This document shows positions 1 to 64,000 of a DNA stretch of 64,000 bases, one piece after another; the stretch's first letter is position 1; each line of letters opens with the position of its first letter. Made by a program: the position numbers and the translations under genes. The DNA is from Streptomyces sp. SAI-127 (lineage in GTDB: Bacteria > Actinomycetota > Actinomycetes > Streptomycetales > Streptomycetaceae). The notes beneath the pieces were generated by a model that saw only the letters and a program-made list of their open reading frames with translations, was not told the DNA's origin and searched no databases. The stretch covers positions 9,010,501 to 9,074,500 of the forward strand of contig NZ_JARXYJ010000001.1 of NCBI RefSeq assembly GCF_029894425.1, in the 5' to 3' direction.

Positions 1-1436
1 TGCGGGCCCGCCTGGTGGTGGCCTTCGGGCTCGTCGCCGCCGTCGCGGCCATCACGACCGGGGCCCTGACCTTCCGCGAGGCGCGCACCGGAGTCCTCCA
101 GCAGAGCCAGGACGCCACCATCAGACAACTGCGGGCCCAGCTCAACCAACATGCCACCGAACTCGCCGTGCCCCCCGAGGAATCGGCGCTGCGGGAGTTC
201 GCGCAGGACGTGGCGGCCACCGAGTCGCAGGGCAGCTGGCGGGTGCTGGTGACCTACGGGGACCTCAGCGGCTCCTCCGCCCCGGGAGACCCCTTCAGCG
301 AGGTGACGCCCGCCCTGCGGAAGGCCGTCGGATCCAGCCGGGCCACCGTCTTCCAGCGCGTGCGCGGCGAGGGGCGCACCTCCCTCGTCGTCGGCATGTC
401 GATCCTCTTCGGCGGCCGGGACACCGCCGCCACGGTCACCGGGGTCCACGTCTTCCTCGTCGTTCCGCAGACCACGGAACAGGCGTACGTCGACGCCCTG
501 GTCACCGCTGTCGAACGGGCCATGGTGGCGGCGCTCGCACTCGCTGTCGTGCTCGCGCTCCTCGCCGCCCGCGGGGTGCTGGTGCCGGTGCGGAAGCTGC
601 GGTTCGCCACCCGCAGGATCGCCGAAGGGCGCCTGGACACCCGGCTCGCGGTCAACGGCTCCGACGAACTCGCCGATCTGTCCCACACGTTCAACGAGAC
701 GGCCGCCGCCCTGGAGACGTCGGTGGCCGAACTGCGCGAGATGGAGGCCCGGGCCCGCCGCTTCGCAGCCGACGTCTCGCACGAACTGCGCACCCCGCTC
801 GCCGCCATGTCCGCCGTCACCGACGTTCTCGACGAGGACGCCGCCCGGCTGGACCCGGACACGGCCACCGCGGTCAGGCTCATCAGCGAGGAGACCGTGA
901 AACTCGCCCGTCTCGTCGACGACTTGATGGAGATCTCCCGGTTCGACGCGGGCGCGGCGGTGCTGCACCTGGACGAGATCGACCTCGCCGAGTCGATCCG
1001 GCGCACCCTCGCCTCCCGAGGCTGGACGGACACGGTGGCAACCGAGCTGCCGCCGCCGCACGCGGTACGCGGACGCGTCGACCCGCGCCGACTCGACGTG
1101 GTCGTCGCCAACCTGGTCGGCAACGCGCTCAAGCACGGCGACCGCCCGGTACAGGTGCGCCTGAGCGGCGGCGACGCAGTGGCCGTCATCGAGGTACGGG
1201 ACAGCGGCCCCGGCATCCCCCCCGACGTCCTGCCCCATGTCTTCGAGCGGTTCTACAAGTCGGACACCGCCCGGATCCGCTCCGAGGGCAGCGGCCTCGG
1301 TCTGTCCATCACCGCCGAGAACGTCCGCATCCACGGCGGCACCGTCCGCGCGGCCAACCACCCGGCGGGCGGGGCCGTCTTCACCGTAGAACTTCCGCTG
1401 TGGCGGGACGAGTCGCCCGAGGAGAACCCGTCATGA
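1..1436 (+). CDS. Two-component sensor histidine kinase (5'-truncated by window edge)
   Basis: Membrane sensor kinase that autophosphorylates on His and passes phosphate to a response regulator presumably encoded upstream of the window. The frame is open to base 3, so the true start lies outside. Counting from the GTG at 15: a hydrophobic segment at about residues 2-20, an extracytoplasmic sensor of roughly 150 residues, a second membrane segment at about 170-192, a HAMP linker, the H-box FAADVSHELRTPL with the phospho-acceptor His near 256, the N-box NLVGNALKHG, and the G boxes DSGPGIP and GSGLGLSI at the C-terminus. All catalytic motifs look intact. Its stop overlaps the lipoprotein start (ATGA), so the two are probably translated together. 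The stimulus is unknown. Confidence 0.93.
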   Translation, partial: RARLVVAFGLVAAVAAITTGALTFREARTGVLQQSQDATIRQLRAQLNQHATELAVPPEESALREFAQDVAATESQGSWRVLVTYGDLSGSSAPGDPFSEVTPALRKAVGSSRATVFQRVRGEGRTSLVVGMSILFGGRDTAATVTGVHVFLVVPQTTEQAYVDALVTAVERAMVAALALAVVLALLAARGVLVPVRKLRFATRRIAEGRLDTRLAVNGSDELADLSHTFNETAAALETSVAELREMEARARRFAADVSHELRTPLAAMSAVTDVLDEDAARLDPDTATAVRLISEETVKLARLVDDLMEISRFDAGAAVLHLDEIDLAESIRRTLASRGWTDTVATELPPPHAVRGRVDPRRLDVVVANLVGNALKHGDRPVQVRLSGGDAVAVIEVRDSGPGIPPDVLPHVFERFYKSDTARIRSEGSGLGLSITAENVRIHGGTVRAANHPAGGAVFTVELPLWRDESPEENPS

Positions 1437-1981
1437 AGGCCCTGCGCGGCGTCCCGCTGCTGACGCTCCTCGCGCTCACCTCCTGCGGGATCCCCGCGAC
1501 CGGAGTGGTGGAGGCCGGCGGTCCCGCGAGCGGGACCCTCCCGATGACGCCGGTCTACTTCGTCGAGAACGGCGCACTCGTCGCGACGCGCCGCACGACC
1601 ACGCGGCCCGGTGACCCCGAAGCGGCGCTACGCCTGCTGATGGCCGGTCCGCTGGCCGGGGAGGGACGCCTGGACGGCCTCTCCTCCGAGGTACCGGGCG
1701 TGCCGACCGCCATGGCACTCCCGCCCGCCACCGACGAGCCCGGGAACCCCGACCCGCCCGCGCCGGACACCCCGACGGTGACGGTGAAGGGGGACGCGAT
1801 GACGATCCGGCTCCCCCCGGGCATGGACAAGTTGAGCGACATCGGGGTACGGCAGATGGTCTGCACGGCCGCCGCCGCCTACCGCCTCACGCGTCCGTCC
1901 GACGCCACGGTCACCGCCGAAGTGACCGACGGCGGCGGGCGGCGGGTCACGGCGTCGGACGAGGGCTGCCCCGACCGGTGA
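1433..1981 (+). CDS. Lipoprotein with GerMN-like domain
   Basis: Predicted secreted lipoprotein of 182 aa. It has a short basic N-terminus, a hydrophobic core and the lipobox LTSC with the lipidated Cys at residue 18. The segment from about residue 35 to 85 (TPVYFVENGALVATRR, then a GDPEAALRLLMAGP stretch) resembles the GerMN domain found in actinobacterial LpqB-type lipoproteins, which work beside sensor kinases. I chose the ATG at 1433 because it overlaps the kinase stop as ATGA and directly precedes the signal peptide. A role in modulating the upstream kinase is inference from this coupling. Its 3' end overlaps the convergent ArsR gene by 35 bp. Confidence 0.82.
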   Translation: MKALRGVPLLTLLALTSCGIPATGVVEAGGPASGTLPMTPVYFVENGALVATRRTTTRPGDPEAALRLLMAGPLAGEGRLDGLSSEVPGVPTAMALPPATDEPGNPDPPAPDTPTVTVKGDAMTIRLPPGMDKLSDIGVRQMVCTAAAAYRLTRPSDATVTAEVTDGGGRRVTASDEGCPDR

Positions 1982-2345
1982 GGAGGCTCCCCGCGCCGGA
2001 CACTTCGGCCGCGGTGGTGTCGGCCTGCTGAAGCTGGCTCAGGAGCTGGTTCTGGCCCGCCAGGAGCTCCGTGAGGATGCGGCGGGCGGCGCGCAGCAGC
2101 TCGGCGACGTCGCCTCCGGCCAGGGCGTAACTCACCGTGGAGCCTTCGCGGATGGAGACGACGATGCCGGAGCGCCGCAGGACGGCCAGCTGCTGGGAGA
2201 GGCTGGAGGGCTCGATGTCGATGTCGGCGAGCAGGTCGCGGACGGGCACGGGCCCGTGCTGCAGCAGCTCCAGGACGCGGATGCGCACCGGGTGGCCGAG
2301 CATGCGGAAGAAGTCCGCCTTGGCCTGGTAGAGGGGGACGTGCAT
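1947..2345 (-). CDS. ArsR/SmtB-family transcriptional regulator
   Basis: Small winged-helix repressor of 132 aa. The N-terminal part (ADFFRMLGHPVRIRVLELL) and the recognition region (EPSSLSQQLAVLRRSGIV, then REGSTVSYAL) are typical of the ArsR fold. There are no cysteines and no obvious His cluster, so it does not look like a classical thiol metal sensor; the inducer is unknown. The start is the ATG at 2345, just before the conserved VPLYQAKADFFRM stretch. The C-terminus is a helical, Gln-rich tail. An imperfect palindrome at 2439-2468 upstream may be its operator. The gene ends convergently inside the lipoprotein gene. Confidence 0.9.
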   Translation of the reverse strand: MHVPLYQAKADFFRMLGHPVRIRVLELLQHGPVPVRDLLADIDIEPSSLSQQLAVLRRSGIVVSIREGSTVSYALAGGDVAELLRAARRILTELLAGQNQLLSQLQQADTTAAEVSGAGSLLTGRGSPRPTP

Positions 2346-2438
2346 GGGCGCTCGCTCGCTCCCTGCCGGACGGTACGGGGTGTCGGTGTCAATCCTTCTG
2401 GTCGGGGACGCCGAGCGGCCACGGTTTCGACTCATGTG

Positions 2439-2468
2439 GATGTGGCGACTTGAAGAAGTCTTCACATC
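2439..2468. promoter_or_regulatory. Imperfect 30-bp palindrome, candidate ArsR operator
   Basis: Outer arms GATGTG/CACATC and inner arms GACTT/AAGTC are separated by a two-base mismatch and surround a central GAAG. The dyad lies in the 155-bp gap upstream of the ArsR gene and 33 bp beyond the stop of the Roadblock gene. ArsR proteins commonly autoregulate through imperfect dyads, so an operator role is plausible. A weak transcript terminator for the Roadblock gene is the alternative. Confidence 0.35.
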
Positions 2469-2500
2469 GTGGGCGCGCGGCGTCCCTGACCGAGAGCGCG

Positions 2501-2875
2501 CTAGATCTCCAACTGCTCCTCCACGCGCTTGAGTTGGTGCCGGGCCATCGCCAGGTTCGAGCGGGCCTTGTCGAGGACCAGATAGAGGAACAGGCCGTTG
2601 CCGTTGCGGCCGGTGACCAGGCGGATGAGGTGGTACTGGTTCTCGAGCGTGATCAGGATGTCCTCGATGTTGCTCTTGAGCCCCAGCTGCTCCATGGTCC
2701 GGACCTTGGCCCGGATGACGTCGGTGTTGCCTGCCGCCGCGACCGTCATGTCCAGGTCCTTGCCGCCGCCGAGGGTGCCCAGCGCCATTCCGCTGGTGTA
2801 GTCGACCACCGCGGCCGCCATCGCCCCTTCCGTCCCGGCCGTCATCTCCTTCAGTGACACTTCCACACTCGCCAC
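2501..2875 (-). CDS. Roadblock/LC7-like protein
   Basis: A 124-aa protein whose alternating beta/helix pattern resembles the Roadblock/LC7 fold (MAAAVVDYTSGMALGTLG early, then LENQYHLIRLVTGRNGNGL). In Streptomyces, Roadblock proteins usually sit in conservons with a sensor ATPase, a DUF742 protein and a small GTPase, where they regulate the GTPase. None of those partners is adjacent, so this looks like a stand-alone copy. I chose the GTG at 2875 because AGGGAGG lies just upstream at good spacing; the longer frame upstream has no conserved character. The C-terminal helix is charged. The function is unknown. Confidence 0.72.
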   Translation of the reverse strand: MASVEVSLKEMTAGTEGAMAAAVVDYTSGMALGTLGGGKDLDMTVAAAGNTDVIRAKVRTMEQLGLKSNIEDILITLENQYHLIRLVTGRNGNGLFLYLVLDKARSNLAMARHQLKRVEEQLEI

Positions 2876-3142
2876 GGTGCCTCCCTTTGTGCCTGCGGAT
2901 CGCGGCGGGCCCGTGGGTCGGGTCCGTCCGCCGGATGCCGGGACCGTATGCGCACGGCGGCGGCAGGGCGCGGCGTCTTCGGGACTGTCCCTCGTTGACT
3001 GAACGCCATGCCGAAGAGACAGTCCCATGGGCCACAACTGGCCTTCAGCGGACGGAAGATGACGCCGGAACCGGACTCCGGGGCTCCGGTCGAAGGGCCT
3101 GGGCGACACGGGGACTCCTCATACGTCACCGGCCGCGCCGCC

Positions 3143-4900
3143 TTATCGCGTGCGCGCCGCCAGAAGCGTGACGTCGTCCTCCGAGTTGGCCGGGGCCAGC
3201 CGGTCGAGGACGGTGTTCAGGATGTCCGGCAGCGCGTTCCCGGCGGCGACGGGTGCGTGGGTGAGGGTGGCGAGGCCCGTGTCGATGTCCTCGCCGCGCC
3301 GCTCCACGAGCCCGTCGGTGTAGGCCAGCAGCAGGGTGCCCGGCGGCAGCGGGCAGTGCCGGCTCTCGTGTCCGCCGAAGCCCGTGCCGAGGGGAGGGCC
3401 GACGGGGAGGTCCGCGAGTTCGGGGGCCGTGCCCGGCCTCACCAGCAGGGGCGGGACATGGCCGGCGGTGGCCAGGACGGCGAGTTCGGCGCCCGGGTCC
3501 AGGAGGACCAGCACACACGTGGCGACGCGGTCCAGGTCGAGCGCGTGGGCGGTACGGTCCGCCTCGGTGAGCAGCCGGTCGGGAGGGAGCCCCTGCAGGG
3601 CCAGCGCCCGGAGCAGGGAGCGGTACTCGCTCATGGCCGCGGCGGCCCGCACCCCGTGGCCCATGACGTCCCCGACCACGAGCAGGGTGCGCCCGGCGGG
3701 CAGCGCGACGGCGTCGAACCAGTCGCCGCCGACCTCGGCACCCCGCCCGGCGGGCAGATAGCGGCTGGCGATCTCCACGCCCGGACCCGGTATGTGCGGG
3801 GTGGCCAGGAAGGCGCGCTGCATCTCCAGCGCGGTCTCGTGCTCGTGGGTGTAGCGCAGGGCGTGGCCGATGCCCGTCGCGGCCCGCGCGGTCAGCAGTT
3901 CCAGAAGCTCGGCGTCGTCCGGCGTGAACTCGGGGGAGTCCGCCCTGCGGCCGACGATGACGGCGCCGACGGGTTCGCCGGCGACCATGAGCGGCAGGTA
4001 GGCCACGGAGTGCAGCTCCAGGGCCCGGTAGCGCTCCAGCCGACGCCGCGTCGGGGCGAGCAGACGCACGGTGTCGTCGTCGGGCCGGTTGAGCACCACG
4101 GGTCTGTGTCCGGTCAGCACCTGGGACATCGACGAACTGGCCTGGTGGAAGATCACCTCACCGCTTCTGGTCACAGGGTTGAAGGGCTCGGGCGTGCCGG
4201 GCGCGGCGGCCACCGCCATGCGCCGCAGCCGCACCGGGACGGGGGTGGCCGGGGCCCGGCGGGTGCCCTCGGGGTCGAGCACGTCCACGGCGGCGTAGTC
4301 GGCGAACCGCGGGACCAGCAGGTCGGTCAGCGCCCGGCAGGCCTCGGCCGCGTCGAGCGTGCGGCCGACCCGGGCGGCGGTCTCCTCCAGCAGTTCGAGT
4401 CGCTCCTGGGCACGCGTGAGTGACTCGCGCTGCCGGATGCCGTCGGTGATCTCCATGACCATGGCGGCGACACCGAGGATCTCGCCGTCCTCACCCTCGA
4501 GCCGGTGGAAGGCGCCGAGCCACCAGCGCGGTACGTCCACCGTGTCGTCGGGCGGCCGGCCGTCGAAGACGACCGTCTGCGGCCGTCCGGTACGGAGTAC
4601 CTCGCGGGCCACCTCCGCAGAGGGCCCGGAGCCGGGGATCACCTCCGGCATGGGACGGCCGAGGTGCTCCTCGACGGGCAGCCCGTTGAGCCGGGCCAGG
4701 GTGTCGTTGAGGTACAGATAGCGCAGGTCCGCGTCCAGGACCGCGACGGCCGCCGGTGTCCCGTCCAGGAACCGGCGGGCCGTCCACAGTTCGTCCAGCA
4801 CCTGCCCCGTCCCCGCAACCCGGACCGCCTCCGACAGCTCCCGCAAGGTCTCCGACGGGAGGAAGGGGGCGGAGGGCGCGGACAGACGGGGATGGGTCAT
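3143..4900 (-). CDS. PAS-GAF-SpoIIE (PP2C-type) Ser/Thr phosphatase
   Basis: Cytosolic regulatory phosphatase of 585 aa. An N-terminal PAS region at about residues 40-145 includes AAVAVLDADLRYLYLND. A GAF domain follows at about 165-330. A C-terminal SpoIIE/PP2C domain starts near 360 with VGGDWFDAV, VVGDVMGHG and LLLAYTDGLVERR, which carry the metal-binding aspartates. Such proteins dephosphorylate anti-anti-sigma factors in partner-switching cascades controlled by redox, ligand or stress sensing. There is no HATPase anti-sigma kinase domain in this copy and no partner gene next to it. The start is the ATG at 4900 with AGGA upstream. Confidence 0.92.
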   Translation of the reverse strand: MTHPRLSAPSAPFLPSETLRELSEAVRVAGTGQVLDELWTARRFLDGTPAAVAVLDADLRYLYLNDTLARLNGLPVEEHLGRPMPEVIPGSGPSAEVAREVLRTGRPQTVVFDGRPPDDTVDVPRWWLGAFHRLEGEDGEILGVAAMVMEITDGIRQRESLTRAQERLELLEETAARVGRTLDAAEACRALTDLLVPRFADYAAVDVLDPEGTRRAPATPVPVRLRRMAVAAAPGTPEPFNPVTRSGEVIFHQASSSMSQVLTGHRPVVLNRPDDDTVRLLAPTRRRLERYRALELHSVAYLPLMVAGEPVGAVIVGRRADSPEFTPDDAELLELLTARAATGIGHALRYTHEHETALEMQRAFLATPHIPGPGVEIASRYLPAGRGAEVGGDWFDAVALPAGRTLLVVGDVMGHGVRAAAAMSEYRSLLRALALQGLPPDRLLTEADRTAHALDLDRVATCVLVLLDPGAELAVLATAGHVPPLLVRPGTAPELADLPVGPPLGTGFGGHESRHCPLPPGTLLLAYTDGLVERRGEDIDTGLATLTHAPVAAGNALPDILNTVLDRLAPANSEDDVTLLAARTR

Positions 4901-4991
4901 CTGGGGTGATTCCTCGAGAGGCCGGAGTCCGATTCGTCATACTTACGGCGTATTGGACCATATTTGCGGTTTCGAGGCTGTGAGCTGGGTC

Positions 4992-5279
4992 TCATCCGCC
5001 GTTCACGAGCTTCTCGAAGAAGAACTCGTGCTTGAGGAACGACGTCTCGTGCTCGGTCCCCGGATACGGCGGGACGAGCTGCGCGGCCTGGAAGAGCCGC
5101 CAGCCGTCCTGCAGAGCGGCGACGCCCGTCTCGTACGGCGGCTCGTCGCTGTCCCCGGTCGTAGGGCGCGTGGCCCCCGTGCCGTCGTAGCGGGCCCAGC
5201 CGAGGACCCGCGAGTCGAGCGCGGAGGTGTCCAGGTACAGGACGAGGACCTGCTGGCGCAGGGTGTTCGAGAGGGTCAC
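4992..5279 (-). CDS. Small hypothetical protein coupled to the dioxygenase
   Basis: A 95-aa protein with no motif I recognise. It begins at a GTG that overlaps the stop of the upstream PhyH gene as GTGA, so translation is probably coupled and the two likely form an operon. The sequence has a beta-like segment (QQVLVLYLDTSALDSRVLGW), a polar middle and an aromatic C-terminus (HETSFLKHEFFFEKL). There is no signal peptide, membrane segment or Cys pair. The longer upstream reading frame overlaps the dioxygenase gene and was rejected. It could be an accessory or stability factor for the oxygenase, but that is inference from position only. Confidence 0.6.
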   Translation of the reverse strand: MTLSNTLRQQVLVLYLDTSALDSRVLGWARYDGTGATRPTTGDSDEPPYETGVAALQDGWRLFQAAQLVPPYPGTEHETSFLKHEFFFEKLVNGG

Positions 5280-6097
5280 GCCTTGCTCCTCTGTGCGGCG
5301 GGCCGGTTGGTGATGCGGGTGGCCCAGTACTCGATGTCGAATGCGGGATCGCCGGACAGGGCACGCCACAACCTGACCCGGTTGAGGATCTCCAGCCGGC
5401 CGGTGGCCTGCTCGTACCAGGGGAAACCGCGCCCCAGTTCCTCCCGGACGGCAGGCGCGTCCAAGTCCGCCGTGTCCCACAGCCGCACCTGGGGCACGGT
5501 CGGGTTGAAGCGGATCTTGTACATGTGCCGGACGGTGTCGCTGTCGTTGCGCCGTCCGCCGTGCCAGATGCCGTGGTGCAGCAGTACGACCGTGCCGGCC
5601 GGGCAGGTCAGCCGGGTCTGGCCGCGCAGGTTCTGGTAGCGGCCGGTGTCGGACTCGTTGGTGCGGCGCAGATGGCTGCCGGGGACGATGAGCGTGCCGC
5701 CCATCTCCGCGGTGACCTCCTGCGGGTAGTACATGAGCTGGACGTCGAAGGCGTCGGACCGCAGATCGATGACGGCGTCGGCGTGCAGCGGCTGGGCACT
5801 GCCCTCGCGCGGCTCACGGGTGTGCACGAAGTGGTGGTCGACGGTCGGATCCGGGCCCACCAGACTCTCCAACGCCCCCGCGACGGCGGGCAGTTCGACG
5901 AGCCGGCGGGCGAAGGAGCCGTCCGGGAACGCCTTCGGTACGGGAGTCCCGTACGGCACGGAGGGCAACCCCGCGGCGAAGACACCGAGCGCCTCCTCGT
6001 TCATCTCCCGGGGCACGATGCCGTCCAGGCGCAGGAAACCGTGGGCCACGAACCGCGCCACCCGGGCGGAGCTCAGCAGCTGTCGTGTGGTTGGCAT
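5276..6097 (-). CDS. Phytanoyl-CoA dioxygenase (PhyH) family protein
   Basis: Probable Fe(II)/2-oxoglutarate-dependent oxygenase of 273 aa. The facial-triad pieces are visible: H-x-D in QPLHADAVIDL and the distal His in VVLLHHGIWHGG. An Arg for the 2-oxoglutarate carboxylate follows (VRHMYKIRF region). The double-stranded beta-helix core is complete and the length is normal. The substrate cannot be read from the sequence. I chose the ATG at 6097 because the longer frame runs into the divergent AraC gene. The AraC gene starts 71 bp away on the other strand, so it probably controls this gene. The gene downstream overlaps by 4 bp. Confidence 0.85.
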   Translation of the reverse strand: MPTTRQLLSSARVARFVAHGFLRLDGIVPREMNEEALGVFAAGLPSVPYGTPVPKAFPDGSFARRLVELPAVAGALESLVGPDPTVDHHFVHTREPREGSAQPLHADAVIDLRSDAFDVQLMYYPQEVTAEMGGTLIVPGSHLRRTNESDTGRYQNLRGQTRLTCPAGTVVLLHHGIWHGGRRNDSDTVRHMYKIRFNPTVPQVRLWDTADLDAPAVREELGRGFPWYEQATGRLEILNRVRLWRALSGDPAFDIEYWATRITNRPAAQRSKA

Positions 6098-6167
6098 ACG
6101 GCAACCGTAGGAACAGTCACCCGGGAAGTAGTGGGCTGTAATCGGCGACCACTGGTAATTTTCCACC

Positions 6168-7043
6168 ATGACCCAGCACGTCGACCTCACCCTCGACCTG
6201 CCGCCCCACGTGGAGAACGCCGGCGTCGGCGTGCACGGCTCCGCGGGCCCGCACGACGTGTTCCGGCTTCCACGGCTGTGGCAGCTCCATCTTTACGGCT
6301 ACTCCGGCACCCTCGAGCTGGGCGGCTCCCGGCACCCGATCCGCCCGGGGCACGTGAGCCTCGTCCCGCCCGACACCGAGGTGCACTTCCACTACGACAC
6401 CACGCGCTGCGAGCACCTGTACGCGCACTTCCGGCTGCCGGGCGACGGCGAGCGGCGCCGGGTCCCGGTGATGCAGGACGCCGGTGCGGACGCGGCGGTG
6501 CTGACCGGGCTGCTGCGGCAGACGGTCGCCGCGAGTGCGCAGTCCTCGGCCCGGGCCTCAGCCGAACTGTGGACGGTGCTGTGGCGCACGACCGGCCTGA
6601 CCGCCGCCGACGAGAACCGTCCCGGCTCCCGGCATCCGGCCCTGCGGACGGCCGTCGCCCACATCGAGGAGCATCTGGCCGGGCCTCTGAGCGTCCCCGG
6701 CATCGCCCGCGCCGCCGGGGTCTCGCACACCCATCTGACCCGGCTGTTCCGCGAGGACACCGGATACACGGTCGTCGGCTACATCCGGCGCCGTCGCACG
6801 GAACGCGCCCGGCACCTGCTCATCGCCTCCACGCTGGCCATCCCGGCGATCGCGGCGACCGTCGGCATCCCCGACCTGCAGGCCTTCAACAAGGCCTGCC
6901 GCAAGGAGCTGGGCGCGTCGCCGCGGGCCGTACGGGAGGGGCTCGGACAGAGCGTGACTCAGGCCGGAGTCGGCGCCGGGGCCGCACGCCGGGCGCCCCA
7001 GCGCCGGGTCCGGTATCTGCCGACCGCGGCGCAGACGACGTAG
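6168..7043 (+). CDS. AraC-family transcriptional regulator
   Basis: A 291-aa regulator with an N-terminal cupin-like sensing domain (HPIRPGHVSLVPPDTEVHFH) and a C-terminal pair of helix-turn-helix motifs from about residue 180 (SVPGIARAAGVSHTHLTRLF and AIAATVGIPDLQAFNKACRK). It is divergent from the PhyH gene, with only a short shared intergenic region, the usual arrangement for an AraC activator and its target. The effector is unknown, perhaps a small metabolite bound by the cupin. The last 85 bp overlap the convergent znuB gene, and the Ala/Arg-rich tail may be dispensable. Confidence 0.9.
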   Translation: MTQHVDLTLDLPPHVENAGVGVHGSAGPHDVFRLPRLWQLHLYGYSGTLELGGSRHPIRPGHVSLVPPDTEVHFHYDTTRCEHLYAHFRLPGDGERRRVPVMQDAGADAAVLTGLLRQTVAASAQSSARASAELWTVLWRTTGLTAADENRPGSRHPALRTAVAHIEEHLAGPLSVPGIARAAGVSHTHLTRLFREDTGYTVVGYIRRRRTERARHLLIASTLAIPAIAATVGIPDLQAFNKACRKELGASPRAVREGLGQSVTQAGVGAGAARRAPQRRVRYLPTAAQTT

Positions 7044-7834
7044 AGGATGAACGAGATCGTCGTGACGTACGGGCTGATCGGGATGCTGCTGCCCAGGGCC
7101 AGCAGGATGCCGCCCTCGATCGACGCCATGGCGAAGACCACGCTGAGCAGGGGGAGCAGGACCGGTGACGCGGTGACGCGGGCGGCGGCCGCGGCCGGGG
7201 TGATCAGCAGGGAGAGCACCAGCAGCGCGCCCACGACCTGCACGGACAGGGCGACCGCCAGGCCGAGCACGATCATGAAGGCGAAGGAGAGCCCGCGCAC
7301 CGGGACTCCGCGGGCCTCGGCCACGTCGGGGTCGGCGCTGGCGAAGGTGAGCGGGCGCCACATCACCGCGAGGGCGATCAGGACCACCGCGGAGGTGACG
7401 AGGAGCCAGGTCGTCTGCGGGGTGTCCACGGCGACGATCTGTCCGGTGAGCAGGCCGAACTTGTTCGCCGCCCGCCCCTTGTAGAGGGCGAGGAAGAGCA
7501 CCCCGAGGCCCAGTCCGAACGGCATCAGTATGCCGATCACCGAGTTGCGGTCACGCGCGCGCGTGCCGAGCAGGCCGATCGCGCCGGCCGCCAGGAGGGA
7601 GCCGGTGATCGAGCCCGCCACGATGTTCATGCCCAGCAGCAGGGCTCCGGAGGCGCCGGCGAAGGACAGTTCGCTGATGCCGTGCACCGCGAAGGGCAGG
7701 TCGCGCATCGCGACGAACACCCCGGCCAGGCCGCCGACCAGGCCGAGGGCCGCGCCGGCGATGAGCGAGTTGCGGACCAGGACGAGGAGTTCGCCGTAGT
7801 TCTCGAAGTCGAACATCTGGTGCCAGACGCTCAC
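6959..7834 (-). CDS. znuB: Zinc ABC transporter permease ZnuB
   Basis: Integral membrane permease of 291 aa of the metal ABC-3 family (ZnuB/MntB type), which carries Zn(II) or related divalent cations across the membrane. Eight or nine hydrophobic segments can be counted, for example LIAGAALGLVGGLAGVFVA and the conserved AVHGISELSFAGASGAL loop. It is the third gene of an znuA-znuC-znuB operon with 4-bp overlaps throughout. Streptomyces often places zur directly after znuB; here the neighbour is an unrelated AraC gene on the opposite strand. The C-terminus is basic and Ala/Pro-rich. Confidence 0.92.
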   Translation of the reverse strand: MSVWHQMFDFENYGELLVLVRNSLIAGAALGLVGGLAGVFVAMRDLPFAVHGISELSFAGASGALLLGMNIVAGSITGSLLAAGAIGLLGTRARDRNSVIGILMPFGLGLGVLFLALYKGRAANKFGLLTGQIVAVDTPQTTWLLVTSAVVLIALAVMWRPLTFASADPDVAEARGVPVRGLSFAFMIVLGLAVALSVQVVGALLVLSLLITPAAAAARVTASPVLLPLLSVVFAMASIEGGILLALGSSIPISPYVTTISFILYVVCAAVGRYRTRRWGARRAAPAPTPA

Positions 7835-8631
7835 TGGTGGACCTCCTCCGGCACGTGGTGCGCATGGTCGTCGAGGGCGCCGACCACCACGACCCGGCCG
7901 TGCACACGGACGACGTCGACCCGGGTGCCGTACAGCCGGGACAGGGACGCCGAGGTGAGGACCTCGTCGGGGGTGCCGACGCGGTGGCCGCCCGGCGCCA
8001 GGTACAGCACCCGGTCCACCAGACCGAGCACCGGGTTGATCTCGTGGGTCACGAACACCACCGCCGTGCCGTGGGAACGGCGGCGGGCGTCCACCAACTC
8101 AGTGACGGCGCGCTGGTGGTGGAGGTCCAGGGAGAGCAACGGCTCGTCGCACAGCAGGATGCGGGGATCGGTCGCGAGGGCCTGTCCGATGCGGACACGT
8201 TGACGCTCGCCGCCGGACAGCAGGCCGAGCGGGACGTCGGCGTACGCCGAGGCACCCACCGAGGCGAGGATCTCCTCAACGCGCCTGCGCACGGCCGCTG
8301 TTCGCAGGCGCGGTCCGAAGCGGTGGCCGTCGATGCCGAAGCGCACGAGGTCACGGGCGCGAAGCATCGCCTGCGCGGACAGGGCCGCCTGCTGGGGGAC
8401 GTAACCGATGTGCCGGGCGGCCTCGCGGGGAGAGCGGCCCAGGACCGTCAACTCCCCTGCGGACAGCGGCTGCCGGCCGAGCAGGGCCCGGACGAAGCTG
8501 GTCTTGCCCGCTCCGTTCGGGCCCAGCACGGCGAGGAACTCCCCTGGGTGCACGTCGAGTGCGAGGTCGCTCCAGACCGTGCGCGGACCGTAGGAGAGAG
8601 TGGCCCCGCGCAGGCTGATGACCGCGCTCAC
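7831..8631 (-). CDS. znuC: Zinc ABC transporter ATPase ZnuC
   Basis: A 266-aa ABC ATPase that energises ZnuB. Walker A is GPNGAGKTS, the signature is LSGGERQRV, Walker B is ILLCDEP, and the switch His is in VVFVTHEINP. The His-rich C-terminal end (DDHAHHVPEEVHQ) is reminiscent of metal-loaded ZnuC/ZnuB tails and may sense or hold zinc. The ATG overlaps the znuA stop and its own stop overlaps the znuB start, so the three proteins are made together. Mn or Fe uptake by the same family is the alternative, but the Zur-like boxes upstream favour zinc. Confidence 0.93.
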   Translation of the reverse strand: MSAVISLRGATLSYGPRTVWSDLALDVHPGEFLAVLGPNGAGKTSFVRALLGRQPLSAGELTVLGRSPREAARHIGYVPQQAALSAQAMLRARDLVRFGIDGHRFGPRLRTAAVRRRVEEILASVGASAYADVPLGLLSGGERQRVRIGQALATDPRILLCDEPLLSLDLHHQRAVTELVDARRRSHGTAVVFVTHEINPVLGLVDRVLYLAPGGHRVGTPDEVLTSASLSRLYGTRVDVVRVHGRVVVVGALDDHAHHVPEEVHQ

Positions 8632-9569
8632 TTGGCCAGTGCGTTCGCGAGCGCGTCCACGTTGCCGGTCATCCAGGCGAGGTAGTTCTTGCCGCTCGGC
8701 AGGGTCTCCGTCACCGGGACCACCGGGATGCCGGCCGCCTTGGCCGCCTGCTCGGACTTCTCGGTCTGCGGGCCGGAGGTCTGCGCGTTGTAGACCAGCG
8801 CCTTGACCTGCTTGTCGGTGAACAGGGCAAGGGTCTCCTGGAGGACCTTGGGGGAGACGTCGTCGCCCTCCTCGATGGCCTCGCTGAACTCCGCGGGCGT
8901 CTTGTCGACCAGCCCGCTCGCTCCGGTCATGTACAGCGGCACTGGCTCGGTGATGGCGATCGCCTCGCCGCCGTGCTCCTTCTTGATCTGCGCCTCCTTG
9001 GCCTCCAGCGGCCTCAGTTCGGCCTTGAATGCGTCGGCGTTCTTCGTGTACGTCGCGGCGTTCGCGGGATCGGCCTTGCCCAGGGCGGCCGCGATGCGGT
9101 CGGCGATCTTCGCGACCGTCGGGAAGTCGTACCAGACGTGCTCGTTGAGCTCGCCGCCCTTGGGAGCGGTCCTGCCGGAGACCTTCACCGCGTTGATGAC
9201 CTCGGCGGAGGAGTTGCCGGCGCTCTCGAGCATCCGGTCCACGAAGTCGTCGTAGCCGCCGCCGTTCTCGACGACGACCTTCGCCTTCGACAGGGCCAGC
9301 TGGTTCTGGGTGCTGGCCTCGTAGGAGTGCGGGTCCTGGTCGGGGTCGCTGATGACCGAGGTGACGGAGACCTTGTCGGCGCCTATGCGCGAGACGATGT
9401 CGCCGTACACGTTGGTGGAGGCGACGACGGCGACCTTGGACGAGGCGGCCGGGGCCGCGGAGGCATTCCCGTCGCTCCCGGAGTCCGAGGAGCTGCCGCA
9501 GCCTGCCAGCAGGGTGACGGAGGCACCGACGAGCAGCACCAAGCGGCGGGATGACGGGGACGTGGACAT
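8628..9569 (-). CDS. znuA: Zinc-binding lipoprotein ZnuA
   Basis: Substrate-binding protein of 313 aa, anchored as a lipoprotein (LLAGC lipobox, Cys near residue 24, then a Ser/Gly/Ala linker). It belongs to the cluster 9 family: VVASTNVYGDIVSRIG at the N-terminus, DPHSYEAS carrying the first metal-ligand His, a central NEHVWYDFPT carrying the second, and the long helix between the lobes. The extended His loop of Gram-negative ZnuA is absent. GGAGG precedes the ATG at 9569. Two sites at 9611-9625 and 9650-9664 resemble Streptomyces Zur boxes, so repression under zinc sufficiency is expected. Confidence 0.92.
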   Translation of the reverse strand: MSTSPSSRRLVLLVGASVTLLAGCGSSSDSGSDGNASAAPAASSKVAVVASTNVYGDIVSRIGADKVSVTSVISDPDQDPHSYEASTQNQLALSKAKVVVENGGGYDDFVDRMLESAGNSSAEVINAVKVSGRTAPKGGELNEHVWYDFPTVAKIADRIAAALGKADPANAATYTKNADAFKAELRPLEAKEAQIKKEHGGEAIAITEPVPLYMTGASGLVDKTPAEFSEAIEEGDDVSPKVLQETLALFTDKQVKALVYNAQTSGPQTEKSEQAAKAAGIPVVPVTETLPSGKNYLAWMTGNVDALANALAK

Positions 9570-9610
9570 GGATCCTCCAAGCGCGGTTCTGATTGCCCCG
9601 TCACGCTAGA

Positions 9611-9625
9611 TGGAAATGATTGTCG
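9611..9625. promoter_or_regulatory. Zur-box-like site 1 upstream of znuA
   Basis: TGGAAATGATTGTCG is a 7-1-7 dyad that matches the A/T pattern of actinobacterial Zur boxes (TGaaAatgatTttCa type), with mismatches in the distal half. It lies 42 bp upstream of the znuA start codon, where a bound repressor would block transcription. Confidence 0.55.
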
Positions 9626-9649
9626 TAAACAGGTCTGGCGACCGGTATG

Positions 9650-9664
9650 TGAAAACCGTTGCCA
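9650..9664. promoter_or_regulatory. Zur-box-like site 2 upstream of znuA
   Basis: TGAAAACCGTTGCCA is a second 7-1-7 dyad with five of seven arm positions paired. It lies 24 bp beyond site 1 and points towards the same gene. It may allow cooperative or graded repression, or it may act on the CGNR gene whose stop is 36 bp further on; the znu operon is the better candidate. Confidence 0.42.
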
Positions 9665-9699
9665 ATAATTGACTCGTCCCTGGTCCGGACCTCGTCTGT

Positions 9700-10227
9700 T
9701 CAGTCCGAGGACGCGGTGCGGGCCCGATGGCGGCGGACCGCGTCCCGGTTGGCGCAGCGGGGGGAGCAGTAGCGCTGCCGGCCGGTGCGAGAGGTGTCGG
9801 CGAAGATCATGGCGCACTCCGTCACCTCGCAGCGCCGCAGGCGGTGCATGCCGCGTCCCGCCAGGTGCAGGGCGGTGCCCACGGAGATCAGGGAGTACAG
9901 CACGTCACCGAGCGACTGGCCCTCGTCGCGGTAGTGCAGATGCCACCCCGTGCCCACGTGGTTGGTCATCCGCGGATACGCGGCGGCCGTCGCCAGCATG
10001 CGGTTGAGCAGTTCGGCGCGCTCCTCCTCGTCCGTGGCGTCGACCACCTTCTCCCACGCGTCCAGCACCTCCCCGGTGCGGACCAGGTCCGCCGGGGTGA
10101 CCGGACCGTCCAGCACCACCCCGGCGGCGAGGCAGCGGTCCGCGAGCTCCGTGACGTCGGCCGGACGCCGGTTGGCCAGATCCGCGGCCAGCTTCACGGG
10201 ATCCTCGCCGTAAGGGTTGAGATGCAC
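9700..10227 (-). CDS. CGNR zinc-finger protein, probable transcriptional regulator
   Basis: A 175-aa protein with an N-terminal ABATE-like helical domain and a C-terminal CGNR zinc finger. The finger has CEVTECAMIFAD, then RQRYCSPRCANRDAVRRHR, giving Cys pairs spaced like the family; the signature reads CANR rather than CGNR. Proteins of this type are common in Streptomyces and are thought to be ligand-responsive DNA-binding regulators. It is divergent from the GNAT gene, which begins 18 bp from its start, so a regulatory link is possible. The function is otherwise unknown. Confidence 0.85.
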   Translation of the reverse strand: MHLNPYGEDPVKLAADLANRRPADVTELADRCLAAGVVLDGPVTPADLVRTGEVLDAWEKVVDATDEEERAELLNRMLATAAAYPRMTNHVGTGWHLHYRDEGQSLGDVLYSLISVGTALHLAGRGMHRLRRCEVTECAMIFADTSRTGRQRYCSPRCANRDAVRRHRARTASSD

Positions 10228-10244
10228 AAGGGCATTACATCAGT

Positions 10245-10688
10245 GTGGTCGGTATGGGACAAGGCACCGGAAGCTCAGCCGCCGTACGGCAGGCGGTGGA
10301 GTACGACCTCGTGGAACTCGTACGTCTGCAGGCCCTGCGATCCGGGGATCTCGACGGCAACGAACTGGACTCACTGGCCGTGGCGCTGTGGGAGCAGCTC
10401 ACCGCGGACGACGTGCGCGTACTGGTGGTGGACGCCGAGGACGAAGGGCTGGCCGCCTGTGGCATCGGCGCCATCGACCGACACCCGGCCCGACCGGGCT
10501 TGCACAGCGGCCGGACCGGGCACGTCATCGGAGTCGTCACCGATCCGGACCACCGGCGGCACGGCCACAGCCGGACGGTCATCGGCGGCCTGCTCGCCTG
10601 GTTCCGGGACCGCGACGTCTCCCGGGTGGAACTGCGCGCTCCCGTGGAGAACGCGCCCCTCCATCGCGCCGTCATTCCTTCCCGGTGA
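10245..10688 (+). CDS. GNAT-family N-acetyltransferase (short C-terminus)
   Basis: Probable acetyl-CoA-dependent N-acetyltransferase of 147 aa (144 if it starts at the ATG at 10254). The core beta-strand and pyrophosphate-binding loop are present in HVIGVVTDPDHRRHGHSRT, where RRHGHS matches the Q/R-x-x-G-x-G/A motif. It ends at LHRAVIPSR, where most relatives continue with a LYxxLGF segment, so the last strand seems clipped. The final 17 bp overlap the convergent amidohydrolase gene. There is no clear Shine-Dalgarno before either start. The substrate is unknown. Confidence 0.68.
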   Translation: MVGMGQGTGSSAAVRQAVEYDLVELVRLQALRSGDLDGNELDSLAVALWEQLTADDVRVLVVDAEDEGLAACGIGAIDRHPARPGLHSGRTGHVIGVVTDPDHRRHGHSRTVIGGLLAWFRDRDVSRVELRAPVENAPLHRAVIPSR

Positions 10689-11571
10689 GCAGTCGCCGCG
10701 GGTTGGCGATACGGAAGGCGTAGGCCGCCGCTCCGCCGAGCCCATGACCGGGGTGCTGCGGCGGCTCCGCGTACGGCCGGTCCGAACCCTGGACCACGGC
10801 GTCCACGCCCAGCGCGCGCACCACGGACTCGACGGCACGCGGCCCGTACGAGGACGTCTCGACGAAGACCAACGGGTCCGGCTCCGTCCCGCCGTCCCCG
10901 CGCGCGGCGAACCGCTCCCCGTGCAGCGGGGCGAGCCCGGCCAGCAGCGCGAAGCAGACCCGCAGCCGCGGATGGCGGGGACGGCCGTAGGCGCGGAAGG
11001 CGAACCAGGCGGCATGCATCTGCTGGACGTAGGGGACCATCGCGGGCCACCAACCCGGCCCCTCGGAGCCACCGGCCGCGGGCCCCGGGTGCACGAACAG
11101 CGGGAGGTCGCGCTCTTCGAGCAGCTCGAGCAGGGGGGCACACCGGGCGTAACCGGCCGCGTCCGCCAGGGCGTCGGCGGGCAGCTGGAGGCCGGCGAAC
11201 CCCTGGTCGAGACAGGCCGCCGTCGCCCTGGCGTCGATGTCCCGCACACAGGCGGCGGCCCACGCCCCGAACGGCGCGGGGAGCGCGGCCGCGCCCTCGT
11301 GATAGGCGTCCAGCAGCGGCCGTGCCTCGGCCGCGGGCAGCCACTCCACGCCGATCGGCGCCGAGAGGGAGACGAGCGCGAGGCCGAGCCCGTCGGTGGC
11401 GGCGAGTTCCGCGCGCCGGGCCGCGTCGTGGTCGGCGGGCGGGAGGCCGTAGGGCGGCTCGCCGTCCAGATACAGCGTCCAGCCGTCCAAGTACGGTGGC
11501 TCGCGGCGCGCCCTCAAGGCCGCCACCAACTGCGGACTCCACAGATGCTGGTGTACGTCGACATTGGTCAT
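10672..11571 (-). CDS. Amidohydrolase family protein
   Basis: A 299-aa metal-dependent hydrolase of the amidohydrolase-2 type. It opens with the metal-binding VDVHQHLW, has a second candidate ligand in LPLFVHPGP and a late Asp in VVQGSDRPYAEP, in TIM-barrel order. The family includes decarboxylases and lactonases acting on small aromatic or sugar acids; the substrate here is unknown. The ATG at 11571 follows a strong GGGAGGAG ribosome-binding site. It lies 126 bp downstream of the VWA gene on the same strand and may not belong to that cassette. Confidence 0.8.
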   Translation of the reverse strand: MTNVDVHQHLWSPQLVAALRARREPPYLDGWTLYLDGEPPYGLPPADHDAARRAELAATDGLGLALVSLSAPIGVEWLPAAEARPLLDAYHEGAAALPAPFGAWAAACVRDIDARATAACLDQGFAGLQLPADALADAAGYARCAPLLELLEERDLPLFVHPGPAAGGSEGPGWWPAMVPYVQQMHAAWFAFRAYGRPRHPRLRVCFALLAGLAPLHGERFAARGDGGTEPDPLVFVETSSYGPRAVESVVRALGVDAVVQGSDRPYAEPPQHPGHGLGGAAAYAFRIANPRRLLTGKE

Positions 11572-11697
11572 GTCGCTCCTCCCACCCAGGCCCGCGATGT
11601 GCTCCGGACTCCCCGGCCCCCATGATCTCGTGGCCGACCACCTCCACGTCCACCCCGCGGCGGCCGTGAGGTCGGCCGGCCTGCTCGGAACCGTGGC

Positions 11698-12960
11698 TCA
11701 CCGAGCTCCTGACGCCGAGCCGATCTCCACCACGCGGGCCCAGGCGGGCGGTGAGTCCGGCACGTACTCGGGATGGTTCTCGCGTCGTGCCCTCCCCGGC
11801 CGGGGGAACAGACCGATCACCGTACGGCATGAGGGCCGCGCGCTCGGCCAGGGTGTCTGCCCGTCGGTCAAGGCCACGACGACGTCCGGACGGGGCCGCG
11901 AGCGCAGCGCCTTCTCGAAGCCCGTGCGCAGATCCGTACCCCCGCCGCCGATCAGCGGGATGCCCTCGGCCCGGCACAGCGGACGCACGACCCCGGCCGC
12001 CGCGTCGCACGACAGCACGTTGACCAGATCACGTCGGCCGCCCACGGCGTGGGAGATCGCGGCGACCTCCAGGAGCGCGCTGCCCAGTTCACCGTCGCTG
12101 ACCGAGCCGGAGGTGTCGATGATCACGCAGACCCGCGGCGGCCGGCGCCGCAGGCTCGGCAGCACCGCGCCGGGCACGCCCGCCGAGCGCCGCGACGGAC
12201 GGCCGTAGCTGTAGTCGTCGCCCGCGCCGGAGCCGGAGACCGCCGAACGAAGTGCCGCGCCCAGCAGGTCCCGCCACGGCTGCGGCGGATGGAACGCCTC
12301 CTCCGCCCACCGCCGCCAGCCCTGCGGGGTGTTCCCCGGATGCGCCTTGATGCCCTGTGCCACCCGGAAGCGGACCGCGTCCCGCTCCTGCTCGCTCAGA
12401 CCGTCCGCCCCGTCGGAGCCCAGGTCCCACTCGCGTTCCAGGCCGTCGGCACCGCTACCGCAGTCCAGCCACGACAGGTCGAGGGTGAGCGGCCCGAAGC
12501 TGATCCCGCTCAGATACTCCTCCATCAGCTGCCCCTCGGGCAGCTTCAACCGCCAGGGCCGGACGGCGCCTTCGGGCGCGACCAGTCCGTCGCCGTACAC
12601 GTCGTCGTTGATCTCGCAGTCCGCGGCGATGTTCATCCGCAGCCGGTCCCCGACACCGGTCAGCCCGCGCTCCCGGGCCACCCGGTCGCCGCGCCCGTGG
12701 TGGTCGCGCAGCAGATGGGACACCTCGTGCACCCACACGCCCGCCAGCTCCTCCACCGGCATGCGGTCCACGAACGCCGGTGAGACATAGCACCGCCAGT
12801 GCCGGTCGACGGCCATCGTCGGCACCTGCTTCGACTCGACGGTGTGCAGGGCGAACAGCGCGGTGGCCAGATAGGGGCGGGCCCGGGCGGCGTGGAGACG
12901 GGCGGCGAAGAGCTTGTCGCGGTCCAGGTGTCCCGCCTGTTCGGGGGCGTTCGTGCTCAT
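11698..12960 (-). CDS. DUF2201-type putative metallopeptidase with VWA-like domain
   Basis: A 420-aa protein with two parts. The N-terminal metallopeptidase-like part has HEVSH at residues 78-82 (HExxH zinc motif). The C-terminal VWA-like part has an intact MIDAS start DTSGS at residues 282-286, a later GGGTD and an ALTDG motif. The ATG at 12960 overlaps the MoxR stop as ATGA, so the two proteins are co-translated. In MoxR/VWA systems the AAA ring remodels a target presented by the VWA protein; the peptidase-like head suggests the outcome may be proteolysis. The target is unknown. Confidence 0.85.
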   Translation of the reverse strand: MSTNAPEQAGHLDRDKLFAARLHAARARPYLATALFALHTVESKQVPTMAVDRHWRCYVSPAFVDRMPVEELAGVWVHEVSHLLRDHHGRGDRVARERGLTGVGDRLRMNIAADCEINDDVYGDGLVAPEGAVRPWRLKLPEGQLMEEYLSGISFGPLTLDLSWLDCGSGADGLEREWDLGSDGADGLSEQERDAVRFRVAQGIKAHPGNTPQGWRRWAEEAFHPPQPWRDLLGAALRSAVSGSGAGDDYSYGRPSRRSAGVPGAVLPSLRRRPPRVCVIIDTSGSVSDGELGSALLEVAAISHAVGGRRDLVNVLSCDAAAGVVRPLCRAEGIPLIGGGGTDLRTGFEKALRSRPRPDVVVALTDGQTPWPSARPSCRTVIGLFPRPGRARRENHPEYVPDSPPAWARVVEIGSASGAR

Positions 12961-14174
12961 CGGCGGGCCTTGGAGGCGACTGCCGCCCGGTCTGCCCGCC
13001 GGGACAGCGCCACCGTCCCGGCGAGCCTCTCGATCGCCGCCGGCACGTCCCAGTTCTGCTGCCGCAGCGAGGCCAGCGTGGTCGCGGGCACGACCACCAG
13101 GTCCGGGGCCCCGGTCTCCAGCGCCCGCACCAGCACCGCCCACGCGGAATCCCAGCGGGTCCGGTCCGGACGGGCGCGTACGGCAGCCACCACACCGTCG
13201 AGCACGGCCTGCCGCAGGTCTCCCCGCTCGGGCAGGACGGCCCCCGCGGGATCGGCGAGCACGTCCTCCGGGTCCGGGAGGTCCAGCCGGTCCAGGCTCG
13301 CCAGCAGCTCCAGCCCCGGGCCGTCGCCCACCGTGCCCCGGACCAGCGAGGAGAGAACGTCCCGCGCGGAACCGGCCGCGGTCGCGAAGGCGATCAGGGA
13401 CAGGGTCATGTCCCAGCTCCGCGGCGACGGCCAGGGTCCGCCCCGTCCGGTCTCGTTGGTGGGCAGCCGGTGCACGAGCGTGGGCCGCGCGGCGAGCAGC
13501 CCGCACACCGCGCGGCGGGCGAAGTCCACGGCCTGAGGCAGCTTGCGCGGGTCGAGCCGTGGCAGGGTGGCCCGCGGCCAGGTCCCGCCGAGCCCGCGTA
13601 CGACGGTCTCGTGGTCGTGGGTCCACTGGAGATGGACGAACCGGTTGGCCAGCGGCGGGCTCAGCTCCCAGCCGTCGGCCGCCGAGGACCTGGGGTTGGC
13701 GGCGGCCACGATCCGCACACCGGGCGGCAGCCGGAGTGCGCCGATCCGCCGCTCCAGGACGAGCCGGAGCAGCGCGGCCTGGACGGCGGGCGGAGCGGTG
13801 GACAACTCGTCCAGGAACAGCAGCCCCCGGCCGGCCCGCACCAGCCGTACCGCCCAGTCCGGCGGGGCCATCGGCACGCCCTGGGTGGCGGGATCGTCCC
13901 CGACCACGGGCAGCCCCGAGAAGTCGGACGGCTCGTGCACGCTGGCGATCACGGTGGTCAGCGGCAGGTCCAGGGCAGCGGCGAGCTGGGTCAGGGCCGC
14001 GGTCTTGCCGATGCCGGGCTCACCCCACAGCAGTACGGGCAGATCGGCGGCCACGGCCAGGGTGAGGGCCTCCAGCTGGGAGTCGGGGCGCGGTTCGGTG
14101 GTGGAGTCGCGCAGAAGGGTCAACAGGTCGGCGGCGACGTCGAGTTGGGAGGGAGCAGGGGCAGTCATGGGCAT
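12957..14174 (-). CDS. MoxR-type AAA+ ATPase
   Basis: A 405-aa AAA+ ATPase. Walker A is GEPGIGKT at residues 51-58, Walker B is LLFLDE at 118-123, sensor 1 is in VAAANP near 157-161, followed by an arginine-rich lid. It is the middle gene of a three-gene set: the repeat protein ends 62 bp upstream and the VWA gene overlaps its stop. MoxR proteins act as chaperone-like remodelers for VWA partners. AGGTGA lies upstream of the ATG at 14174; the ATG at 14168 is an alternative. Confidence 0.88.
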   Translation of the reverse strand: MPMTAPAPSQLDVAADLLTLLRDSTTEPRPDSQLEALTLAVAADLPVLLWGEPGIGKTAALTQLAAALDLPLTTVIASVHEPSDFSGLPVVGDDPATQGVPMAPPDWAVRLVRAGRGLLFLDELSTAPPAVQAALLRLVLERRIGALRLPPGVRIVAAANPRSSAADGWELSPPLANRFVHLQWTHDHETVVRGLGGTWPRATLPRLDPRKLPQAVDFARRAVCGLLAARPTLVHRLPTNETGRGGPWPSPRSWDMTLSLIAFATAAGSARDVLSSLVRGTVGDGPGLELLASLDRLDLPDPEDVLADPAGAVLPERGDLRQAVLDGVVAAVRARPDRTRWDSAWAVLVRALETGAPDLVVVPATTLASLRQQNWDVPAAIERLAGTVALSRRADRAAVASKARR

Positions 14175-14236
14175 GAGTGATCACCTATGGGCTAGGAGTG
14201 GGCCAGGAGGAGGGGACAAGTTCCCCGGTGGAGGAT

Positions 14237-16498
14237 TCAGGTCGCGTGACGCGGATGGGTACGCCGGTTCCGGGGGTCGCGACCGCTCGGGCGCGGTCGG
14301 AACCAGGTGGGCCCTGGCCCTGTCAGGCCCGCCCTGAACAGGCCGTATGTGATGCGCCGTAGCGCGGCCGCCTCCAGTTCGTCCCGGAGGGGGCCGGTGC
14401 GCAGGAGCGCCTCGGGGCCGAGCAGTCCTTCCACGACGGCCAGGGCGCCGGCGGTGTCGCCGTGCACGAGACGTTCGCGGACACCGGCCAGGCAGTGCGG
14501 ACGGCGGTGTGCCTCGTCGATCGCCTGGAGGCAGGGGAGCGGGGTGCCGGTCAGCGCGACTAGCAGTTCCTCCCGCCGGATCTCGTCCGGGTCGTGGTCC
14601 AGTGGGGCCAGCACCCCGTCGACCAGGCCGATCCGATGTCGGGCTCCCCGGCACTCCACGAGACGCGGTCGTCCCGGCCGGTCCGGGGTGCGGCGTGGTC
14701 CGGTGGCCGTGCGGTCGGGTGCCAACGCGGCGGCGACCAGGGGGTGCAGCCGTTCCGCCTCGATCGCGCCGGCGCGCAGCAGTCGGAGGTCGGGCAGCAC
14801 CCAGGTCGCCGCGTCCGGCAGGACGGGAAGCGCGGAGACGGTACCGGCCGAGGGAGTCGGCACGGGACGCATCACGTCGTCGTCCGCGGCGAGCTCCAGC
14901 ACCAGCCGGTGCCGCCCACCGAGCCGCACCAGCACGACTCCGCCGGTCCGTCCTTCGGCCGCGAGCAGTATCCGCGCCTCCGCCGCCCACCGGTCGACGG
15001 CACAACCGGGTGGGACCATCAACTCCAGCTCATGGAGAGCAGGTTGACGGGACCGCGAGCGGAACGAGGGCTCACCAGCCTCCGAACCTTGCCGCATCTC
15101 ATCGGTTCCGGTCTGGTCGGGGCTTTCACCGGTTCTGGTCTGGTCGGGGGTGTGTCTGGTCGCGGTTCGGTGGTGGCCTTGGCCGGTTCCGGTTTGGTCG
15201 TGGCCTTGGCCGGCTCCGGTCCGGTCAGGGGGGTGGTGGGTTCTGGTCCGGTCGTGGTCTTCACCGGTTCTGGTCTGGTCGGGGGTGTGTCTGGTCGCGG
15301 TTCGGTGGTGGCCTTGGCCGGTTCCGGTTTGGTCGTGGCCTTGGCCGGCTCCGGTCCGGTCAGGGGGGTGGTGGGTTCTGGTCCGGTCGTGGTCTTCACC
15401 GGTTCTGGTCTGGTCGGGGGTGTGTCTGGTCGCGGTTCGGTGGTGGCCTTGGCCGGTTCCGGTTTGGTCGTGGCCTTGGCCGGCTCCGGTCCGGTCGCGG
15501 GTCTGATGGGTCCTGGTCCGGTCGTGGCCTTGGCCGGCGCCGGTCCGCTCGTGGGGCTGACTGGTTCCGGTCCGGTCGTCGTCTTCAGCGGCTCCGGTCC
15601 GGCCGCGGAACTGACCGGTCCCAGTCCGGTCGTAGCCTTCACCCGCTCCGGTCCGGACTCGGATATCACCGGCCCCGTCCGGGTCGTGGACTTCACCGCA
15701 CCGGTCCGGCTCCCGCATCTCACCGGTCCCCGACCGTTCCCGCATCTCGCCGGCCCCGTCCGGGTCGTGGACTTCACCGCACCGGTCCGGCTCCCGCATC
15801 TCACCGGTCCCCGACCGTTCCCGCATCTCACCGGCCCCGTCCGGGTCGTGGACTTCACCGCACCGGTCCGGCTCCCGCATCTCACCGGTCCCCGACCGTT
15901 CCCGCATCTCACCGGCCCCGTCCCGGTCGTGGACTTCACCGCCCCATTCCCGCACCCGCACCTCCCCGGCCCCCGACCGCCCCCGCAACTCCCCGACCCT
16001 GCCCGCATCCCACAGATGCCGGTGCAGATCCAGCCGGAACCGTCGGTTCGGACGCGGGTGGGGATGGCCTACGGCGTCGGCCGTGGACCGGGACCACAGC
16101 GCGAGGCTGATGCGCTGCCCGGCGTCGGCCCAGGCGGGCGCGGTCCGGGCCACGAGATGCACAGGGCCCTCGGGTGTGTCGTACTGGGCCAGTGTCAGGG
16201 TCACCCCCGGCCGCAGCAGCCCGTCCGGGGCGATCCTCGGCATGTGCCAGCGCAGCAGGTCGGGAGCGAGGGCGCGGAGATCGGACCGGACCCGGGACGC
16301 CAGCTCCCGGCCGTGATCGCGTGCCACCGCACGGAGATTGAGATCGACGTCGAAACCAGCGGCGGCACACGCCCCCGCCCAGTCCCCGGCGAGGCGACGG
16401 GCGGTCGCGGTCTCGATCATGGAGGCCGGCACGGCGAACTCGCGCACGCGCGGCCAGAAGGATGTACGGATGTCCTCGTTCGCGGTCGAAGTGAGCAT
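14237..16498 (-). CDS. Large repeat-containing protein of the MoxR/VWA cassette
   Basis: A 753-aa protein of unknown function. Residues 1-165 form a helical-looking N-terminal domain with no motif I know. Residues 166-480 are about 35 tandem nonamers (consensus near TGTGxxHDR) rich in Gly, Thr, Asp, Arg and His, hence probably disordered. From about 490 a second folded domain runs to a basic tail. I chose the ATG at 16498 because GGTGAG lies 5 bases upstream; a GTG at 16504 is the alternative. The gene leads the cassette with the MoxR ATPase and VWA protein, so it may be their substrate, adaptor or effector. The opposite strand is also open here because the repeat length is a multiple of three. 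Confidence 0.75.
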   Translation of the reverse strand: MLTSTANEDIRTSFWPRVREFAVPASMIETATARRLAGDWAGACAAAGFDVDLNLRAVARDHGRELASRVRSDLRALAPDLLRWHMPRIAPDGLLRPGVTLTLAQYDTPEGPVHLVARTAPAWADAGQRISLALWSRSTADAVGHPHPRPNRRFRLDLHRHLWDAGRVGELRGRSGAGEVRVREWGGEVHDRDGAGEMRERSGTGEMREPDRCGEVHDPDGAGEMRERSGTGEMREPDRCGEVHDPDGAGEMRERSGTGEMREPDRCGEVHDPDGAGDIRVRTGAGEGYDRTGTGQFRGRTGAAEDDDRTGTSQPHERTGAGQGHDRTRTHQTRDRTGAGQGHDQTGTGQGHHRTATRHTPDQTRTGEDHDRTRTHHPPDRTGAGQGHDQTGTGQGHHRTATRHTPDQTRTGEDHDRTRTHHPPDRTGAGQGHDQTGTGQGHHRTATRHTPDQTRTGESPDQTGTDEMRQGSEAGEPSFRSRSRQPALHELELMVPPGCAVDRWAAEARILLAAEGRTGGVVLVRLGGRHRLVLELAADDDVMRPVPTPSAGTVSALPVLPDAATWVLPDLRLLRAGAIEAERLHPLVAAALAPDRTATGPRRTPDRPGRPRLVECRGARHRIGLVDGVLAPLDHDPDEIRREELLVALTGTPLPCLQAIDEAHRRPHCLAGVRERLVHGDTAGALAVVEGLLGPEALLRTGPLRDELEAAALRRITYGLFRAGLTGPGPTWFRPRPSGRDPRNRRTHPRHAT
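15086..15490 (-). repeat. Higher-order repeat: three copies of 135 bp (five nonamers)
   Basis: The 45-residue block TGAGQGHDQ-TGTGQGHHR-TATRHTPDQ-TRTGEDHDR-TRTHHPPDR recurs with almost no change; equivalent bases start at 15127, 15262 and 15397. Only the last copy diverges, in its fourth and fifth nonamers. The near identity points to recent duplication by slippage or recombination. Confidence 0.92.
15680..15922 (-). repeat. Higher-order repeat: three copies of 81 bp (three nonamers)
   Basis: The 27-residue block DGAGEMRER-SGTGEMREP-DRCGEVHDP repeats three times; equivalent bases start at 15721, 15802 and 15883. It is a separate amplification event from the 135-bp block but is built on the same nonamer register. 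Confidence 0.92.
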
Positions 16499-16619
16499 CA
16501 GCACTCACCTTGCGCGGACGGGACCCCCAATCGTTCAGGAGTGTGAGTCGTCATCGTGGAGCAGCGTAGGCCGCCCCACGCCCATCTGCCACGTATTTTC
16601 CGCCGGGTTAGCCTGGAGC

Positions 16620-17777
16620 GTGATCGGATTCCCGCTCGGCGCCACCACCACGCTGGCCGAACTCGCCAGTGATCCGCATCCGCGGCTGGCCCGGCTGCGT
16701 GCCCACGAACCCGTCTCCTGGCTGCCCGAACTGAACGGTTGGCTGGTGACCCGGCGCGATCTCGCGCTCGACGTGATGCGGGACGCCGAGACCTTCACCG
16801 TGGACGACCCCCGCTTCTCGACCGCCCAGGTCGTCGGCCCGAGCATGCTCTCCCTGGACGGCGACGCACACACCCGCCACCGCGAGCCGTTCACCGCGCC
16901 CTTCCGCCCGCGTGAAGTGCGGGACGGCTTCGCCGGGTTCATCGAGCGGGAGACCGACCGCCTCGTCACCGCACTCGAACCGGCGGGCGCCGCCGAACTG
17001 CGCCGCGGTTTCGCCGGCCCGCTCGCCGTCGCCGTCGTCACCGAGGCACTCGGGCTGGTGGGCGCCGGCACGGACACGGTGCTCTCCTGGTACGACGCCA
17101 TCGTGCGGACCGTCTCGGACATCACGGCGGGCCGTACGGCCGGACCCGCGGGACCGGAGGCGTACGCCGAGCTTCGGACAGCGGTCGAGGCCACGGTCGC
17201 CAAGGAGGGCACCACCTCGCTCCTGACCTCCGCCGCGGACCGGTTGACGCTGCCGGAAGTGGCCTCCAACGCCGCGGTGCTGATGTTCGGAGGCATAGAG
17301 ACCACCGAGGCGATGATCACGAACGCATTGCTGCATCTCCTCCGGAATTCCGACCAACTCGACTTGGTGCAGGCCGACTTCGCCCTGCTGGACGGTGCGA
17401 TCGAGGAGTCCCTGCGTCTCGAACCCGGCGCGGCCGTCGTCGACCGCTACGCCACCCGGGACATCACTCTCGGTCCGGCTCCGATCCGCAAGGGTGACCT
17501 GGTCACCGTCTCCCTGACGGGTGCCAACCGGGACCCCGCCGTCTTCCCCGACCCCGACCGCTTCGACGTCCGCCGCGCGAACGCCCGCCTCCAGCTGGCC
17601 TTCGCCCACGGTCCCCACTACTGCCTCGCTGCCCACCTGGCCCGCCTGGAGACCCGCATCGCCCTGCGGCACCTGCTCGACCGTCTCCCCGCTCTCCGCC
17701 TCGACCCGGACCGCCCCACGGCCCCGTACGGCCTGGTCTTCCGCAAACCACCCACCCTGCACGTGCTCTGGGGATGA
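16620..17777 (+). CDS. Cytochrome P450
   Basis: Soluble bacterial P450 of 385 aa. The I-helix is MFGGIETTEA, the K-helix ExxR is EESLRLEP, and the heme loop is FAHGPHYCLAAHLAR with the thiolate Cys at about residue 335. The loop has Ala-Ala where Gly-x is usual (CLAA instead of CLGA). No ferredoxin or reductase gene is adjacent, so it must rely on generic partners. The start is uncertain: the GTG at 16620 opens the conserved N-terminal region but GGAG sits only one base before it. The substrate is unknown; neighbours give no pathway hint. It is divergent from the repeat-protein gene. Confidence 0.88.
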   Translation: MIGFPLGATTTLAELASDPHPRLARLRAHEPVSWLPELNGWLVTRRDLALDVMRDAETFTVDDPRFSTAQVVGPSMLSLDGDAHTRHREPFTAPFRPREVRDGFAGFIERETDRLVTALEPAGAAELRRGFAGPLAVAVVTEALGLVGAGTDTVLSWYDAIVRTVSDITAGRTAGPAGPEAYAELRTAVEATVAKEGTTSLLTSAADRLTLPEVASNAAVLMFGGIETTEAMITNALLHLLRNSDQLDLVQADFALLDGAIEESLRLEPGAAVVDRYATRDITLGPAPIRKGDLVTVSLTGANRDPAVFPDPDRFDVRRANARLQLAFAHGPHYCLAAHLARLETRIALRHLLDRLPALRLDPDRPTAPYGLVFRKPPTLHVLWG

Positions 17778-17780
17778 CCT

Positions 17781-18755
17781 TCAGCGCGGTGCCGTCGCCG
17801 CCCACGCCTCCTCGTCCAGCGCGAGGCAGCGGTCGGTCTCCGCGCGCGTCGGCATGACGGGCACGTCGTCCCGGGTGCGCAGCGCGGCCGCCGCGGCCAG
17901 ATGCCCCAGCCGGAGCCGGTCGCGTTCGGCGCGGTCCTCCAGCACCCCGGCCAGGTAACCCGCCGCGAACGCGTCGCCCGCGCCCACCGGTTCGACCACC
18001 TTGGTGGGCAGCGAGGGCACGAAGGTCCGCGTCCCCCCGGCGTACGAGGTCGCCCCGGACCCGGCGTCCTTGACGACCACGACGGGCGCGGGGGCGAGCA
18101 GGCCGGCGATGTCGTCGGGGCGGGCGGTGCCCCACAGTTCCTCGGCCTCGTCCCGGCCGACGAAGACGATGCCGGCGGCGCGGGCGAGCGTCAGCAGCCG
18201 CCGGGAGGCCCTGCCGTCGCGCCACAGTGCGGGCCGGTGGTTGACGTCGAAGGAGACGAGCCCGCGCCCCTCCGGCCGGGCCAGTACTGCCTGCAGCAGC
18301 CGGTCGCAGCTCTCGGACAGGGCCGCGGCGACGCCGGAGAGATGCACGATCCGGGCCGCGCGAACTGCGGGGTGCCGGGCCAGTGACGGGCCCATCGCGG
18401 TCGCGGCCGAACCACCCCGGTAGTAGTGCGTACGGGTGCCGCCCGGGCCGGGGTCCTTGAAGTAGACCGCCGTCGGACGCTCCGGGTCGGTCTCCACGGC
18501 GCTCACGTCCACGCCCCGAGCGCCGAGTTCGGCCAGGATGCGCCGGGCGAACGGGTCGTCGCCGAGGCGGCTCAGCCAGGCGGCGCGGTGCCCGAGCCCG
18601 GCCAGCCCGCAGGCGACGTTGGACTCGGCACCGCCGACGGCCACCCTGAGCGTGTCCTGCTCGGCGAGCGGACGGTCGTCCGGCGGGCCGAGGACGACCA
18701 TCGTCTCGCCGACGCACACGACGTCGGCGGGGTGGGACTGGAACGGATCGGACAC
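17781..18755 (-). CDS. kdgK: PfkB-family sugar kinase, probable 2-keto-3-deoxygluconate kinase
   Basis: Ribokinase-fold kinase of 324 aa expected to phosphorylate 2-keto-3-deoxygluconate (KDG) to KDPG. It shows the N-terminal GGAESNVACGLAGLG sugar-binding signature and the C-terminal ATP/anion-hole motif VGAGDAFAAGYL with the catalytic Asp. The assignment to KDG rests on the operon: ManD produces KDG two steps upstream. It is the last gene of the five-gene operon. The start is the GTG at 18755 with AGGAG upstream; this initiation region lies in a 26-bp tandem duplication. No KDPG aldolase gene is seen nearby. Confidence 0.85.
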   Translation of the reverse strand: MSDPFQSHPADVVCVGETMVVLGPPDDRPLAEQDTLRVAVGGAESNVACGLAGLGHRAAWLSRLGDDPFARRILAELGARGVDVSAVETDPERPTAVYFKDPGPGGTRTHYYRGGSAATAMGPSLARHPAVRAARIVHLSGVAAALSESCDRLLQAVLARPEGRGLVSFDVNHRPALWRDGRASRRLLTLARAAGIVFVGRDEAEELWGTARPDDIAGLLAPAPVVVVKDAGSGATSYAGGTRTFVPSLPTKVVEPVGAGDAFAAGYLAGVLEDRAERDRLRLGHLAAAAALRTRDDVPVMPTRAETDRCLALDEEAWAATAPR

Positions 18756-18797
18756 GAAGGACTCCTGGGAAGGACGGACACGAAGGACTCCTAGGGA
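18750..18797. repeat. 26-bp tandem duplication covering the kdgK translation start
   Basis: Two copies of a segment containing the AGGAGTCC ribosome-binding site and the GTG start codon lie 26 bp apart (copies begin at 18750 and 18776). Because 26 is not a multiple of three, the upstream copy creates a decoy GTG in another frame. The upstream copy also contains the TAG stop of the dehydrogenase gene. Confidence 0.85.
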
Positions 18798-19819
18798 GCC
18801 AGCCGCAGCATGACCTTGCTGCTTCCGCCGGCCGGATCGGCGGCCACCGCCAGGGCCTCCTCCGCCCGCTCCAGCGGGAAACGGTGGGTGATCAGCGGAC
18901 TCACGTCGAGCCCGTCCCGCAGCGCGCCCAGCGCCTCGTCGATCTCCTCGACGAACCGGTACGAGCCGATCCAGGTGATCTCCCGGGTCACCAGGTCGCC
19001 GAGAGCGGCCGGCACGGCCGTCCCGGGCAGGTTGCCCACCTGCACGACGGTGCCGCCGCGAGCCGCCGCCCGCAGTACGGGGCCGAGCGCGGCCGCCGCC
19101 CCGGACGCCTCGAAGACCACGTCCACGTCCTCGGGCAGCCCCTCGCCGGCGGACAGATCACATGTGTCGTCGGCCCCCATGGCACCGGCGATCTTCAGGG
19201 AGGAGGACGCCAGGTCGGCCGCGACGACGGTCTGTGCCCCGTGGAGCCGGGCGGCCGCGACGACGAGCGAGCCGATCGGCCCGCAGCCGTTGACGAGGAC
19301 CGTACGGCCCCGCAGTCCGGGCACCCGGCCGACGGCGTGCAGCGCGACGGCCAACGGCTCGGCGAGCGCGCCCTGTTCGGTGCCGACCCCGTCGGGCAGC
19401 GGCCGGATCTGCGCCGCCGGGACCGTCCGGTACTCGCTGAACCCGCCGTCGGTGTGCGGATCGAAGGCCGCCGAGCCGAAGTAGCGGACGCGCGGGTGGA
19501 GATTGGTCCGCCCCGCGATGCGCGCGGGAAGCGTCCCGTCGCCGACGAGCCGGGCCGGATGGACGGTCACCGGCTGCCCTTCGCCGAGTCCCGTGACCCC
19601 GTCGCCCACCTGGGCGATCCGCCCCGCGACCTCGTGCCCGAGGACCAGCGGGTGGGTGAGCGCGGCGGTGCCGGACGCACCCTTCCTCCAGTACGCGATG
19701 TCGGAGCCGCAGATGCCGCCCCACTCCATGGCCAGCAGGACCTCGCCCGGTCCCGGCACCGGACGTTCCCGTTCGTCGATCCGCACGTCACCGGGACCGT
19801 GCACCACGACCGCCCTCAT
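18791..19819 (-). CDS. Zinc-dependent alcohol dehydrogenase, L-idonate 5-dehydrogenase-like
   Basis: Medium-chain dehydrogenase of 342 aa. The catalytic-zinc residues appear as GGICGSD and the proton-relay GHEVAG; the nucleotide fold has VNGCGPIGSLVVAAA. The structural-zinc four-Cys loop is missing, as in idonate/sorbitol-type enzymes. It probably oxidises a sugar acid such as L-idonate or L-gulonate at C5, feeding the hexuronate pathway. The ATG at 19819 overlaps the stop of the transporter gene. The exact substrate is inferred from operon context. Confidence 0.82.
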   Translation of the reverse strand: MRAVVVHGPGDVRIDERERPVPGPGEVLLAMEWGGICGSDIAYWRKGASGTAALTHPLVLGHEVAGRIAQVGDGVTGLGEGQPVTVHPARLVGDGTLPARIAGRTNLHPRVRYFGSAAFDPHTDGGFSEYRTVPAAQIRPLPDGVGTEQGALAEPLAVALHAVGRVPGLRGRTVLVNGCGPIGSLVVAAARLHGAQTVVAADLASSSLKIAGAMGADDTCDLSAGEGLPEDVDVVFEASGAAAALGPVLRAAARGGTVVQVGNLPGTAVPAALGDLVTREITWIGSYRFVEEIDEALGALRDGLDVSPLITHRFPLERAEEALAVAADPAGGSSKVMLRLAP

Positions 19820-21195
19820 ACGGCGTCCTCCAGCCGGACGAGGTCGCGTCCGCGTGTCTCGGGCGCGAGCAGCGCGCTGACGAAGGTGATGAGCGAGTAG
19901 ACGACGAGCATCGCCGCGATGGGCCACCAACTGCCGGTGACGGCCGTCAGCGTGGCCGCGAGGACCGGGCCGATCGCGGTGGCGAGGATGCCGCCGATCT
20001 CCTTGGCGAGCGCGAGCTGGGTGAACCGGGTGCGGGAGCCGAAGAGTTCGGCCATCGTGACGCTCTCCAGGGAGAACAGCCCGAGCACACCGACGTTCAG
20101 ACCGAGGACCATGCCCAGCATCACGCCCGCGCTCGACCCCGAGGTGATCAGGAGCATCACCGGGAACGCGACGACCGCGGTCAGTGCGGTGAGCGCGAGA
20201 TACAGCGCACGGCGTCCGAAGCGGTCGCCGAGCCGGCCCACCAGCGGCACGGTGACGAACCCGAGCAGCGAGCCGTAGACGATCGCGTCCGTCGGCACGG
20301 ACCGGCCGACCGCGAGGTTGGTGGCGATGTACCCGACGAGGAACGTCTGCATCAGCCCGGAGTTGCCCGCCTGCCCGAACCGCAGCCCCAGCGCGAGGAA
20401 GAAGGCCTTGCCCTTGCGCTGCCGTATCCCGGCCGCCAGGACATCGCCCTCGTGCGCCGCCGCGATCACCTCCTCCTTGGCCATCGCCACCCCGTCCACC
20501 ACATCGGGACGCTCCTCGAAGACCGGGCTCTCCTTGAGGCCCCGGCGCAGCCAGAACGCGAACAGCATCAGCACGAAGCTCAGCAGGAACGGCAACCGCC
20601 AGCCCCAGGACAGCAGTTGGTCCTCGCTGAGCGTGGCGAGGAGCACCGCCCACAGACCGGAGGCGGCCAGGGTCCCGGAGTTGGTGCCGAGCGACACCAG
20701 CGAGGAGACCAGACCGCGCCGCTGGACGGGGGCGTACTCGGCGAGGAGCACGGTCGCCCCGGCGATCTCGGCACCCGCGCCGAACCCCTGGACCAGCCGC
20801 AGCGCGACGAGCAGCATCGGTGCGAGGATGCCGATGGACGCGTAGGTCGGCAGCACGCCGATGAGCGTGGTGGACGCGCCCATCAGCAGGATCGTCAGGT
20901 AGAGGACCCTCTTGCGGCCGATCCGGTCGCCCATCCGGCCGAAGTACACGGCCCCGGCGAGCCGGGCGACGTATCCGACGCCGTAGGTGGCCATCGCCGC
21001 GATCAGTCCGACGGCGGGGCTGACGTCCGGGAAGAAGATCTTGTTGAAGACGATCGCGGCGGCCAGCGAGTAGAGCTGGAAGTCCATGAACTCCATGGCC
21101 GTGCCGAGCCAGCCCGAGACGGCGGCCCGCGCCAGATCTCTCGTGGTCCGCTCGGCGGATGGCGTCCGCTGAGCGGCGGTGACGCTGTCCTTCAT
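19816..21195 (-). CDS. MFS transporter, metabolite:H+ symporter (MHS) family
   Basis: A 459-aa permease with about 12 membrane segments. Family marks are SGWLGTAMEFMDFQLYSLAA at the start, the loop-2 motif GRMGDRIGRKRVL and its second-half echo GRLGDRFGRR. MHS members (KgtP, ShiA, ProP type) import organic acids with protons. In this operon the likely cargo is a hexuronate or hexonate. The start is the ATG at 21195; the longer frame overlaps the neighbouring gene and was rejected. The stop overlaps the dehydrogenase start as ATGA. Confidence 0.9.
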   Translation of the reverse strand: MKDSVTAAQRTPSAERTTRDLARAAVSGWLGTAMEFMDFQLYSLAAAIVFNKIFFPDVSPAVGLIAAMATYGVGYVARLAGAVYFGRMGDRIGRKRVLYLTILLMGASTTLIGVLPTYASIGILAPMLLVALRLVQGFGAGAEIAGATVLLAEYAPVQRRGLVSSLVSLGTNSGTLAASGLWAVLLATLSEDQLLSWGWRLPFLLSFVLMLFAFWLRRGLKESPVFEERPDVVDGVAMAKEEVIAAAHEGDVLAAGIRQRKGKAFFLALGLRFGQAGNSGLMQTFLVGYIATNLAVGRSVPTDAIVYGSLLGFVTVPLVGRLGDRFGRRALYLALTALTAVVAFPVMLLITSGSSAGVMLGMVLGLNVGVLGLFSLESVTMAELFGSRTRFTQLALAKEIGGILATAIGPVLAATLTAVTGSWWPIAAMLVVYSLITFVSALLAPETRGRDLVRLEDAV

Positions 21196-21233
21196 CGTGA
21201 ACTCCGTTGTTCGGGGACGAAAGGTGAGGGGAG

Positions 21234-22532
21234 TCAGATCTCGATGCGCCCGGCACGAAGGGCGGGCAGCCGGTCGGTGACGGCGGCGGTGAGGGACTCG
21301 TCGTCGGCCAGGTCCGCGGCCCCTACGGACCGCAGGAGGGCCGGGATCGGCTCTTGTGCCGGCAACGCCCAGGCGGCGAGGGCGAGTTCGAGCACCGGTG
21401 TAGCGGCGCCACGCCCCCGTAGGTCCCGCAGGGCCGGCAGCCAGCGTTCCCTGACCTTCAGCGGGCCGTCGGTGCCGATCTGCCGCAGCAGGTGCCGCAT
21501 CGCCGGGTTGCGGAACCGTACGACGAGAGCGTCGGCGTACGAGAGGGGGTCCGGGCCGCCGGCGGGAAGGGTGGGGGAGACCTCCGCGCACAGGGCCCGT
21601 ACGAGGTGTTCGCCCCAGTCGGACGCCATGGTCTCGGCGATCGTGTCGAGGCCCGCGGCCATGCCCAGACAGGCCAGCGCCGAGTGGGAGCCGTTCAGCA
21701 GCCGCAGCTTGGTGAGTTGATACGGCGTCACGTCCGGGACGAGGAGCGCGCCGTCCCGTTCCCAGGGCGGTCGTGGCCCGGCGAAGGAGTCCTCCAGGAC
21801 CCACTGCCGGTACGGCTCGCCCGTGACGGGGAGGGCGTCCTCCAGCCCGAGCGCGTCAAGGGCTCCTGCCCGGTCGGCCTCGCTCGTGGCCGGCACGATC
21901 CGGTCCACGACCGTCGCGGGGAAGACGACGGCCTCGGCCATGCGGTCCAGGATCACCGAGCGGTCCGGCCACTCGCAGTCCTGCACGAAGTCGCGCAGGA
22001 CCCCCTCGAGCACGGCCCCGTTGTCCGCCATGTTGTCGCAGGACACGACACTGACGGGCGGTGCCCCCGCGCGCATCCGGGCGGCCAGTCCGGTGGCGAG
22101 CCGCTCGATCACCGGGGAGAACGGCGACCGCTGATATCCCTTCTCGGTCACGGTCAGTGTCACCACCGTCACGGCGGGGTCCGTGAGCAGCGCGTCGACC
22201 TTCTCGGCGTCCGGCCCCATGGCCAGGGCGTCGACCACCGAGCCCACCACCCGGCAGTGGTTGCCGTCAGGCCTGCGCTCGGTGAGCGAGTACAGACAGT
22301 CCTGCTCCCGCAGCGCCCGTGCGGTCCGGGCCGACCTGGGCGCGACCGCCGTGATGCCCCAGGGCTCCCCGGAGAGCGCGGCGGCCCGCTCGGTGTACAC
22401 CGCCTGGTGGGCCCGGTGGAAGGCGCCGAGCCCGAAGTGGACGACCCGCGTGTGGAGTTCGGCGGGATCGACCAGGGGCCGCAGCTCGGGCGCGAGCGCC
22501 GAGACGGTCGTACGACTCAGCGTCTCGCTCAC
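21234..22532 (-). CDS. uxuB: Mannitol dehydrogenase family, probable D-fructuronate reductase
   Basis: A 432-aa long-chain polyol dehydrogenase. The N-terminal nucleotide-binding region reads [18 protein letters not shown], and the catalytic domain includes [11 protein letters not shown] and [16 protein letters not shown], with Lys and Asn/His residues typical of the family. Next to ManD it most likely interconverts D-fructuronate and D-mannonate with NAD(H). Mannitol or arabinitol oxidation is the alternative. The GTG at 22532 overlaps the manD stop as GTGA. It is separated from the transporter gene by only 38 bp. Confidence 0.85.
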
Positions 22533-23737
22533 CAGTCGTGCACCGACCCGTCGCGACGGCGGGCGACCGGGAGATAGCGCCGCTGGTAGGGGAAGCGCTC
22601 GGCGGCCTTCTCGTCGTACTCGACGCCGAGCCCCGGCTCCTCGGAGGGGTGCAGCATGCCGTCGGCGAAGGTGACGCCCGTGCGGAAGACCTCGGCGGTC
22701 TCGGCGGGGTGGCCCATGTGCTCCTGGATGCCGAAGTTGGGCACGGCGAGGTCGAGGTGCACGGCGGCGGTCATGCTGACGGGGGAGAGGTCGGTCGCTC
22801 CGTGCGAGCCGGTGCGGACCTGGTGGAGTGCGGCGAGGTCGAAGATGCGCCGCAGGTGGGTGATGCCGCCGGCGTGCACGACCGTTGTGCGGACGTAGTC
22901 GATGAGCTGCTCGGTGATGAGGTCCTTCACGTCCCAGATCGAGTTCATCACCTCGCCGACCGCGATCGGTGTCGTCGTGTGCTGCCGGATCAGCCGGAAC
23001 GCCGACTGGTCCTCGGCCGGGGTCGGGTCCTCCATCCAGAACAGCCGGCAGCCCTCGACGCTCTTGCCGAACCGGGCCGCCTCGATCGGCGTGAGCCGGT
23101 GGTGCACGTCGTGCAGGAGGTGGAAGCCGAAGCCGAAGCGTTCGCGCACGGCCTCCAGATAGGTGGGCGCGAAGCCGAGGTAGGCCTCGGTGTCCCAGGG
23201 CTGCTCGTCCGGCAGGTCGGTCGCGGCGGGCTCGTAGACCGTGCCCTTGCGGACTCCGTAGGTCCCTCCGACGCCGGGCACGGCGGCCTGCGCGCGTACG
23301 GCCTTGTAGCCCAGCTCCAGATAGCGCTCGACGTCGTCCAGCAGGGACGGGACGTCGGTGCCGCTGGCGTGGGAGTAGACGAGGACGCCGTCCCGGGAGC
23401 GGCCGCCGAGGAGCTGGTAGACGGGCAGGCCCGCGGTCCTGCCCTTGATGTCCCACAGCGCGGTGTCGACGGCGGAGATCGCGGTCATGGTGACGGGACC
23501 GCGCCGCCAGTAGGCGCCCTTGTAGAGGTACTGCCACATGTCCTCGATGCGCGCCGGGTCCCTGCCGATCAGCAGCGGCACCACGTGGTCGCGCAGATAG
23601 CTCGCGACGGCCAGCTCGCGGCCGTTGAGCGTGGCGTCGCCGAGGCCGACGACCCCGTCGGTGGTGGTGATGCGCAGCGTGACGAACGTACGCCCCGGGG
23701 AGGCGACGAACACGTCCACGCGCTCGATGCTGCTCAC
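22529..23737 (-). CDS. manD: D-mannonate dehydratase, enolase superfamily (ManD)
   Basis: A 402-aa enolase-superfamily enzyme that dehydrates D-mannonate (some members D-gluconate) to 2-keto-3-deoxygluconate. Recognisable ManD signatures are [27 protein letters not shown] with the metal and acid/base residues, [36 protein letters not shown] and the C-terminal [10 protein letters not shown]. Promiscuity among ManD members is known, so activity may be weak. The GTG at 23737 has AAGGAGG upstream; the longer frame was rejected. It is the first gene of the operon, and the GntR operator at 23761-23772 sits 24 bp upstream. Confidence 0.93.
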
Positions 23738-23760
23738 AGACCCTCCTTGGTCGCGAAGTA

Positions 23761-23772
23761 CTTGTATACAAG
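23761..23772. promoter_or_regulatory. GntR-type operator palindrome
   Basis: CTTGTATACAAG is a perfect 12-bp palindrome of the TTGTATACAA type used by FadR-subfamily GntR proteins that control uronate genes. It lies in the 91-bp gap between manD and the divergent GntR gene, so one bound repressor could control both directions. A possible half site (TACTTG) lies near 23796. Confidence 0.75.
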
Positions 23773-23828
23773 CAGCTGTCGCGGAGAGTCGCAATACTTG
23801 TGCGGTGGTGACTACGTACGATGTGCGC

Positions 23829-24539
23829 ATGGCTCAAACGAACGGGCGGACCAGTCGGCGCGACATCTACCTGAAGCTGCGTCAGCTGGTCCTGACCCTC
23901 GAACTCGCCCCGGGCGCCGCCCTCTCGGAGAACGAACTCGCCGCGTCCCTGGGCGTCAGCCGCACCCCGGTGCGGGAGAGCCTGATCCTGCTGGCGCAGG
24001 AGGGTCTGGTGCAGGTCTTCCCGAAGATCGGGTCGTTCGTGTCCCGAGTGGACCCGGCACGGGTCGCGGACGCGCAGTTCCTGCGGGAGGCGGTCGAGCT
24101 GGCATCGCTGGAGGACCTGCCCGCGGAGCTCGACTCCGGGGTGGTCGAGGAGCTGCGCGACAACCTGAGGCGCCAGCAGCGCGAAGACCTCGGTCTTGAG
24201 GAGTTCTTCGCGCTGGACGAGGCCTTCCACCAGGGCCTGATGCGGCTGAGCGGCCACGGCGAGGTCTGGAGGACCGTCGCCGCCGCCAAGGGTCACCTGG
24301 ACCGGGCGCGGCGGCTCGGCCTCCACGAGAACGTGTCCCCGGCCGTGTTCGCCGTCCAGCACCACGAGATCTTCGACGCCGTCGTCGGCGGGGACGTGCC
24401 GCTCGCCCGCACCGCGATGCGCACGCATCTGAGGGCCGTCTTCGACGACATCGAACGCATCCGCGCCCACTCGCCCGAACTGTTCGCCGCGGACGCCTCG
24501 ACGGTGCCGGTGCGGCGCAACGTCGTGGTCTGGGAGTGA
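23829..24539 (+). CDS. GntR-family (FadR/FCD) transcriptional regulator
   Basis: A 236-aa regulator. The winged helix spans about residues 10-72 ([20 protein letters not shown]). An all-helical FCD effector domain follows, with metal/ligand residues in [15 protein letters not shown] and [12 protein letters not shown]. This subfamily (UxuR, ExuR, GntR-uronate type) releases DNA on binding a sugar acid. It is divergent from the mannonate operon and almost certainly controls it through the palindrome at 23761-23772. The start could also be a GTG two codons upstream (23823). Confidence 0.92.
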
Positions 24540-24543
24540 CGGC

Positions 24544-25317
24544 TCAGCCGGTCTTCTTCACCTCCAGGGACAGGTCGTTGTCGACCGTGTAGTACGGCCG
24601 CACGACGATTCCCCCGGCCGTGGCTCCCGGGTAGACGAAGACGTTCTTGCGGTCCGCCACGTCGTCCAGAAGCCGGGCGAGCCGGATCAGCGGGGCTCCG
24701 GGAGCGGACCGTACGAACATGTCCCAGATGCCGATGTCCAGGCCCTGGTCGGCGACCGTGAACGAGAAGCCCCGGCCGCCCTCCCCGACCAGTGGCTCGA
24801 GCGTGCGTACGGTCCCCGTGTCCCGCCGCAGCCGCAGCCGCACCTCGGCGCCGGCCGGCAGTGAGGCACCGTGCAGCCGGGCCGAGACCGTCAGTGCCCC
24901 GCCCGTGACGTCCACGCGCTCGACCTCGGCGTGCGCGGGCCGCAGCCAGGTCCGCACCGCGAGAAAACCGTCCTTGGTGACATAGGGGACCCGGACGGCC
25001 AGCGGCGCGTGCCGGTCCCGCAGGTGTCCGTCGACCAGGACCCGCAGGTCACGCGGGCCCGGACGCAGCCGTGTCCGCTCGGAACCCTCCAGCAGATACA
25101 CGTCCCAGCGGCCCTCCGCGAGCACGGGATCGGCCCCGAGCACGGCACGCGCGCGCCCGTCGTCGGCCGAGTTCAGTTCGAGGACGTGCAGGGTCTCCTC
25201 GGGCAGCCCCTTCTTCGGACGCAGCCGCAGCAGCAACCGGCGGCCGTGGGCCTCAGGCACCTCGAAGACGATCCTGCCGTCCGCGTCCATCGCGCATCCG
25301 GCGCGTGCCGTGGTCAC
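24544..25317 (-). CDS. Hypothetical beta-rich protein paired with a glycosyltransferase
   Basis: A 257-aa protein that I do not recognise. It is rich in predicted beta strands and charged Arg/Asp residues, with no signal peptide, no membrane segment and no catalytic motif. It begins at a GTG overlapping the glycosyltransferase stop as GTGA, so the two are translated together. By analogy with cell-wall glycopolymer loci it could be an accessory or substrate-binding domain for the transferase, but the sequence itself does not show this. The frame upstream of the GTG overlaps the transferase gene and was rejected. It converges on the GntR gene with 4 bp between the stops. Confidence 0.65.
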   Translation of the reverse strand: MTTARAGCAMDADGRIVFEVPEAHGRRLLLRLRPKKGLPEETLHVLELNSADDGRARAVLGADPVLAEGRWDVYLLEGSERTRLRPGPRDLRVLVDGHLRDRHAPLAVRVPYVTKDGFLAVRTWLRPAHAEVERVDVTGGALTVSARLHGASLPAGAEVRLRLRRDTGTVRTLEPLVGEGGRGFSFTVADQGLDIGIWDMFVRSAPGAPLIRLARLLDDVADRKNVFVYPGATAGGIVVRPYYTVDNDLSLEVKKTG

Positions 25318-26573
25318 GGCCTCCCCTTTCGTACGATGCGCAGCGCACCGCTCGCCGCGACCAGAGCCGTGTCCCGCGCGGCGAAGCCCCGGGCGGCCAG
25401 CTGAGTGCTCCGGCGTTCCCGCACGACCGGCCGTCCCGCCCGCCGCGCCGAGACCGCCTCGGTGATGAGCCGCTCGGCGTGCTCGACCACCGGTCCGGGA
25501 CCGAACCGCCGCGCGTTCTCCAGGGCCGCCCGGCTCATACGGCGGCGCAGCTCGTCGTCCCCGACCAGCTCCAGCAGCGCCGCGGCCATGGCGTCCCGGT
25601 CCCCGACCGGGACCAACCGCCCGTCGACCCCGTCCGCGATGATCTCGGCGGGGCCGTGCGGACAGTCGGTGCTCACCACGGGCAGCCCACAGCGCATCGC
25701 CTCGACGATGGTCATGCCGAAGGGTTCGAAGTCGGAGGCGGCCGCCCCGATCGAGCCCTTGACCCACTCCGCCTCCATGGGAGCCGCGGCGCCCATCAAA
25801 AAGACGTTGTTCCACAGACCGAGGTCGGTGATGAGCTGCCGAAGCCGGTCGTGTTCGTCCCCCTTGCCGTAGATGCGCAGCTGCCAGTCCGGATGCTCGG
25901 CGGCGACCGCGGCGAAGGCCTCGATCAGAAGGTCGTACCGCTTCACCGGGACCAGCCGACCGGCCGCGACGACCACCTTCGCGGAACCGTCAGCCGCGGG
26001 CAGCACGGGATCCGGCACGCTGTTGGCAAGCGCCTCGACGCGGACGCCCGGCAGTCGCATCCGGCGGCGGTAGGCGCCCGCGTCCGCCTCGGTCACCGTG
26101 GTGAGCACGTCGAGCCCTCGGTAGGCCCGCCGCAGCGCGGTGCGCAGCCGGGGCGAGTGGTTGTCCAGGGTGAGGTGCTCCTGCCCGATCCGGGCGACAT
26201 GGGGTGGCGCCTGACCCGCGAGATGCACGTTGAGCCCGGGCCGGGTGCCGATCACCGCGTCCGCGTCGATGGCGGCGAGGGTCTCGGCTATGCGCTGGTC
26301 GGTCAACTCGCTGTACTGCCCGTACCGGTACTCGGAGCGCGGGAACACCCGCGCCGGTCTCAGATGTAAAGGGTGCTCCTTCTCCTCCCTGAGATCGACC
26401 AGCGGCCGCAGCGAAACCCTCGGATCCAGCACGAAGTTGGGCAGTTCCCGGTGCCGCAGCACGGAGACGATCTCCACTTCGTGCCGTTCGGCCAGGGCCT
26501 GGGCCAGATTGAAGGTGGTGGTGATGGTGCCTCCGATCCCGTAGGCGTTGTGGAGCAGGAAAGAGATCTTCAT
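25314..26573 (-). CDS. Glycosyltransferase family 4
   Basis: A 419-aa GT-B fold retaining glycosyltransferase. The N-terminal acceptor domain opens with KISFLLHNAYGIGGTITTT. The C-terminal donor domain has VVAAGRLVPVKRYDLLIEAF and the EX7E motif in DFEPFGMTIVEAMRCGLPVV, followed by the Gly-rich ending of the nucleotide site. It probably adds hexose from an NDP-sugar to a cell-envelope polymer or glycolipid, with the next gene as partner. The ATG at 26573 directly precedes the conserved beta strand. No flippase or polymerase is adjacent. Confidence 0.88.
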   Translation of the reverse strand: MKISFLLHNAYGIGGTITTTFNLAQALAERHEVEIVSVLRHRELPNFVLDPRVSLRPLVDLREEKEHPLHLRPARVFPRSEYRYGQYSELTDQRIAETLAAIDADAVIGTRPGLNVHLAGQAPPHVARIGQEHLTLDNHSPRLRTALRRAYRGLDVLTTVTEADAGAYRRRMRLPGVRVEALANSVPDPVLPAADGSAKVVVAAGRLVPVKRYDLLIEAFAAVAAEHPDWQLRIYGKGDEHDRLRQLITDLGLWNNVFLMGAAAPMEAEWVKGSIGAAASDFEPFGMTIVEAMRCGLPVVSTDCPHGPAEIIADGVDGRLVPVGDRDAMAAALLELVGDDELRRRMSRAALENARRFGPGPVVEHAERLITEAVSARRAGRPVVRERRSTQLAARGFAARDTALVAASGALRIVRKGRP

Positions 26574-26647
26574 GTCGGACTAGACCACCCGACATTGCCT
26601 GCGGTTGACCCTCGTTACCCTTTCGTGGTGTCCTCGCCATCAGGACG

Positions 26648-27721
26648 TCACGCCGTGTACTGGTATGCGGGATAAGTGAGATAGCCGCTGTCGCCGCCCT
26701 GGAAGTACGTGGCCTCGTCGGCGGGGGCGATCGGCAGACCGGTGCGCAGCCGCTCGACCAGGTCCGGGTTGGCGATGAACGCGCGGCCGAAGCTGATGAG
26801 TTCGGCGCCGAGCCCGAGCCAGTGGTCGGCCTCGGAGCGGCCGGTCTGCTTGGCGCCCAGCGGCAGCACCGGGTTCATGACGAGGGCACCGGGCCAGACC
26901 CGACGCAGACTCAGGAGGGTCTCCTCGGGGGCGGTGGCCTCCAGATGAACGTAGGCCAGCCCGAGACGGGACAGCTCGGTCAGCAGCGCTGTGTACAGCT
27001 CGACGACCTCGGTCTCCTCAACTCCCCAGAACGTGCCGCCCGGTGAGAGACGGATCCCGGTCCGCTCGGCACCCACGGCGTCGACGGTCGCGGCCGCCGC
27101 CTCGACGGCGAACCGGATCCTGTTGGTCACCGAGCCGCCGTAACGGTCCGTGCGCAGATTGGCGTTGGGGGCCAGGAACTGCGAGATCAAGTACCCGTTG
27201 GCGCCGTGCAGTTCCACCCCGTCGAACCCGGCGTCGACGGCGCGGCGCGCGGCCCCGGCGTACGACTCGGCATGCTCGGGCACTTCCTCCGTGCCCAGCG
27301 CGCGCGGAACCGGCGTGGGCTGCGGTCCCGTGGGCGTGAACACCTCGCCGGTCGCGGGGACGGCCGAGGGGCCGACGGGCCGCAGACCGGTGGTGTCCGG
27401 GTGCGAGACCCGGCCGCCGTGCATGATCTGCGCGAAGACCCGGCCCCCGTTGGTGTGCACGGCCTCGGTCACCGGGCGCCAGGCAGCCACCTGCTCGTCG
27501 GTGTACAGCCCCGGCGTCCCCGGATTGGACTGCCCGATCAGGCTCGGCTGCACCCCTTCGGTGACGATCAGGCCTGCCGTGGCGCGCTGGGCGTAGTAGC
27601 GCGCCATCGACGGCGTCGCCAGACCGCCCTCGGCGGCCCGCACCCGTGACATCGGGGCCATGACCACCCGGTTGGGCAGCCGCAGTCCGCCGAGCCGGAA
27701 GCCGGTGAAAAGGGTCGTCAC
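26648..27721 (-). CDS. Old yellow enzyme family ene-reductase
   Basis: FMN-dependent NAD(P)H:alkene oxidoreductase of 357 aa. It shows the OYE core: PNRVVMAPMSR, AQIMHGGRVSHPD, GFDGVELHGANGYLISQFL and NLRTDRYGGS, then the phosphate-binding end SFGRAFIANPDLVERL. It reduces activated C=C bonds of enones, quinones or electrophiles, often as detoxification. The start is the GTG at 27721 with AAGGAG upstream. The divergent MerR gene and the dyad between them indicate inducible control by an electrophile or oxidant. Confidence 0.92.
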   Translation of the reverse strand: MTTLFTGFRLGGLRLPNRVVMAPMSRVRAAEGGLATPSMARYYAQRATAGLIVTEGVQPSLIGQSNPGTPGLYTDEQVAAWRPVTEAVHTNGGRVFAQIMHGGRVSHPDTTGLRPVGPSAVPATGEVFTPTGPQPTPVPRALGTEEVPEHAESYAGAARRAVDAGFDGVELHGANGYLISQFLAPNANLRTDRYGGSVTNRIRFAVEAAAATVDAVGAERTGIRLSPGGTFWGVEETEVVELYTALLTELSRLGLAYVHLEATAPEETLLSLRRVWPGALVMNPVLPLGAKQTGRSEADHWLGLGAELISFGRAFIANPDLVERLRTGLPIAPADEATYFQGGDSGYLTYPAYQYTA

Positions 27722-27778
27722 GTCATGTCTCCTTCGGTGATCCGTCGCACCCGTGTCCCGGGCACGCAGGTACGCTAA

Positions 27779-27800
27779 AACCTGACGTCGACGTGAGGGT
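27779..27800. promoter_or_regulatory. MerR-type operator dyad
   Basis: A 22-bp inverted repeat with arms AACCTGACGTC and GACGTGAGGGT pairs at nine of eleven positions per arm. It lies between the divergent ene-reductase and MerR genes, 22 bp before the MerR start. MerR regulators bind such dyads inside long-spacer promoters and twist them into the active form. Confidence 0.65.
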
Positions 27801-27822
27801 CAAGTCCGCGAGGGAGGAACGC

Positions 27823-28191
27823 GTGCGCATCGGGGAACTGGCGGCACGGGCCGGGGTCAGCGTCCGGGCCCTGCGCTACTACGAGGAGCAGGGCCTGCTT
27901 GCCAGCACGCGCAGCGCGAGCGGGCAGCGGCACTACACGCAGCCCGCGGTCGAGCGCGTGACGTTCCTCCAGCGGATGTACGCGGCCGGTCTGTCCAGCC
28001 GTACGATCGCCGAACTCCTGCCGTGCGTCGACTCGCCCAGCGAGGAGACGTCCGACGCCGCACTGGAGCGGATGGCCGAGGAACGCGACCGGCTCACCGA
28101 CCACATCGCGGAACTGATCCGGACCCGGGACGCCCTCGACGGGCTGATGGCCACGAACCGGGCTCACCGCGAGAGCCTGCGCACGGCGTGA
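27823..28191 (+). CDS. MerR-family transcriptional regulator
   Basis: A 122-aa regulator. The N-terminal MerR helix-turn-helix reads RIGELAARAGVSVRALRYYEEQGLL, followed by the wing SGQRHYTQ and a C-terminal dimerisation helix (ERMAEERDRLTDHIAELIRTRDALDGL). The only Cys is in LPCVDSP, so it does not resemble the metal or [2Fe-2S] types and probably senses an organic ligand. The GTG at 27823 has GGGAGGAA upstream; an earlier in-frame start at 27793 would lie within the operator and is less likely. It probably activates the divergent ene-reductase. Confidence 0.9.
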   Translation: MRIGELAARAGVSVRALRYYEEQGLLASTRSASGQRHYTQPAVERVTFLQRMYAAGLSSRTIAELLPCVDSPSEETSDAALERMAEERDRLTDHIAELIRTRDALDGLMATNRAHRESLRTA

Positions 28192-28234
28192 CAGGCTGAG
28201 ATCACCTGGAACCGGTCGGACCGAGGAGCCCCAC

Positions 28235-29431
28235 GTGACGTACGACATCGCCGCCATCCGCTCCCACTTCCCGGCCCTGGCCGCCGGTACCGCCCACTTC
28301 GACGGCCCCGGCGGCACCCAGACCCCCGAGCCCGTCATCCGGGCCATCGCCGAGGCCCTGGCGCAGCCCCTGTCGAACCGGGGACAGGTGACCCTGGGGG
28401 AGCGCAACGCCGAGGCCCTCGTCACCGGGGCCCGCCGCGCGATGGCCGACCTGCTCGGGGCGAGTCCCTCGGGGATCGTCTTCGGCCGCAGCGCCACCCA
28501 GCTCACCTACGACGTCGCGCGCACCCTCGCCAAAACCTGGTCACCCGGCGACGAGGTGGTCGTCACCCGCCTCGACCACGACGCCAACATCCGCCCCTGG
28601 GTCCAGTCCGGAGCCACCGTACGCTGGGCCGAATTCGACCCGGAGACGGGTGAGTTGACGGTCGACGCCATCCGGGCCGTCCTGACCGAGCGGACCCGGC
28701 TCGTCGCCGTCACCGCGGCCTCCAACCTGATCGGCACGCGCCCCGACATCCCCGCCATCGCACAGGCGGCGCACGAGGTCGGCGCACTCGTCCATGTCGA
28801 CGGCGTCCACTACACGGCCCACGCCCTGGTCGATCTCGAAGCGCTCGGCGCGGACTTCTTCGTCTGCTCCCCGTACAAGTTCCTCGGCCCGCACCACGGA
28901 GTCCTCGCCGCCCGCCCGGAGTTGCTGGAGACCCTGCACCCGGACAAGCTCCTGCCCTCCACCGACGCCGTCCCGGAGCGCTTCGAACTGGGCACACTGC
29001 CCTACGAGTTCCTCGCCGGCACGACGGCGGCGGTCGACTTCCTCGCCGAGCGGCCGGACTCGCGGGCCACCGGCACCCGGCGGGAGCGGCTGGCCGCCGG
29101 GTTCGCCGCGCTCGAAGCCCACGAACGGGTCCTGCGCGCGCAGATCGACGAAGGGCTCGCCGCGCTCGACGGCGTCACCGTCCACTCCAGGGCCGCCGAC
29201 CGCACCCCAACCGTCCTGCTGACCTTCGAGAACCACAGCACGGCCGACGCGTACGCCTTCCTCGCGGAGCGCGGCGTCCAGGCCCCGGCCGGTTCCTTCT
29301 ACGCCATCGAGGCCTCCCGCCACCTCGGCCTCGGCGACACCGGCGGTCTGCGCGTCGGCCTCGCCCCCTACAACGACTCACAGGACGTCGACCGGCTCCT
29401 GACGGGACTGACCGACTTCCTCAAGAGGTGA
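28235..29431 (+). CDS. Cysteine desulfurase-like PLP enzyme
   Basis: Fold type I aminotransferase class V protein of 398 aa. It has HFDGPGGTQTPEPV at the N-terminus, the Asp that pairs with the PLP pyridine in VHVDGVHYTAHA, and the Schiff-base Lys in CSPYKFLGPHHG. It lacks the mobile active-site Cys loop of IscS/SufS, so it may be a selenocysteine-lyase-like or isopenicillin-epimerase-like enzyme rather than a sulfur donor. No Fe-S assembly genes are near. GAGGAG precedes the GTG at 28235. The DUF427 gene follows 13 bp downstream. Confidence 0.85.
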   Translation: MTYDIAAIRSHFPALAAGTAHFDGPGGTQTPEPVIRAIAEALAQPLSNRGQVTLGERNAEALVTGARRAMADLLGASPSGIVFGRSATQLTYDVARTLAKTWSPGDEVVVTRLDHDANIRPWVQSGATVRWAEFDPETGELTVDAIRAVLTERTRLVAVTAASNLIGTRPDIPAIAQAAHEVGALVHVDGVHYTAHALVDLEALGADFFVCSPYKFLGPHHGVLAARPELLETLHPDKLLPSTDAVPERFELGTLPYEFLAGTTAAVDFLAERPDSRATGTRRERLAAGFAALEAHERVLRAQIDEGLAALDGVTVHSRAADRTPTVLLTFENHSTADAYAFLAERGVQAPAGSFYAIEASRHLGLGDTGGLRVGLAPYNDSQDVDRLLTGLTDFLKR

Positions 29432-29444
29432 AGGAGACACGCTC

Positions 29445-30233
29445 ATGACCACCTTCCCCACCGCACCAGAGGTACGGACCACCCCTGAAGGCCTGCTGTG
29501 GGAGCCCAGCGAGCGCTGGGTGCGCGGCCGCAAGGGAGACGTCACCGTCGTCGACAGCCGGCACCCCGTCCTCGTGTGGGAGCCGGACGTGCCCGTCCCG
29601 CTGTACGCCTTCCCGCGCGCCGACGTCCGCGAGGACCTGCTGCGGCCCGCGAAGAACCCGGCCACCGGCACCCACACCGGATCGCGGATCTTCTACGACC
29701 TCGAGGCCGACGGCGAGCTCGTCGAGAACGCCGCCTGGACCTTCCCGGCCGCCGACCTGGCCGGCCACATCGCCTTCGCGTGGTTCCGGCGCTGGGGAAC
29801 CGGCCTCGACCACTGGTACGAGGAGGAGGAAGAGATCTTCGTCCACCCCCGTGACCCGCACAAACGCGTCGACGCCATGCCCAGCAGCCGCCATGTGCGG
29901 GTCGAGATCGACGGGACGGCCGTCGCCGACACCCGCCGTCCCGTGCTGCTCTTCGAGACGGGCCTGCCCACGCGCTACTACATCCCGCGCGAGGACGTCC
30001 GCCTCGACCTCCTCGAAGCCACCGACCACCACACCGACTGCCCCTACAAGGGCACCGCCGAGTACTGGTCGACGGGTGGCCACCCGAACATCGTCTGGAG
30101 CTACCCGGACCCGCTCCCCGCCGTGGCCGCCGTCAAGGGGCTGCTCGCGTTCTTCAACGAAGCCGTCGACATCACCCGGGACGGGGAGCGCCTGGAGCGT
30201 CCGGTGACTCCCTTCACCGGGACGGTCGAGTGA
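29445..30233 (+). CDS. DUF427 domain protein (two DUF427 repeats)
   Basis: A 262-aa protein with two DUF427 units. The first spans about residues 25-125 (HPVLVWEPDVPVPLYAFPRADV) and the second about 145-245 (RPVLLFETGLPTRYYIPREDV, then YKGTAEYWS). The unit is a compact beta fold of unknown activity, common in actinobacteria. The GAAGGAG site and the 13-bp spacing to the previous gene suggest an operon with the PLP enzyme. There is no signal peptide. The function is unknown. Confidence 0.85.
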   Translation: MTTFPTAPEVRTTPEGLLWEPSERWVRGRKGDVTVVDSRHPVLVWEPDVPVPLYAFPRADVREDLLRPAKNPATGTHTGSRIFYDLEADGELVENAAWTFPAADLAGHIAFAWFRRWGTGLDHWYEEEEEIFVHPRDPHKRVDAMPSSRHVRVEIDGTAVADTRRPVLLFETGLPTRYYIPREDVRLDLLEATDHHTDCPYKGTAEYWSTGGHPNIVWSYPDPLPAVAAVKGLLAFFNEAVDITRDGERLERPVTPFTGTVE

Positions 30234-30381
30234 GCAGAGCTGCCCGCAGGAGGCCGTACAACCGCTGTACCTGCGCAGATCACCCCCAAACCGACCACGA
30301 TACGTGACCTGACTCTCATGGCCACCGGCTGTCTTTGCCGAGACCATGGGGGGCGTCACCGGCAGGCGGAAGGGAACGGGA

Positions 30382-33300
30382 ATGCTCCGCAAGGTACTGG
30401 TCGCCAACCGTGGTGAGATCGCGATCCGCGCGTTTCGCGCGGGCTACGAGGTGGGCGCGAGGACGGTCGCCGTCTTCCCGCACGAGGACCGCAACTCACT
30501 GCACCGACTCAAAGCCGACGAGGCCTACGAGATCGGCGAACCGGGCCATCCCGTGCGGGCCTATCTCTCCGTCGACGAGATCATCCGCGCCGCCCGCCAG
30601 GCAGGTGCCGACGCCGTCTACCCCGGCTACGGCTTCCTCTCCGAGAACCCCGAGCTGGCGCGCGCCTGCGAGGAAGCGGGCATCACCTTCGTCGGACCGA
30701 GCGCCGACATCCTCGAGCTGACCGGCAACAAGGCCCGCGCGGTCGCCGCCGCCCGCGCCGCCGGCGTACCGGTCCTGGGCTCCTCGGCCCCCTCCACCGA
30801 CGTGGACGAGCTGGTCAGGGCCGCCGAGGACGTCGGCTTCCCGGTGTTCGTGAAGGCCGTCGCCGGCGGTGGCGGACGCGGCATGCGCCGGGTCGAGGAC
30901 CCCGCCCAGCTGCGCGAGTCCATCGAGGCGGCCGCGCGTGAGGCGGCCTCGGCCTTCGGCGACTCGACCGTCTTCCTGGAGAAGGCCGTCGTCGAGCCCC
31001 GCCACATCGAGGTGCAGATCCTCGCCGACGGGCACGGCAACGTCATCCACCTCTACGAGCGCGACTGCTCGGTGCAGCGCCGCCACCAGAAGGTCATCGA
31101 GCTCGCCCCCGCACCCAACCTCGATCCGGGCCTGCGCGACCGGATCTGCGCCGACGCCGTGCGTTTCGCCCGCGAGATCGGCTACCGCAACGCGGGCACC
31201 GTGGAGTTCCTCCTCGACCGCGAGGGCAACCACGTCTTCATCGAGATGAACCCGCGCATCCAGGTCGAGCACACGGTCACCGAGGAGGTCACCGACGTCG
31301 ACCTCGTCCAGGCCCAGCTGCGCATCGCCGCCGGCGCCACCCTCGCCGACCTCGGCCTGTCCCAGGAGACGGTGCAGCTGCACGGCGCGGCCCTCCAGTG
31401 CCGTATCACCACCGAGGACCCCGCCAACGGCTTCCGCCCCGACACCGGCCGCATCAGCGCCTACCGCTCGCCCGGCGGCTCCGGCATCCGCCTCGACGGC
31501 GGCACCACCCACGCCGGTACCGAGATCAGCGCCCACTTCGACTCGATGCTGGTCAAGCTCTCCTGCCGGGGCCGGGACTTCACCACCGCGGTCAACCGGG
31601 CCCGGCGTGCCGTGGCCGAGTTCCGCATCCGGGGCGTGGCCACCAACATCCCGTTCCTCCAGGCCGTCCTCGACGACCCGGACTTCCAGGCGGGCAACGT
31701 CACCACGTCGTTCATCGAGCAGCGCCCGCACCTGCTGACCTCCCGGCACTCGGCCGACCGCGGCACCAAGCTGCTCACCTACCTGGCCGACCGGACGGTG
31801 AACAAGCCGCACGGCGAGCGGCCCGACGTGATCGATCCGGTCACCAAGCTGCCTCGCGTGGACGCCGGGGTGGAGCCGCCGGCCGGTTCCAAGCAGCGGC
31901 TCACCGAGCTGGGCCCCGAGGGCTTCGCCGGCTGGCTGCGCGAGTCACCGACCATCGGCGTCACCGACACCACCTTCCGCGACGCCCACCAGTCGCTGCT
32001 CGCGACCCGCGTGCGCACGAAGGACATGCTCGCCGTCGCCCCGGCCGTCGCCCGCACCCTGCCCGAACTGCTGTCCCTGGAGTGCTGGGGCGGTGCCACC
32101 TACGACGTCGCCCTGCGCTTCCTCGCCGAGGACCCCTGGGAGCGGCTGGCCGCCCTGCGCGACGCCGTCCCCAACATCTGCCTCCAGATGCTGCTGCGCG
32201 GCCGCAACACCGTGGGCTACACCCCGTACCCCACCGAGGTGACGGACGCCTTCGTGCAGGAGGCGGCAGCCACCGGCATCGACATCTTCCGCATCTTCGA
32301 CGCCCTCAACGACGTCAGCCAGATGCGCCCCGCCATCGAGGCGGTCCGCGCCACGGGCACGTCGATCGCCGAGGTCGCCCTCTGCTACACGTCGGACCTG
32401 TCCGACCCGAACGAACGCCTCTACACCCTCGACTACTACCTGCGCCTCGCCGAGCAGATCGTCGACGCGGGCGCCCACGTCCTGGCCGTCAAGGACATGG
32501 CGGGCCTGCTGCGCGCCCCCGCCGCGGCCAAGCTGGTGTCGGCCCTGCGCCGCGAGTTCGACCTCCCCGTGCACATCCACACCCACGACACCGCGGGCGG
32601 CCAGCTCGCCACCTACCTGGCCGCGATCCAGGCGGGCGCGGACGCCGTGGACGGTGCCGTGGCCTCCATGGCCGGTACGACCTCGCAGCCCTCCCTGTCG
32701 GCGATCGTCGCCGCGACCGACCACTCCGATCGGCCCACCGGCCTCGACCTCAGGGCCGTCGGCGACCTGGAGCCGTACTGGGAGAGCGTCCGCAAGATCT
32801 ACGCGCCCTTCGAAGCGGGCCTCGCCTCCCCGACCGGGCGGGTCTACGACCACGAGATCCCCGGTGGCCAGCTCTCCAACCTGCGCACCCAGGCTGTCGC
32901 GCTCGGTCTCGGCGACCGGTTCGAGGACATCGAGGCGATGTACGCGGCCGCCGACAAGATCCTCGGCCACCTGGTGAAGGTCACCCCGTCCTCCAAGGTG
33001 GTCGGCGACCTCGCCCTGCACCTGGTCGGCGCCGGGGTCACCCCGAAGGAGTTCGAGGAGACCCCGGACCGCTTCGACATCCCCGACTCGGTGATCGGCT
33101 TCCTGCGCGGCGAGCTCGGCACCCCGCCCGGCGGCTGGCCCGAGCCGTTCCGCACCAAGGCGTTGCAGGGCCGCGCCGACGCCAAGCCCGTCGAGGAACT
33201 GAACGCCGAGGACCGCACAGGCCTGGAGAAGGACCGCCGCTCGACCCTCAACCGGCTCCTGTTCCCCGCCCCGACCCGCGAGTACGAGACCCACCGGCAG

Positions 33301-33759
33301 TCCTACGGCGACACCAGCCTCCTGGACAGCAAGGACTTCTTCTACGGCCTCAGGCCGGGCAAGGAGTACGCCGTCGACCTGGAACCCGGTGTCCGGCTCC
33401 TCATCGCGCTGGAGGCGATCGGCGAGGCCGACGAGCGCGGCATGCGCACGGTGATGTCCACGCTCAACGGCCAGCTGCGGCCCATCCAGATCCGCGACCG
33501 CGCGGCCTCCTCCGACATCCCGACCACCGAGAAGGCCGACCGCTCCGACCCCGGCCATGTCGCCGCCCCGTTCGCCGGCGTCGTCACGCTGGCGGTCGCC
33601 GAGGGCGACGAGGTCGACGCCGGGGCGACCGTGGCCACCATCGAGGCCATGAAGATGGAGGCCGCGATCACCGCGTCGAAGGCGGGTCGCGTGTCCCGGC
33701 TCGCCATCAACAAGATCCAGCAGGTGGAAGGTGGCGACCTGCTGGTCGAGATCGCCTGA
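30382..33759 (+). CDS. pyc: Pyruvate carboxylase
   Basis: Biotin-dependent anaplerotic enzyme of 1125 aa that converts pyruvate, bicarbonate and ATP to oxaloacetate. Domain order is complete. Biotin carboxylase comes first (RKVLVANRGEIAIRAFRAG; ATP-grasp FVKAVAGGGGRGMRRV; FIEMNPRIQVEHTVTE). The carboxyltransferase TIM barrel follows from about residue 530 (DTTFRDAHQSLLATRVRT; metal site VHIHTHDTAGG). A C-terminal biotinyl domain has the acceptor Lys in AMKMEA. The ATG at 30382 directly opens the biotin carboxylase domain and has a GGGAACGGGA stretch upstream. A hairpin follows the stop. Confidence 0.97.
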   Translation: MLRKVLVANRGEIAIRAFRAGYEVGARTVAVFPHEDRNSLHRLKADEAYEIGEPGHPVRAYLSVDEIIRAARQAGADAVYPGYGFLSENPELARACEEAGITFVGPSADILELTGNKARAVAAARAAGVPVLGSSAPSTDVDELVRAAEDVGFPVFVKAVAGGGGRGMRRVEDPAQLRESIEAAAREAASAFGDSTVFLEKAVVEPRHIEVQILADGHGNVIHLYERDCSVQRRHQKVIELAPAPNLDPGLRDRICADAVRFAREIGYRNAGTVEFLLDREGNHVFIEMNPRIQVEHTVTEEVTDVDLVQAQLRIAAGATLADLGLSQETVQLHGAALQCRITTEDPANGFRPDTGRISAYRSPGGSGIRLDGGTTHAGTEISAHFDSMLVKLSCRGRDFTTAVNRARRAVAEFRIRGVATNIPFLQAVLDDPDFQAGNVTTSFIEQRPHLLTSRHSADRGTKLLTYLADRTVNKPHGERPDVIDPVTKLPRVDAGVEPPAGSKQRLTELGPEGFAGWLRESPTIGVTDTTFRDAHQSLLATRVRTKDMLAVAPAVARTLPELLSLECWGGATYDVALRFLAEDPWERLAALRDAVPNICLQMLLRGRNTVGYTPYPTEVTDAFVQEAAATGIDIFRIFDALNDVSQMRPAIEAVRATGTSIAEVALCYTSDLSDPNERLYTLDYYLRLAEQIVDAGAHVLAVKDMAGLLRAPAAAKLVSALRREFDLPVHIHTHDTAGGQLATYLAAIQAGADAVDGAVASMAGTTSQPSLSAIVAATDHSDRPTGLDLRAVGDLEPYWESVRKIYAPFEAGLASPTGRVYDHEIPGGQLSNLRTQAVALGLGDRFEDIEAMYAAADKILGHLVKVTPSSKVVGDLALHLVGAGVTPKEFEETPDRFDIPDSVIGFLRGELGTPPGGWPEPFRTKALQGRADAKPVEELNAEDRTGLEKDRRSTLNRLLFPAPTREYETHRQSYGDTSLLDSKDFFYGLRPGKEYAVDLEPGVRLLIALEAIGEADERGMRTVMSTLNGQLRPIQIRDRAASSDIPTTEKADRSDPGHVAAPFAGVVTLAVAEGDEVDAGATVATIEAMKMEAAITASKAGRVSRLAINKIQQVEGGDLLVEIA

Positions 33760-33760
33760 G

Positions 33761-33785
33761 CCGGAACGGTGACGCCCGTTTCCGG
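33761..33785 (+). terminator. Hairpin after pyc
   Basis: CCGGAACGG and CCGTTTCCGG can pair around a six-base loop with one bulged base, starting 1 bp after the pyc stop codon. There is no U-run, as is usual for streptomycete terminators. Confidence 0.55.
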
Positions 33786-33862
33786 ACGGGTCATCGCCAT
33801 TGCGGTCACGTCGGACCCGTCCGAGTCTGGACCCATGTGCCGGGCGGCCGGGAGGACGGGCG

Positions 33863-36570
<2,708 letters not shown>

Positions 36571-36574
<4 letters not shown>

Positions 36575-38016
36575 CGGTGATCCACGAGATCAACACCCTC
36601 GTCTGGCTGCACGAGTTGAGCGTTCGCTACGGCCGTCCCGTCACCCTCGGCGACGTGCCCGGCGAGGTCTGGGACGCCGTCGCGCCACCCGGCGTCGACA
36701 CCGTCTGGCTGATGGGCGTGTGGGAGCGCAGTCCGGCAGGACTGGAGATCGCCCTGCGTGACGAGGGGCTCAGGGCCTCCTTCCGCGAGGCCCTGCCCGA
36801 CCTCACCGACGCGGACATCGCCGGATCGCCGTACTGCGTACGCGACTACGTCGTCGACGCCTCCCTCGGAGGACCCGACGGCCTGGCCGCCGCCCGCACC
36901 CGACTCGCCGCACGAGGGCTGCGGTTGATCCTCGATCACGTCCCCAACCACGTGGCCCCCGACCACCCCTGGCTCACGTCGGGCCCCGACCGTCTCGTCC
37001 GGGGCACCGCCGACGACCTGGCCCGCGCACCGGCCGACTTCATCGAGGCCGGGGGAGAGGTCTACGCCCGCGGCCGTGACCCCTACTTCCCGCCCTGGCC
37101 GGACGTGGTCCAGCTGAACGCCTTCAGCGACGCGCTGCGCGAGGCGACCGTGGACACCCTCGTGTCCATCGGCGACCAGGCCGACGGCGTGCGCTGCGAC
37201 ATGGCCATGCTGCTGATGAACGACATCTTCGGGAAGACCTGGGGAGACCGCGCGGGCACGGCCCCCGCCGAGGACTTCTGGCCGTACGTCATCCCGCGCG
37301 TGCGGGCCCGCCACCCCGGTCTCCTCTTCGTCGCCGAGGCCTACTGGGACCTCGAAGGGGCCCTCCGGCAGCAGGGCTTCGACCACTGCTACGACAAACG
37401 CCTCTACGACCGTCTGCTGCACGAGAGCGCCGACTCCGTCCGCGCCCACCTGGACGCCGACCTCGCCCACCAGCGCGGTCTCGTCCGCTTCCTGGAGAAC
37501 CACGACGAGCCCCGGGCCGCCGCCACCCTGCCCGGTGACCGGGGCCGGGCGGCCGCCGTGGCCGTGGCGACCCTGCCGGGCGCGACCCTCTGGCACGAGG
37601 GCCAGTTCGAGGGGCGCCGGGTGCGGCCACCCGTGTTCCTGAGGCGCAGGCCGCAGGAGCCCGTCGACGAGCCCCTGCGCGACTTCTACGGCCGACTGCT
37701 GCCCGCCGCTGCCGCCGTACGCAGGGGGGACTGGCGGCCGCTGACGCCGACGGGCTGGCCGGACAACGACACGCACCGCGACCTGCTCGCCTGGACCTGG
37801 ACGCACGCCGACGCCCGCCACCTGGTCGTCGTGAACGACTCCGACGGCCCGGCCCAGGCGAGGCTGCCGCTGCCGTGGGACGACCTGAGGGGCCGCGTGT
37901 GCCGTGCGAGCGACCTGCTCACCGGGGCGGTGTACGACCGTGACGGAGACGAACTGGCCGACTGCGGTCTGTTCGTGTCCCTGGAGGGCTGGGGGTGCCA
38001 CGTCCTCAAGTGGTGA
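36571..38016 (+). CDS. GH13 alpha-amylase-family protein
   Basis: A 481-aa cytosolic GH13-like (beta/alpha)8 enzyme. The four conserved regions are visible: I DHVPNH, II DGVRCDMAM with the nucleophile Asp, III VAEAYW with the acid/base Glu, and IV FLENHDE with the transition-state Asp. The protein is shorter than classical amylases and lacks a signal peptide, so it probably acts on small oligosaccharides such as a glucosylglycerate- or trehalose-like solute. It is translationally coupled to the GH63-like gene. The exact specificity cannot be read from the sequence. Confidence 0.85.
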
Positions 38017-38051
38017 CGGCCACGGCACAGGCGTACGGTCGAACGGAGATT

Positions 38052-39605
38052 ATGAGCAGCGACCCGCAGGCGAGTTCTGCACCACGGACGGCCCCACCGG
38101 ACTCCGGCGGCGGCGGAAACGTCATGGCCCTGCTCGTCATCGCGTCCTGCCAGCTCATGGTGGTGCTCGACATCACCATCGTGAACATCGCGCTCCCGGA
38201 CATCCAGCGCTCCCTCGACTTCTCCACCACCAGCCTGGCCTGGGTGGTCAATGCGTACACCCTCACGTTCGGCGGGCTGCTGCTGCTCGGCGGCAGGACC
38301 GGCGACATCCTCGGCAGACGCCGCGTGTTCGTCTTCGGAGTACTGCTGTTCGTGCTCGCCTCGCTGCTCGGTGGACTCGCCCAGAACGAGGCCCAACTCC
38401 TCGCCGCGCGTGCCCTTCAGGGTGTCGGCGGCGCCATCGCGTCCCCGACCGCCCTCTCCCTGGTCAGTACGACCTTCCGCGAAGGACCCGAGCGCAACCG
38501 GGCGTTCGGCGTCTTCGCCGCGGTCTCGGCGGGCGGCGGCGCGATCGGACTGCTGGCCGGCGGAGTCCTCGTCGAGTGGCTCAACTGGCGGTGGGTGCTG
38601 TTCGTCAACGTCCCGATCGGACTGCTCATCGCGCTCGCCACGCCCCGCTGGATCCGTGAGTCGGAGCGGCATCCCGGCAACTTCGACATCACCGGCGCGC
38701 TGACCGCCACCGCGGGCATGGTGCTGCTGGTGTACGGCTTCATCAGGGCCGCCCAGGAGGGCTGGCGGGACGCGCTCACCCTGGCCTCGTTCGCCGGCGC
38801 GGTCGTCCTCCTCGTGCTGTTCGTGCTGGTCGAGAAGCGTTCCCGGCAGCCGATCACGCCGCTGCACATGTTCGCCGACCGCAACCGCGCGGGCACCTAC
38901 GGCATCATGCTGTGCCTCGCGGCCGCGATCTTCGGCATGTTCTTCTTCCTGACCCTCTTCACACAGAACGTGCTGGACTTCAGCCCGCTGGCGACCGGGT
39001 TCGCGTTCCTGCCGGTCAGCGTGGTCATCGCGATCGGCGCCGGTCTCGCCTCGAGGTTCCTGCCGGTGTACGGGCCCAAGCCCTTCATGGTCGGGGGCGC
39101 GATCCTCGCGGCGGCCGGGCTGGCCTGGCTGACCCTGACCGACGTCCACTCCACCTACGCGGGCAGTGTCCTCGGGCCGATGCTCGTCTTCAGCCTCGGC
39201 ATGGGCATGGAGTTCGTGTCGCTGACTCTGATGGCGCTCTCCAACGTGCCCACCGAGGAGACCGGCGCGGCCTCCGGGCTCCTCAACGCCACTCAGCAGG
39301 TGGGCGGTTCGCTCGGGCTGTCCATCCTGGTCACGATGTTCGGCACGGCCAGCACCAACGAGGCGGAGAAGCATGTCCCGCGCTTCCTCGCCCAGGCCAC
39401 CCCGGCCGAGCGCCGCCTGTTCCAACGCACCGGTGAACTCCCGGGCACCTGGGGCGACGAGGTCCTCACCGCCGGTGTCTCGGCCGCCTTCGTCATGGCC
39501 GCGATCTTCACGGTGGTCGCCGCGCTCATCGCCGTCGTGGTCATCCAGGTCCGCCCCTCCGACCTGGAACGCCTCAAGGGCGGGCCGCCGGTGCCCCAGG
39601 GATGA
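38052..39605 (+). CDS. MFS efflux transporter, DHA2 (14-TM) family
   Basis: A 517-aa proton-driven exporter of the EmrB/QacA type. It begins with VLDITIVNIALPDIQRSL, has motif A GRTGDILGRRRVFV and the family's motif C region AVSAGGGAIGLLAGGVL, and ends in a charged tail. Fourteen membrane segments are expected from the hydrophobic pattern. It probably exports drugs or other hydrophobic compounds. The ATG at 38052 has ACGGAGA upstream; the longer frame was rejected. Its last 32 bp overlap the convergent LuxR gene. Confidence 0.9.
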   Translation: MSSDPQASSAPRTAPPDSGGGGNVMALLVIASCQLMVVLDITIVNIALPDIQRSLDFSTTSLAWVVNAYTLTFGGLLLLGGRTGDILGRRRVFVFGVLLFVLASLLGGLAQNEAQLLAARALQGVGGAIASPTALSLVSTTFREGPERNRAFGVFAAVSAGGGAIGLLAGGVLVEWLNWRWVLFVNVPIGLLIALATPRWIRESERHPGNFDITGALTATAGMVLLVYGFIRAAQEGWRDALTLASFAGAVVLLVLFVLVEKRSRQPITPLHMFADRNRAGTYGIMLCLAAAIFGMFFFLTLFTQNVLDFSPLATGFAFLPVSVVIAIGAGLASRFLPVYGPKPFMVGGAILAAAGLAWLTLTDVHSTYAGSVLGPMLVFSLGMGMEFVSLTLMALSNVPTEETGAASGLLNATQQVGGSLGLSILVTMFGTASTNEAEKHVPRFLAQATPAERRLFQRTGELPGTWGDEVLTAGVSAAFVMAAIFTVVAALIAVVVIQVRPSDLERLKGGPPVPQG

Positions 39606-40344
39606 GCCCGAGCCGCTGGGCGCGCAGCACCGTACTGACGCGGTCGTGCGTGCCGAGCTTGCGGTAGATGTTCGCGATGTGCTTGTGGACCGTACGCTCG
39701 GATATCCCGAGTCTGCGGCCTATCGACAGGGCGGTCAGGGCGTCGCCGAGCAGGAGCAGCACAGTCGTCTCCCGGGGCGTGAGCGCCACGTCGGCCGCCT
39801 CCTCGGAAGGGGCGTCGAGCCGTCGCAGGAGCTGCCGCTGCTGCTCGACGGCGGCCAGCAGGGGCTGCAACTGCTCGGCCAGGCGCAGTTCGTCGTCGGT
39901 GAAGTCCCGCCCGGAGCGGTACACCATGCACCCGGTGACCGGAGTCGTCGACTGCGGCAGCGGAATGCCCAGCACATGGTCGACGTCCAGAAGGTCGTCG
40001 AGCAACCGCGCGGTCTGGCTTCCGGGCCAGGACCGACCGGCCACCCGACCAGCAGTGACCGGCGCCCGGTCGGGTCTGTCCGCGTAGTGCCGGGCGAACG
40101 GGTATCCGGCGCGCAGCAGCGCGGCGTCCTCGTCCCCGAGCGCGACGAACTCCGCGGTGACACCGGGGGACAGACCGAGCGTGCCCTCGCTCTCGTTCCA
40201 GTTGTCCAGCTTGTAGATCAGGGCGTCGCCACCGCACAGGACCGGCAGTTCGGCCGCCAGCAGGGGCCACAGGCGTTCAGGGTCGCGTTCGTGGAGCGCG
40301 GACACGGCGACCGACAGCACCCGCTCATACGCAGTTGTACCCAT
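39574..40344 (-). CDS. LuxR-family transcriptional regulator
   Basis: A 256-aa regulator with an N-terminal GAF-like ligand domain (about residues 20-170) and a C-terminal LuxR helix-turn-helix (LTPRETTVLLLLGDALTALSIGRRLGISERTVHKHIANIYRKLG, given here in part). No receiver Asp motif is present, so it is not a two-component regulator. The ATG at 40344 begins the conserved region; upstream codons are not conserved in character. It is convergent with the exporter gene, so control of that gene is not implied. The ligand is unknown. Confidence 0.88.
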   Translation of the reverse strand: MGTTAYERVLSVAVSALHERDPERLWPLLAAELPVLCGGDALIYKLDNWNESEGTLGLSPGVTAEFVALGDEDAALLRAGYPFARHYADRPDRAPVTAGRVAGRSWPGSQTARLLDDLLDVDHVLGIPLPQSTTPVTGCMVYRSGRDFTDDELRLAEQLQPLLAAVEQQRQLLRRLDAPSEEAADVALTPRETTVLLLLGDALTALSIGRRLGISERTVHKHIANIYRKLGTHDRVSTVLRAQRLGLIPGAPAARP

Positions 40345-40422
40345 ACCGGCGTAGTACCTCGCTGACCCACACTTCATCCGAGCAACATCGACGTTCTCGG
40401 ATGTACTCCAGCACATTGAAGC

Positions 40423-40460
40423 TCCGGCGGGCCGCAGTGGGGGGAGGGCGGCCCGCCGGA
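40423..40460 (-). terminator. Strong GC hairpin 1 after the GH115 gene
   Basis: Perfect 13-bp stem TCCGGCGGGCCGC / GCGGCCCGCCGGA with a 12-base purine-rich loop. With the next hairpin it forms a tandem terminator between the GH115 stop and the LuxR start. Confidence 0.7.
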
Positions 40461-40503
40461 TACGCCTGTCTCCCCGTGGGGACGGCAGCGCCGGCCGCGA
40501 CGC

Positions 40504-40540
40504 GTGCGGGCCGCCGGCACGGGGGACCGGCGGCCCGCAC
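40504..40540 (-). terminator. Strong GC hairpin 2 after the GH115 gene
   Basis: Perfect 14-bp stem GTGCGGGCCGCCGG / CCGGCGGCCCGCAC with a 9-base loop, starting 13 bp after the GH115 stop. It is an intrinsic-type terminator without a U-run. Confidence 0.75.
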
Positions 40541-40552
40541 GAAGCCCTCGGT

Positions 40553-43498
40553 CTACTGGTCCGGCGCCTCCAGACCCGGGCCGGGCGCGGGCTCCGGGTT
40601 GAACACCGGGTGGTAGCTCTCCGGCGGCGCGAGGTAGGTGGCGGGCAGACCGCCCGTGTCGATCACGATCTGGTCCACCGCGATCGCCGGATCGACCATG
40701 AAGATCCTCAGCACATGCTCCCCGGCCTCGGCGACCGTCACGGTGGCGGTCAGCCGCTCGACGCCGTCCTCCACCTGGCGGGCCCAGGCGTCCCCCCGGT
40801 TGCCGGTCGCGACGGCCTGCCCGGACAGCACGGTTACCGGCTGGTCGTCGAGCCCGACGGCCACCCGCCGCTGCCCGCGCTCGTCCAGCGAGGGCAGCCG
40901 GAAGACCGTGACGGGGAAGGTGCCCGTGCTGCCGAACCGCACCCGGTACCGCAACTCCGGTGCCCGGGAGGCGAAGTCACCGGTGATCGGAGCCGCCGTG
41001 GAAGGAACGGCCTCGACGGCTCCCGTACGACGACCGAGGCCCCGCACGGTCCGCCAGCGGCAACCGCCTCGGCCCACCCTCTGGTCGGCGTGTGCCGCGT
41101 CGATCGACACATAACCGTGGGCCTCGACGAAGCCACGGGCCCTTCGGCGGCCGTTGACCACCCGCAACGGCACGTCGAAGCGCTGCCCCGCGCCGGTGAG
41201 GACGACCGTGGCCTCCTGCACACCCTCGGGCGCACGCTCCCAGTCGATCTCCACCCACACCCGCCGCTGCTCGGTGAGCGAGCCTCCGGCCGTGCTCAGC
41301 GTCACCCACGGGTGACTGGCCTCGGCCGCCCAGTCCAGGGGCTGGAACCCGGTGTTGAAGACGTCGACGAAGCGCCGGTCCCGGGTGTACGAGGAGAACG
41401 ACAGCGGCCGGCCGGCCCCGGTCTCGTTCCCCTCGGCCGCCACCCCGAGCCCGCCGGTCTCCTGCCGGGTCACCCTGGTGACGGTCGGGCGCCCCGGTGC
41501 CTTCGGGATCTGGGACGGGTACGGATTGACGATCCCGTTCCATTTCCCGCCCGCCACCTCGGTGTTGTACCTGCTGGTGAGAGCGGCCTCCGCGGTGTGC
41601 GCGGCGAGCGCGAGGTCCGCGAGGCGGTTCGTGCCGGCCCCACGGCCCTGCCGGGCGGCGAGCGCGTTGCGGTCCGCCCAGTAGTACTTGAGGTTCATCA
41701 AGTACGCGCCGTGCACCGGATATTCGACCAGTTCGTAGAAGGCGTCCCGATAGGCGTCGGGCAGCTCGGCGCCCACCGCCCGGACCCGCGCCAGGAGCCG
41801 GTCGTACGCCGCCATCCGGCGCCCGGCCTCGTCGCCGTGGTGGACGACGGAGACGAGGCCCGCGGCGATGAACTCGGGACGCAGCTCCCCGGCGAGCCGG
41901 TAGTACTCCGTGCGGATCGCGGCGATCTCCCTGGCGTGGCGTCGCCCGAACTGCCTTCCGGCCCACTCCGCCAGGAAGCCCTCGACCTCGTCGGCCTCCC
42001 AGCGGTCCACGTCCCAGGCCATGTCCATCGCGAAGGACAGGCCGGTCTCGATCGACTTGAGGTCACCGACGTTGAAGATCCACATGCGGTCGGTTCCGTG
42101 CTCGTAGACCCGCCGCAACTCCTGCCAGACCTTGGCCACTTGGGTCGTGTCCAGCCACAGGTAGCTCTTCGGACGGCCCCAGTAGGAGAGGTGGTAGTAG
42201 ATCCCGTTGCCGCCCGACCGCGCCCGCTCCGCCTCGTTCGGCAGCTGGCGCATATTGCCGTGGTTGTCGTCCGGCCAGATCAGCGTGACGTCGTCGGGGA
42301 CCTGGACACCCGCGTTGTACAGGTCCAGGACCTCCTTGTACGGGATGAAGATCTGCGGCTCGGCAGCGGAACCGACCTCTTCGGCGAGGATCCGGCGCTG
42401 GTCGGCGATGATGTCGTTCATCACCACGACCTTCTCCGGGATCGTGGTGGCGTACTTCGTCTCCAGCGCGCTGTCGTGCAGACCGCGCATGCCGAGCGTC
42501 CAGCTGCTCTCGTACGCGGCGTTCTGTCTCGCCCGAGCCCTCCAGTAGTCGGAGATGACAGCGGGATTGACCGTGTAGTCGTAGACCGGCGCACTGCCGT
42601 CGGCGTTCGGGTGTTCGGCGATCCACGGCTCCCACTCGTGGACTCCGTTGCGCAGCAGGGCCTCGGGGTGGCTGGAGCCGACGACGATGCCGTAGCGGTC
42701 GGCGAGTTCGGGGTTCTCCCGGTACTTGTTGAAGAAGTCGGAGTACGGATGCATCGCCGGCCACAGGTAGTTGGCCTTCAGGCGCAGCAGCAGCTCGAAG
42801 ACGCGCTGGTACGTCTCGGGGCCGATGTTCTTGTCGGTCTCCTGGGTGCGGTGGGACCAAGTGGTCAGGTTCTGCTCGTCGTTGATGAAGACGCCCCGGT
42901 AGCGGACCGACGGCTCCCGGCGCTCGAAGCGGCCAGCGGGGACCGTCACGGTGTCCCGGCGCTCGACGGGGACGTCCGCCCACCAGTACCAGGGGGAGAC
43001 GCCGATGCGTTCCGAGGTGTCGTAGATCCCGTAGACGGTGCCGCGCCGGTCGCTGCCCGCGATCACCAGGGCGCGGTCCACGCCGGGCAGCGGACGCTCG
43101 ATCACCTGGGTCACGGACGCCTCCCAGCGGCCCTTCACCCGGGAGACGTCCAGGCGCCCCTGCGAGACGAGGCGGTCGATGGCGGGGCTCGCGCCGAGGG
43201 TGCCCACCAGGACGAGCAGGGGGGCGCTCCGCGGCAGCGCGCGGAGCAGGTCGGGTCTCGCTCCGGAGACACGCTCGACGTCCGACTGGAGATCGCCCGC
43301 GGCGCGGACGACGGCGGGGTCGTCCGCCGCGTCCACGACGATGCCGACGGCCGTGCCGCCCGCCGCCAGCGGGAAGGCGGGACGGTCCGAGGAGGCGGCG
43401 TGAGCGGTGGTCGGGATCAGGCCGGGGAGGAGGGGGGCCGCGCCGACGGCGGCCATTCCCCGGAGGAAGGACTTGCGGGTCCATTGCTGGTGCGGCAC
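40553..43498 (-). CDS. GH115 family alpha-glucuronidase, secreted
   Basis: A 981-aa xylan alpha-1,2-glucuronidase-type enzyme that removes (4-O-methyl)glucuronic acid from glucuronoxylan. The N-terminus has a basic TRKSFLRG, a hydrophobic core and an AHA cleavage site; it looks like a signal peptide, possibly Tat but with RK instead of RR. GH115 signatures include PWYWWADVPV, RGVFINDEQ, LKANYLWPAMHP, VMNDIIADQRR, LIWPDDNHGNMRQLP and YYHLSYWG. C-terminal beta domains follow. A 14-bp LacI-type palindrome lies 32 bp upstream of the start. Released glucuronate could feed the mannonate operon at 17.8-23.7 kb. Confidence 0.93.
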   Translation of the reverse strand: MPHQQWTRKSFLRGMAAVGAAPLLPGLIPTTAHAASSDRPAFPLAAGGTAVGIVVDAADDPAVVRAAGDLQSDVERVSGARPDLLRALPRSAPLLVLVGTLGASPAIDRLVSQGRLDVSRVKGRWEASVTQVIERPLPGVDRALVIAGSDRRGTVYGIYDTSERIGVSPWYWWADVPVERRDTVTVPAGRFERREPSVRYRGVFINDEQNLTTWSHRTQETDKNIGPETYQRVFELLLRLKANYLWPAMHPYSDFFNKYRENPELADRYGIVVGSSHPEALLRNGVHEWEPWIAEHPNADGSAPVYDYTVNPAVISDYWRARARQNAAYESSWTLGMRGLHDSALETKYATTIPEKVVVMNDIIADQRRILAEEVGSAAEPQIFIPYKEVLDLYNAGVQVPDDVTLIWPDDNHGNMRQLPNEAERARSGGNGIYYHLSYWGRPKSYLWLDTTQVAKVWQELRRVYEHGTDRMWIFNVGDLKSIETGLSFAMDMAWDVDRWEADEVEGFLAEWAGRQFGRRHAREIAAIRTEYYRLAGELRPEFIAAGLVSVVHHGDEAGRRMAAYDRLLARVRAVGAELPDAYRDAFYELVEYPVHGAYLMNLKYYWADRNALAARQGRGAGTNRLADLALAAHTAEAALTSRYNTEVAGGKWNGIVNPYPSQIPKAPGRPTVTRVTRQETGGLGVAAEGNETGAGRPLSFSSYTRDRRFVDVFNTGFQPLDWAAEASHPWVTLSTAGGSLTEQRRVWVEIDWERAPEGVQEATVVLTGAGQRFDVPLRVVNGRRRARGFVEAHGYVSIDAAHADQRVGRGGCRWRTVRGLGRRTGAVEAVPSTAAPITGDFASRAPELRYRVRFGSTGTFPVTVFRLPSLDERGQRRVAVGLDDQPVTVLSGQAVATGNRGDAWARQVEDGVERLTATVTVAEAGEHVLRIFMVDPAIAVDQIVIDTGGLPATYLAPPESYHPVFNPEPAPGPGLEAPDQ

Positions 43499-43530
43499 GA
43501 GACGCTCCCCCTGGTTGGCATGGTCAGGCC

Positions 43531-43544
43531 AGAAAGCGCTTTCT
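43531..43544. promoter_or_regulatory. LacI-family operator palindrome
   Basis: AGAAAGCGCTTTCT is a perfect 14-bp palindrome with the central CG typical of LacI/GalR operators. It lies 32 bp upstream of the GH115 start codon, in the right place for substrate-controlled repression. No LacI gene is present in the window, so the regulator is encoded elsewhere. Confidence 0.7.
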
Positions 43545-43623
43545 CCGGAACCCTAGGCGAGGTGTTCGCGGGGCGTCCAGAGGTGTGCGTGAAGGGAGTG
43601 CCGTGATGTGCTCGCCCGGCGTG

Positions 43624-45330
43624 TCAGACGGGCCGTATCGCGCCGCGGATGATCGACTCGCCGGTCGGGTAGATCGACTCCTCGCGGATGGACGCACCCG
43701 GGCCCGGCGCGTGGATCATCATGCCGTTGCCGGTGCACAGGCCCACGTGGCTGAAGTCGTCGTGGAAGAAGACGAGGTCGCCGGGTTGCATGGCGTACAG
43801 GGACACCGCCGTGCCGGTGCTCGCCTGGCCGAGGGCGGTGCGGGGGAGGGAGACCCCGGCGACCTTCCAGGCGGCCTGGGTGAGACCGGAGTTGTCGTAC
43901 GAACCCGGGCCCGCCGCGCCCCAGACACAGGGCTTGCCGATCTGGGAGCGGGCGAAGGCGAGCACCTGGATGACCTTCGAGTCGTAACCGGGGTCGACGG
44001 TGGGGAGGTCGACGCTCGGGGCCGCTGCCGGCTGGGGTGCCTGCCAGTCCGGCTCGGGGGCGCGGGGGGCCGGGATGGCCGGGATGCTCTGGACGGCGGC
44101 CGGGAGGCTCTGGAGGGTGTCGGCCGGCGGGGGTGCGATCGCCGCGAGCGGGGCGGTGAGGGGTGTGGAGTAGTCGGGGTATGCGGTGGTGGGTTGCGCG
44201 GAGTACTCGGCGAAGCCTGTGGTGGTTTGTGCGGTGTACTCGGCGAAGGCTGTGGTGGGTTGTCCGGCGTACTCGGGGAACCCCGTGGTGGTCTGTGCGG
44301 CGTATTCAGGTGTTCCAGTGCCGAGTTGGCCGCTGTGGTCCGGGAATCCCGTGGTGGTTTGTGCGGTGTACTCCGGCAGCACTGTGCCGAGTTGCCCGGT
44401 GTGGTCGGGGAACCCCGTGCTGATCTGCGGGCTGTACTCGGGGTACCCCGCGCTGACCTGCGGTGTGTAGTCCGGGAAGCCGGTGGCGGACTGGGCGGAG
44501 TACTCGGGGAACCCGGCGGTGAGTTGCGGGGTGTAGTCGGGGATCGCCGTGGCCTGTTGCGCGGTGTACTCCGGGAAGCCGATGGTGGGCTGGGCGGTGT
44601 ACTCGGCGGACCCGGTGGCAGGCTGGGCGGTGTACTCAGGGGCCCCGGTGATGGGTTGCGGCGTGTACTCGGGGACAGCGGTGACGAGTTGGGAGCTGCC
44701 CAGGGCGGGCATTTCGCCGGTGCCGGTGAGGTTCTGCGGGCCCGGTTCCGATGCCCACGAAGGTGATTGGGGGGCCGGCGCGGCGGTGAGTGCGGCCGGT
44801 GCCGTCTCCGGTGCGCTCGGCAGGGCGAGCATGGGCGCGGCGGTCAGTTCCGGCATCGCGCGTTCGGCCGGCTTCGGTTCGCGTGCCGGGGAAGCGTCCG
44901 ACGGGCGCTGGCGACGTGTCTCGGCAGGGCGGGCGGCAACGCGGTCGGAGGGCAGGGTCGCCTCGATCATCGGACCCGTCTTCGCGCGGGCCATGCCGTA
45001 CCACTGCTTGGCGAGGTCGTCGAGAGCGGGATCGCCGCCGGCCCTTCGTCCGCCACCGGTCGCCGCACTGGTACGGCCGCGGGTGCTCGACGCCGTTCCG
45101 GCCGCGCGCGTGGCGTTGTAGGTACCGGAGTCGTCCTCGGCCCGGTCGTAGAGATTGGTGACCCGTCGGCTCACCTCGTCGGGGCTCGGCCCCTCGTCCG
45201 CGGCGGCGTTCCCGGTCTGCGAGAGGAGGGCCGCGGAGGCGATGGCGGCCGTCGCGAGTGCGGAGTTGCGCTTGGCCGGGAGGCTGAACCCTCCATTGCG
45301 CGAAGTTCGATCCGGCGCCATGAAAGACAT
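43624..45330 (-). CDS. NlpC/P60-family protein with catalytic Cys replaced by Asn
   Basis: Secreted cell-wall-type protein of 568 aa. It has a signal-like N-terminus (ALATAAIASAALLSQTGNAAA), a Pro/Ala-rich region, 16 tandem 11-residue repeats (residues 220-395), a linker and a C-terminal NlpC/P60 domain from about residue 453. In that domain the usual DCSGL is D479-N480-SGL, so the nucleophile is missing. A Cys (C468, in GKPCVWG) sits exactly 12 residues earlier, where the family usually has Tyr. The His residues H528 and H540 are kept. It may be a non-catalytic wall-binding protein or have a relocated nucleophile. An ATG at 45321 is an alternative start with better ribosome-site spacing. Confidence 0.85.
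   Translation of the reverse strand: MSFMAPDRTSRNGGFSLPAKRNSALATAAIASAALLSQTGNAAADEGPSPDEVSRRVTNLYDRAEDDSGTYNATRAAGTASSTRGRTSAATGGGRRAGGDPALDDLAKQWYGMARAKTGPMIEATLPSDRVAARPAETRRQRPSDASPAREPKPAERAMPELTAAPMLALPSAPETAPAALTAAPAPQSPSWASEPGPQNLTGTGEMPALGSSQLVTAVPEYTPQPITGAPEYTAQPATGSAEYTAQPTIGFPEYTAQQATAIPDYTPQLTAGFPEYSAQSATGFPDYTPQVSAGYPEYSPQISTGFPDHTGQLGTVLPEYTAQTTTGFPDHSGQLGTGTPEYAAQTTTGFPEYAGQPTTAFAEYTAQTTTGFAEYSAQPTTAYPDYSTPLTAPLAAIAPPPADTLQSLPAAVQSIPAIPAPRAPEPDWQAPQPAAAPSVDLPTVDPGYDSKVIQVLAFARSQIGKPCVWGAAGPGSYDNSGLTQAAWKVAGVSLPRTALGQASTGTAVSLYAMQPGDLVFFHDDFSHVGLCTGNGMMIHAPGPGASIREESIYPTGESIIRGAIRPV
44146..44673 (-). repeat. 16 tandem 33-bp (11-aa) coding repeats
   Basis: Units such as PEYTAQPATGS, PDYTPQLTAGF and PEYSAQSATGF repeat 16 times in frame at residues 220-395 of the NlpC/P60 protein. 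The consensus is PEYTAQxxTGF. The array is rich in Pro, Thr and Tyr and likely forms an extended, wall-spanning stalk. Confidence 0.9.
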
Positions 45331-45457
45331 GCCCCTTCCGTCGTACTGCTCGCCGTCAACTTAGCCAACTTGTGAGGCTCTCGTGAAGGTTGAAGTGTGA
45401 AAAGTGTGAGATGTACCTGTGACCTTCGTCGCGTGCAAGCCGGTTCTCCCGAGCGGA

Positions 45458-46513
45458 TCAGCGTTTTGCCTGTTGGGCGAGCCACGCCTCGTAGTGATCG
45501 AGGACTGTCTCCTCGACCGGGCGGTAGACCAGGCCCAGTTCGTTCACGCTGCGGCTGTTGTCCACCTTGAAGCGGATGCCGAGGTGCTTGCGGATGTAGT
45601 CCTGGGTCAGTCCGAAGGCGGGGCCGAGTACGCGCACGGGCCAGTGCGGGAGCGCGGTGCGCGGGATGCGCAGGCCGCGGGGATGGCGGGTGCGGATGAT
45701 GCGGGACATCTCGTGGAACGACGTCATCGTCGGCGCGGCCAGAATGTAACGGCCCTTGGCGTCGGGCTTCTCCGCCGCCGCGATGTGCGCGTCGGCCACG
45801 TCACGGACGTCGACCGTGGTGAAGCTGAAGTCCGGGGCGCCGTAGAAGAAGTAACCCTTGAAGAGTTCCTCCAGGAGGAAGAGACTGCCGGACTCGGAGG
45901 CGGGCGCGAGCGAAGGGCCCAGGATCAGGCCGGGGTTGACGGACACCATGTGCCAGCGGTCCTGCGCGGCCTCCGCGTCCCAGGCCGTGCGCTCGGCGAC
46001 CGTCTTGGCGTAGTGGTACGGGTTGTTCTGCAGCGTGCTGCTGGTGTTGAAGTACTTCTCCGACAGGACCTGCCCGTCCATGTCCCGCACGTCGGAGTAG
46101 TCGCCGAAGATCGCGCCGACCGTGGAGGTGAAGACCAGCCGCTCGACCGTCGGCGTCCGCTCGATGCCGCCCAGGACGTTGCGGGTGCCGGTCAGGGCGG
46201 GGTCGACCATGTCCTTCTGGCCGTCCTTGATCTTCTCCGGCATGAAGAACGGCGAGGCGACATGGAAGACGACGCGGCAGCCCTCCATCGCCTCGTCGAA
46301 GGAGCCCTCGTCGAGGAGGTCGGCCTCGAACAGCGTGAGCCGGCCGGGGAACTCCGCTTCCATCCGCCGCAGCGGCCGCACCTTCGCCGCGTTCGCGAGA
46401 CTGCGCACGGTGGTGTGCACCTCGTAACCCCGCTCCAGCAGCCGCAGCACCAGATGGCTGCCCACGAACCCGCTGCCGCCGGTCACCAGGACGCTGCCCG
46501 ACTCCGCACCCAT
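45458..46513 (-). CDS. Extended SDR, NAD(P)-dependent epimerase/dihydroflavonol-reductase-like
   Basis: A 351-aa Rossmann-fold protein. The nucleotide motif is VLVTGGSGFVGSHLV, the catalytic Tyr/Lys motif is YHYAKTVAE, and STVGAIFGD supplies the Ser/Thr. The pattern (VFHVASPF, SVNPGLILGPSL) resembles dihydroflavonol 4-reductase/cinnamoyl-CoA reductase-like proteins that reduce ketones or aldehydes. The substrate is unknown. The ATG at 46513 has GGAGGAG upstream; a longer frame upstream has no ribosome-binding site. It stands at the border of the AT-richer island. Confidence 0.87.
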   Translation of the reverse strand: MGAESGSVLVTGGSGFVGSHLVLRLLERGYEVHTTVRSLANAAKVRPLRRMEAEFPGRLTLFEADLLDEGSFDEAMEGCRVVFHVASPFFMPEKIKDGQKDMVDPALTGTRNVLGGIERTPTVERLVFTSTVGAIFGDYSDVRDMDGQVLSEKYFNTSSTLQNNPYHYAKTVAERTAWDAEAAQDRWHMVSVNPGLILGPSLAPASESGSLFLLEELFKGYFFYGAPDFSFTTVDVRDVADAHIAAAEKPDAKGRYILAAPTMTSFHEMSRIIRTRHPRGLRIPRTALPHWPVRVLGPAFGLTQDYIRKHLGIRFKVDNSRSVNELGLVYRPVEETVLDHYEAWLAQQAKR

Positions 46514-46654
46514 GCGTCGCTCCTCCACCCGGGGAGTGACATTGAAGCACCGGCAGATCTTCAGCGGGAGGTGACGGACTCGGAGCGTCGCCACTCCTGC
46601 GAGCCGGGCGGTCTCCCGCCTGATCCGATCCGCCGTGCAGGACCCGGCCGTTCA

Positions 46655-46951
46655 GGCTTCCTCGGCAAGACACGCGACACCACCACCGGTCTCACCCACA
46701 TTGGTGCCCGTGAATGCGACCCCGTCATCGGCCAGTTCATCAGCGTCGACCCCCTCCTGGAAGTCGACAAACAACAAACCCTCAACGGGGATGGATCGAA
46801 GGGCAACGGACGTCTTCACGAAGGCGTCTTTACCCCCTGCACGTGGCTGACCACCGTGTCCCAGGACGACCTGATCGAGCGGGCGGGCGTCCTGTCCTCC
46901 GCGAAGCTCAGCGAGATTGAGGACGCCCTCCGTCTCGGTGAACTCGGGTAG
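46655..46951 (+). pseudogene. Remnant: RHS core fragment joined to a PemK/MazF-like C-terminus
   Basis: Bases 46655-46789 encode GFLGKTRDTTTGLTHIGARE and then FISVDPLLEVDKQQTLNG, a clear RHS-repeat core end, but no upstream RHS protein exists. After it, ATG 46791 opens MDRRATDVFTKASLPPARG in another frame; if one base is adjusted near the C5 run at about 46832, the text continues TWLTTVSQDDLIERAGVLSS and KLSEIEDALRLGELG, which resembles the C-terminus of PemK/MazF-type toxins. The two pieces therefore look like truncated, frameshifted relics brought together by rearrangement. The PemK assignment is tentative; the RHS part is firm. No antitoxin is adjacent. Confidence 0.55.
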
Positions 46952-46999
46952 GCGGAGAGGCGCCACTCACCATCGAGATCACGATCTACGGCTGGAGTA

Positions 47000-48475
47000 C
47001 TAGGCCCCGGTCAAATTCAGCACGGAAGACCCTTCCAAATTTCTCAGAAAATCCCTCATCTGACTAGTCGAGAATATTCGCGTATTGGCGCGCATGAGGA
47101 TCTCGGCACGGTGAGTGCGGCAGTCAATTGAAAAAAAGAGATTCATGTCCTCTCGATGCAAGCCTGCCCCGACGTCGATCCGGGTCTCCCCAGTCAAGCG
47201 TTCGACATCCTGAGGCGCCGCGACCTTCAGCGCGCCTCTTTCTCGCGTCGATGGACCTGACTCCCGGGACAATTTCGTGTTCACGGCACAAGAGAGATCC
47301 GGATTGAATCCCAAACTCCCCGACACACTGGAGAGCAAGGAAGGGAGGCGAGTCGGGTTGTACTGTCCGTAGAAGCTGCCGCTGAGAGTCGTTTGATCAA
47401 TGTCTCGTGCCACTTCGAGGAGCGTTCTACCAGCCACTTCCACATAGAGGGGGAAGTCCTGGACCAGGGGACCGGAAAGCTTGGCCCAATTCCGGCCGTA
47501 GCGATTGTGAGTGAAGACAAGAAACCCGACCCCAGCGTTTCCGTTTATTGCAGAAAGAAGCGTGGCAGTGAGCCCGATAAACACTGCGCCAACACCCACC
47601 TTCGCCCTCTGCGCCAGAGCACGGCAGGTCGCAGCGAGTGCTGCAGAATCCATGCTGATCTCCCTGAAAGGCGCACCGTCTGGTTTACCTTCTGCCGCCG
47701 GGAGAGAATTTTCAGGGAATCGTGATATTTGCTTACCCCAGTATTCAAGTGACCTTTCGGAACATCTGACCCCTTGCGCACCCTGTTCGAATTCGAGCCT
47801 TTCGTGGACCTGGGTCGGAAAGCTTGAGAGCAGGTCGAAAATCCCGTCTCGGAGCGAGCCCATGATTGATGTCAAGTCGTCGACGATGCGACCCGCTCCC
47901 CAGGCGTCGGTCGCCATGTGAAACGCACAAAGAACGAGCATAACTGGTCTTTGCTCTTCAGTGATCAGGGCGACTCGCAGCGAGACCTCCGGCGCGGTGA
48001 ACGGAGCGGCGCAGAGCCTCTCCTTCACTGCACGAGCGACGTCACGGCAATCCGCGCCTGCTGCTTCGTACTCCTCGACCGTCAACTCTCCTCGGTCGGC
48101 AACGACTTGGCGCGGTCTGCCACGCTCATCGAGATGGAATCGAGTCCGGAGCGCTTCGTGTCGGTGCATCAGTGCTGATATCGCCCTGAGTGTGGAGCCG
48201 AGAGGAAGCCCGGACGGAACTGGAACAATCCGCCCCAGATTCATGCGTTCGATGTTCGGGGCGGTGAGAACGATCCCTCTCCAAAGCCATTCTTGAGACC
48301 ACGTTAACGGGTAAGTACCGTGTCCGCTGCCGGAGAACTGCACAGTGTGAATGGTTGACGGTCCGGCCAGGATGGGTTCGAATGCTGGCAGGTTGCGCAA
48401 ATCACCCTCCATTTCTATTGCGGTTGAGACCGGGCGGGGCCTACTGGTTCGGGGCGACTTCTCCGCTTCCCTCAC
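47000..48475 (-). CDS. Free-standing condensation-domain-like protein 1
   Basis: A 491-aa protein with the NRPS condensation (C) domain plan: PLTWSQEWLWRGI near residue 57, MHRHEALRTRF at 103-113, and the active-site region CAFHMATDAWG. Here the HHxxxDG motif reads F185-H186-M-A-T-D190-A, keeping the second His and the Asp but losing the first His and the Gly. It is unlinked to any adenylation or carrier domain, so it may condense or transfer carrier-bound groups in trans. Base composition is visibly less GC-rich than the flanks. The start is uncertain (GTG 48475 or ATG 48412); neither has a good ribosome site. Confidence 0.75.
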   Translation of the reverse strand: MREAEKSPRTSRPRPVSTAIEMEGDLRNLPAFEPILAGPSTIHTVQFSGSGHGTYPLTWSQEWLWRGIVLTAPNIERMNLGRIVPVPSGLPLGSTLRAISALMHRHEALRTRFHLDERGRPRQVVADRGELTVEEYEAAGADCRDVARAVKERLCAAPFTAPEVSLRVALITEEQRPVMLVLCAFHMATDAWGAGRIVDDLTSIMGSLRDGIFDLLSSFPTQVHERLEFEQGAQGVRCSERSLEYWGKQISRFPENSLPAAEGKPDGAPFREISMDSAALAATCRALAQRAKVGVGAVFIGLTATLLSAINGNAGVGFLVFTHNRYGRNWAKLSGPLVQDFPLYVEVAGRTLLEVARDIDQTTLSGSFYGQYNPTRLPSLLSSVSGSLGFNPDLSCAVNTKLSRESGPSTRERGALKVAAPQDVERLTGETRIDVGAGLHREDMNLFFSIDCRTHRAEILMRANTRIFSTSQMRDFLRNLEGSSVLNLTGA

Positions 48476-48959
48476 TTGTCGTGCGCCTCACTCCTCGCGG
48501 AGCGGAGCCGGCCGTCAACAGTCCAACCATTCTGGCTGTTGGACTCGGGAGTTAGTTCTCAGGCCGACGTCCCGCAAGGAGAGCCAGCGTGTTGATGGGG
48601 CTGACAAAACAGCCGTGCCACATAGAGACATTGTTGGGAATTGAAGCACTTAACCTGGCAGCAGGTGGCCAACCGTAGTCTGGGGGATCAACCAGCCGTC
48701 AAGGGGACCGACGGTCCAAAAGGAAGCCTTTACTATTGGCTATGAAAGCATTTGCTATCGCTCTTCGGCGATAGGTTGACACGTCGAGTGAGCCTCCACA
48801 CGATAGTGAGTGCTTCAACCTCGCCTCGTCACAGTCGCTTGGACGCCATAACGCAGTCGACGTCACGCCAACCGTGCCGCGCCGCGGGTTCAGCTCCGCA
48901 TGGCCGTGATCAACCGGTTGTGCGCGGTCAGAGAGCCGTTCGCAGCACCTGAACCACAC

Positions 48960-49081
48960 TGTCGGCGACGGGACGGTGGCCGACGTGCCGCCGCGATGCA
49001 CGAGCGCTTCAAGCAGGCACGGCTGGCGTACTGGAGGCGCCCACCGCCCAGGTGTCCAGGTGGCTCCAGGAGCGCGAGTAG
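48960..49081 (+). pseudogene. Decayed C-terminal fragment of an unknown protein
   Basis: One frame reads RRAAAMHERFKQARLAY with GC-rich third positions; a second frame then continues LEAPTAQVSRWLQERE to a TAG at 49079-49081. Joining them needs one frameshift near 49030. The text looks like the helical end of a real protein, possibly from a mobile element, but I cannot name the family. Confidence 0.3.
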
Positions 49082-49474
49082 CGAAGAACTGTGCGATCCC
49101 TGCTCGCTTGGTGCACCGCATCAACTGCGGCAACCGGCCTCGGTCAAGACCAGCTCCGCCTTTGCGGCTGCCCGGCCGCGGCTCGTCCGCAAGACCCTTC
49201 AGCCGCACAACCGCGAACCGCGAGGCACTTGCGCACCCTCATCTCATTCACGCCCAAGCCAATGGCCTCTGGGCGCTTGACGCACCGTCCGTGCAGCCCA
49301 AGATGATCTGCGCGCGGTCGGCCGGCCCTCTGCTCTGCCTGCCGCCTGTAGCAACGATTCGAGGCGCTCCTCCGCAGAGAGGAGGATCTCGACAGCCCAT
49401 AGACCTCTATGCGACATGGAAACATTATTCGGACTTACAGGTTAAATCGCATCACGCTAACGGAGGAGCTCGGC

Positions 49475-49577
49475 GTGCGCAGCGCCTTCTGGGAACTGGA
49501 TCAGCGGTCTCGACCTCAGCTTCCTCGACTTGGTCATCGGCGGCCGCTCCGCCATCTGGATCGTCGAATGCCTTTGA
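49475..49577 (+). pseudogene. Small ORF with strong ribosome site and apparent frameshift
   Basis: AACGGAGG at 49459-49466 sits 8 bases before GTG 49475, which opens VRSAFWE. One base later the coding bias moves to another frame reading WISGLDLSFLDLVIGG, then RSAIWIVECL and a TGA at 49575-49577. If one base (for example C at 49496) is an insertion or sequencing error, the product is a hydrophobic peptide of about 33 residues ending in Cys-Leu. It lies 150 bp before the second condensation-like gene. The function is unknown. Confidence 0.3.
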
Positions 49578-49726
49578 ATTGGGGGGCAGATGACGGAGGT
49601 TTTCGGCCTTCGGATTTACCGAACTTTGGAATTCATCTGTCGAGGGCACAGTTGTCAGGCGCTTTCTGTCCGTGTTGGATGATCGTGACCAGCAGCTCAA
49701 CTGCGCACCCTCGGCAGGGAGTACCG

Positions 49727-51064
49727 GTGAGAAAAGTTCCGATTACCCTGGAAGGCCACCGCGACGCGAGCGCCCCTCTCACCTGGCCGCAGCGCAGAAC
49801 CTGGCGGGGTTCCAGACTCAAACACCGGCTCTGTCGCGTCATACCTCTTCCAGCAGGAGTCACTCTGGACCAGGTCCGCGGCGCGCTGCAATGGGCGTAC
49901 CAAGAGTTTGAGGCGCTACGGACCACGTTCCCGACCGATGCGGACGGGGTCCCGTGTCAGAAGGTTGAGGCCCGGGGGGAGATCGACATCTCCGTCCTGG
50001 AGAGCGGCGAGGACTGCGTCGAGGCTGACGTGGACGCGGTTGCCCAGGTGTTCCGGCGTGAGCTGCACGATCCCGCGGTCGATCCGCCCGTACTCTTCGC
50101 CGTGGTGGTGGTCGGCGAGCGTCCGGCGTACCTGGTTACTGCGGCTTCTCATCTCGCCCTGGACGCCTTGGGGTTCAGGGTCCTGCGAAACGCGCTGAAC
50201 GACTACCTTCTGCTGGGCGCGTGGAAACGTCCCAAAGGGTCCAGTCTGCAGCCGATCGACCGAGCACGCTACGAACAGTCGCCGACAGGGCAGGAGAAGA
50301 ATTCCGTCGCGCTCGCGTACTGGCAGAAAGTGCTGGCCGCGTGCCCGCACAGGGACGAACTGAGCCGGGCTGCGACGATGGATTCCCCGGCGGTCAGGGC
50401 GGCCGTGGCTGTCCTCGCCAAGCAGCGCAAAGTCAGTACGTCCATAGTTTACCTGGCAGCGGTGGCCGTGATTACGGGAGCGCTCACGAGGCGAAGTGCG
50501 GCATCATTTCGCGCGGCCGCCTCCAATCGTCGTGACGCGCGGGAGCGGTATTGCGTCGGTGAACTCGTGCAGTTCATGCCCGGGTTGATCGAAGAACTGG
50601 ATGCGCCCTTCACAGAAATCATCAAGGGTGCGTGGGAGGCGAGCATCCGGGGTTTCCGCTTCAGCCATTATGACGAGGAGGCACTGCAGGAGATATTCCG
50701 GGAACTGGACGGCGTTGAGCTCGACTTCGCGTACAACGACTCCCGGAGCGCTGGCCAGGATTCACCTGTAGAGAACTCCGGTGATGACCTGAACTGTATG
50801 GATGCCACGCGGATCGAGCCAGTGAGGGGAGCGTTCAGGACCGACAGCCGTTTTCTGTCGGTCATCGTCCGCGATGGGGCCGGGAAGGAAGGAGCGGTGC
50901 TCGGCGTGGTCGTGCACGACGCCTACTTCCTTGAGATCCGTGTCGAGCAGGTTCTTCTCGCCCTCGAAGCTCTGATCGTGGGTGCGGCACGGGGTGAAGC
51001 GGAGCCGGCCGAGCACCCGCTGCGGTTCACGAGGGCTTTCCTCGGGGAGCGCACAGACCGCTGA
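49727..51064 (+). CDS. Free-standing condensation-domain-like protein 2
   Basis: A 445-aa paralogue of the protein at 47000-48475. Shared landmarks are APLTWPQRRTWRGS near the N-terminus, EFEALRTTF at 61-69, and the active-site region AASHLALDALG, where HHxxxDG reads S141-H142-L-A-L-D146-A. The catalytic second His and the Asp survive; the first His and Gly do not. The GTG at 49727 follows AGGGAG at good spacing and aligns with the start of the shared region. No carrier or adenylation domain is attached. It probably works with the downstream cluster, but its activity (condensation, epimerisation or acyl transfer) is unproven. A hairpin follows the stop. Confidence 0.78.
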   Translation: MRKVPITLEGHRDASAPLTWPQRRTWRGSRLKHRLCRVIPLPAGVTLDQVRGALQWAYQEFEALRTTFPTDADGVPCQKVEARGEIDISVLESGEDCVEADVDAVAQVFRRELHDPAVDPPVLFAVVVVGERPAYLVTAASHLALDALGFRVLRNALNDYLLLGAWKRPKGSSLQPIDRARYEQSPTGQEKNSVALAYWQKVLAACPHRDELSRAATMDSPAVRAAVAVLAKQRKVSTSIVYLAAVAVITGALTRRSAASFRAAASNRRDARERYCVGELVQFMPGLIEELDAPFTEIIKGAWEASIRGFRFSHYDEEALQEIFRELDGVELDFAYNDSRSAGQDSPVENSGDDLNCMDATRIEPVRGAFRTDSRFLSVIVRDGAGKEGAVLGVVVHDAYFLEIRVEQVLLALEALIVGAARGEAEPAEHPLRFTRAFLGERTDR

Positions 51065-51082
51065 TCGACTCGTCGCGTGACA

Positions 51083-51121
51083 GGTTCCTTGGAGATGAGA
51101 GCCTCCCACCCCCAAGGAACC
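51083..51121. terminator. Bidirectional terminator between convergent genes
   Basis: Perfect 10-bp stem GGTTCCTTGG / CCAAGGAACC with a 19-base loop, placed between the stop of the plus-strand condensation-like gene and the stop of the minus-strand DAHP synthase gene. It can serve both directions. Confidence 0.75.
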
Positions 51122-51126
51122 CGAGG

Positions 51127-52209
51127 TCAGCTACGGTCTGCGCGTCGGCGGCGCACGGCCTCCGCCAGCTCAGCGAGCAGTTGTTCGGTCTCGTCCCAAC
51201 CGACACAGGCGTCGGTGACGCTCTGTCCGTAGGCGAGCGTCTCCAGCGGTCCCGGGTCCTGCCGACCCTCGGTGAGGAAGCTCTCCACCATCAGGCCGGC
51301 GATCCCAGGTTCCCCTGCGGCGATGCGCGCGGCGACGTCCCGCACGACTGCCGCCTGGCGGACATGGTCCTTGCCGCTGTTTGCGTGGCTCGCGTCGATG
51401 ACCAGACGGGGTTCCAGCTTGGACTTGACCAACAGGGCGATCGCGTCGCGGACGCCCTCCGGGCCGTAGTTCGGACCGCCTCGTCCGCCGCGCAGGATGA
51501 TGTGGCCGTCCGGGTTTCCGCTGGTGGAAACGATGGAGGCACGGCCCTCGTCGTCAATGCCGAAGAAGACGTGGTCGCTGGCCGAGGCTCGGCAACCGTC
51601 GATGGCCGGCATCACGTCCCCGTCCGTCGCATTCTTGAATCCGACGGGCATCGACAGTCCCGAGGCGAGCTGACGGTGCACCTGGCTCTCCGGCGTGCGT
51701 GCGCCGATGGCGCCCCATGTCACCGCGTCGGAGATGAACTGCGGGCTGGTCGGCTCCAGGAACTCGCAACCGACGGGCAACCCCGTGTCGAGCACGTCGA
51801 GCAGGACTTGACGTGCCAGACGCAGCCCCAGTTGTACGTCGTGCGTGCCGTCCAGGTGCGGATCGTTGATCAGCCCCTTCCAACCGACGGTCGTACGAGG
51901 CTTCTCGAAGTACACCCTCATCACCACGCACAGCTCGTCACTGAGCGGGGCGACCGCCGCAGCCAGCCGGTGTGCGTAGTCCCTGGCCGCAGCCGGGTCG
52001 TGAACCGAGCAGGGGCCGACGACCAAAAGCAGCCGATCGTCTTCGCCGGTCAGCACTTTCCTGACGGCGTGGCGACTGCTCTCCACCAGGGTTGCGCGGG
52101 TCGGCCCCAGCGGAAGCTCATCGCGCAGGACGGCGGGAGCGACGAGGGGCTGGAAGCCGGTGACACGAAGGTCGTTGGTCTGGGGTGAGACGCCGGTCGG
52201 TGTTGTCAT
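51127..52209 (-). CDS. DAHP synthase, type I (AroFGH-like)
   Basis: A 360-aa 3-deoxy-7-phosphoheptulonate synthase that condenses PEP and erythrose 4-phosphate, the first step of the shikimate pathway. Motifs of the AroFGH (type I-alpha) family are LLLVVGPCSVHDP, RVYFEKPRTTVGWKGLINDP, LPVGCEFLEPTSPQ, GARTPESQVHRQLASGLSMP and VIDASHANSGKD. Streptomyces primary metabolism normally relies on a class II enzyme, so this copy is likely pathway-linked. The gene has its own leader with an aromatic attenuator (52294-52414). It follows the cluster operon on the same strand, 232 bp after the kinase gene. Confidence 0.95.
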   Translation of the reverse strand: MTTPTGVSPQTNDLRVTGFQPLVAPAVLRDELPLGPTRATLVESSRHAVRKVLTGEDDRLLLVVGPCSVHDPAAARDYAHRLAAAVAPLSDELCVVMRVYFEKPRTTVGWKGLINDPHLDGTHDVQLGLRLARQVLLDVLDTGLPVGCEFLEPTSPQFISDAVTWGAIGARTPESQVHRQLASGLSMPVGFKNATDGDVMPAIDGCRASASDHVFFGIDDEGRASIVSTSGNPDGHIILRGGRGGPNYGPEGVRDAIALLVKSKLEPRLVIDASHANSGKDHVRQAAVVRDVAARIAAGEPGIAGLMVESFLTEGRQDPGPLETLAYGQSVTDACVGWDETEQLLAELAEAVRRRRADRS

Positions 52210-52293
52210 GGAGGAGGATCCCGTCCCTTTTCACAAGGCGGTCCGGTTCCGTCCGTGTCTTCCACACCCGGGCCGGCCCGCCGTAACGACGAA

Positions 52294-52318
52294 GGGCAGA
52301 GACGGATCGTCTCTGCCC
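52294..52318 (-). terminator. Attenuator terminator hairpin
   Basis: Perfect 11-bp stem GGGCAGAGACG / CGTCTCTGCCC with a 3-base loop, between the leader peptide and the DAHP synthase start (about 85 bases upstream of it). A short U-containing stretch (TTCGTCGTT) follows in the transcript. It is the default stop signal of the attenuator. Confidence 0.85.
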
Positions 52319-52322
52319 TGCA

Positions 52323-52378
52323 GGCTCCGGGTGAAAGGTCGGTCAGCGCACGTGACCCCTGGCTCCACCCGGAGCCAG
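52323..52378 (-). promoter_or_regulatory. Competing RNA helices of the attenuator
   Basis: In transcript order, CUGGCUCC and GGAGCCAG (52378-52359) form a local 8-bp hairpin with loop GGGU. The distal element ACCCGGAGCC (52332-52323) is a perfect 10-bp complement of GGCUCCGGGU (52376-52367), the 5' arm plus loop. The two helices exclude each other. The distal helix ends 4 bases before the terminator stem, so the choice can decide terminator formation. Confidence 0.7.
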
Positions 52379-52414
52379 CGGAAAGCGCCAATACCAACGA
52401 TTCGCCATGGACAT
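52343..52414 (-). CDS. Aromatic leader peptide of the DAHP synthase attenuator
   Basis: A 23-codon ORF starting ATG TCC ATG (or 21 codons from the second ATG at 52408). From the second Met it reads MANRWYWRFPLAPGG and ends RGHVR-stop. Five consecutive codons give Trp-Tyr-Trp-Arg-Phe (TGG TAT TGG CGC TTT), with TAT and TTT rare in Streptomyces. The local hairpin begins two codons after Phe, so stalling there would change folding. A TAGCCT -10-like hexamer at 52426-52421 lies 6 bases before the first ATG, which suggests leaderless translation, as known for streptomycete trp leader transcripts. No ribosome-binding site is visible. Confidence 0.75.
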   Translation of the reverse strand: MSMANRWYWRFPLAPGGARGHVR

Positions 52415-52420
52415 GCACGT

Positions 52421-52426
52421 AGGCTA
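52421..52426 (-). promoter_or_regulatory. Putative -10 element of the DAHP synthase leader
   Basis: TAGCCT on the minus strand matches the TAnnnT core and stands 6 bases before the leader ATG, so transcription would start at or next to that codon. No good -35 is seen. Confidence 0.45.
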
Positions 52427-52441
52427 GCACGTCACTGCGGC

Positions 52442-53425
52442 CTACATGTACTGCGCCGCCTCCGCGGCCAGCCGACACCACCAGGCGAACTCGTCGGTGC
52501 GGCCTGTCGATTGGAGGTCCAGAGCAATGCGCCACCCCCGCAGGAGCAGCCCGCAGAACGCGGTCATCGCCGCGTGCCGGTGGTGCAGAGCGGGGTCGAG
52601 CGCCGACACGTCCGTGTACAGGTCGACCACCTGCTGCGGGCCAAGGCTCAGACAGCCCGAATTGACCGCGATGAACCAGCCGAGCTCCACACAGGCCGGG
52701 CCGCGGACCGCCAGCGCCCAGTCGATGAGCCACAGCACGCCCGATCGGTCGAGCCCCATGTTGTCCAGCTTGAGATCACCGTGCAGAGAGGTCGTCGGCA
52801 GTACTGCCAGGGCGGGGGCGAGGACGGCGGCGTCGGCGCGGACAGCCTCGACGAGATCGCGTACGTCGCGGGGAGCTCGACGGGCGAACAGTTCCCATCC
52901 CGTCCGGACCTGCTGGGCCAGGCCGTTCATGTCATGCCCCCCGCGCAACGCGCGGATTCCCCGAGTCAACAACAGCAGTCGGTCTTCGAGACTGCACCAG
53001 TAGTGGGCGGGGGCCTCGTACTGCTCCGCGTGCAGGGCCGCCATGCCAGTGATCACGCCTTCGAGGGCCGGCCTGTCGAGAACGCGGAGATCCATGCGAT
53101 CGGAGATGTCCCGCATCAAGGTGTAGAAGTGCCGTCCCGCTCGCACGCCGTCCACTGCCGCGGAACGGACGCGCTCACCGAGCAGCAGTCCGACTTTGGC
53201 CAATCCGCACTCGCGCCCGTGGACGTCGGCCGTGGCCTTCATGATCCAGTCGTCTCTGCGGCAGGTGCGCTTGAGCACCCAGGATCGGCCGGCGCCGTCC
53301 CGGCCCGCGAGCAGCGTCGCGCCGGAGAAGCCGCCGTGGGACAGCGGCCGCCAGTCGACGCCGCTCAGGCCATGTCGCGACAGCAGGGCGGGGACCGGCT
53401 CGTTCCGGTCACGGAGTTGGGCCAC
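52442..53425 (-). CDS. Aminoglycoside-phosphotransferase (APH)-fold kinase
   Basis: A 327-aa small-molecule kinase. Motifs include HGGFSGATLL (Gly-rich loop), the Lys in WVLKRT, the catalytic loop HGDLKLDN (HGD at residues 215-217) and the metal site LIDWALA (IDW at 234-236). The fold phosphorylates hydroxyl groups of antibiotics, sugars, choline or homoserine. In this cluster it may modify an intermediate or give self-resistance. The GTG start shares one base with the stop of the cupin-like gene (TAGTG), so translation is coupled. It is the last gene before the attenuated DAHP synthase. Confidence 0.82.
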   Translation of the reverse strand: MAQLRDRNEPVPALLSRHGLSGVDWRPLSHGGFSGATLLAGRDGAGRSWVLKRTCRRDDWIMKATADVHGRECGLAKVGLLLGERVRSAAVDGVRAGRHFYTLMRDISDRMDLRVLDRPALEGVITGMAALHAEQYEAPAHYWCSLEDRLLLLTRGIRALRGGHDMNGLAQQVRTGWELFARRAPRDVRDLVEAVRADAAVLAPALAVLPTTSLHGDLKLDNMGLDRSGVLWLIDWALAVRGPACVELGWFIAVNSGCLSLGPQQVVDLYTDVSALDPALHHRHAAMTAFCGLLLRGWRIALDLQSTGRTDEFAWWCRLAAEAAQYM

Positions 53426-54180
53426 TAGCCGAGAAGCCCCCTGCTCCGGAGATCCGCGACGCAGCCTGTCAACTCGTCCCTGGTGAGCTGCTTGGCGCGA
53501 ATGCGCGTCTGGTCCTCGTCGCGTCGGCCGAAGCGCCAGTAGAGCCCGCCCTGGTCGAGGTTGGCGACGAACGCGACGTCCTTTTCCGCCGGCCCGCGCA
53601 GGATCAGGGAGACCGTATCGGCATGGACCAGGGTGGCGTGTACGGCCTCGTGGTGCAGCGTGTAGCTGTCACCCGCCTTCATCTCATACTCCAGCGTCGG
53701 CCGGATCCGGGCCAGGTCAAGTCCCGAGGACGAGTCTGGATGCTCGGGGTCCATGTGGTGGCGGGCTGCCTCGGACCGGGCAGGCCGGGGAGAGTCGTAC
53801 AGGACATGCCGGTAATGCCCCTGGAGGAGCCTGGAGGTGAACGAGAATCGGTGCTGGTGGGCGCGTTCGAATTCGGTGGTGCGCCAGATGTGCAGACGGA
53901 TACGGAAGTTCCGGTCGCCGCCGTCGTAGATGACGATCTTGTCGAACGGGCGGTGCCTCTCGCACATGGACAGCAGGGTGTCGTCCTCGGCCGTCCGTGT
54001 CAGGAGGGTCCTGAGCAGTTGGGGGTCGTCGGCGATACGCTCCAGCAGCGCGTCGGCACGATCCCCGGAGGCACGCAAATCCCCCCAGTCGAAGGGTTCC
54101 TGGTCGTCGAGCAATGCGACGGGCTGCCGCTGTGGGGCCGTGTCGCTCTTCCGCGCAGAGGTGTCGGACACGAGGTTCAT
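53425..54180 (-). CDS. Cupin-like protein of unknown function
   Basis: A 251-aa protein. The middle contains IRLHIWRTTEFERAHQHRFSF and SYTLHHEAVHATLVHADT, two His-rich beta stretches that look like the metal motifs of a cupin or cysteine-dioxygenase-like barrel. An N-terminal helical part (about 1-80) and a polar C-terminus flank it. It might be a metal-dependent oxygenase or isomerase, but I cannot assign a family firmly. It overlaps the sulfotransferase-like gene by 4 bp (ATGA) and the kinase gene by 1 bp, so it is a committed cluster member. Confidence 0.6.
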   Translation of the reverse strand: MNLVSDTSARKSDTAPQRQPVALLDDQEPFDWGDLRASGDRADALLERIADDPQLLRTLLTRTAEDDTLLSMCERHRPFDKIVIYDGGDRNFRIRLHIWRTTEFERAHQHRFSFTSRLLQGHYRHVLYDSPRPARSEAARHHMDPEHPDSSSGLDLARIRPTLEYEMKAGDSYTLHHEAVHATLVHADTVSLILRGPAEKDVAFVANLDQGGLYWRFGRRDEDQTRIRAKQLTRDELTGCVADLRSRGLLG

Positions 54181-55034
54181 GCTGGTCCTCCAAGGTCATC
54201 TGTGGACTGCGCCGCGAAGCGCTCGTACGGGCCGATGAGTTCGGCCACCTGGTGGGGCACCCCCTTTCGTGCTTGGTCCGCCTGCGGAGCGCGAAAGGTG
54301 AACGTCGCGGCGCGGCGCACGCCGTCGAGGGCTCCGGGCGCGCGGAACAGCTCCGGTTCGGGCTCCCGGATGATCGACGCGTCGAGTGCGTCGGGATCGG
54401 TGGGCCAGTGGACGGCGGCAGGCGTGTAGGCGAGGCCGTGCCGGGCGAACAGCACCGGCAGGACGTCCTCGGGCTTCCTCTCCGCCAGGGCGTCGGCTGC
54501 GAACGCGGTGACGCGCAGGCCGCTGTCGCGGGCCCGTCGGTGAAGGGCGAGGGTGTGCCGGAACGCCGCGACGAAGACCTCTGTGTCGATGCCGCCGAAT
54601 GTGCCGTTCGCTCGGTACAGCTGCAGCCAGGACAGGTACATGTCAGCGGGATGCCTGAGCGTCACGATCACGCTGAGGCGAGAGGGACGCTCCAGGCCGC
54701 TGAGCACGGCGACCGGGTCGAACAGGGACTCGGCCAGGAGGAAGGGTCCGAGGGTTTCCTTCAGCACCACCGGTCCGGGACCGGAGGGGAGGACGAACCG
54801 GGAGTCCTCCCCGATCAGCGTGTGCCGGACGATTCGTTTGAACGGCTGGAAGTAGGCACGGTGTCCGGTGGCGGCGGTCGCGCGCAGCACGGCGGTGGTC
54901 CCGGACCGGCACGGGCCGACGACGAGGGCAATCTCGGATGGTTCCCGCTCCCTGGGCAGGTTGACGCGGGCGCGTATCTCCTCCTCGCCAACGGTGTCGG
55001 GGAAGGTCCGGGGAGAGGCGGCGGGCTGGATCAC
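54177..55034 (-). CDS. Sulfotransferase-like P-loop protein
   Basis: A 285-aa protein with a 5'-PSB-like loop GPCRSGTTAVLRA at residues 40-52, where PAPS-dependent sulfotransferases bind the 5'-phosphosulfate. The segment LSVIVTLRHPADMYLSWLQLY matches the 3'-phosphate-binding region (RxPxxxxxS pattern) of the family. It could sulfate a hydroxyl of the product, or a precursor. The GTG at 55034 overlaps the stop of the HprK-like gene as GTGA; the longer frame was rejected. Supply genes for PAPS are not in the window. Confidence 0.72.
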   Translation of the reverse strand: MIQPAASPRTFPDTVGEEEIRARVNLPREREPSEIALVVGPCRSGTTAVLRATAATGHRAYFQPFKRIVRHTLIGEDSRFVLPSGPGPVVLKETLGPFLLAESLFDPVAVLSGLERPSRLSVIVTLRHPADMYLSWLQLYRANGTFGGIDTEVFVAAFRHTLALHRRARDSGLRVTAFAADALAERKPEDVLPVLFARHGLAYTPAAVHWPTDPDALDASIIREPEPELFRAPGALDGVRRAATFTFRAPQADQARKGVPHQVAELIGPYERFAAQSTDDLGGPA

Positions 55035-56185
55035 AACAGTTCTCCCATGGCGCTGGCAAGCCAGTCGAGGTAGTCGGCGTAGCAGCCCCTGACGGTAATG
55101 ACGCGGCACTGCGCGACCAGCCGATCCAGCAGGTCGGAGTCCGTCGCGGTACTCCCGGGTGCCGGGGGAAGGGGAGCCTTCAGCCATGGGCGGTGGGTGT
55201 TGCCCGGGCTGTCCTTCCGCAGCTGGTTGTGCCGCACCAACTCACGTGCCCGGCCCGGGTCACACACCACCTCGGCCCGCACGGAGCCGGCGGTGGCATC
55301 GATCTGCGGCAGCAGGAGCGTCGCCGGTCGGGCGCTCGGTGTGGTGCCGACGCCGAAGTGGCCGGTGAGTGCTGGCACGTCGACCAGCACCTTGCCTTCG
55401 ACGGCGGCTTCCCAGTCGGCGCCCCCGGTGAGACTGTCCAACGGCTGTCCGGGGCCGAACACCACGGTGTGCACGTTGACGCGAGCCGGGACCCCGACCA
55501 TGACGACGCCTTGGCCGTCCGGTCCGACGCTCAGGCGGTCGGCGGTCACGAAGTCGTATCCGGCGCCCAGCAGAGCCAGCAGCGCGGTCGTCTTGCCCGC
55601 GTTGCGGTCGCCCAGTATCGCCACGCCCCGTTCCTCGCGCACGGCGGCGGCCGCGTGGAAGATGCGGAAACCGCTCCTGTGCTCGACACGCTGGAGCAAC
55701 TGGTCCCTCAGCAGGACCCGGGCTTGCAGTCCGACCTCTACGGTGCTGGATCCGACCACCAGCGCGTCGCGGCGCGCCTCGTCCACGGCGATCACGACGT
55801 CGGGACTGCGCCGCCGGGCCAGCGTCAACCCTGCGCCGCACCCGTGGAGTTCGGGCCGGTCGCGGAAAACGCGCATGTCCGTGCACGGCGTCCCGGTCGC
55901 GGGCGGTCCGTCAATGAGCAGTTTCAGGGTCAGGTCGGGGGCGCGCGGAGGACGACCCGGCACCAGGGCGTAGTAAGGGTGGTAGAAGTCCGTGAGACTT
56001 GCCAGCAGTGCCTCGTCGTCGCTGGCGACGCGGATGAGGACCCCGAGCCGTTCCGTCCACCGCTCATGCTTCGGACGGCGGTGGCGGTGCGGCAGCAGCC
56101 GTCGGACGGCGTCGTCGCACCAGCCGGAGTGCGGGGCTGTGCCGTGCGCCTCGGTGAGCATGGTCACGGGCCTGTGCTCAGACAT
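55031..56185 (-). CDS. HprK-like P-loop kinase
   Basis: A 384-aa protein whose C-terminal half carries a Walker A GDRNAGKTT (residues 192-200) in the setting FHAAAAVREERGVAILGD, typical of HPr kinase-like proteins that occur in actinobacterial RiPP and other clusters. The classical HPr kinase catalytic loop is hard to recognise. Relatives in lasso-peptide clusters phosphorylate a peptide residue; here no precursor or HPr is adjacent, so the acceptor is unknown, perhaps a carrier-bound intermediate. The ATG at 56185 overlaps the class II DAHP gene by 8 bp. A later start (56161) is possible. Confidence 0.68.
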   Translation of the reverse strand: MSEHRPVTMLTEAHGTAPHSGWCDDAVRRLLPHRHRRPKHERWTERLGVLIRVASDDEALLASLTDFYHPYYALVPGRPPRAPDLTLKLLIDGPPATGTPCTDMRVFRDRPELHGCGAGLTLARRRSPDVVIAVDEARRDALVVGSSTVEVGLQARVLLRDQLLQRVEHRSGFRIFHAAAAVREERGVAILGDRNAGKTTALLALLGAGYDFVTADRLSVGPDGQGVVMVGVPARVNVHTVVFGPGQPLDSLTGGADWEAAVEGKVLVDVPALTGHFGVGTTPSARPATLLLPQIDATAGSVRAEVVCDPGRARELVRHNQLRKDSPGNTHRPWLKAPLPPAPGSTATDSDLLDRLVAQCRVITVRGCYADYLDWLASAMGELL

Positions 56186-57542
56186 GGAGGAGGTCGACCA
56201 GGCAGAAGGCAAGTTCCAGCGCCTGCTCATTGTTCAGCCGGGGGTCGCAGGCCGTCTCGTAGCGGGTCACCAGGTCGGATTCCGTGATGTTGCCGGCGCC
56301 GCCGAGACACTCGGTGACCGGCTCCCCGGTCAGTTCGATGTGTACGCCCCCGGCATGTGTCCCCTCCTGCTCGTGGATGGCGAAGAACGAGCGCACCTCG
56401 GCCACGATGTCCTTCCAGTGGCGGGTCTTCTGCCCGGTCGCTGCCGTGAAGGTGTTGCCGTGCATCGGATCGCAGGACCAGACGACCTGGTGCCCCTTGG
56501 CACGGACGTGCCGGACCAGCGGCGGCAGGTTCTCGTCGATCCGGTCCTTGCCCATGCGCACGATGAAGGTCAGGCGCCCCGGATCGTTGCCGGGGTTCAA
56601 CCGCGCCACCAACGCGTCGACCTCGTCGGTGGTCGTCCCGGGACCGAGCTTGCAGCCGACCGGATTGCCCACGCCCGAGAAGTAGTGGACATGGGCGCCG
56701 TCGGGGTCCCTGGTCCGCTCGCCGATCCACGGGAAGTGAGTCGAGACGTCGTAGTACTCGCCGGTCAGGGAGTCGGCGCGGGTCAGGGCCTCCTCGTATC
56801 CGAGGAAGAGCGCGTCGTGGGACGTGAAGAGCTCGACCTGCGAGGTGACCGAATGATCGACGGGCATCCCGCAGGCGCGGGCGAAGCCCAGTGCGTTGTC
56901 GATCTCGGTGGCCACCCGCTCGTAGTCACGTCCCCGTGGGCTGCGCCGGACAAATTCTCTGTTCCACGCGTGTACCTGACTGAGACTCGCGAATCCGCCG
57001 TGCGTGAAGGCGCGTACCAGATTGAGTGTGGCCGCCGACTGGTCGTAGACCCGCAACAAACGCCACGGATCGGGGCGCCGCGCCTCGGGCAGGAACGCGA
57101 GGTCGTTGGCGGCCGGACCGCGGTACGACTCGAGCGTCACCCCGTCGATGGTCTCCGTCTCGCTGGAGCGGGGTTTGGCGAACTGCCCTGCGATGCGGCC
57201 CACCTTCAGCACGGGTGCCTTGGAGCCGTAGGTGAGGACGATGGCCATCTGAAGGAGAACCTTGAGCTTGTCCCGGATGTTGTCCGCCGTGAACGCCTCG
57301 AAGGTCTCGACACAGTCGCCGCCCTGGAGGAGGAAGCTGCGCCCGGCGCAGACCTCCGCCAGCTGGTCCCGCAGCGTGCGGATCTCTCCCGCGAAGACCA
57401 GCGGGGGGCGCCGTGCGATCTCCTTGAGTACGGCCTCGTACTCCGCCTGGTCGGGCCAGTTGGGTTGCTGTGCGATGGGATGGTTCCGCCAGGACGTCGG
57501 CGTCCAGCTCTTCGATACGGAGATGTCGCGGTTTACGGTCAT
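56178..57542 (-). CDS. DAHP synthase, class II
   Basis: A 454-aa class II (plant/Mycobacterium-type) 3-deoxy-7-phosphoheptulonate synthase. Signatures are SFLLQGGDCVETFEAFTAD, KVGRIAGQFAKPRS, SHFPWIGERT-like context (STHFPWIGERTRDPDGAHV), GVGNPVGCKLGP, RMGKDRIDENLP and WSCDPMHGNTF. Most Streptomyces carry one housekeeping copy; this one is inside a biosynthetic operon, so it is probably dedicated. RifH-type aminoDAHP synthases belong to the same class, so an amino substrate is possible. The gene lies 49 bp after the SDR gene and overlaps the HprK-like gene. Confidence 0.95.
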   Translation of the reverse strand: MTVNRDISVSKSWTPTSWRNHPIAQQPNWPDQAEYEAVLKEIARRPPLVFAGEIRTLRDQLAEVCAGRSFLLQGGDCVETFEAFTADNIRDKLKVLLQMAIVLTYGSKAPVLKVGRIAGQFAKPRSSETETIDGVTLESYRGPAANDLAFLPEARRPDPWRLLRVYDQSAATLNLVRAFTHGGFASLSQVHAWNREFVRRSPRGRDYERVATEIDNALGFARACGMPVDHSVTSQVELFTSHDALFLGYEEALTRADSLTGEYYDVSTHFPWIGERTRDPDGAHVHYFSGVGNPVGCKLGPGTTTDEVDALVARLNPGNDPGRLTFIVRMGKDRIDENLPPLVRHVRAKGHQVVWSCDPMHGNTFTAATGQKTRHWKDIVAEVRSFFAIHEQEGTHAGGVHIELTGEPVTECLGGAGNITESDLVTRYETACDPRLNNEQALELAFCLVDLLHV

Positions 57543-57591
57543 GGTGCCTTCTTAGAGATGAGGAAAAGGAGCGACTGCCGGCGGACAGGTC

Positions 57592-58365
57592 CTAGCCCGG
57601 ACCTTCGTCGAGGAACCGATCGCTGATCATGTATCCGCCGTCGACGGGGACAGCCGCCCCCGTGACGAAGTCCGATGCTCGGGAGGCGAAGAAGACGGTG
57701 ATCCCGGCGAGATCGGGGTTCCTGCCCCAACGGCCAGCCGGGCTGCGGCGTCGGATCTCCTCGCCCCGGGGCATCCGGGGCAGTTCGCCGTTGATGTCGG
57801 TGGGGAACCAGCCCGGCAGGACGGCGTTCGCCTGGATGCCGTGACCGCCCAGCTCCGCGGCCAGGGAGCGGGTCAGCCCGACCAGGCCCGCCTTGGTCGC
57901 CGCGTATCCGGCCGAACGGGGATGGCCGAAGACGGAGTACACCGACCCGACGTTTATGATCTTCCCGGATCCGGTCTCGCGCATGTGCCGCGCGGCCTCA
58001 CGGGCGCAGCGCAGAGATCCTGTGAGGTTGACGTCGATCATCCGCTCCCAGGCGGACAGATCGCCCTCACTGACAGGGTCGTCCAGATAGATGCCGGCAT
58101 TGTTGACCAGAATGTGTATGCCGTGGTCGCGTGCGATGTCGTCGAAGAACCGGGTGACGGCCAGAGCGTCCGTGATATCGAGGGGCCTGACCTCGAACTC
58201 GTCCGAGACTGCGGCGTTCTTCTCCGGGTCGCGTCCGGTGACGACCACTGTGGCACCGGCGTCCCGCAGGGCGCGGGCCATCGCCAGGCCCAACCCGCCG
58301 TTGCCGCCTGTCACCACGGCGACCTGGCCGTCCAGTGAGAACAGGTCGGTCAGTGGTGTCGTCAC
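57592..58365 (-). CDS. Short-chain dehydrogenase/reductase
   Basis: Classical SDR of 257 aa. The cofactor motif is VTGGNGGLGLAMARAL, NNAG follows, and the catalytic set is Ser in GSVYSVFG with YAATK. The C-terminus ends with VPVDGGYM. It resembles 2-deoxygluconate/gluconate 5-dehydrogenase-type SDRs and probably reduces or oxidises a hydroxyl on the cyclic or sugar-derived unit made in this cluster. The GTG at 58365 overlaps the aminotransferase stop as GTGA, so an SDR-then-transaminase pair acting on one ketone is plausible. Confidence 0.9.
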   Translation of the reverse strand: MTTPLTDLFSLDGQVAVVTGGNGGLGLAMARALRDAGATVVVTGRDPEKNAAVSDEFEVRPLDITDALAVTRFFDDIARDHGIHILVNNAGIYLDDPVSEGDLSAWERMIDVNLTGSLRCAREAARHMRETGSGKIINVGSVYSVFGHPRSAGYAATKAGLVGLTRSLAAELGGHGIQANAVLPGWFPTDINGELPRMPRGEEIRRRSPAGRWGRNPDLAGITVFFASRASDFVTGAAVPVDGGYMISDRFLDEGPG

Positions 58366-59621
58366 GCGAGTGTCCTAGCGGACGGCAGGTGGTGCGCGAC
58401 CAGGCGGACGGCGGACACCAGGTCCGCGCAGTCCTGTTCGTCCATCGAGGCCGAGAGGGGAATGTCGACGGTCCTGGCAACATGGCGGACGGATGAGGCC
58501 AGGGGGCCGTTCGGGCCGTCCGTGTCCTTCCCCAGGAAGCGCCAGTTCCAGAACGCGCGGACGTTGCGGTCCGTAGGGTCGCCGAAGGCGCGGGCATCGA
58601 TGCCCTCGGCGCGTAGGGCCCGGGCGAACCACTCGGCGTCGGTGGCCGCACCGGACTCGATCATCAGCAGCAGGGCATCGCCCAGGATCGCCCCTTCGAT
58701 CGGCCTGCGGACGCGGATGCCCTCGAGACCGCTCAACTCTCCGCTGATCCTGGTGTAGTTGGTGGACAGGCGCTCCAGCCGCAGCGGAAGGGAGTCGAGC
58801 TGGGCGGCGGCCAGCGCGCCGCGCAGCTCGTCCATCCGGAAGCTGTAAAGGGGCAGGGCCAGGTCATCCAGCTCGGCTGTCGCGAAGTGCCGGCGTACCC
58901 GTCCCTCGTACGCCCCGGACAGGACTGCGGCACGGGCCACAAGGCCAAGGTCGTCGCTGACGAGGATCCCGCCCTCGCCGGTGTTGATGCTCTTGTCGGA
59001 CTGGGTACTGAAGGCGCCTGCCAAACCGAACGTACCGAGCTGCCGCGCGCGCAGTCGCACGCCCATGGCCGGCACCGCGTCCTCGAAGACCGGGACACCT
59101 GCCTGATCCGCGAGCGCCACGATCGCGTCCATGTCCTCGGCCGCGCCTCGCATGTGCACCGCCATCACCGCGTCGACGTGCGACACGGTCTTGGCGAGTG
59201 CGTCGAGGTCGATGTGCAGGTTCTCGTCGACGGGAACCAGCACCGGTTCGGCGCCAGCGAGAAGGATCGCGCTGGGGGTGGCCGCGAAGGTGAAGACGGG
59301 GCAGGCCACCCGGCTTCCCGGCCCGATACCGGCCGCCATCAGGGCCAGAGCCAGGGCGGTCGTGCCGCTGGAGACGGCCAGCGCGCCAGCACTGCCGCAG
59401 AAGCCGCGGAAGCGTTCCTCGAACCTGCCGACCTCGGTCTCCGTGTGCGGCCGGGTGTCGTACCGAAACAGGCGCCGGCTGCGGATCACGCGGACCGCGG
59501 CCGCCTCCTCGGCCTCCCCGAGGAGCCGGTCACCCTTGTCGTACGTGGGCCACGGGGCCGTACGGGTCGGCGTGCCCCCTTCGATGGCCAACGCCCGTGG
59601 CGTGACCGTCCTAGTCGTCAC
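58362..59621 (-). CDS. DegT/DnrJ/EryC1/StrS-type PLP aminotransferase
   Basis: A 419-aa fold type I aminotransferase of the sugar-aminotransferase/AHBA-synthase family. PLP Lys is K210 in AFSTQSDKSINTGEGG, the Asp pairing with the pyridine N is in VFEDAVPAMG, and VSSGTTALALALMAAG forms the phosphate site. The usual ...A-H/Q-x-x-G after the Asp reads VPAMG, an unusual variant. It probably installs an amino group on a keto-sugar or keto-cyclohexane, perhaps after SDR oxidation. The GTG at 59621 has TGGGAG upstream. AHBA-synthase-like function is possible, but no aminoDHQ synthase or dehydratase is in the window. Confidence 0.88.
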   Translation of the reverse strand: MTTRTVTPRALAIEGGTPTRTAPWPTYDKGDRLLGEAEEAAAVRVIRSRRLFRYDTRPHTETEVGRFEERFRGFCGSAGALAVSSGTTALALALMAAGIGPGSRVACPVFTFAATPSAILLAGAEPVLVPVDENLHIDLDALAKTVSHVDAVMAVHMRGAAEDMDAIVALADQAGVPVFEDAVPAMGVRLRARQLGTFGLAGAFSTQSDKSINTGEGGILVSDDLGLVARAAVLSGAYEGRVRRHFATAELDDLALPLYSFRMDELRGALAAAQLDSLPLRLERLSTNYTRISGELSGLEGIRVRRPIEGAILGDALLLMIESGAATDAEWFARALRAEGIDARAFGDPTDRNVRAFWNWRFLGKDTDGPNGPLASSVRHVARTVDIPLSASMDEQDCADLVSAVRLVAHHLPSARTLA

Positions 59622-59733
59622 TGCGCACTCCCACTGATCATGTAGTTCCGAAAGGTCACTGGGCGACACCGTGCTTGTGCCGGAAGGAAATCGGGCAGCG
59701 TGTCGCGTAGGCCCACCTGGTCTCCCGCTGCCG

Positions 59734-61284
59734 TCAGAGGCGCTGTTCCAGGGAGCGGCGGTCGAGCTTTCCCGAGCGCAGTCGGGGGAGTTCACCAATC
59801 TCGACGGTCCGCAGCCCGAGCAGTTGGGTGTCAAACTTGCGCTGGACGTGCGCCATCAGGTCACGGGACTCAGGACGACTGCCCGGCAGCGCCACGTAGA
59901 ACGCCGTCAGGGCGTCGCCGCGGCGCGGGTCTGCGCGTCTGACGCAGCAGGCTTCGCGAATCCCCGGCATGACGGTGATCCACCGGTCGACCTCCTCCAG
60001 CGAGACGGAGACCCCGCCGCACTTCGCAACGTTCTTCTGCCGCCCGACCAGAGTGAGCCAGGGGCGGTGGCCCCCGGTCACGTCGAGTCGCCCGAGGTCT
60101 CCCGTCCACAGCCATCCGTCGCGCAGGGTGCGGGCGGTGGCCTCCTCGTCACCGACGTAGCACGACATCAGAGAGTGTCCTCGTACGCCCACTTCGCCGA
60201 CCTCGCCCTCCCCGAGGGTCCGCCCGTCGCGGGAGAGGACCGCGACCTCGCATCCGTGGAGCGGATGGCCCACGGCGGGCACCTCGCGGCCGAGCACATG
60301 GTCCTCGTACTCCGGTCCCGCCAGGTCGGCCGGCATCGTGGTCGCGAAGTTCATGCACTCGGACAGTCCGTAGCCCTGTACGACACGGTGTCGGCCCCGC
60401 TCGTACACCGCCTGAGCGGTCCCCCGGGCGAGCGGGGCGGCCGCGCTGATGAAGTACCGGAGTGCCGGCAGGTCGGGCCAGCGCCTCAGTTCCGACAGAA
60501 CCTGAAGCAGACTGGGCACGGTGGTCGCACGGGTGGCGCCCACTGTGGCGAGGCCACGGAGGTAGGACAGGGGGTCGAAACCCTGGAACAGGGCGCAGGT
60601 TCCGCCGCTGAGCAGGGTGGCAAGGACACCGAAGTGCAGCCCGTTGACGTGTGAGACGGGCAGGGCACACGCCATGGTCTGGCCCGAGGTCATCCGGTGG
60701 TGCCGGATCGTCGCCCGGACGTTGACCAGGACGGAGTAGTGGCTCTGCGCGACCGGCTTCGAGGCGGCGGTGGATCCGGTGGTGTACAGCACGAAGGCGA
60801 TAGGTCGGCTGTCCGGCTGTGTGCCCGTAAATGTGGGGATCTGCAGACGGACCCGACGGCCGCCCGGCGTGGCTTCGATCACCGCCCCGCACAGCAGGCC
60901 GAGTTGCTCCTCGCGTCGTTCCTCGGCGTCGTTGTCGTCGACGATGACCGCGGCGGCCCCGATCCGCAGGACGGACAGCAGATCGACGATGCTGTCGGCG
61001 GTGTTGGAGACCCGCACCCCGACATACGCCGTACCTGAGGGGACTGCCTCACGCAGCCACTTCGCACGTTCGTCGACGGCCCGGCCGAGCGCCTGATAGG
61101 TGATCCTCGACGTCTCGGTGCCCGAGGGACCTATTTCGACTAGACAGGTCAGATCCCGGTACTGGATAACAGCGTTGTCGAACCACTCGGTGATCAGCGT
61201 CGGCTCCAGCAGCGGCGACGTGCCCGGGATCCCGCAGTAGACGTCGACTCCCGGCCGCCCCGTCCGGGCCCCCGCACTCACCAT
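59734..61284 (-). CDS. Acyl/aryl-adenylating enzyme (AMP-binding)
   Basis: A 516-aa ANL-superfamily enzyme. Core motifs are the P-loop YTTGSTAASKPV (second Gly of STG replaced by Ala), ISAAAPLARGTAQ, GYGLSEC, the hinge region WTGDLGRLD, and the catalytic Lys in RLRSGKLDRRS. It should activate a carboxylic acid with ATP and load it onto a carrier, most simply the carrier domain encoded immediately upstream. The substrate is likely shikimate-derived, given the two DAHP synthases, but this is inference. The ATG at 61284 overlaps the carrier gene by 7 bp; a GTG at 61281 is the alternative. Confidence 0.9.
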   Translation of the reverse strand: MVSAGARTGRPGVDVYCGIPGTSPLLEPTLITEWFDNAVIQYRDLTCLVEIGPSGTETSRITYQALGRAVDERAKWLREAVPSGTAYVGVRVSNTADSIVDLLSVLRIGAAAVIVDDNDAEERREEQLGLLCGAVIEATPGGRRVRLQIPTFTGTQPDSRPIAFVLYTTGSTAASKPVAQSHYSVLVNVRATIRHHRMTSGQTMACALPVSHVNGLHFGVLATLLSGGTCALFQGFDPLSYLRGLATVGATRATTVPSLLQVLSELRRWPDLPALRYFISAAAPLARGTAQAVYERGRHRVVQGYGLSECMNFATTMPADLAGPEYEDHVLGREVPAVGHPLHGCEVAVLSRDGRTLGEGEVGEVGVRGHSLMSCYVGDEEATARTLRDGWLWTGDLGRLDVTGGHRPWLTLVGRQKNVAKCGGVSVSLEEVDRWITVMPGIREACCVRRADPRRGDALTAFYVALPGSRPESRDLMAHVQRKFDTQLLGLRTVEIGELPRLRSGKLDRRSLEQRL

Positions 61285-62768
61285 TGGCGTCGGGGCCGCG
61301 GCAGCGCGGAAGGCTCGGAGACGTGTCGGACACGGTTCCGGTCGAACATCCTGGCCCGGAAGCCGACCGGCCAGGTGGCGGGACTCCCGTCAAGGGCACC
61401 GTACTCGTCCAGGTACGACAGATCGTCGGGACGCAGTCGCCTCAGCAGCCCCGGATCGAGCACACCGGGGAACAGCACGTCGGTGAAGTGCAGACTGTAG
61501 TAGAACTCCGCCTCCACGCCGTACCGTTCGGCGAGCCGGACCAGTTGATCGATGTCGAGCGCACTCTCCGCGTGCCGGTACCACTGCACCATGTCGACGA
61601 AGCGGATGAGGCACAGATCCTTGCCGGAGCGGATGGAGCTGAGGGTCGTGGCCTCCCGGAACAGATGGATGCCCAGGTCCAGGAACATGTCCTCGTGACT
61701 CGGCACCCACGCCGTATCACCGGCGAGGCGAACCCGTTGTGCCCGGCTCCGGAAGTCTTCTGCGGGCAGGCTCTTCCCGCTGGCCGGCTCCATCAGGTCG
61801 CGACGCAGGTCGATGGAGAACACGTCGATGTACGGGTCGCTCGTGGGCCGGAGAAACGGGGGCAGGGCCGCGACGTTGAATCCCCAGAACAGCGCGGTCG
61901 TGCGGGGCAACGGGCCGACCGTCCGCCGGTCGGCCGAGTCGGTGCCCTGCTGGTAGCCGAGGCGCTGCAGGGTGGCGGCGACCTGTTCGACGTCGTCGCC
62001 GGCGACGTACAGGTCCGTGTCCTCCATGTAGCGCATGGCCGGGTCGGGATAGACGTGCGGTGACAGGTACGAGCCCTTGCGGACGACCGGCCGTACGCCG
62101 TCCTTGTCGAACGCGGTGAACAGCTGACGGCGTTCGCGCTCCCAGGCCTGGGCCCGGCCGCGGTTGTACAGGTAGACCGCGCGCAGAATGGACCTGCGGA
62201 CCGTGCCGATCGGGCCGAGGCCCTCCCGGTCGAAGTTGTGCGCGACCAGCCCCAGCACCCGGTGCCTGGTGGCGAGGTCCATGAACAAGCCCCAGTCCAG
62301 GCGGGGTTCGGTAGAGCTCAGCAGAGAAAGTGCGCGTTCGACGTGTTCCCGCGTCATGCCGACGCGCGCTGTACAAACCAGCAGCTCGGCCTCCAGGCCG
62401 GCCTCGGCCCACTGTGCGGTGACTGCCGGGCCGCTGACGTCCGGCCGTCGCCCGGCAGCGGGGGGAAGAGATTCCGCCTGGCGGCTGCCAGCTTTCCCGG
62501 CGTCGAGGTAGCGCGCCACCAACGCGCACACGCTGTCGAAACTGGTGAAGGCCTCTTGGGTCAGGTCGTCGTCCTCGATACGGATCTGGAACGTATCCTC
62601 GACGCACTGGGTGAACTGCACAAGCGTCAGTGAGTCGACCCCGAGGTCATGGAGCGAGGCGCCTTCCAACGCGCCGCGGTCGAGTGCGGGAGCCTCGTCC
62701 TGCGACTCCAGCAGTCCGGCGAGGACGTCGGCCACAGTGGTCGCGATGTCATCGAGTGTCTGCTGCAT
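61278..62768 (-). CDS. Carrier-protein / nucleotidyltransferase-like fusion
   Basis: A 496-aa two-domain protein. Residues 1-90 are an acyl/peptidyl-carrier domain with the phosphopantetheine site LGVDSLTLVQF (Ser46). From about 125 to the end is a domain of the uncharacterised nucleotidyltransferase type (NTP_transf_5-like): RPVVRKGSYLS (KGS at 231-233), then RYMEDTDLYV with acidic pair D250/D252. In many RiPP and NRPS clusters this second domain is free-standing; a fusion to a carrier is unusual. The fusion suggests the transferase acts on the substrate tethered to its own carrier arm. AGGTG precedes the ATG at 62768. Confidence 0.82.
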   Translation of the reverse strand: MQQTLDDIATTVADVLAGLLESQDEAPALDRGALEGASLHDLGVDSLTLVQFTQCVEDTFQIRIEDDDLTQEAFTSFDSVCALVARYLDAGKAGSRQAESLPPAAGRRPDVSGPAVTAQWAEAGLEAELLVCTARVGMTREHVERALSLLSSTEPRLDWGLFMDLATRHRVLGLVAHNFDREGLGPIGTVRRSILRAVYLYNRGRAQAWERERRQLFTAFDKDGVRPVVRKGSYLSPHVYPDPAMRYMEDTDLYVAGDDVEQVAATLQRLGYQQGTDSADRRTVGPLPRTTALFWGFNVAALPPFLRPTSDPYIDVFSIDLRRDLMEPASGKSLPAEDFRSRAQRVRLAGDTAWVPSHEDMFLDLGIHLFREATTLSSIRSGKDLCLIRFVDMVQWYRHAESALDIDQLVRLAERYGVEAEFYYSLHFTDVLFPGVLDPGLLRRLRPDDLSYLDEYGALDGSPATWPVGFRARMFDRNRVRHVSEPSALPRPRRQW

Positions 62769-62774
62769 CGCGGG

Positions 62775-63203
62775 TCACACCTCGTGGGTCTCGACGAGCC
62801 GCATCCTGTGGTCGTCGTCCAGCGGATGGTGCGGAACTCCGAAGGCCAGGAACCTGAAAACGCTGTCGCAGCCCTGCGCGGTGGTCACCCCATGAGGGCA
62901 CTCCGCGGGAACGAAGACGGAGTCTCCCTGCTTCAGCGGGTAGAGCGATCCTCCGATCCAGATGGCTCCTTCGCCGTCGAGGACGTAGAGGATGTGGTCG
63001 CCTTCGTGCTCGTGCATGTCGAACCGGGTCCCCGGCTCCATACATATCTCGTCCAGACCGATGGCATGGCCCGAGAACGAAACCGCCTGTGGGCCGGAGC
63101 GGCCGGTCACTCCCAGCAGGTCGAAGCCCTTTCCGTCGCGCACCTGCACAGGAGGGCACTGCGGGAGGGAACGGAGGTGTCCGGTGGAGTTGAACCCGCG
63201 CAT
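62775..63203 (-). CDS. Small cupin-domain protein
   Basis: A 142-aa single-domain cupin. Motif 1 is DMHEHEGDHILYVLDGEG and motif 2 is DSVFVPAECPHGVT, together giving the His/Glu metal-binding set. It may be an isomerase, epimerase or a metal-bound oxygenase for the pathway, or a stabilising protein. It is the first gene of the large minus-strand operon; only 6 bp separate it from the carrier gene. The ATG at 63203 has a weak GAAAGAGAG site. The promoter must lie in the 454-bp region upstream. Confidence 0.85.
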   Translation of the reverse strand: MRGFNSTGHLRSLPQCPPVQVRDGKGFDLLGVTGRSGPQAVSFSGHAIGLDEICMEPGTRFDMHEHEGDHILYVLDGEGAIWIGGSLYPLKQGDSVFVPAECPHGVTTAQGCDSVFRFLAFGVPHHPLDDDHRMRLVETHEV

Positions 63204-63657
63204 ATGGCTCTCTTTCCGAGGCGTCAGGAATGACGTACGTGGCAGAAGGCTCGCTGAGGCAAAGAGCCTTCATCAACTTTCACTCGCAAACTCGATTGGC
63301 TCTCTCGAATGAGTGCGCTTTCCTTCTCACGCTCCACGTCACCAGCACGCGCTGACGTGTCTGCGGCGAGACCGCAGGACATATGGCGGTGACAGTCAAT
63401 CTCTCTTGCTGATAGGAGAGTTAACTGGCGATGAGTGAGCGACAGGAGCGTTTCAATCGTGGGGTTGTCTACCCGGTGTGTCAATCCCGTACCCCGCGGC
63501 CGCCACAGATGCATGGCAAAGGCTTTCTTCGGAAGTGCAAAGAGATCCTCTAAGGATCGCCGGTGCCTTGTCGGGGAGTAGGGCCAGGGTTACGTTGCCC
63601 TGGCCGCTCACATGTGGGGGGACGAATTGGCGGTACTCCGGTTGCATCTGACAGCGG
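63204..63657. other. Divergent intergenic region of the cluster
   Basis: 454 bp between the divergent cupin and aldehyde dehydrogenase genes, with no credible gene on either strand. It must hold the promoter of the long minus-strand operon and probably that of the aldehyde dehydrogenase. It is less GC-rich than the flanks. I see no strong palindrome or known operator. Confidence 0.6.
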
Positions 63658-64000
63658 ATGGAGAAGGACGGCTTGGTAACTCAGGAGAAACCCGCGAAGA
63701 CTGACGGAACCTCGGGCGAGATGGACACCGTCATGCTCGTCGACCCGCGCACAGGCCGCCCCCGGGGCAATGTCACCAAGACTGATGAGCAGGGCGTGGC
63801 CGCAGCGGTGAAGGCGGCGCGGGGCGCACAGCCCGGCTGGGCAGGCACGACGACAGGCGAGCGCTCACGCGCCCTGCTTCGGTTGGCGGCACTCGTCGAG
63901 GCCAGGGCCGACGCGTACATCCACGCCGAGCAGGCGGGAACCGGAAAGCCTCGTGCCGAGGCCGCCGGGGAGGTCGCGCAGTGTGCGGACCTGCTCCGCT
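63658..64000 (+). CDS. Aldehyde dehydrogenase (3'-truncated by window edge)
   Basis: The visible 114 residues match the N-terminal part of NAD(P)-dependent aldehyde dehydrogenases of the betaine/aminobutyraldehyde type: VDPRTGRPRGNVTKTDEQGV, AAVKAARGAQPGWAGTT and GERSRALLRLAALVEARADAY, then AGTGKPRAEAAGEV. The catalytic Cys and Glu lie outside. The enzyme would oxidise an aldehyde to an acid, a good partner for an adenylating enzyme. The ATG at 63658 lacks a clear ribosome site, so the start may be the ATG at 63721 instead. It is transcribed away from the operon. Confidence 0.8.
   Translation, partial: MEKDGLVTQEKPAKTDGTSGEMDTVMLVDPRTGRPRGNVTKTDEQGVAAAVKAARGAQPGWAGTTTGERSRALLRLAALVEARADAYIHAEQAGTGKPRAEAAGEVAQCADLLR

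Follow-up and report, generated by a model that had tools for sequence, protein, structure and literature searches.

In Corynebacterium glutamicum, a DAHP synthase gene, aroF, is preceded by a short ORF, aroR, with consecutive aromatic codons (Phe-Tyr-Phe) at which ribosome stalling has been proposed (PMC11802643, PMC4046766, PMC7356990). According to the passages of a review that deal with this system, stalling in aroR enhances aroF transcription under phenylalanine limitation, and tyrosine availability has no effect (PMC11802643, citing Neshat et al. 2014); a second paper, in its passage on aroR, calls the control by phenylalanine translational (PMC7356990). The leader analysed here resembles aroR by description, being a short ORF that immediately precedes a type I DAHP synthase and has TAT and TTT close together, accompanied by two TGG. 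It differs in its sensor, which is Trp-Tyr-Trp-Arg-Phe, that of C. glutamicum lacking Trp, and, unlike the C. glutamicum account as given in these passages, the present one comprises competing, covarying RNA arms and extends to many other genera and to a second type of gene behind the leader. The first-pass annotation of this DNA had considered a leader that reads Trp, Tyr and Phe together before a DAHP synthase to be a different design, a view that the aroF/aroR precedent does not support (PMC11802643).

Leaderless ORFs with regulatory codons and hairpins are also found in Streptomyces lividans, where the trpE leader TrpL1, MFAHSTRNWWWTAHPAAH, is of this kind but reads Trp only, precedes another gene and has a different sequence (PMC8079986). 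In the sections of that study that describe them, seven of the eight amino acid leaders are termed leaderless, the -10 consensus is TAnnnT, and none of the 8 precedes a DAHP synthase. The E. coli trp and pheA attenuators, as outlined in part of PMC11802643, share with the present locus tandem regulatory codons, alternative helices and a terminator-like hairpin. A survey of actinobacterial attenuators (Seliverstov et al. 2005; PMC1262725) likewise describes leader ORFs with hairpins, located before trp, ilv, leu and cys genes; its relevant passages report that no conserved RNA structure was observed upstream of Phe/Tyr operons, and the terms 'aroF' and 'DAHP' are absent from its main text. The portion of a C. 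diphtheriae transcriptome study that covers leaders gives those of trp, ilvB and leu and none for a DAHP synthase (PMC5784534). Among the matches listed in a search of the open literature at the level of titles and abstract openings, with subscription papers mostly outside its scope, no such leaders appeared for Streptomyces, Mycobacterium or other genera. The kind as such, aromatic attenuation of a DAHP synthase, is known from C. glutamicum, and in the open literature we found it described for Corynebacterium only.

The present leader lies on the minus strand of a stretch of 64,000 nucleotides from Streptomyces sp. SAI-127 (hereafter the window, that is, the whole stretch of DNA analysed), with its -10 element 15 nt past the stop codon of an APH-like gene (Table 1). 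The elements reported at first pass, namely, TAGCCT six bases before the ATG, the leader codon run, the local hairpin P1, the 11-bp hairpin T and the type I DAHP synthase downstream, are present base for base; the perfect alternative helix A1:A3 indeed has no mismatch, but it is 11 bp long rather than 10 bp. Tandem regulatory codons in a short leader ORF are a feature of trp-type attenuators that the window displays. The 147 nt of the leader region fold with z = -4.83, and 0 of 200 shuffles were equally stable. No known Rfam element was found: the 5 matches in window 51900-52900 were all far below the gathering score, and no family reached it in 6 relatives; nor did any NCBIfam leader family match at E ≤ 1 for the five leaders tried.

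Table 1 Parts of the leader region and the gene behind it, in window coordinates.
Feature	Position (strand)	Remarks
-10 element TAGCCT	52421..52426 (-)	6 nt 5' of the leader ATG (52414); predicted leaderless transcription start at or beside the ATG
Leader ORF, 23 codons, MSMANRWYWRFPLAPGGARGHVR	52343..52414 (-)	Stop TGA 52345-52343; relatives keep the ORF
Leader codons: ATG TCC ATG GCG AAT CGT TGG TAT TGG CGC TTT CCG CTG GCT CCG GGT GGA GCC AGG GGT CAC GTG CGC TGA	(-)	
Sensor TGG TAT TGG CGC TTT = Trp-Tyr-Trp-Arg-Phe	52382..52396 (-)	Final TTT 5 nt ahead of arm A1
Arm A1 GGCTCCGGGTG	52366..52376 (-)	Inside leader codons Leu-Ala-Pro-Gly-Gly
Local hairpin P1 (A1:A2), CTGGCTCC-GGGT-GGAGCCAG, 8 bp	52359..52378 (-)	Arms 52378-52371 / 52366-52359
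Arm A3 CACCCGGAGCC	52323..52333 (-)	Perfect 11-bp complement of A1; 9 nt past the leader stop
Hairpin T, GGGCAGAGACG-ATC-CGTCTCTGCCC, 11 bp, intrinsic-terminator-like	52294..52318 (-)	Sequence and covariation
Tail of T, TTCGTCGTT, weak U-tract	52285..52293 (-)	
Arm A5 region GGCGGGCCGGCCCGGGTG	52265..52282 (-)	Able to pair with A3 around T (weak)
Hairpin P6, CCGGACCGCC with GGCGGGCCGG	52237..52246 with 52282-52273 (-)	Pairing possible; by eye, from an alignment of close relatives
Type I (AroFGH-type) DAHP synthase, 360 aa	51127..52209 (-)	PF00793, E 8.8e-84

A single type I DAHP synthase was found in the genome, and class II DAHP synthases occur at two places, one of them inside the window. 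The other class II gene (G000:C1:7627748-7629044; L174, L175) is matched in two pieces in different frames (profile positions 4-83 and 80-438), suggestive of a frameshift, an assembly error or something else. The same-strand neighbours of the type I gene, that is, the class II DAHP synthase, an SDR, a DegT-type aminotransferase, an AMP-binding enzyme and a carrier/nucleotidyltransferase protein, make a biosynthetic cluster likely. Two free-standing condensation-domain-like proteins are encoded beside the DAHP synthase on opposite strands (window 47000-48475 (-) and 49409-51064 (+)), and the product of window 55031-56230 (-) shows a weak, below cut-off match to HprK-related kinase B (TIGR04355). 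A tblastn search with 14 window proteins against four Streptomyces relatives (19 kb each) found little of the cluster: apart from the DAHP synthase, weak similarity to the AMP-binding and DegT proteins was all that appeared, near two of the four (the other loci in the neighbourhood comparison were shorter, 4-7 kb). The gene neighbourhood as the unit of inheritance is not supported by this search, and because so little of the cluster surrounds the relatives' genes, the leader goes together with the DAHP synthase and not with the cluster. 'Cluster-linked', the earlier epithet of the enzyme, is likely to be apt for the window but fits the four relatives poorly.

At 52 of 91 whole-genome loci (L082-L172, of which two are partial matches), the 450 nt upstream include a short ORF with three or more W/F/Y in 5 residues, compared with 2.25% of shuffles. 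At the class level, the type I enzyme is encoded in 78 of 394 genomes, 52 of which also have the leader, detected by peptide or covariance model; outside family f17, the fraction is 52/55, and within f17, it is 0/23. Leaders were found in 19 of the 30 sampled genera with the enzyme. Among 80 named loci, 28 have the same leader type, the genera being Streptomyces, Glycomyces, Isoptericola, Puerhibacterium, Catellatospora, Mycobacterium, Mycolicibacterium, Dietzia, Amycolatopsis, Tsukamurella, Rhodococcus, Williamsia, Nocardia, Antrihabitans, Gordonia, Micromonospora, Paractinoplanes, Arthrobacter, Kribbella and Microbacterium; among those that lack it are the actinobacterial loci named as Nocardiopsis, Murinocardiopsis, Gryllotalpicola, Bifidobacterium and Gardnerella. 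Within Streptomyces, a match to the DAHP synthase was obtained in 14 of 295 genomes, and five of these (window included; 78-100% identity) have the leader, which was not seen at the other nine; the more distant DAHP synthases within the genus, L087-L095, have no such leader. A DNA pattern for the sensor and A1/A2 matched once in each of 6 of 392 Streptomyces genomes, with a DAHP synthase just downstream every time (the sixth being L185), and the reversed control pattern gave 0 among the matches listed. Judging from the sequences compared, the leader ORF, its leaderless start, the alternative helices and the terminator-like hairpin are conserved across many actinobacterial genera. The aromatic codon run, the persistence of which alongside the hairpins was at issue in the first-pass annotation, is kept in close relatives, whereas distant ones keep the helices with one Phe codon left.

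The collection of 76 leaders on which we draw below was gathered with a Y..F pattern, after four non-actinobacterial matches and one duplicate locus were dropped; it includes at least two duplicate contigs (L008/L141, L031/L157). All 76 have TANNNT 5-8 nt ahead of an in-frame ATG or GTG, compared with 3.1% when the upstream sequence is shuffled, and this -10/start spacing supports the leaderless start of the leader ORF that was predicted from the window alone. Sensor codons were counted in these 76 leaders and L097, L099, L101 and L113 (n = 80); L041 (Paractinoplanes, AFYWF), L140 (WYAYE), L119 and L122 (RFYG, weak model matches) and L185 are in neither set.

In 59 of the 76 leaders, the strongest A1:A3 helix outscores 95 or more of 100 shuffles. 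In an alignment made with MAFFT only for 38 of the 76, from which the Rhodococcus-like group and near-duplicates were excluded and on the choice of which the counts depend, the structure consisting of A1:A3 and T has 90.3% paired cells (81.5% when shuffled), 16 pairs with two-sided changes (7.1) and a covariation of 0.255 (0.109); 0 of 500 shuffles reach the paired fraction, the two-sided changes or the covariation, and slid versions pair 37-49%. By helix, two-sided changes affect 6 of 14 pairs in A1:A3, 10 of 11 in T and 3 of 8 in P1. The score of A1 against A3 is 32.1 within a leader and 24.9 across lineages, the leader's own score being above the cross-lineage median in 46 of 52. In the comparison of homologous leaders that the first-pass annotation had proposed, aromatic codons are thus kept and both A1:A3 and T covary. 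A chance ORF is ruled out by the frequency of aromatic ORFs relative to shuffles, the -10/start spacing and the helix covariation. In the Rhodococcus/Nocardia-like leaders (L018, L025, L028, L162, L164-L166 and their kin), the hairpin that follows A3 overlaps it and is trailed by few U, and in some of them, sequence close to the ribosome-binding site is able to pair with A1 (partly by eye).

Sequence and comparison together show a leaderless-type aromatic ORF with an aromatic codon (mostly UUU) before A1, a choice of A1 between A2 and A3, a hairpin T right behind A3, and linkage to a DAHP-synthase-type gene. We consider it quite likely that this is a ribosome-mediated attenuation leader of the aroF/aroR kind, usually led by Phe. 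Transcription would start at the start codon of the ORF, and a ribosome would load at once on the leader start; the place on the aromatic codons at which it slows would set whether A1 is masked or free and, hence, which helices form. Scarcity of charged Phe-tRNA would then increase DAHP synthase expression, the switch either altering the use of T or acting downstream of it. Tyr and Trp would be auxiliary signals or ones tuned to the lineage, and in some Streptomyces, it is Tyr that holds the key place. As a whole, the leaders form a widespread actinobacterial RNA switch family that probably senses Phe supply, often together with Tyr and Trp.

All three of Trp, Tyr and Phe occur in the five-codon sensor of 63 of the 80 leaders, and their order varies (WYWRF, WYRRF, WYPRF, WYTRF, YWRF, YFWF, WYAYF, YRWF, YYWF). 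Trp is present in 66 and missing in 14, Phe is missing in 3 and Tyr in 0, although in the 76 leaders Tyr is present by construction, being part of the Y..F search pattern; in L097 and L101, found without this pattern, Ser occupies that Tyr place, yet Tyr is kept beside Phe. The last sensor codon, which adjoins A1, is the most constant one, being TTT in 71 of 80, TTC in 4, TAT or TAC in 3 (all Streptomyces) and AGC in 2. Four Streptomyces leaders with the sensors WYWRY or WYQRY (L002, L085, L086 and L185, the last with TAT) end in Tyr and have no Phe in the sensor. These four are a natural test of which amino acid is read at the last place.

The Tyr and Phe codons of the sensors are TAT 99, TAC 4, TTT 76 and TTC 13, compared with TAC 270, TAT 1, TTC 382 and TTT 1 in 52 DAHP synthase genes of the same loci; the P values of this bias ignore relatedness and are hence inflated, so that we use the effect size alone. 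In 12 window ORFs, TTT makes up 15/219 and TAT 9/133, that is, these codons are rare yet present in the genome. Among the remaining sensor codons, 111 of 124 have G or C at the third position (leader codons outside the sensor, 67-69%), which indicates that the T-ending bias is special to Phe and Tyr codons. Bacteria generally read both Phe codons with one anticodon, and likewise both Tyr codons, and are not known to have different isoacceptors for these two amino acids. Slower wobble reading of UAU and UUU in the sensors could account for the bias; the theory of regulatory codon choice, in the part of PMC1183508 that sets it out, concerns different isoacceptors.

The covariance model of the leader (R1) has matches in 65 of the 394 class genomes, of which 46 lie, by coordinates, just upstream of a type I DAHP synthase. 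For 18 of the other 19, similarity to one DAHP-synthase-like/chorismate-mutase gene begins 48-860 nt downstream; the 19th (G557, E 0.007) is apparently a chance match within a coding region. The three products of the 18 that were scanned match chorismate mutase type II (E 6.1e-08, 1.4e-10 and 2.5e-08) and part of DAHP_synth_1 (E 1.8e-09, 1e-04 and 4.1e-07, the second below the family cut-off), and the NCBIfam matches of such products agree with Pfam but are below cut-offs. All 18 chorismate mutase-linked (CM-linked) leaders have the leaderless-type -10/start arrangement and TTT two codons before Pro, and 0 of 18 have a Trp codon; in three, MKRCSVFTEPAPESRS, MNRCSAFIRPAPESRSPDA and MDRCSVFTEPAPEGRS, TTT is the sole aromatic codon. 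Seventeen of them belong to f17 and one to f19, a family that also has DAHP synthase leaders. In f17, the 23 genomes with the type I enzyme are without the leader, and 17 without an enzyme match have it before the DAHP-like/chorismate mutase gene. The fusion genes carrying the same leader element are L216-L234 except L231 (for example, L216:448-1401, L234:415-1335 and L228:389-1555); in the three products scanned, DAHP_synth_1 is matched only from profile position ~77-95 on, the N-terminal part being unmatched, so that the DAHP domain of the fusion may be degenerate or regulatory. Because chorismate mutase feeds the Phe and Tyr branch alone, the absence of Trp codons fits the gene, a fit that is confounded with phylogeny, with 14 DAHP synthase leaders also lacking Trp.

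The first-pass annotation had proposed that the switch shuts off the first shikimate step only when all three aromatic amino acids are abundant, that is, an AND gate in which Trp, Tyr and Phe stalls are equivalent. Such a gate would account for the frequent joint presence of W, Y and F in several orders, and the absence of Trp from the 18 CM-linked leaders, the gene of which would feed only the Phe/Tyr branch, is in its favour. In the window, however, folding with a masked ribosome predicts differing RNA states for different stalls: P1 with A3:A5 in the absence of a ribosome, A1:A3 for a stall at the first Trp or at Tyr, a mixture at the second Trp (sensor position 3), A3:A5 at Phe, and, with the ribosome at the stop codon, A1:A3 if pairing around the ribosome is allowed, which may be impossible. 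In group means, a Phe stall favours pairing of A3 with downstream sequence over A1:A3 in 4 of 8 groups (Streptomyces, Micromonosporaceae-like, Dietzia and Arthrobacter), a shift absent from the means of the other four. Furthermore, the reported response of C. glutamicum is to Phe and not to Tyr (PMC11802643, in the passage cited above), sensors without Trp or without Phe still precede a DAHP synthase, and all 18 CM-linked homologues keep the element and UUU without Trp. The triple gate therefore appears doubtful to us, and AND logic over three amino acids is not borne out.

Phe is favoured as the usual main signal because of three lines of evidence together, namely, the place of its codon beside A1, the leaders with a single UUU and the C. 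glutamicum reports; the Streptomyces leaders with Tyr beside A1 suggest a change of signal in some lineages.

The E. coli trp and pheA attenuators are not leaderless, and in them, antiterminator and terminator are mutually exclusive. Classical trp-type transcription attenuation on this model would explain the intrinsic-terminator form of T, which is an 11-bp hairpin with a tail weak in U in the window; tails richer in U, with a mean of 5.6 in 8, occur in the CM-linked group. Constrained folding for an antiterminator, however, found none in 8 of 9 groups, the window's included, and such exclusion was not found there: in the window's group (six Streptomyces/Glycomyces leaders), T pairs with a mean probability of 0.91-0.92 across the eight ribosome states, in 8 of 9 groups (66 of 76 folded leaders, with transcripts ending with T), the value never drops below 0.69, and in the CM-linked group, it is 0.93-0.94 in four states. 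Given that T pairs in all ribosome states, no leader helix appears to switch it off by competition, contrary to the textbook terminator/antiterminator exchange. The exception is the Rhodococcus/Nocardia-like group, in which a competing hairpin does follow A3, its mean pair probability being 0.15 with the ribosome at Tyr, 0.60 at Phe, 0.48 at the stop and 0.29 without a ribosome; yet, seven Rhodococcus-like leaders with a clear GAGCCGG/CCGGCTC hairpin have 0-2 U in the next 8 bases. T itself is probably a real terminator, as far as folding predictions go, but as an account of the switch, trp-type attenuation seems to us rather improbable.

The switch might instead act after T, on mRNA translation or stability, by way of A3:A5 and P6, in which case T would be a fixed partial terminator or pause. 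In the 52 leaders outside the Rhodococcus-like group, A3 complements a stretch 4-31 nt past T, and in 24 of these, the pairing surpasses 95 or more of 100 shuffles; the downstream GGTGCC of several Mycobacterium-type leaders can pair, by eye, with GGCACC overlapping the ribosome-binding site, and aroR control is termed translational in the passage of PMC7356990 noted above. Against this, the other 28 of 52 fail the shuffle threshold, including the window, where 21 of 100 shuffles are as good, and the within-lineage signal is weak (22.2 within and 19.6 across lineages, own score higher in 39 of 52), which makes A3:A5 much less sure than A1:A3 and T. A1 pairs with the stretch after T no better within than across lineages (15/52), the predicted accessibility of the Shine-Dalgarno sequence hardly differs among ribosome states, and the review excerpt describes the C. 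glutamicum effect as transcriptional (PMC11802643). We thus regard a post-T switch as a tentative option at best. That the leader ORF encodes a conserved small protein instead of an attenuator is very improbable: the short ORF is conserved with its APGGA stretch, but the conserved residues coincide with the covarying RNA arms, the same arms encode other residues elsewhere (ALEEP, PARTP), and no NCBIfam family was matched at E ≤ 1 by the five leaders tried.

A more specific version of the preferred reading, an attenuation leader usually led by Phe, is one to which we give even chances. It posits a leaderless attenuator family across actinobacteria that is built around one aromatic codon at A1 (UUU, or UAU/UAC in some Streptomyces), in which the gene would have changed, being type I DAHP synthase in most families and the DAHP-like/chorismate-mutase fusion in others, the codon set would follow the gene, the rare wobble-read UAU and UUU would be held, and terminator/antiterminator exclusion would mostly be absent.

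These leaders turn a single Corynebacterium example into a testable family (present in 19 of the 30 sampled genera with the enzyme) and add genes of the Phe/Tyr branch to an actinobacterial survey that, in the passages cited, observed none (PMC1262725). The natural series of sensors, with three aromatics, two, or one Phe codon, and with Phe or Tyr in the key place, could reveal which codon position the leader reads, and the near-exclusive UAU and UUU in the sensors of high-GC genomes offer a clean case in which to test whether wobble decoding tunes attenuator sensitivity. Regulation at the first step of the shikimate pathway, next to what is likely a biosynthetic cluster, would also be useful in strain engineering.

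Outside the actinobacteria, aromatic-rich short ORFs precede proteobacterial type I DAHP synthases in L051 (Burkholderiales; FYFYFFAY), L067 (Leisingera; FWYFFYPR) and L063 (Pseudogemmobacter; VWFYYFR), each followed by a hairpin-like stretch and a T-run. Of the loci L048, L051, L067 and L081, which were at first dropped as chance-like, L051 and L067 resemble independent aromatic leaders on re-reading, and by their sequences, the proteobacterial ORFs are apparently independent aromatic attenuators.
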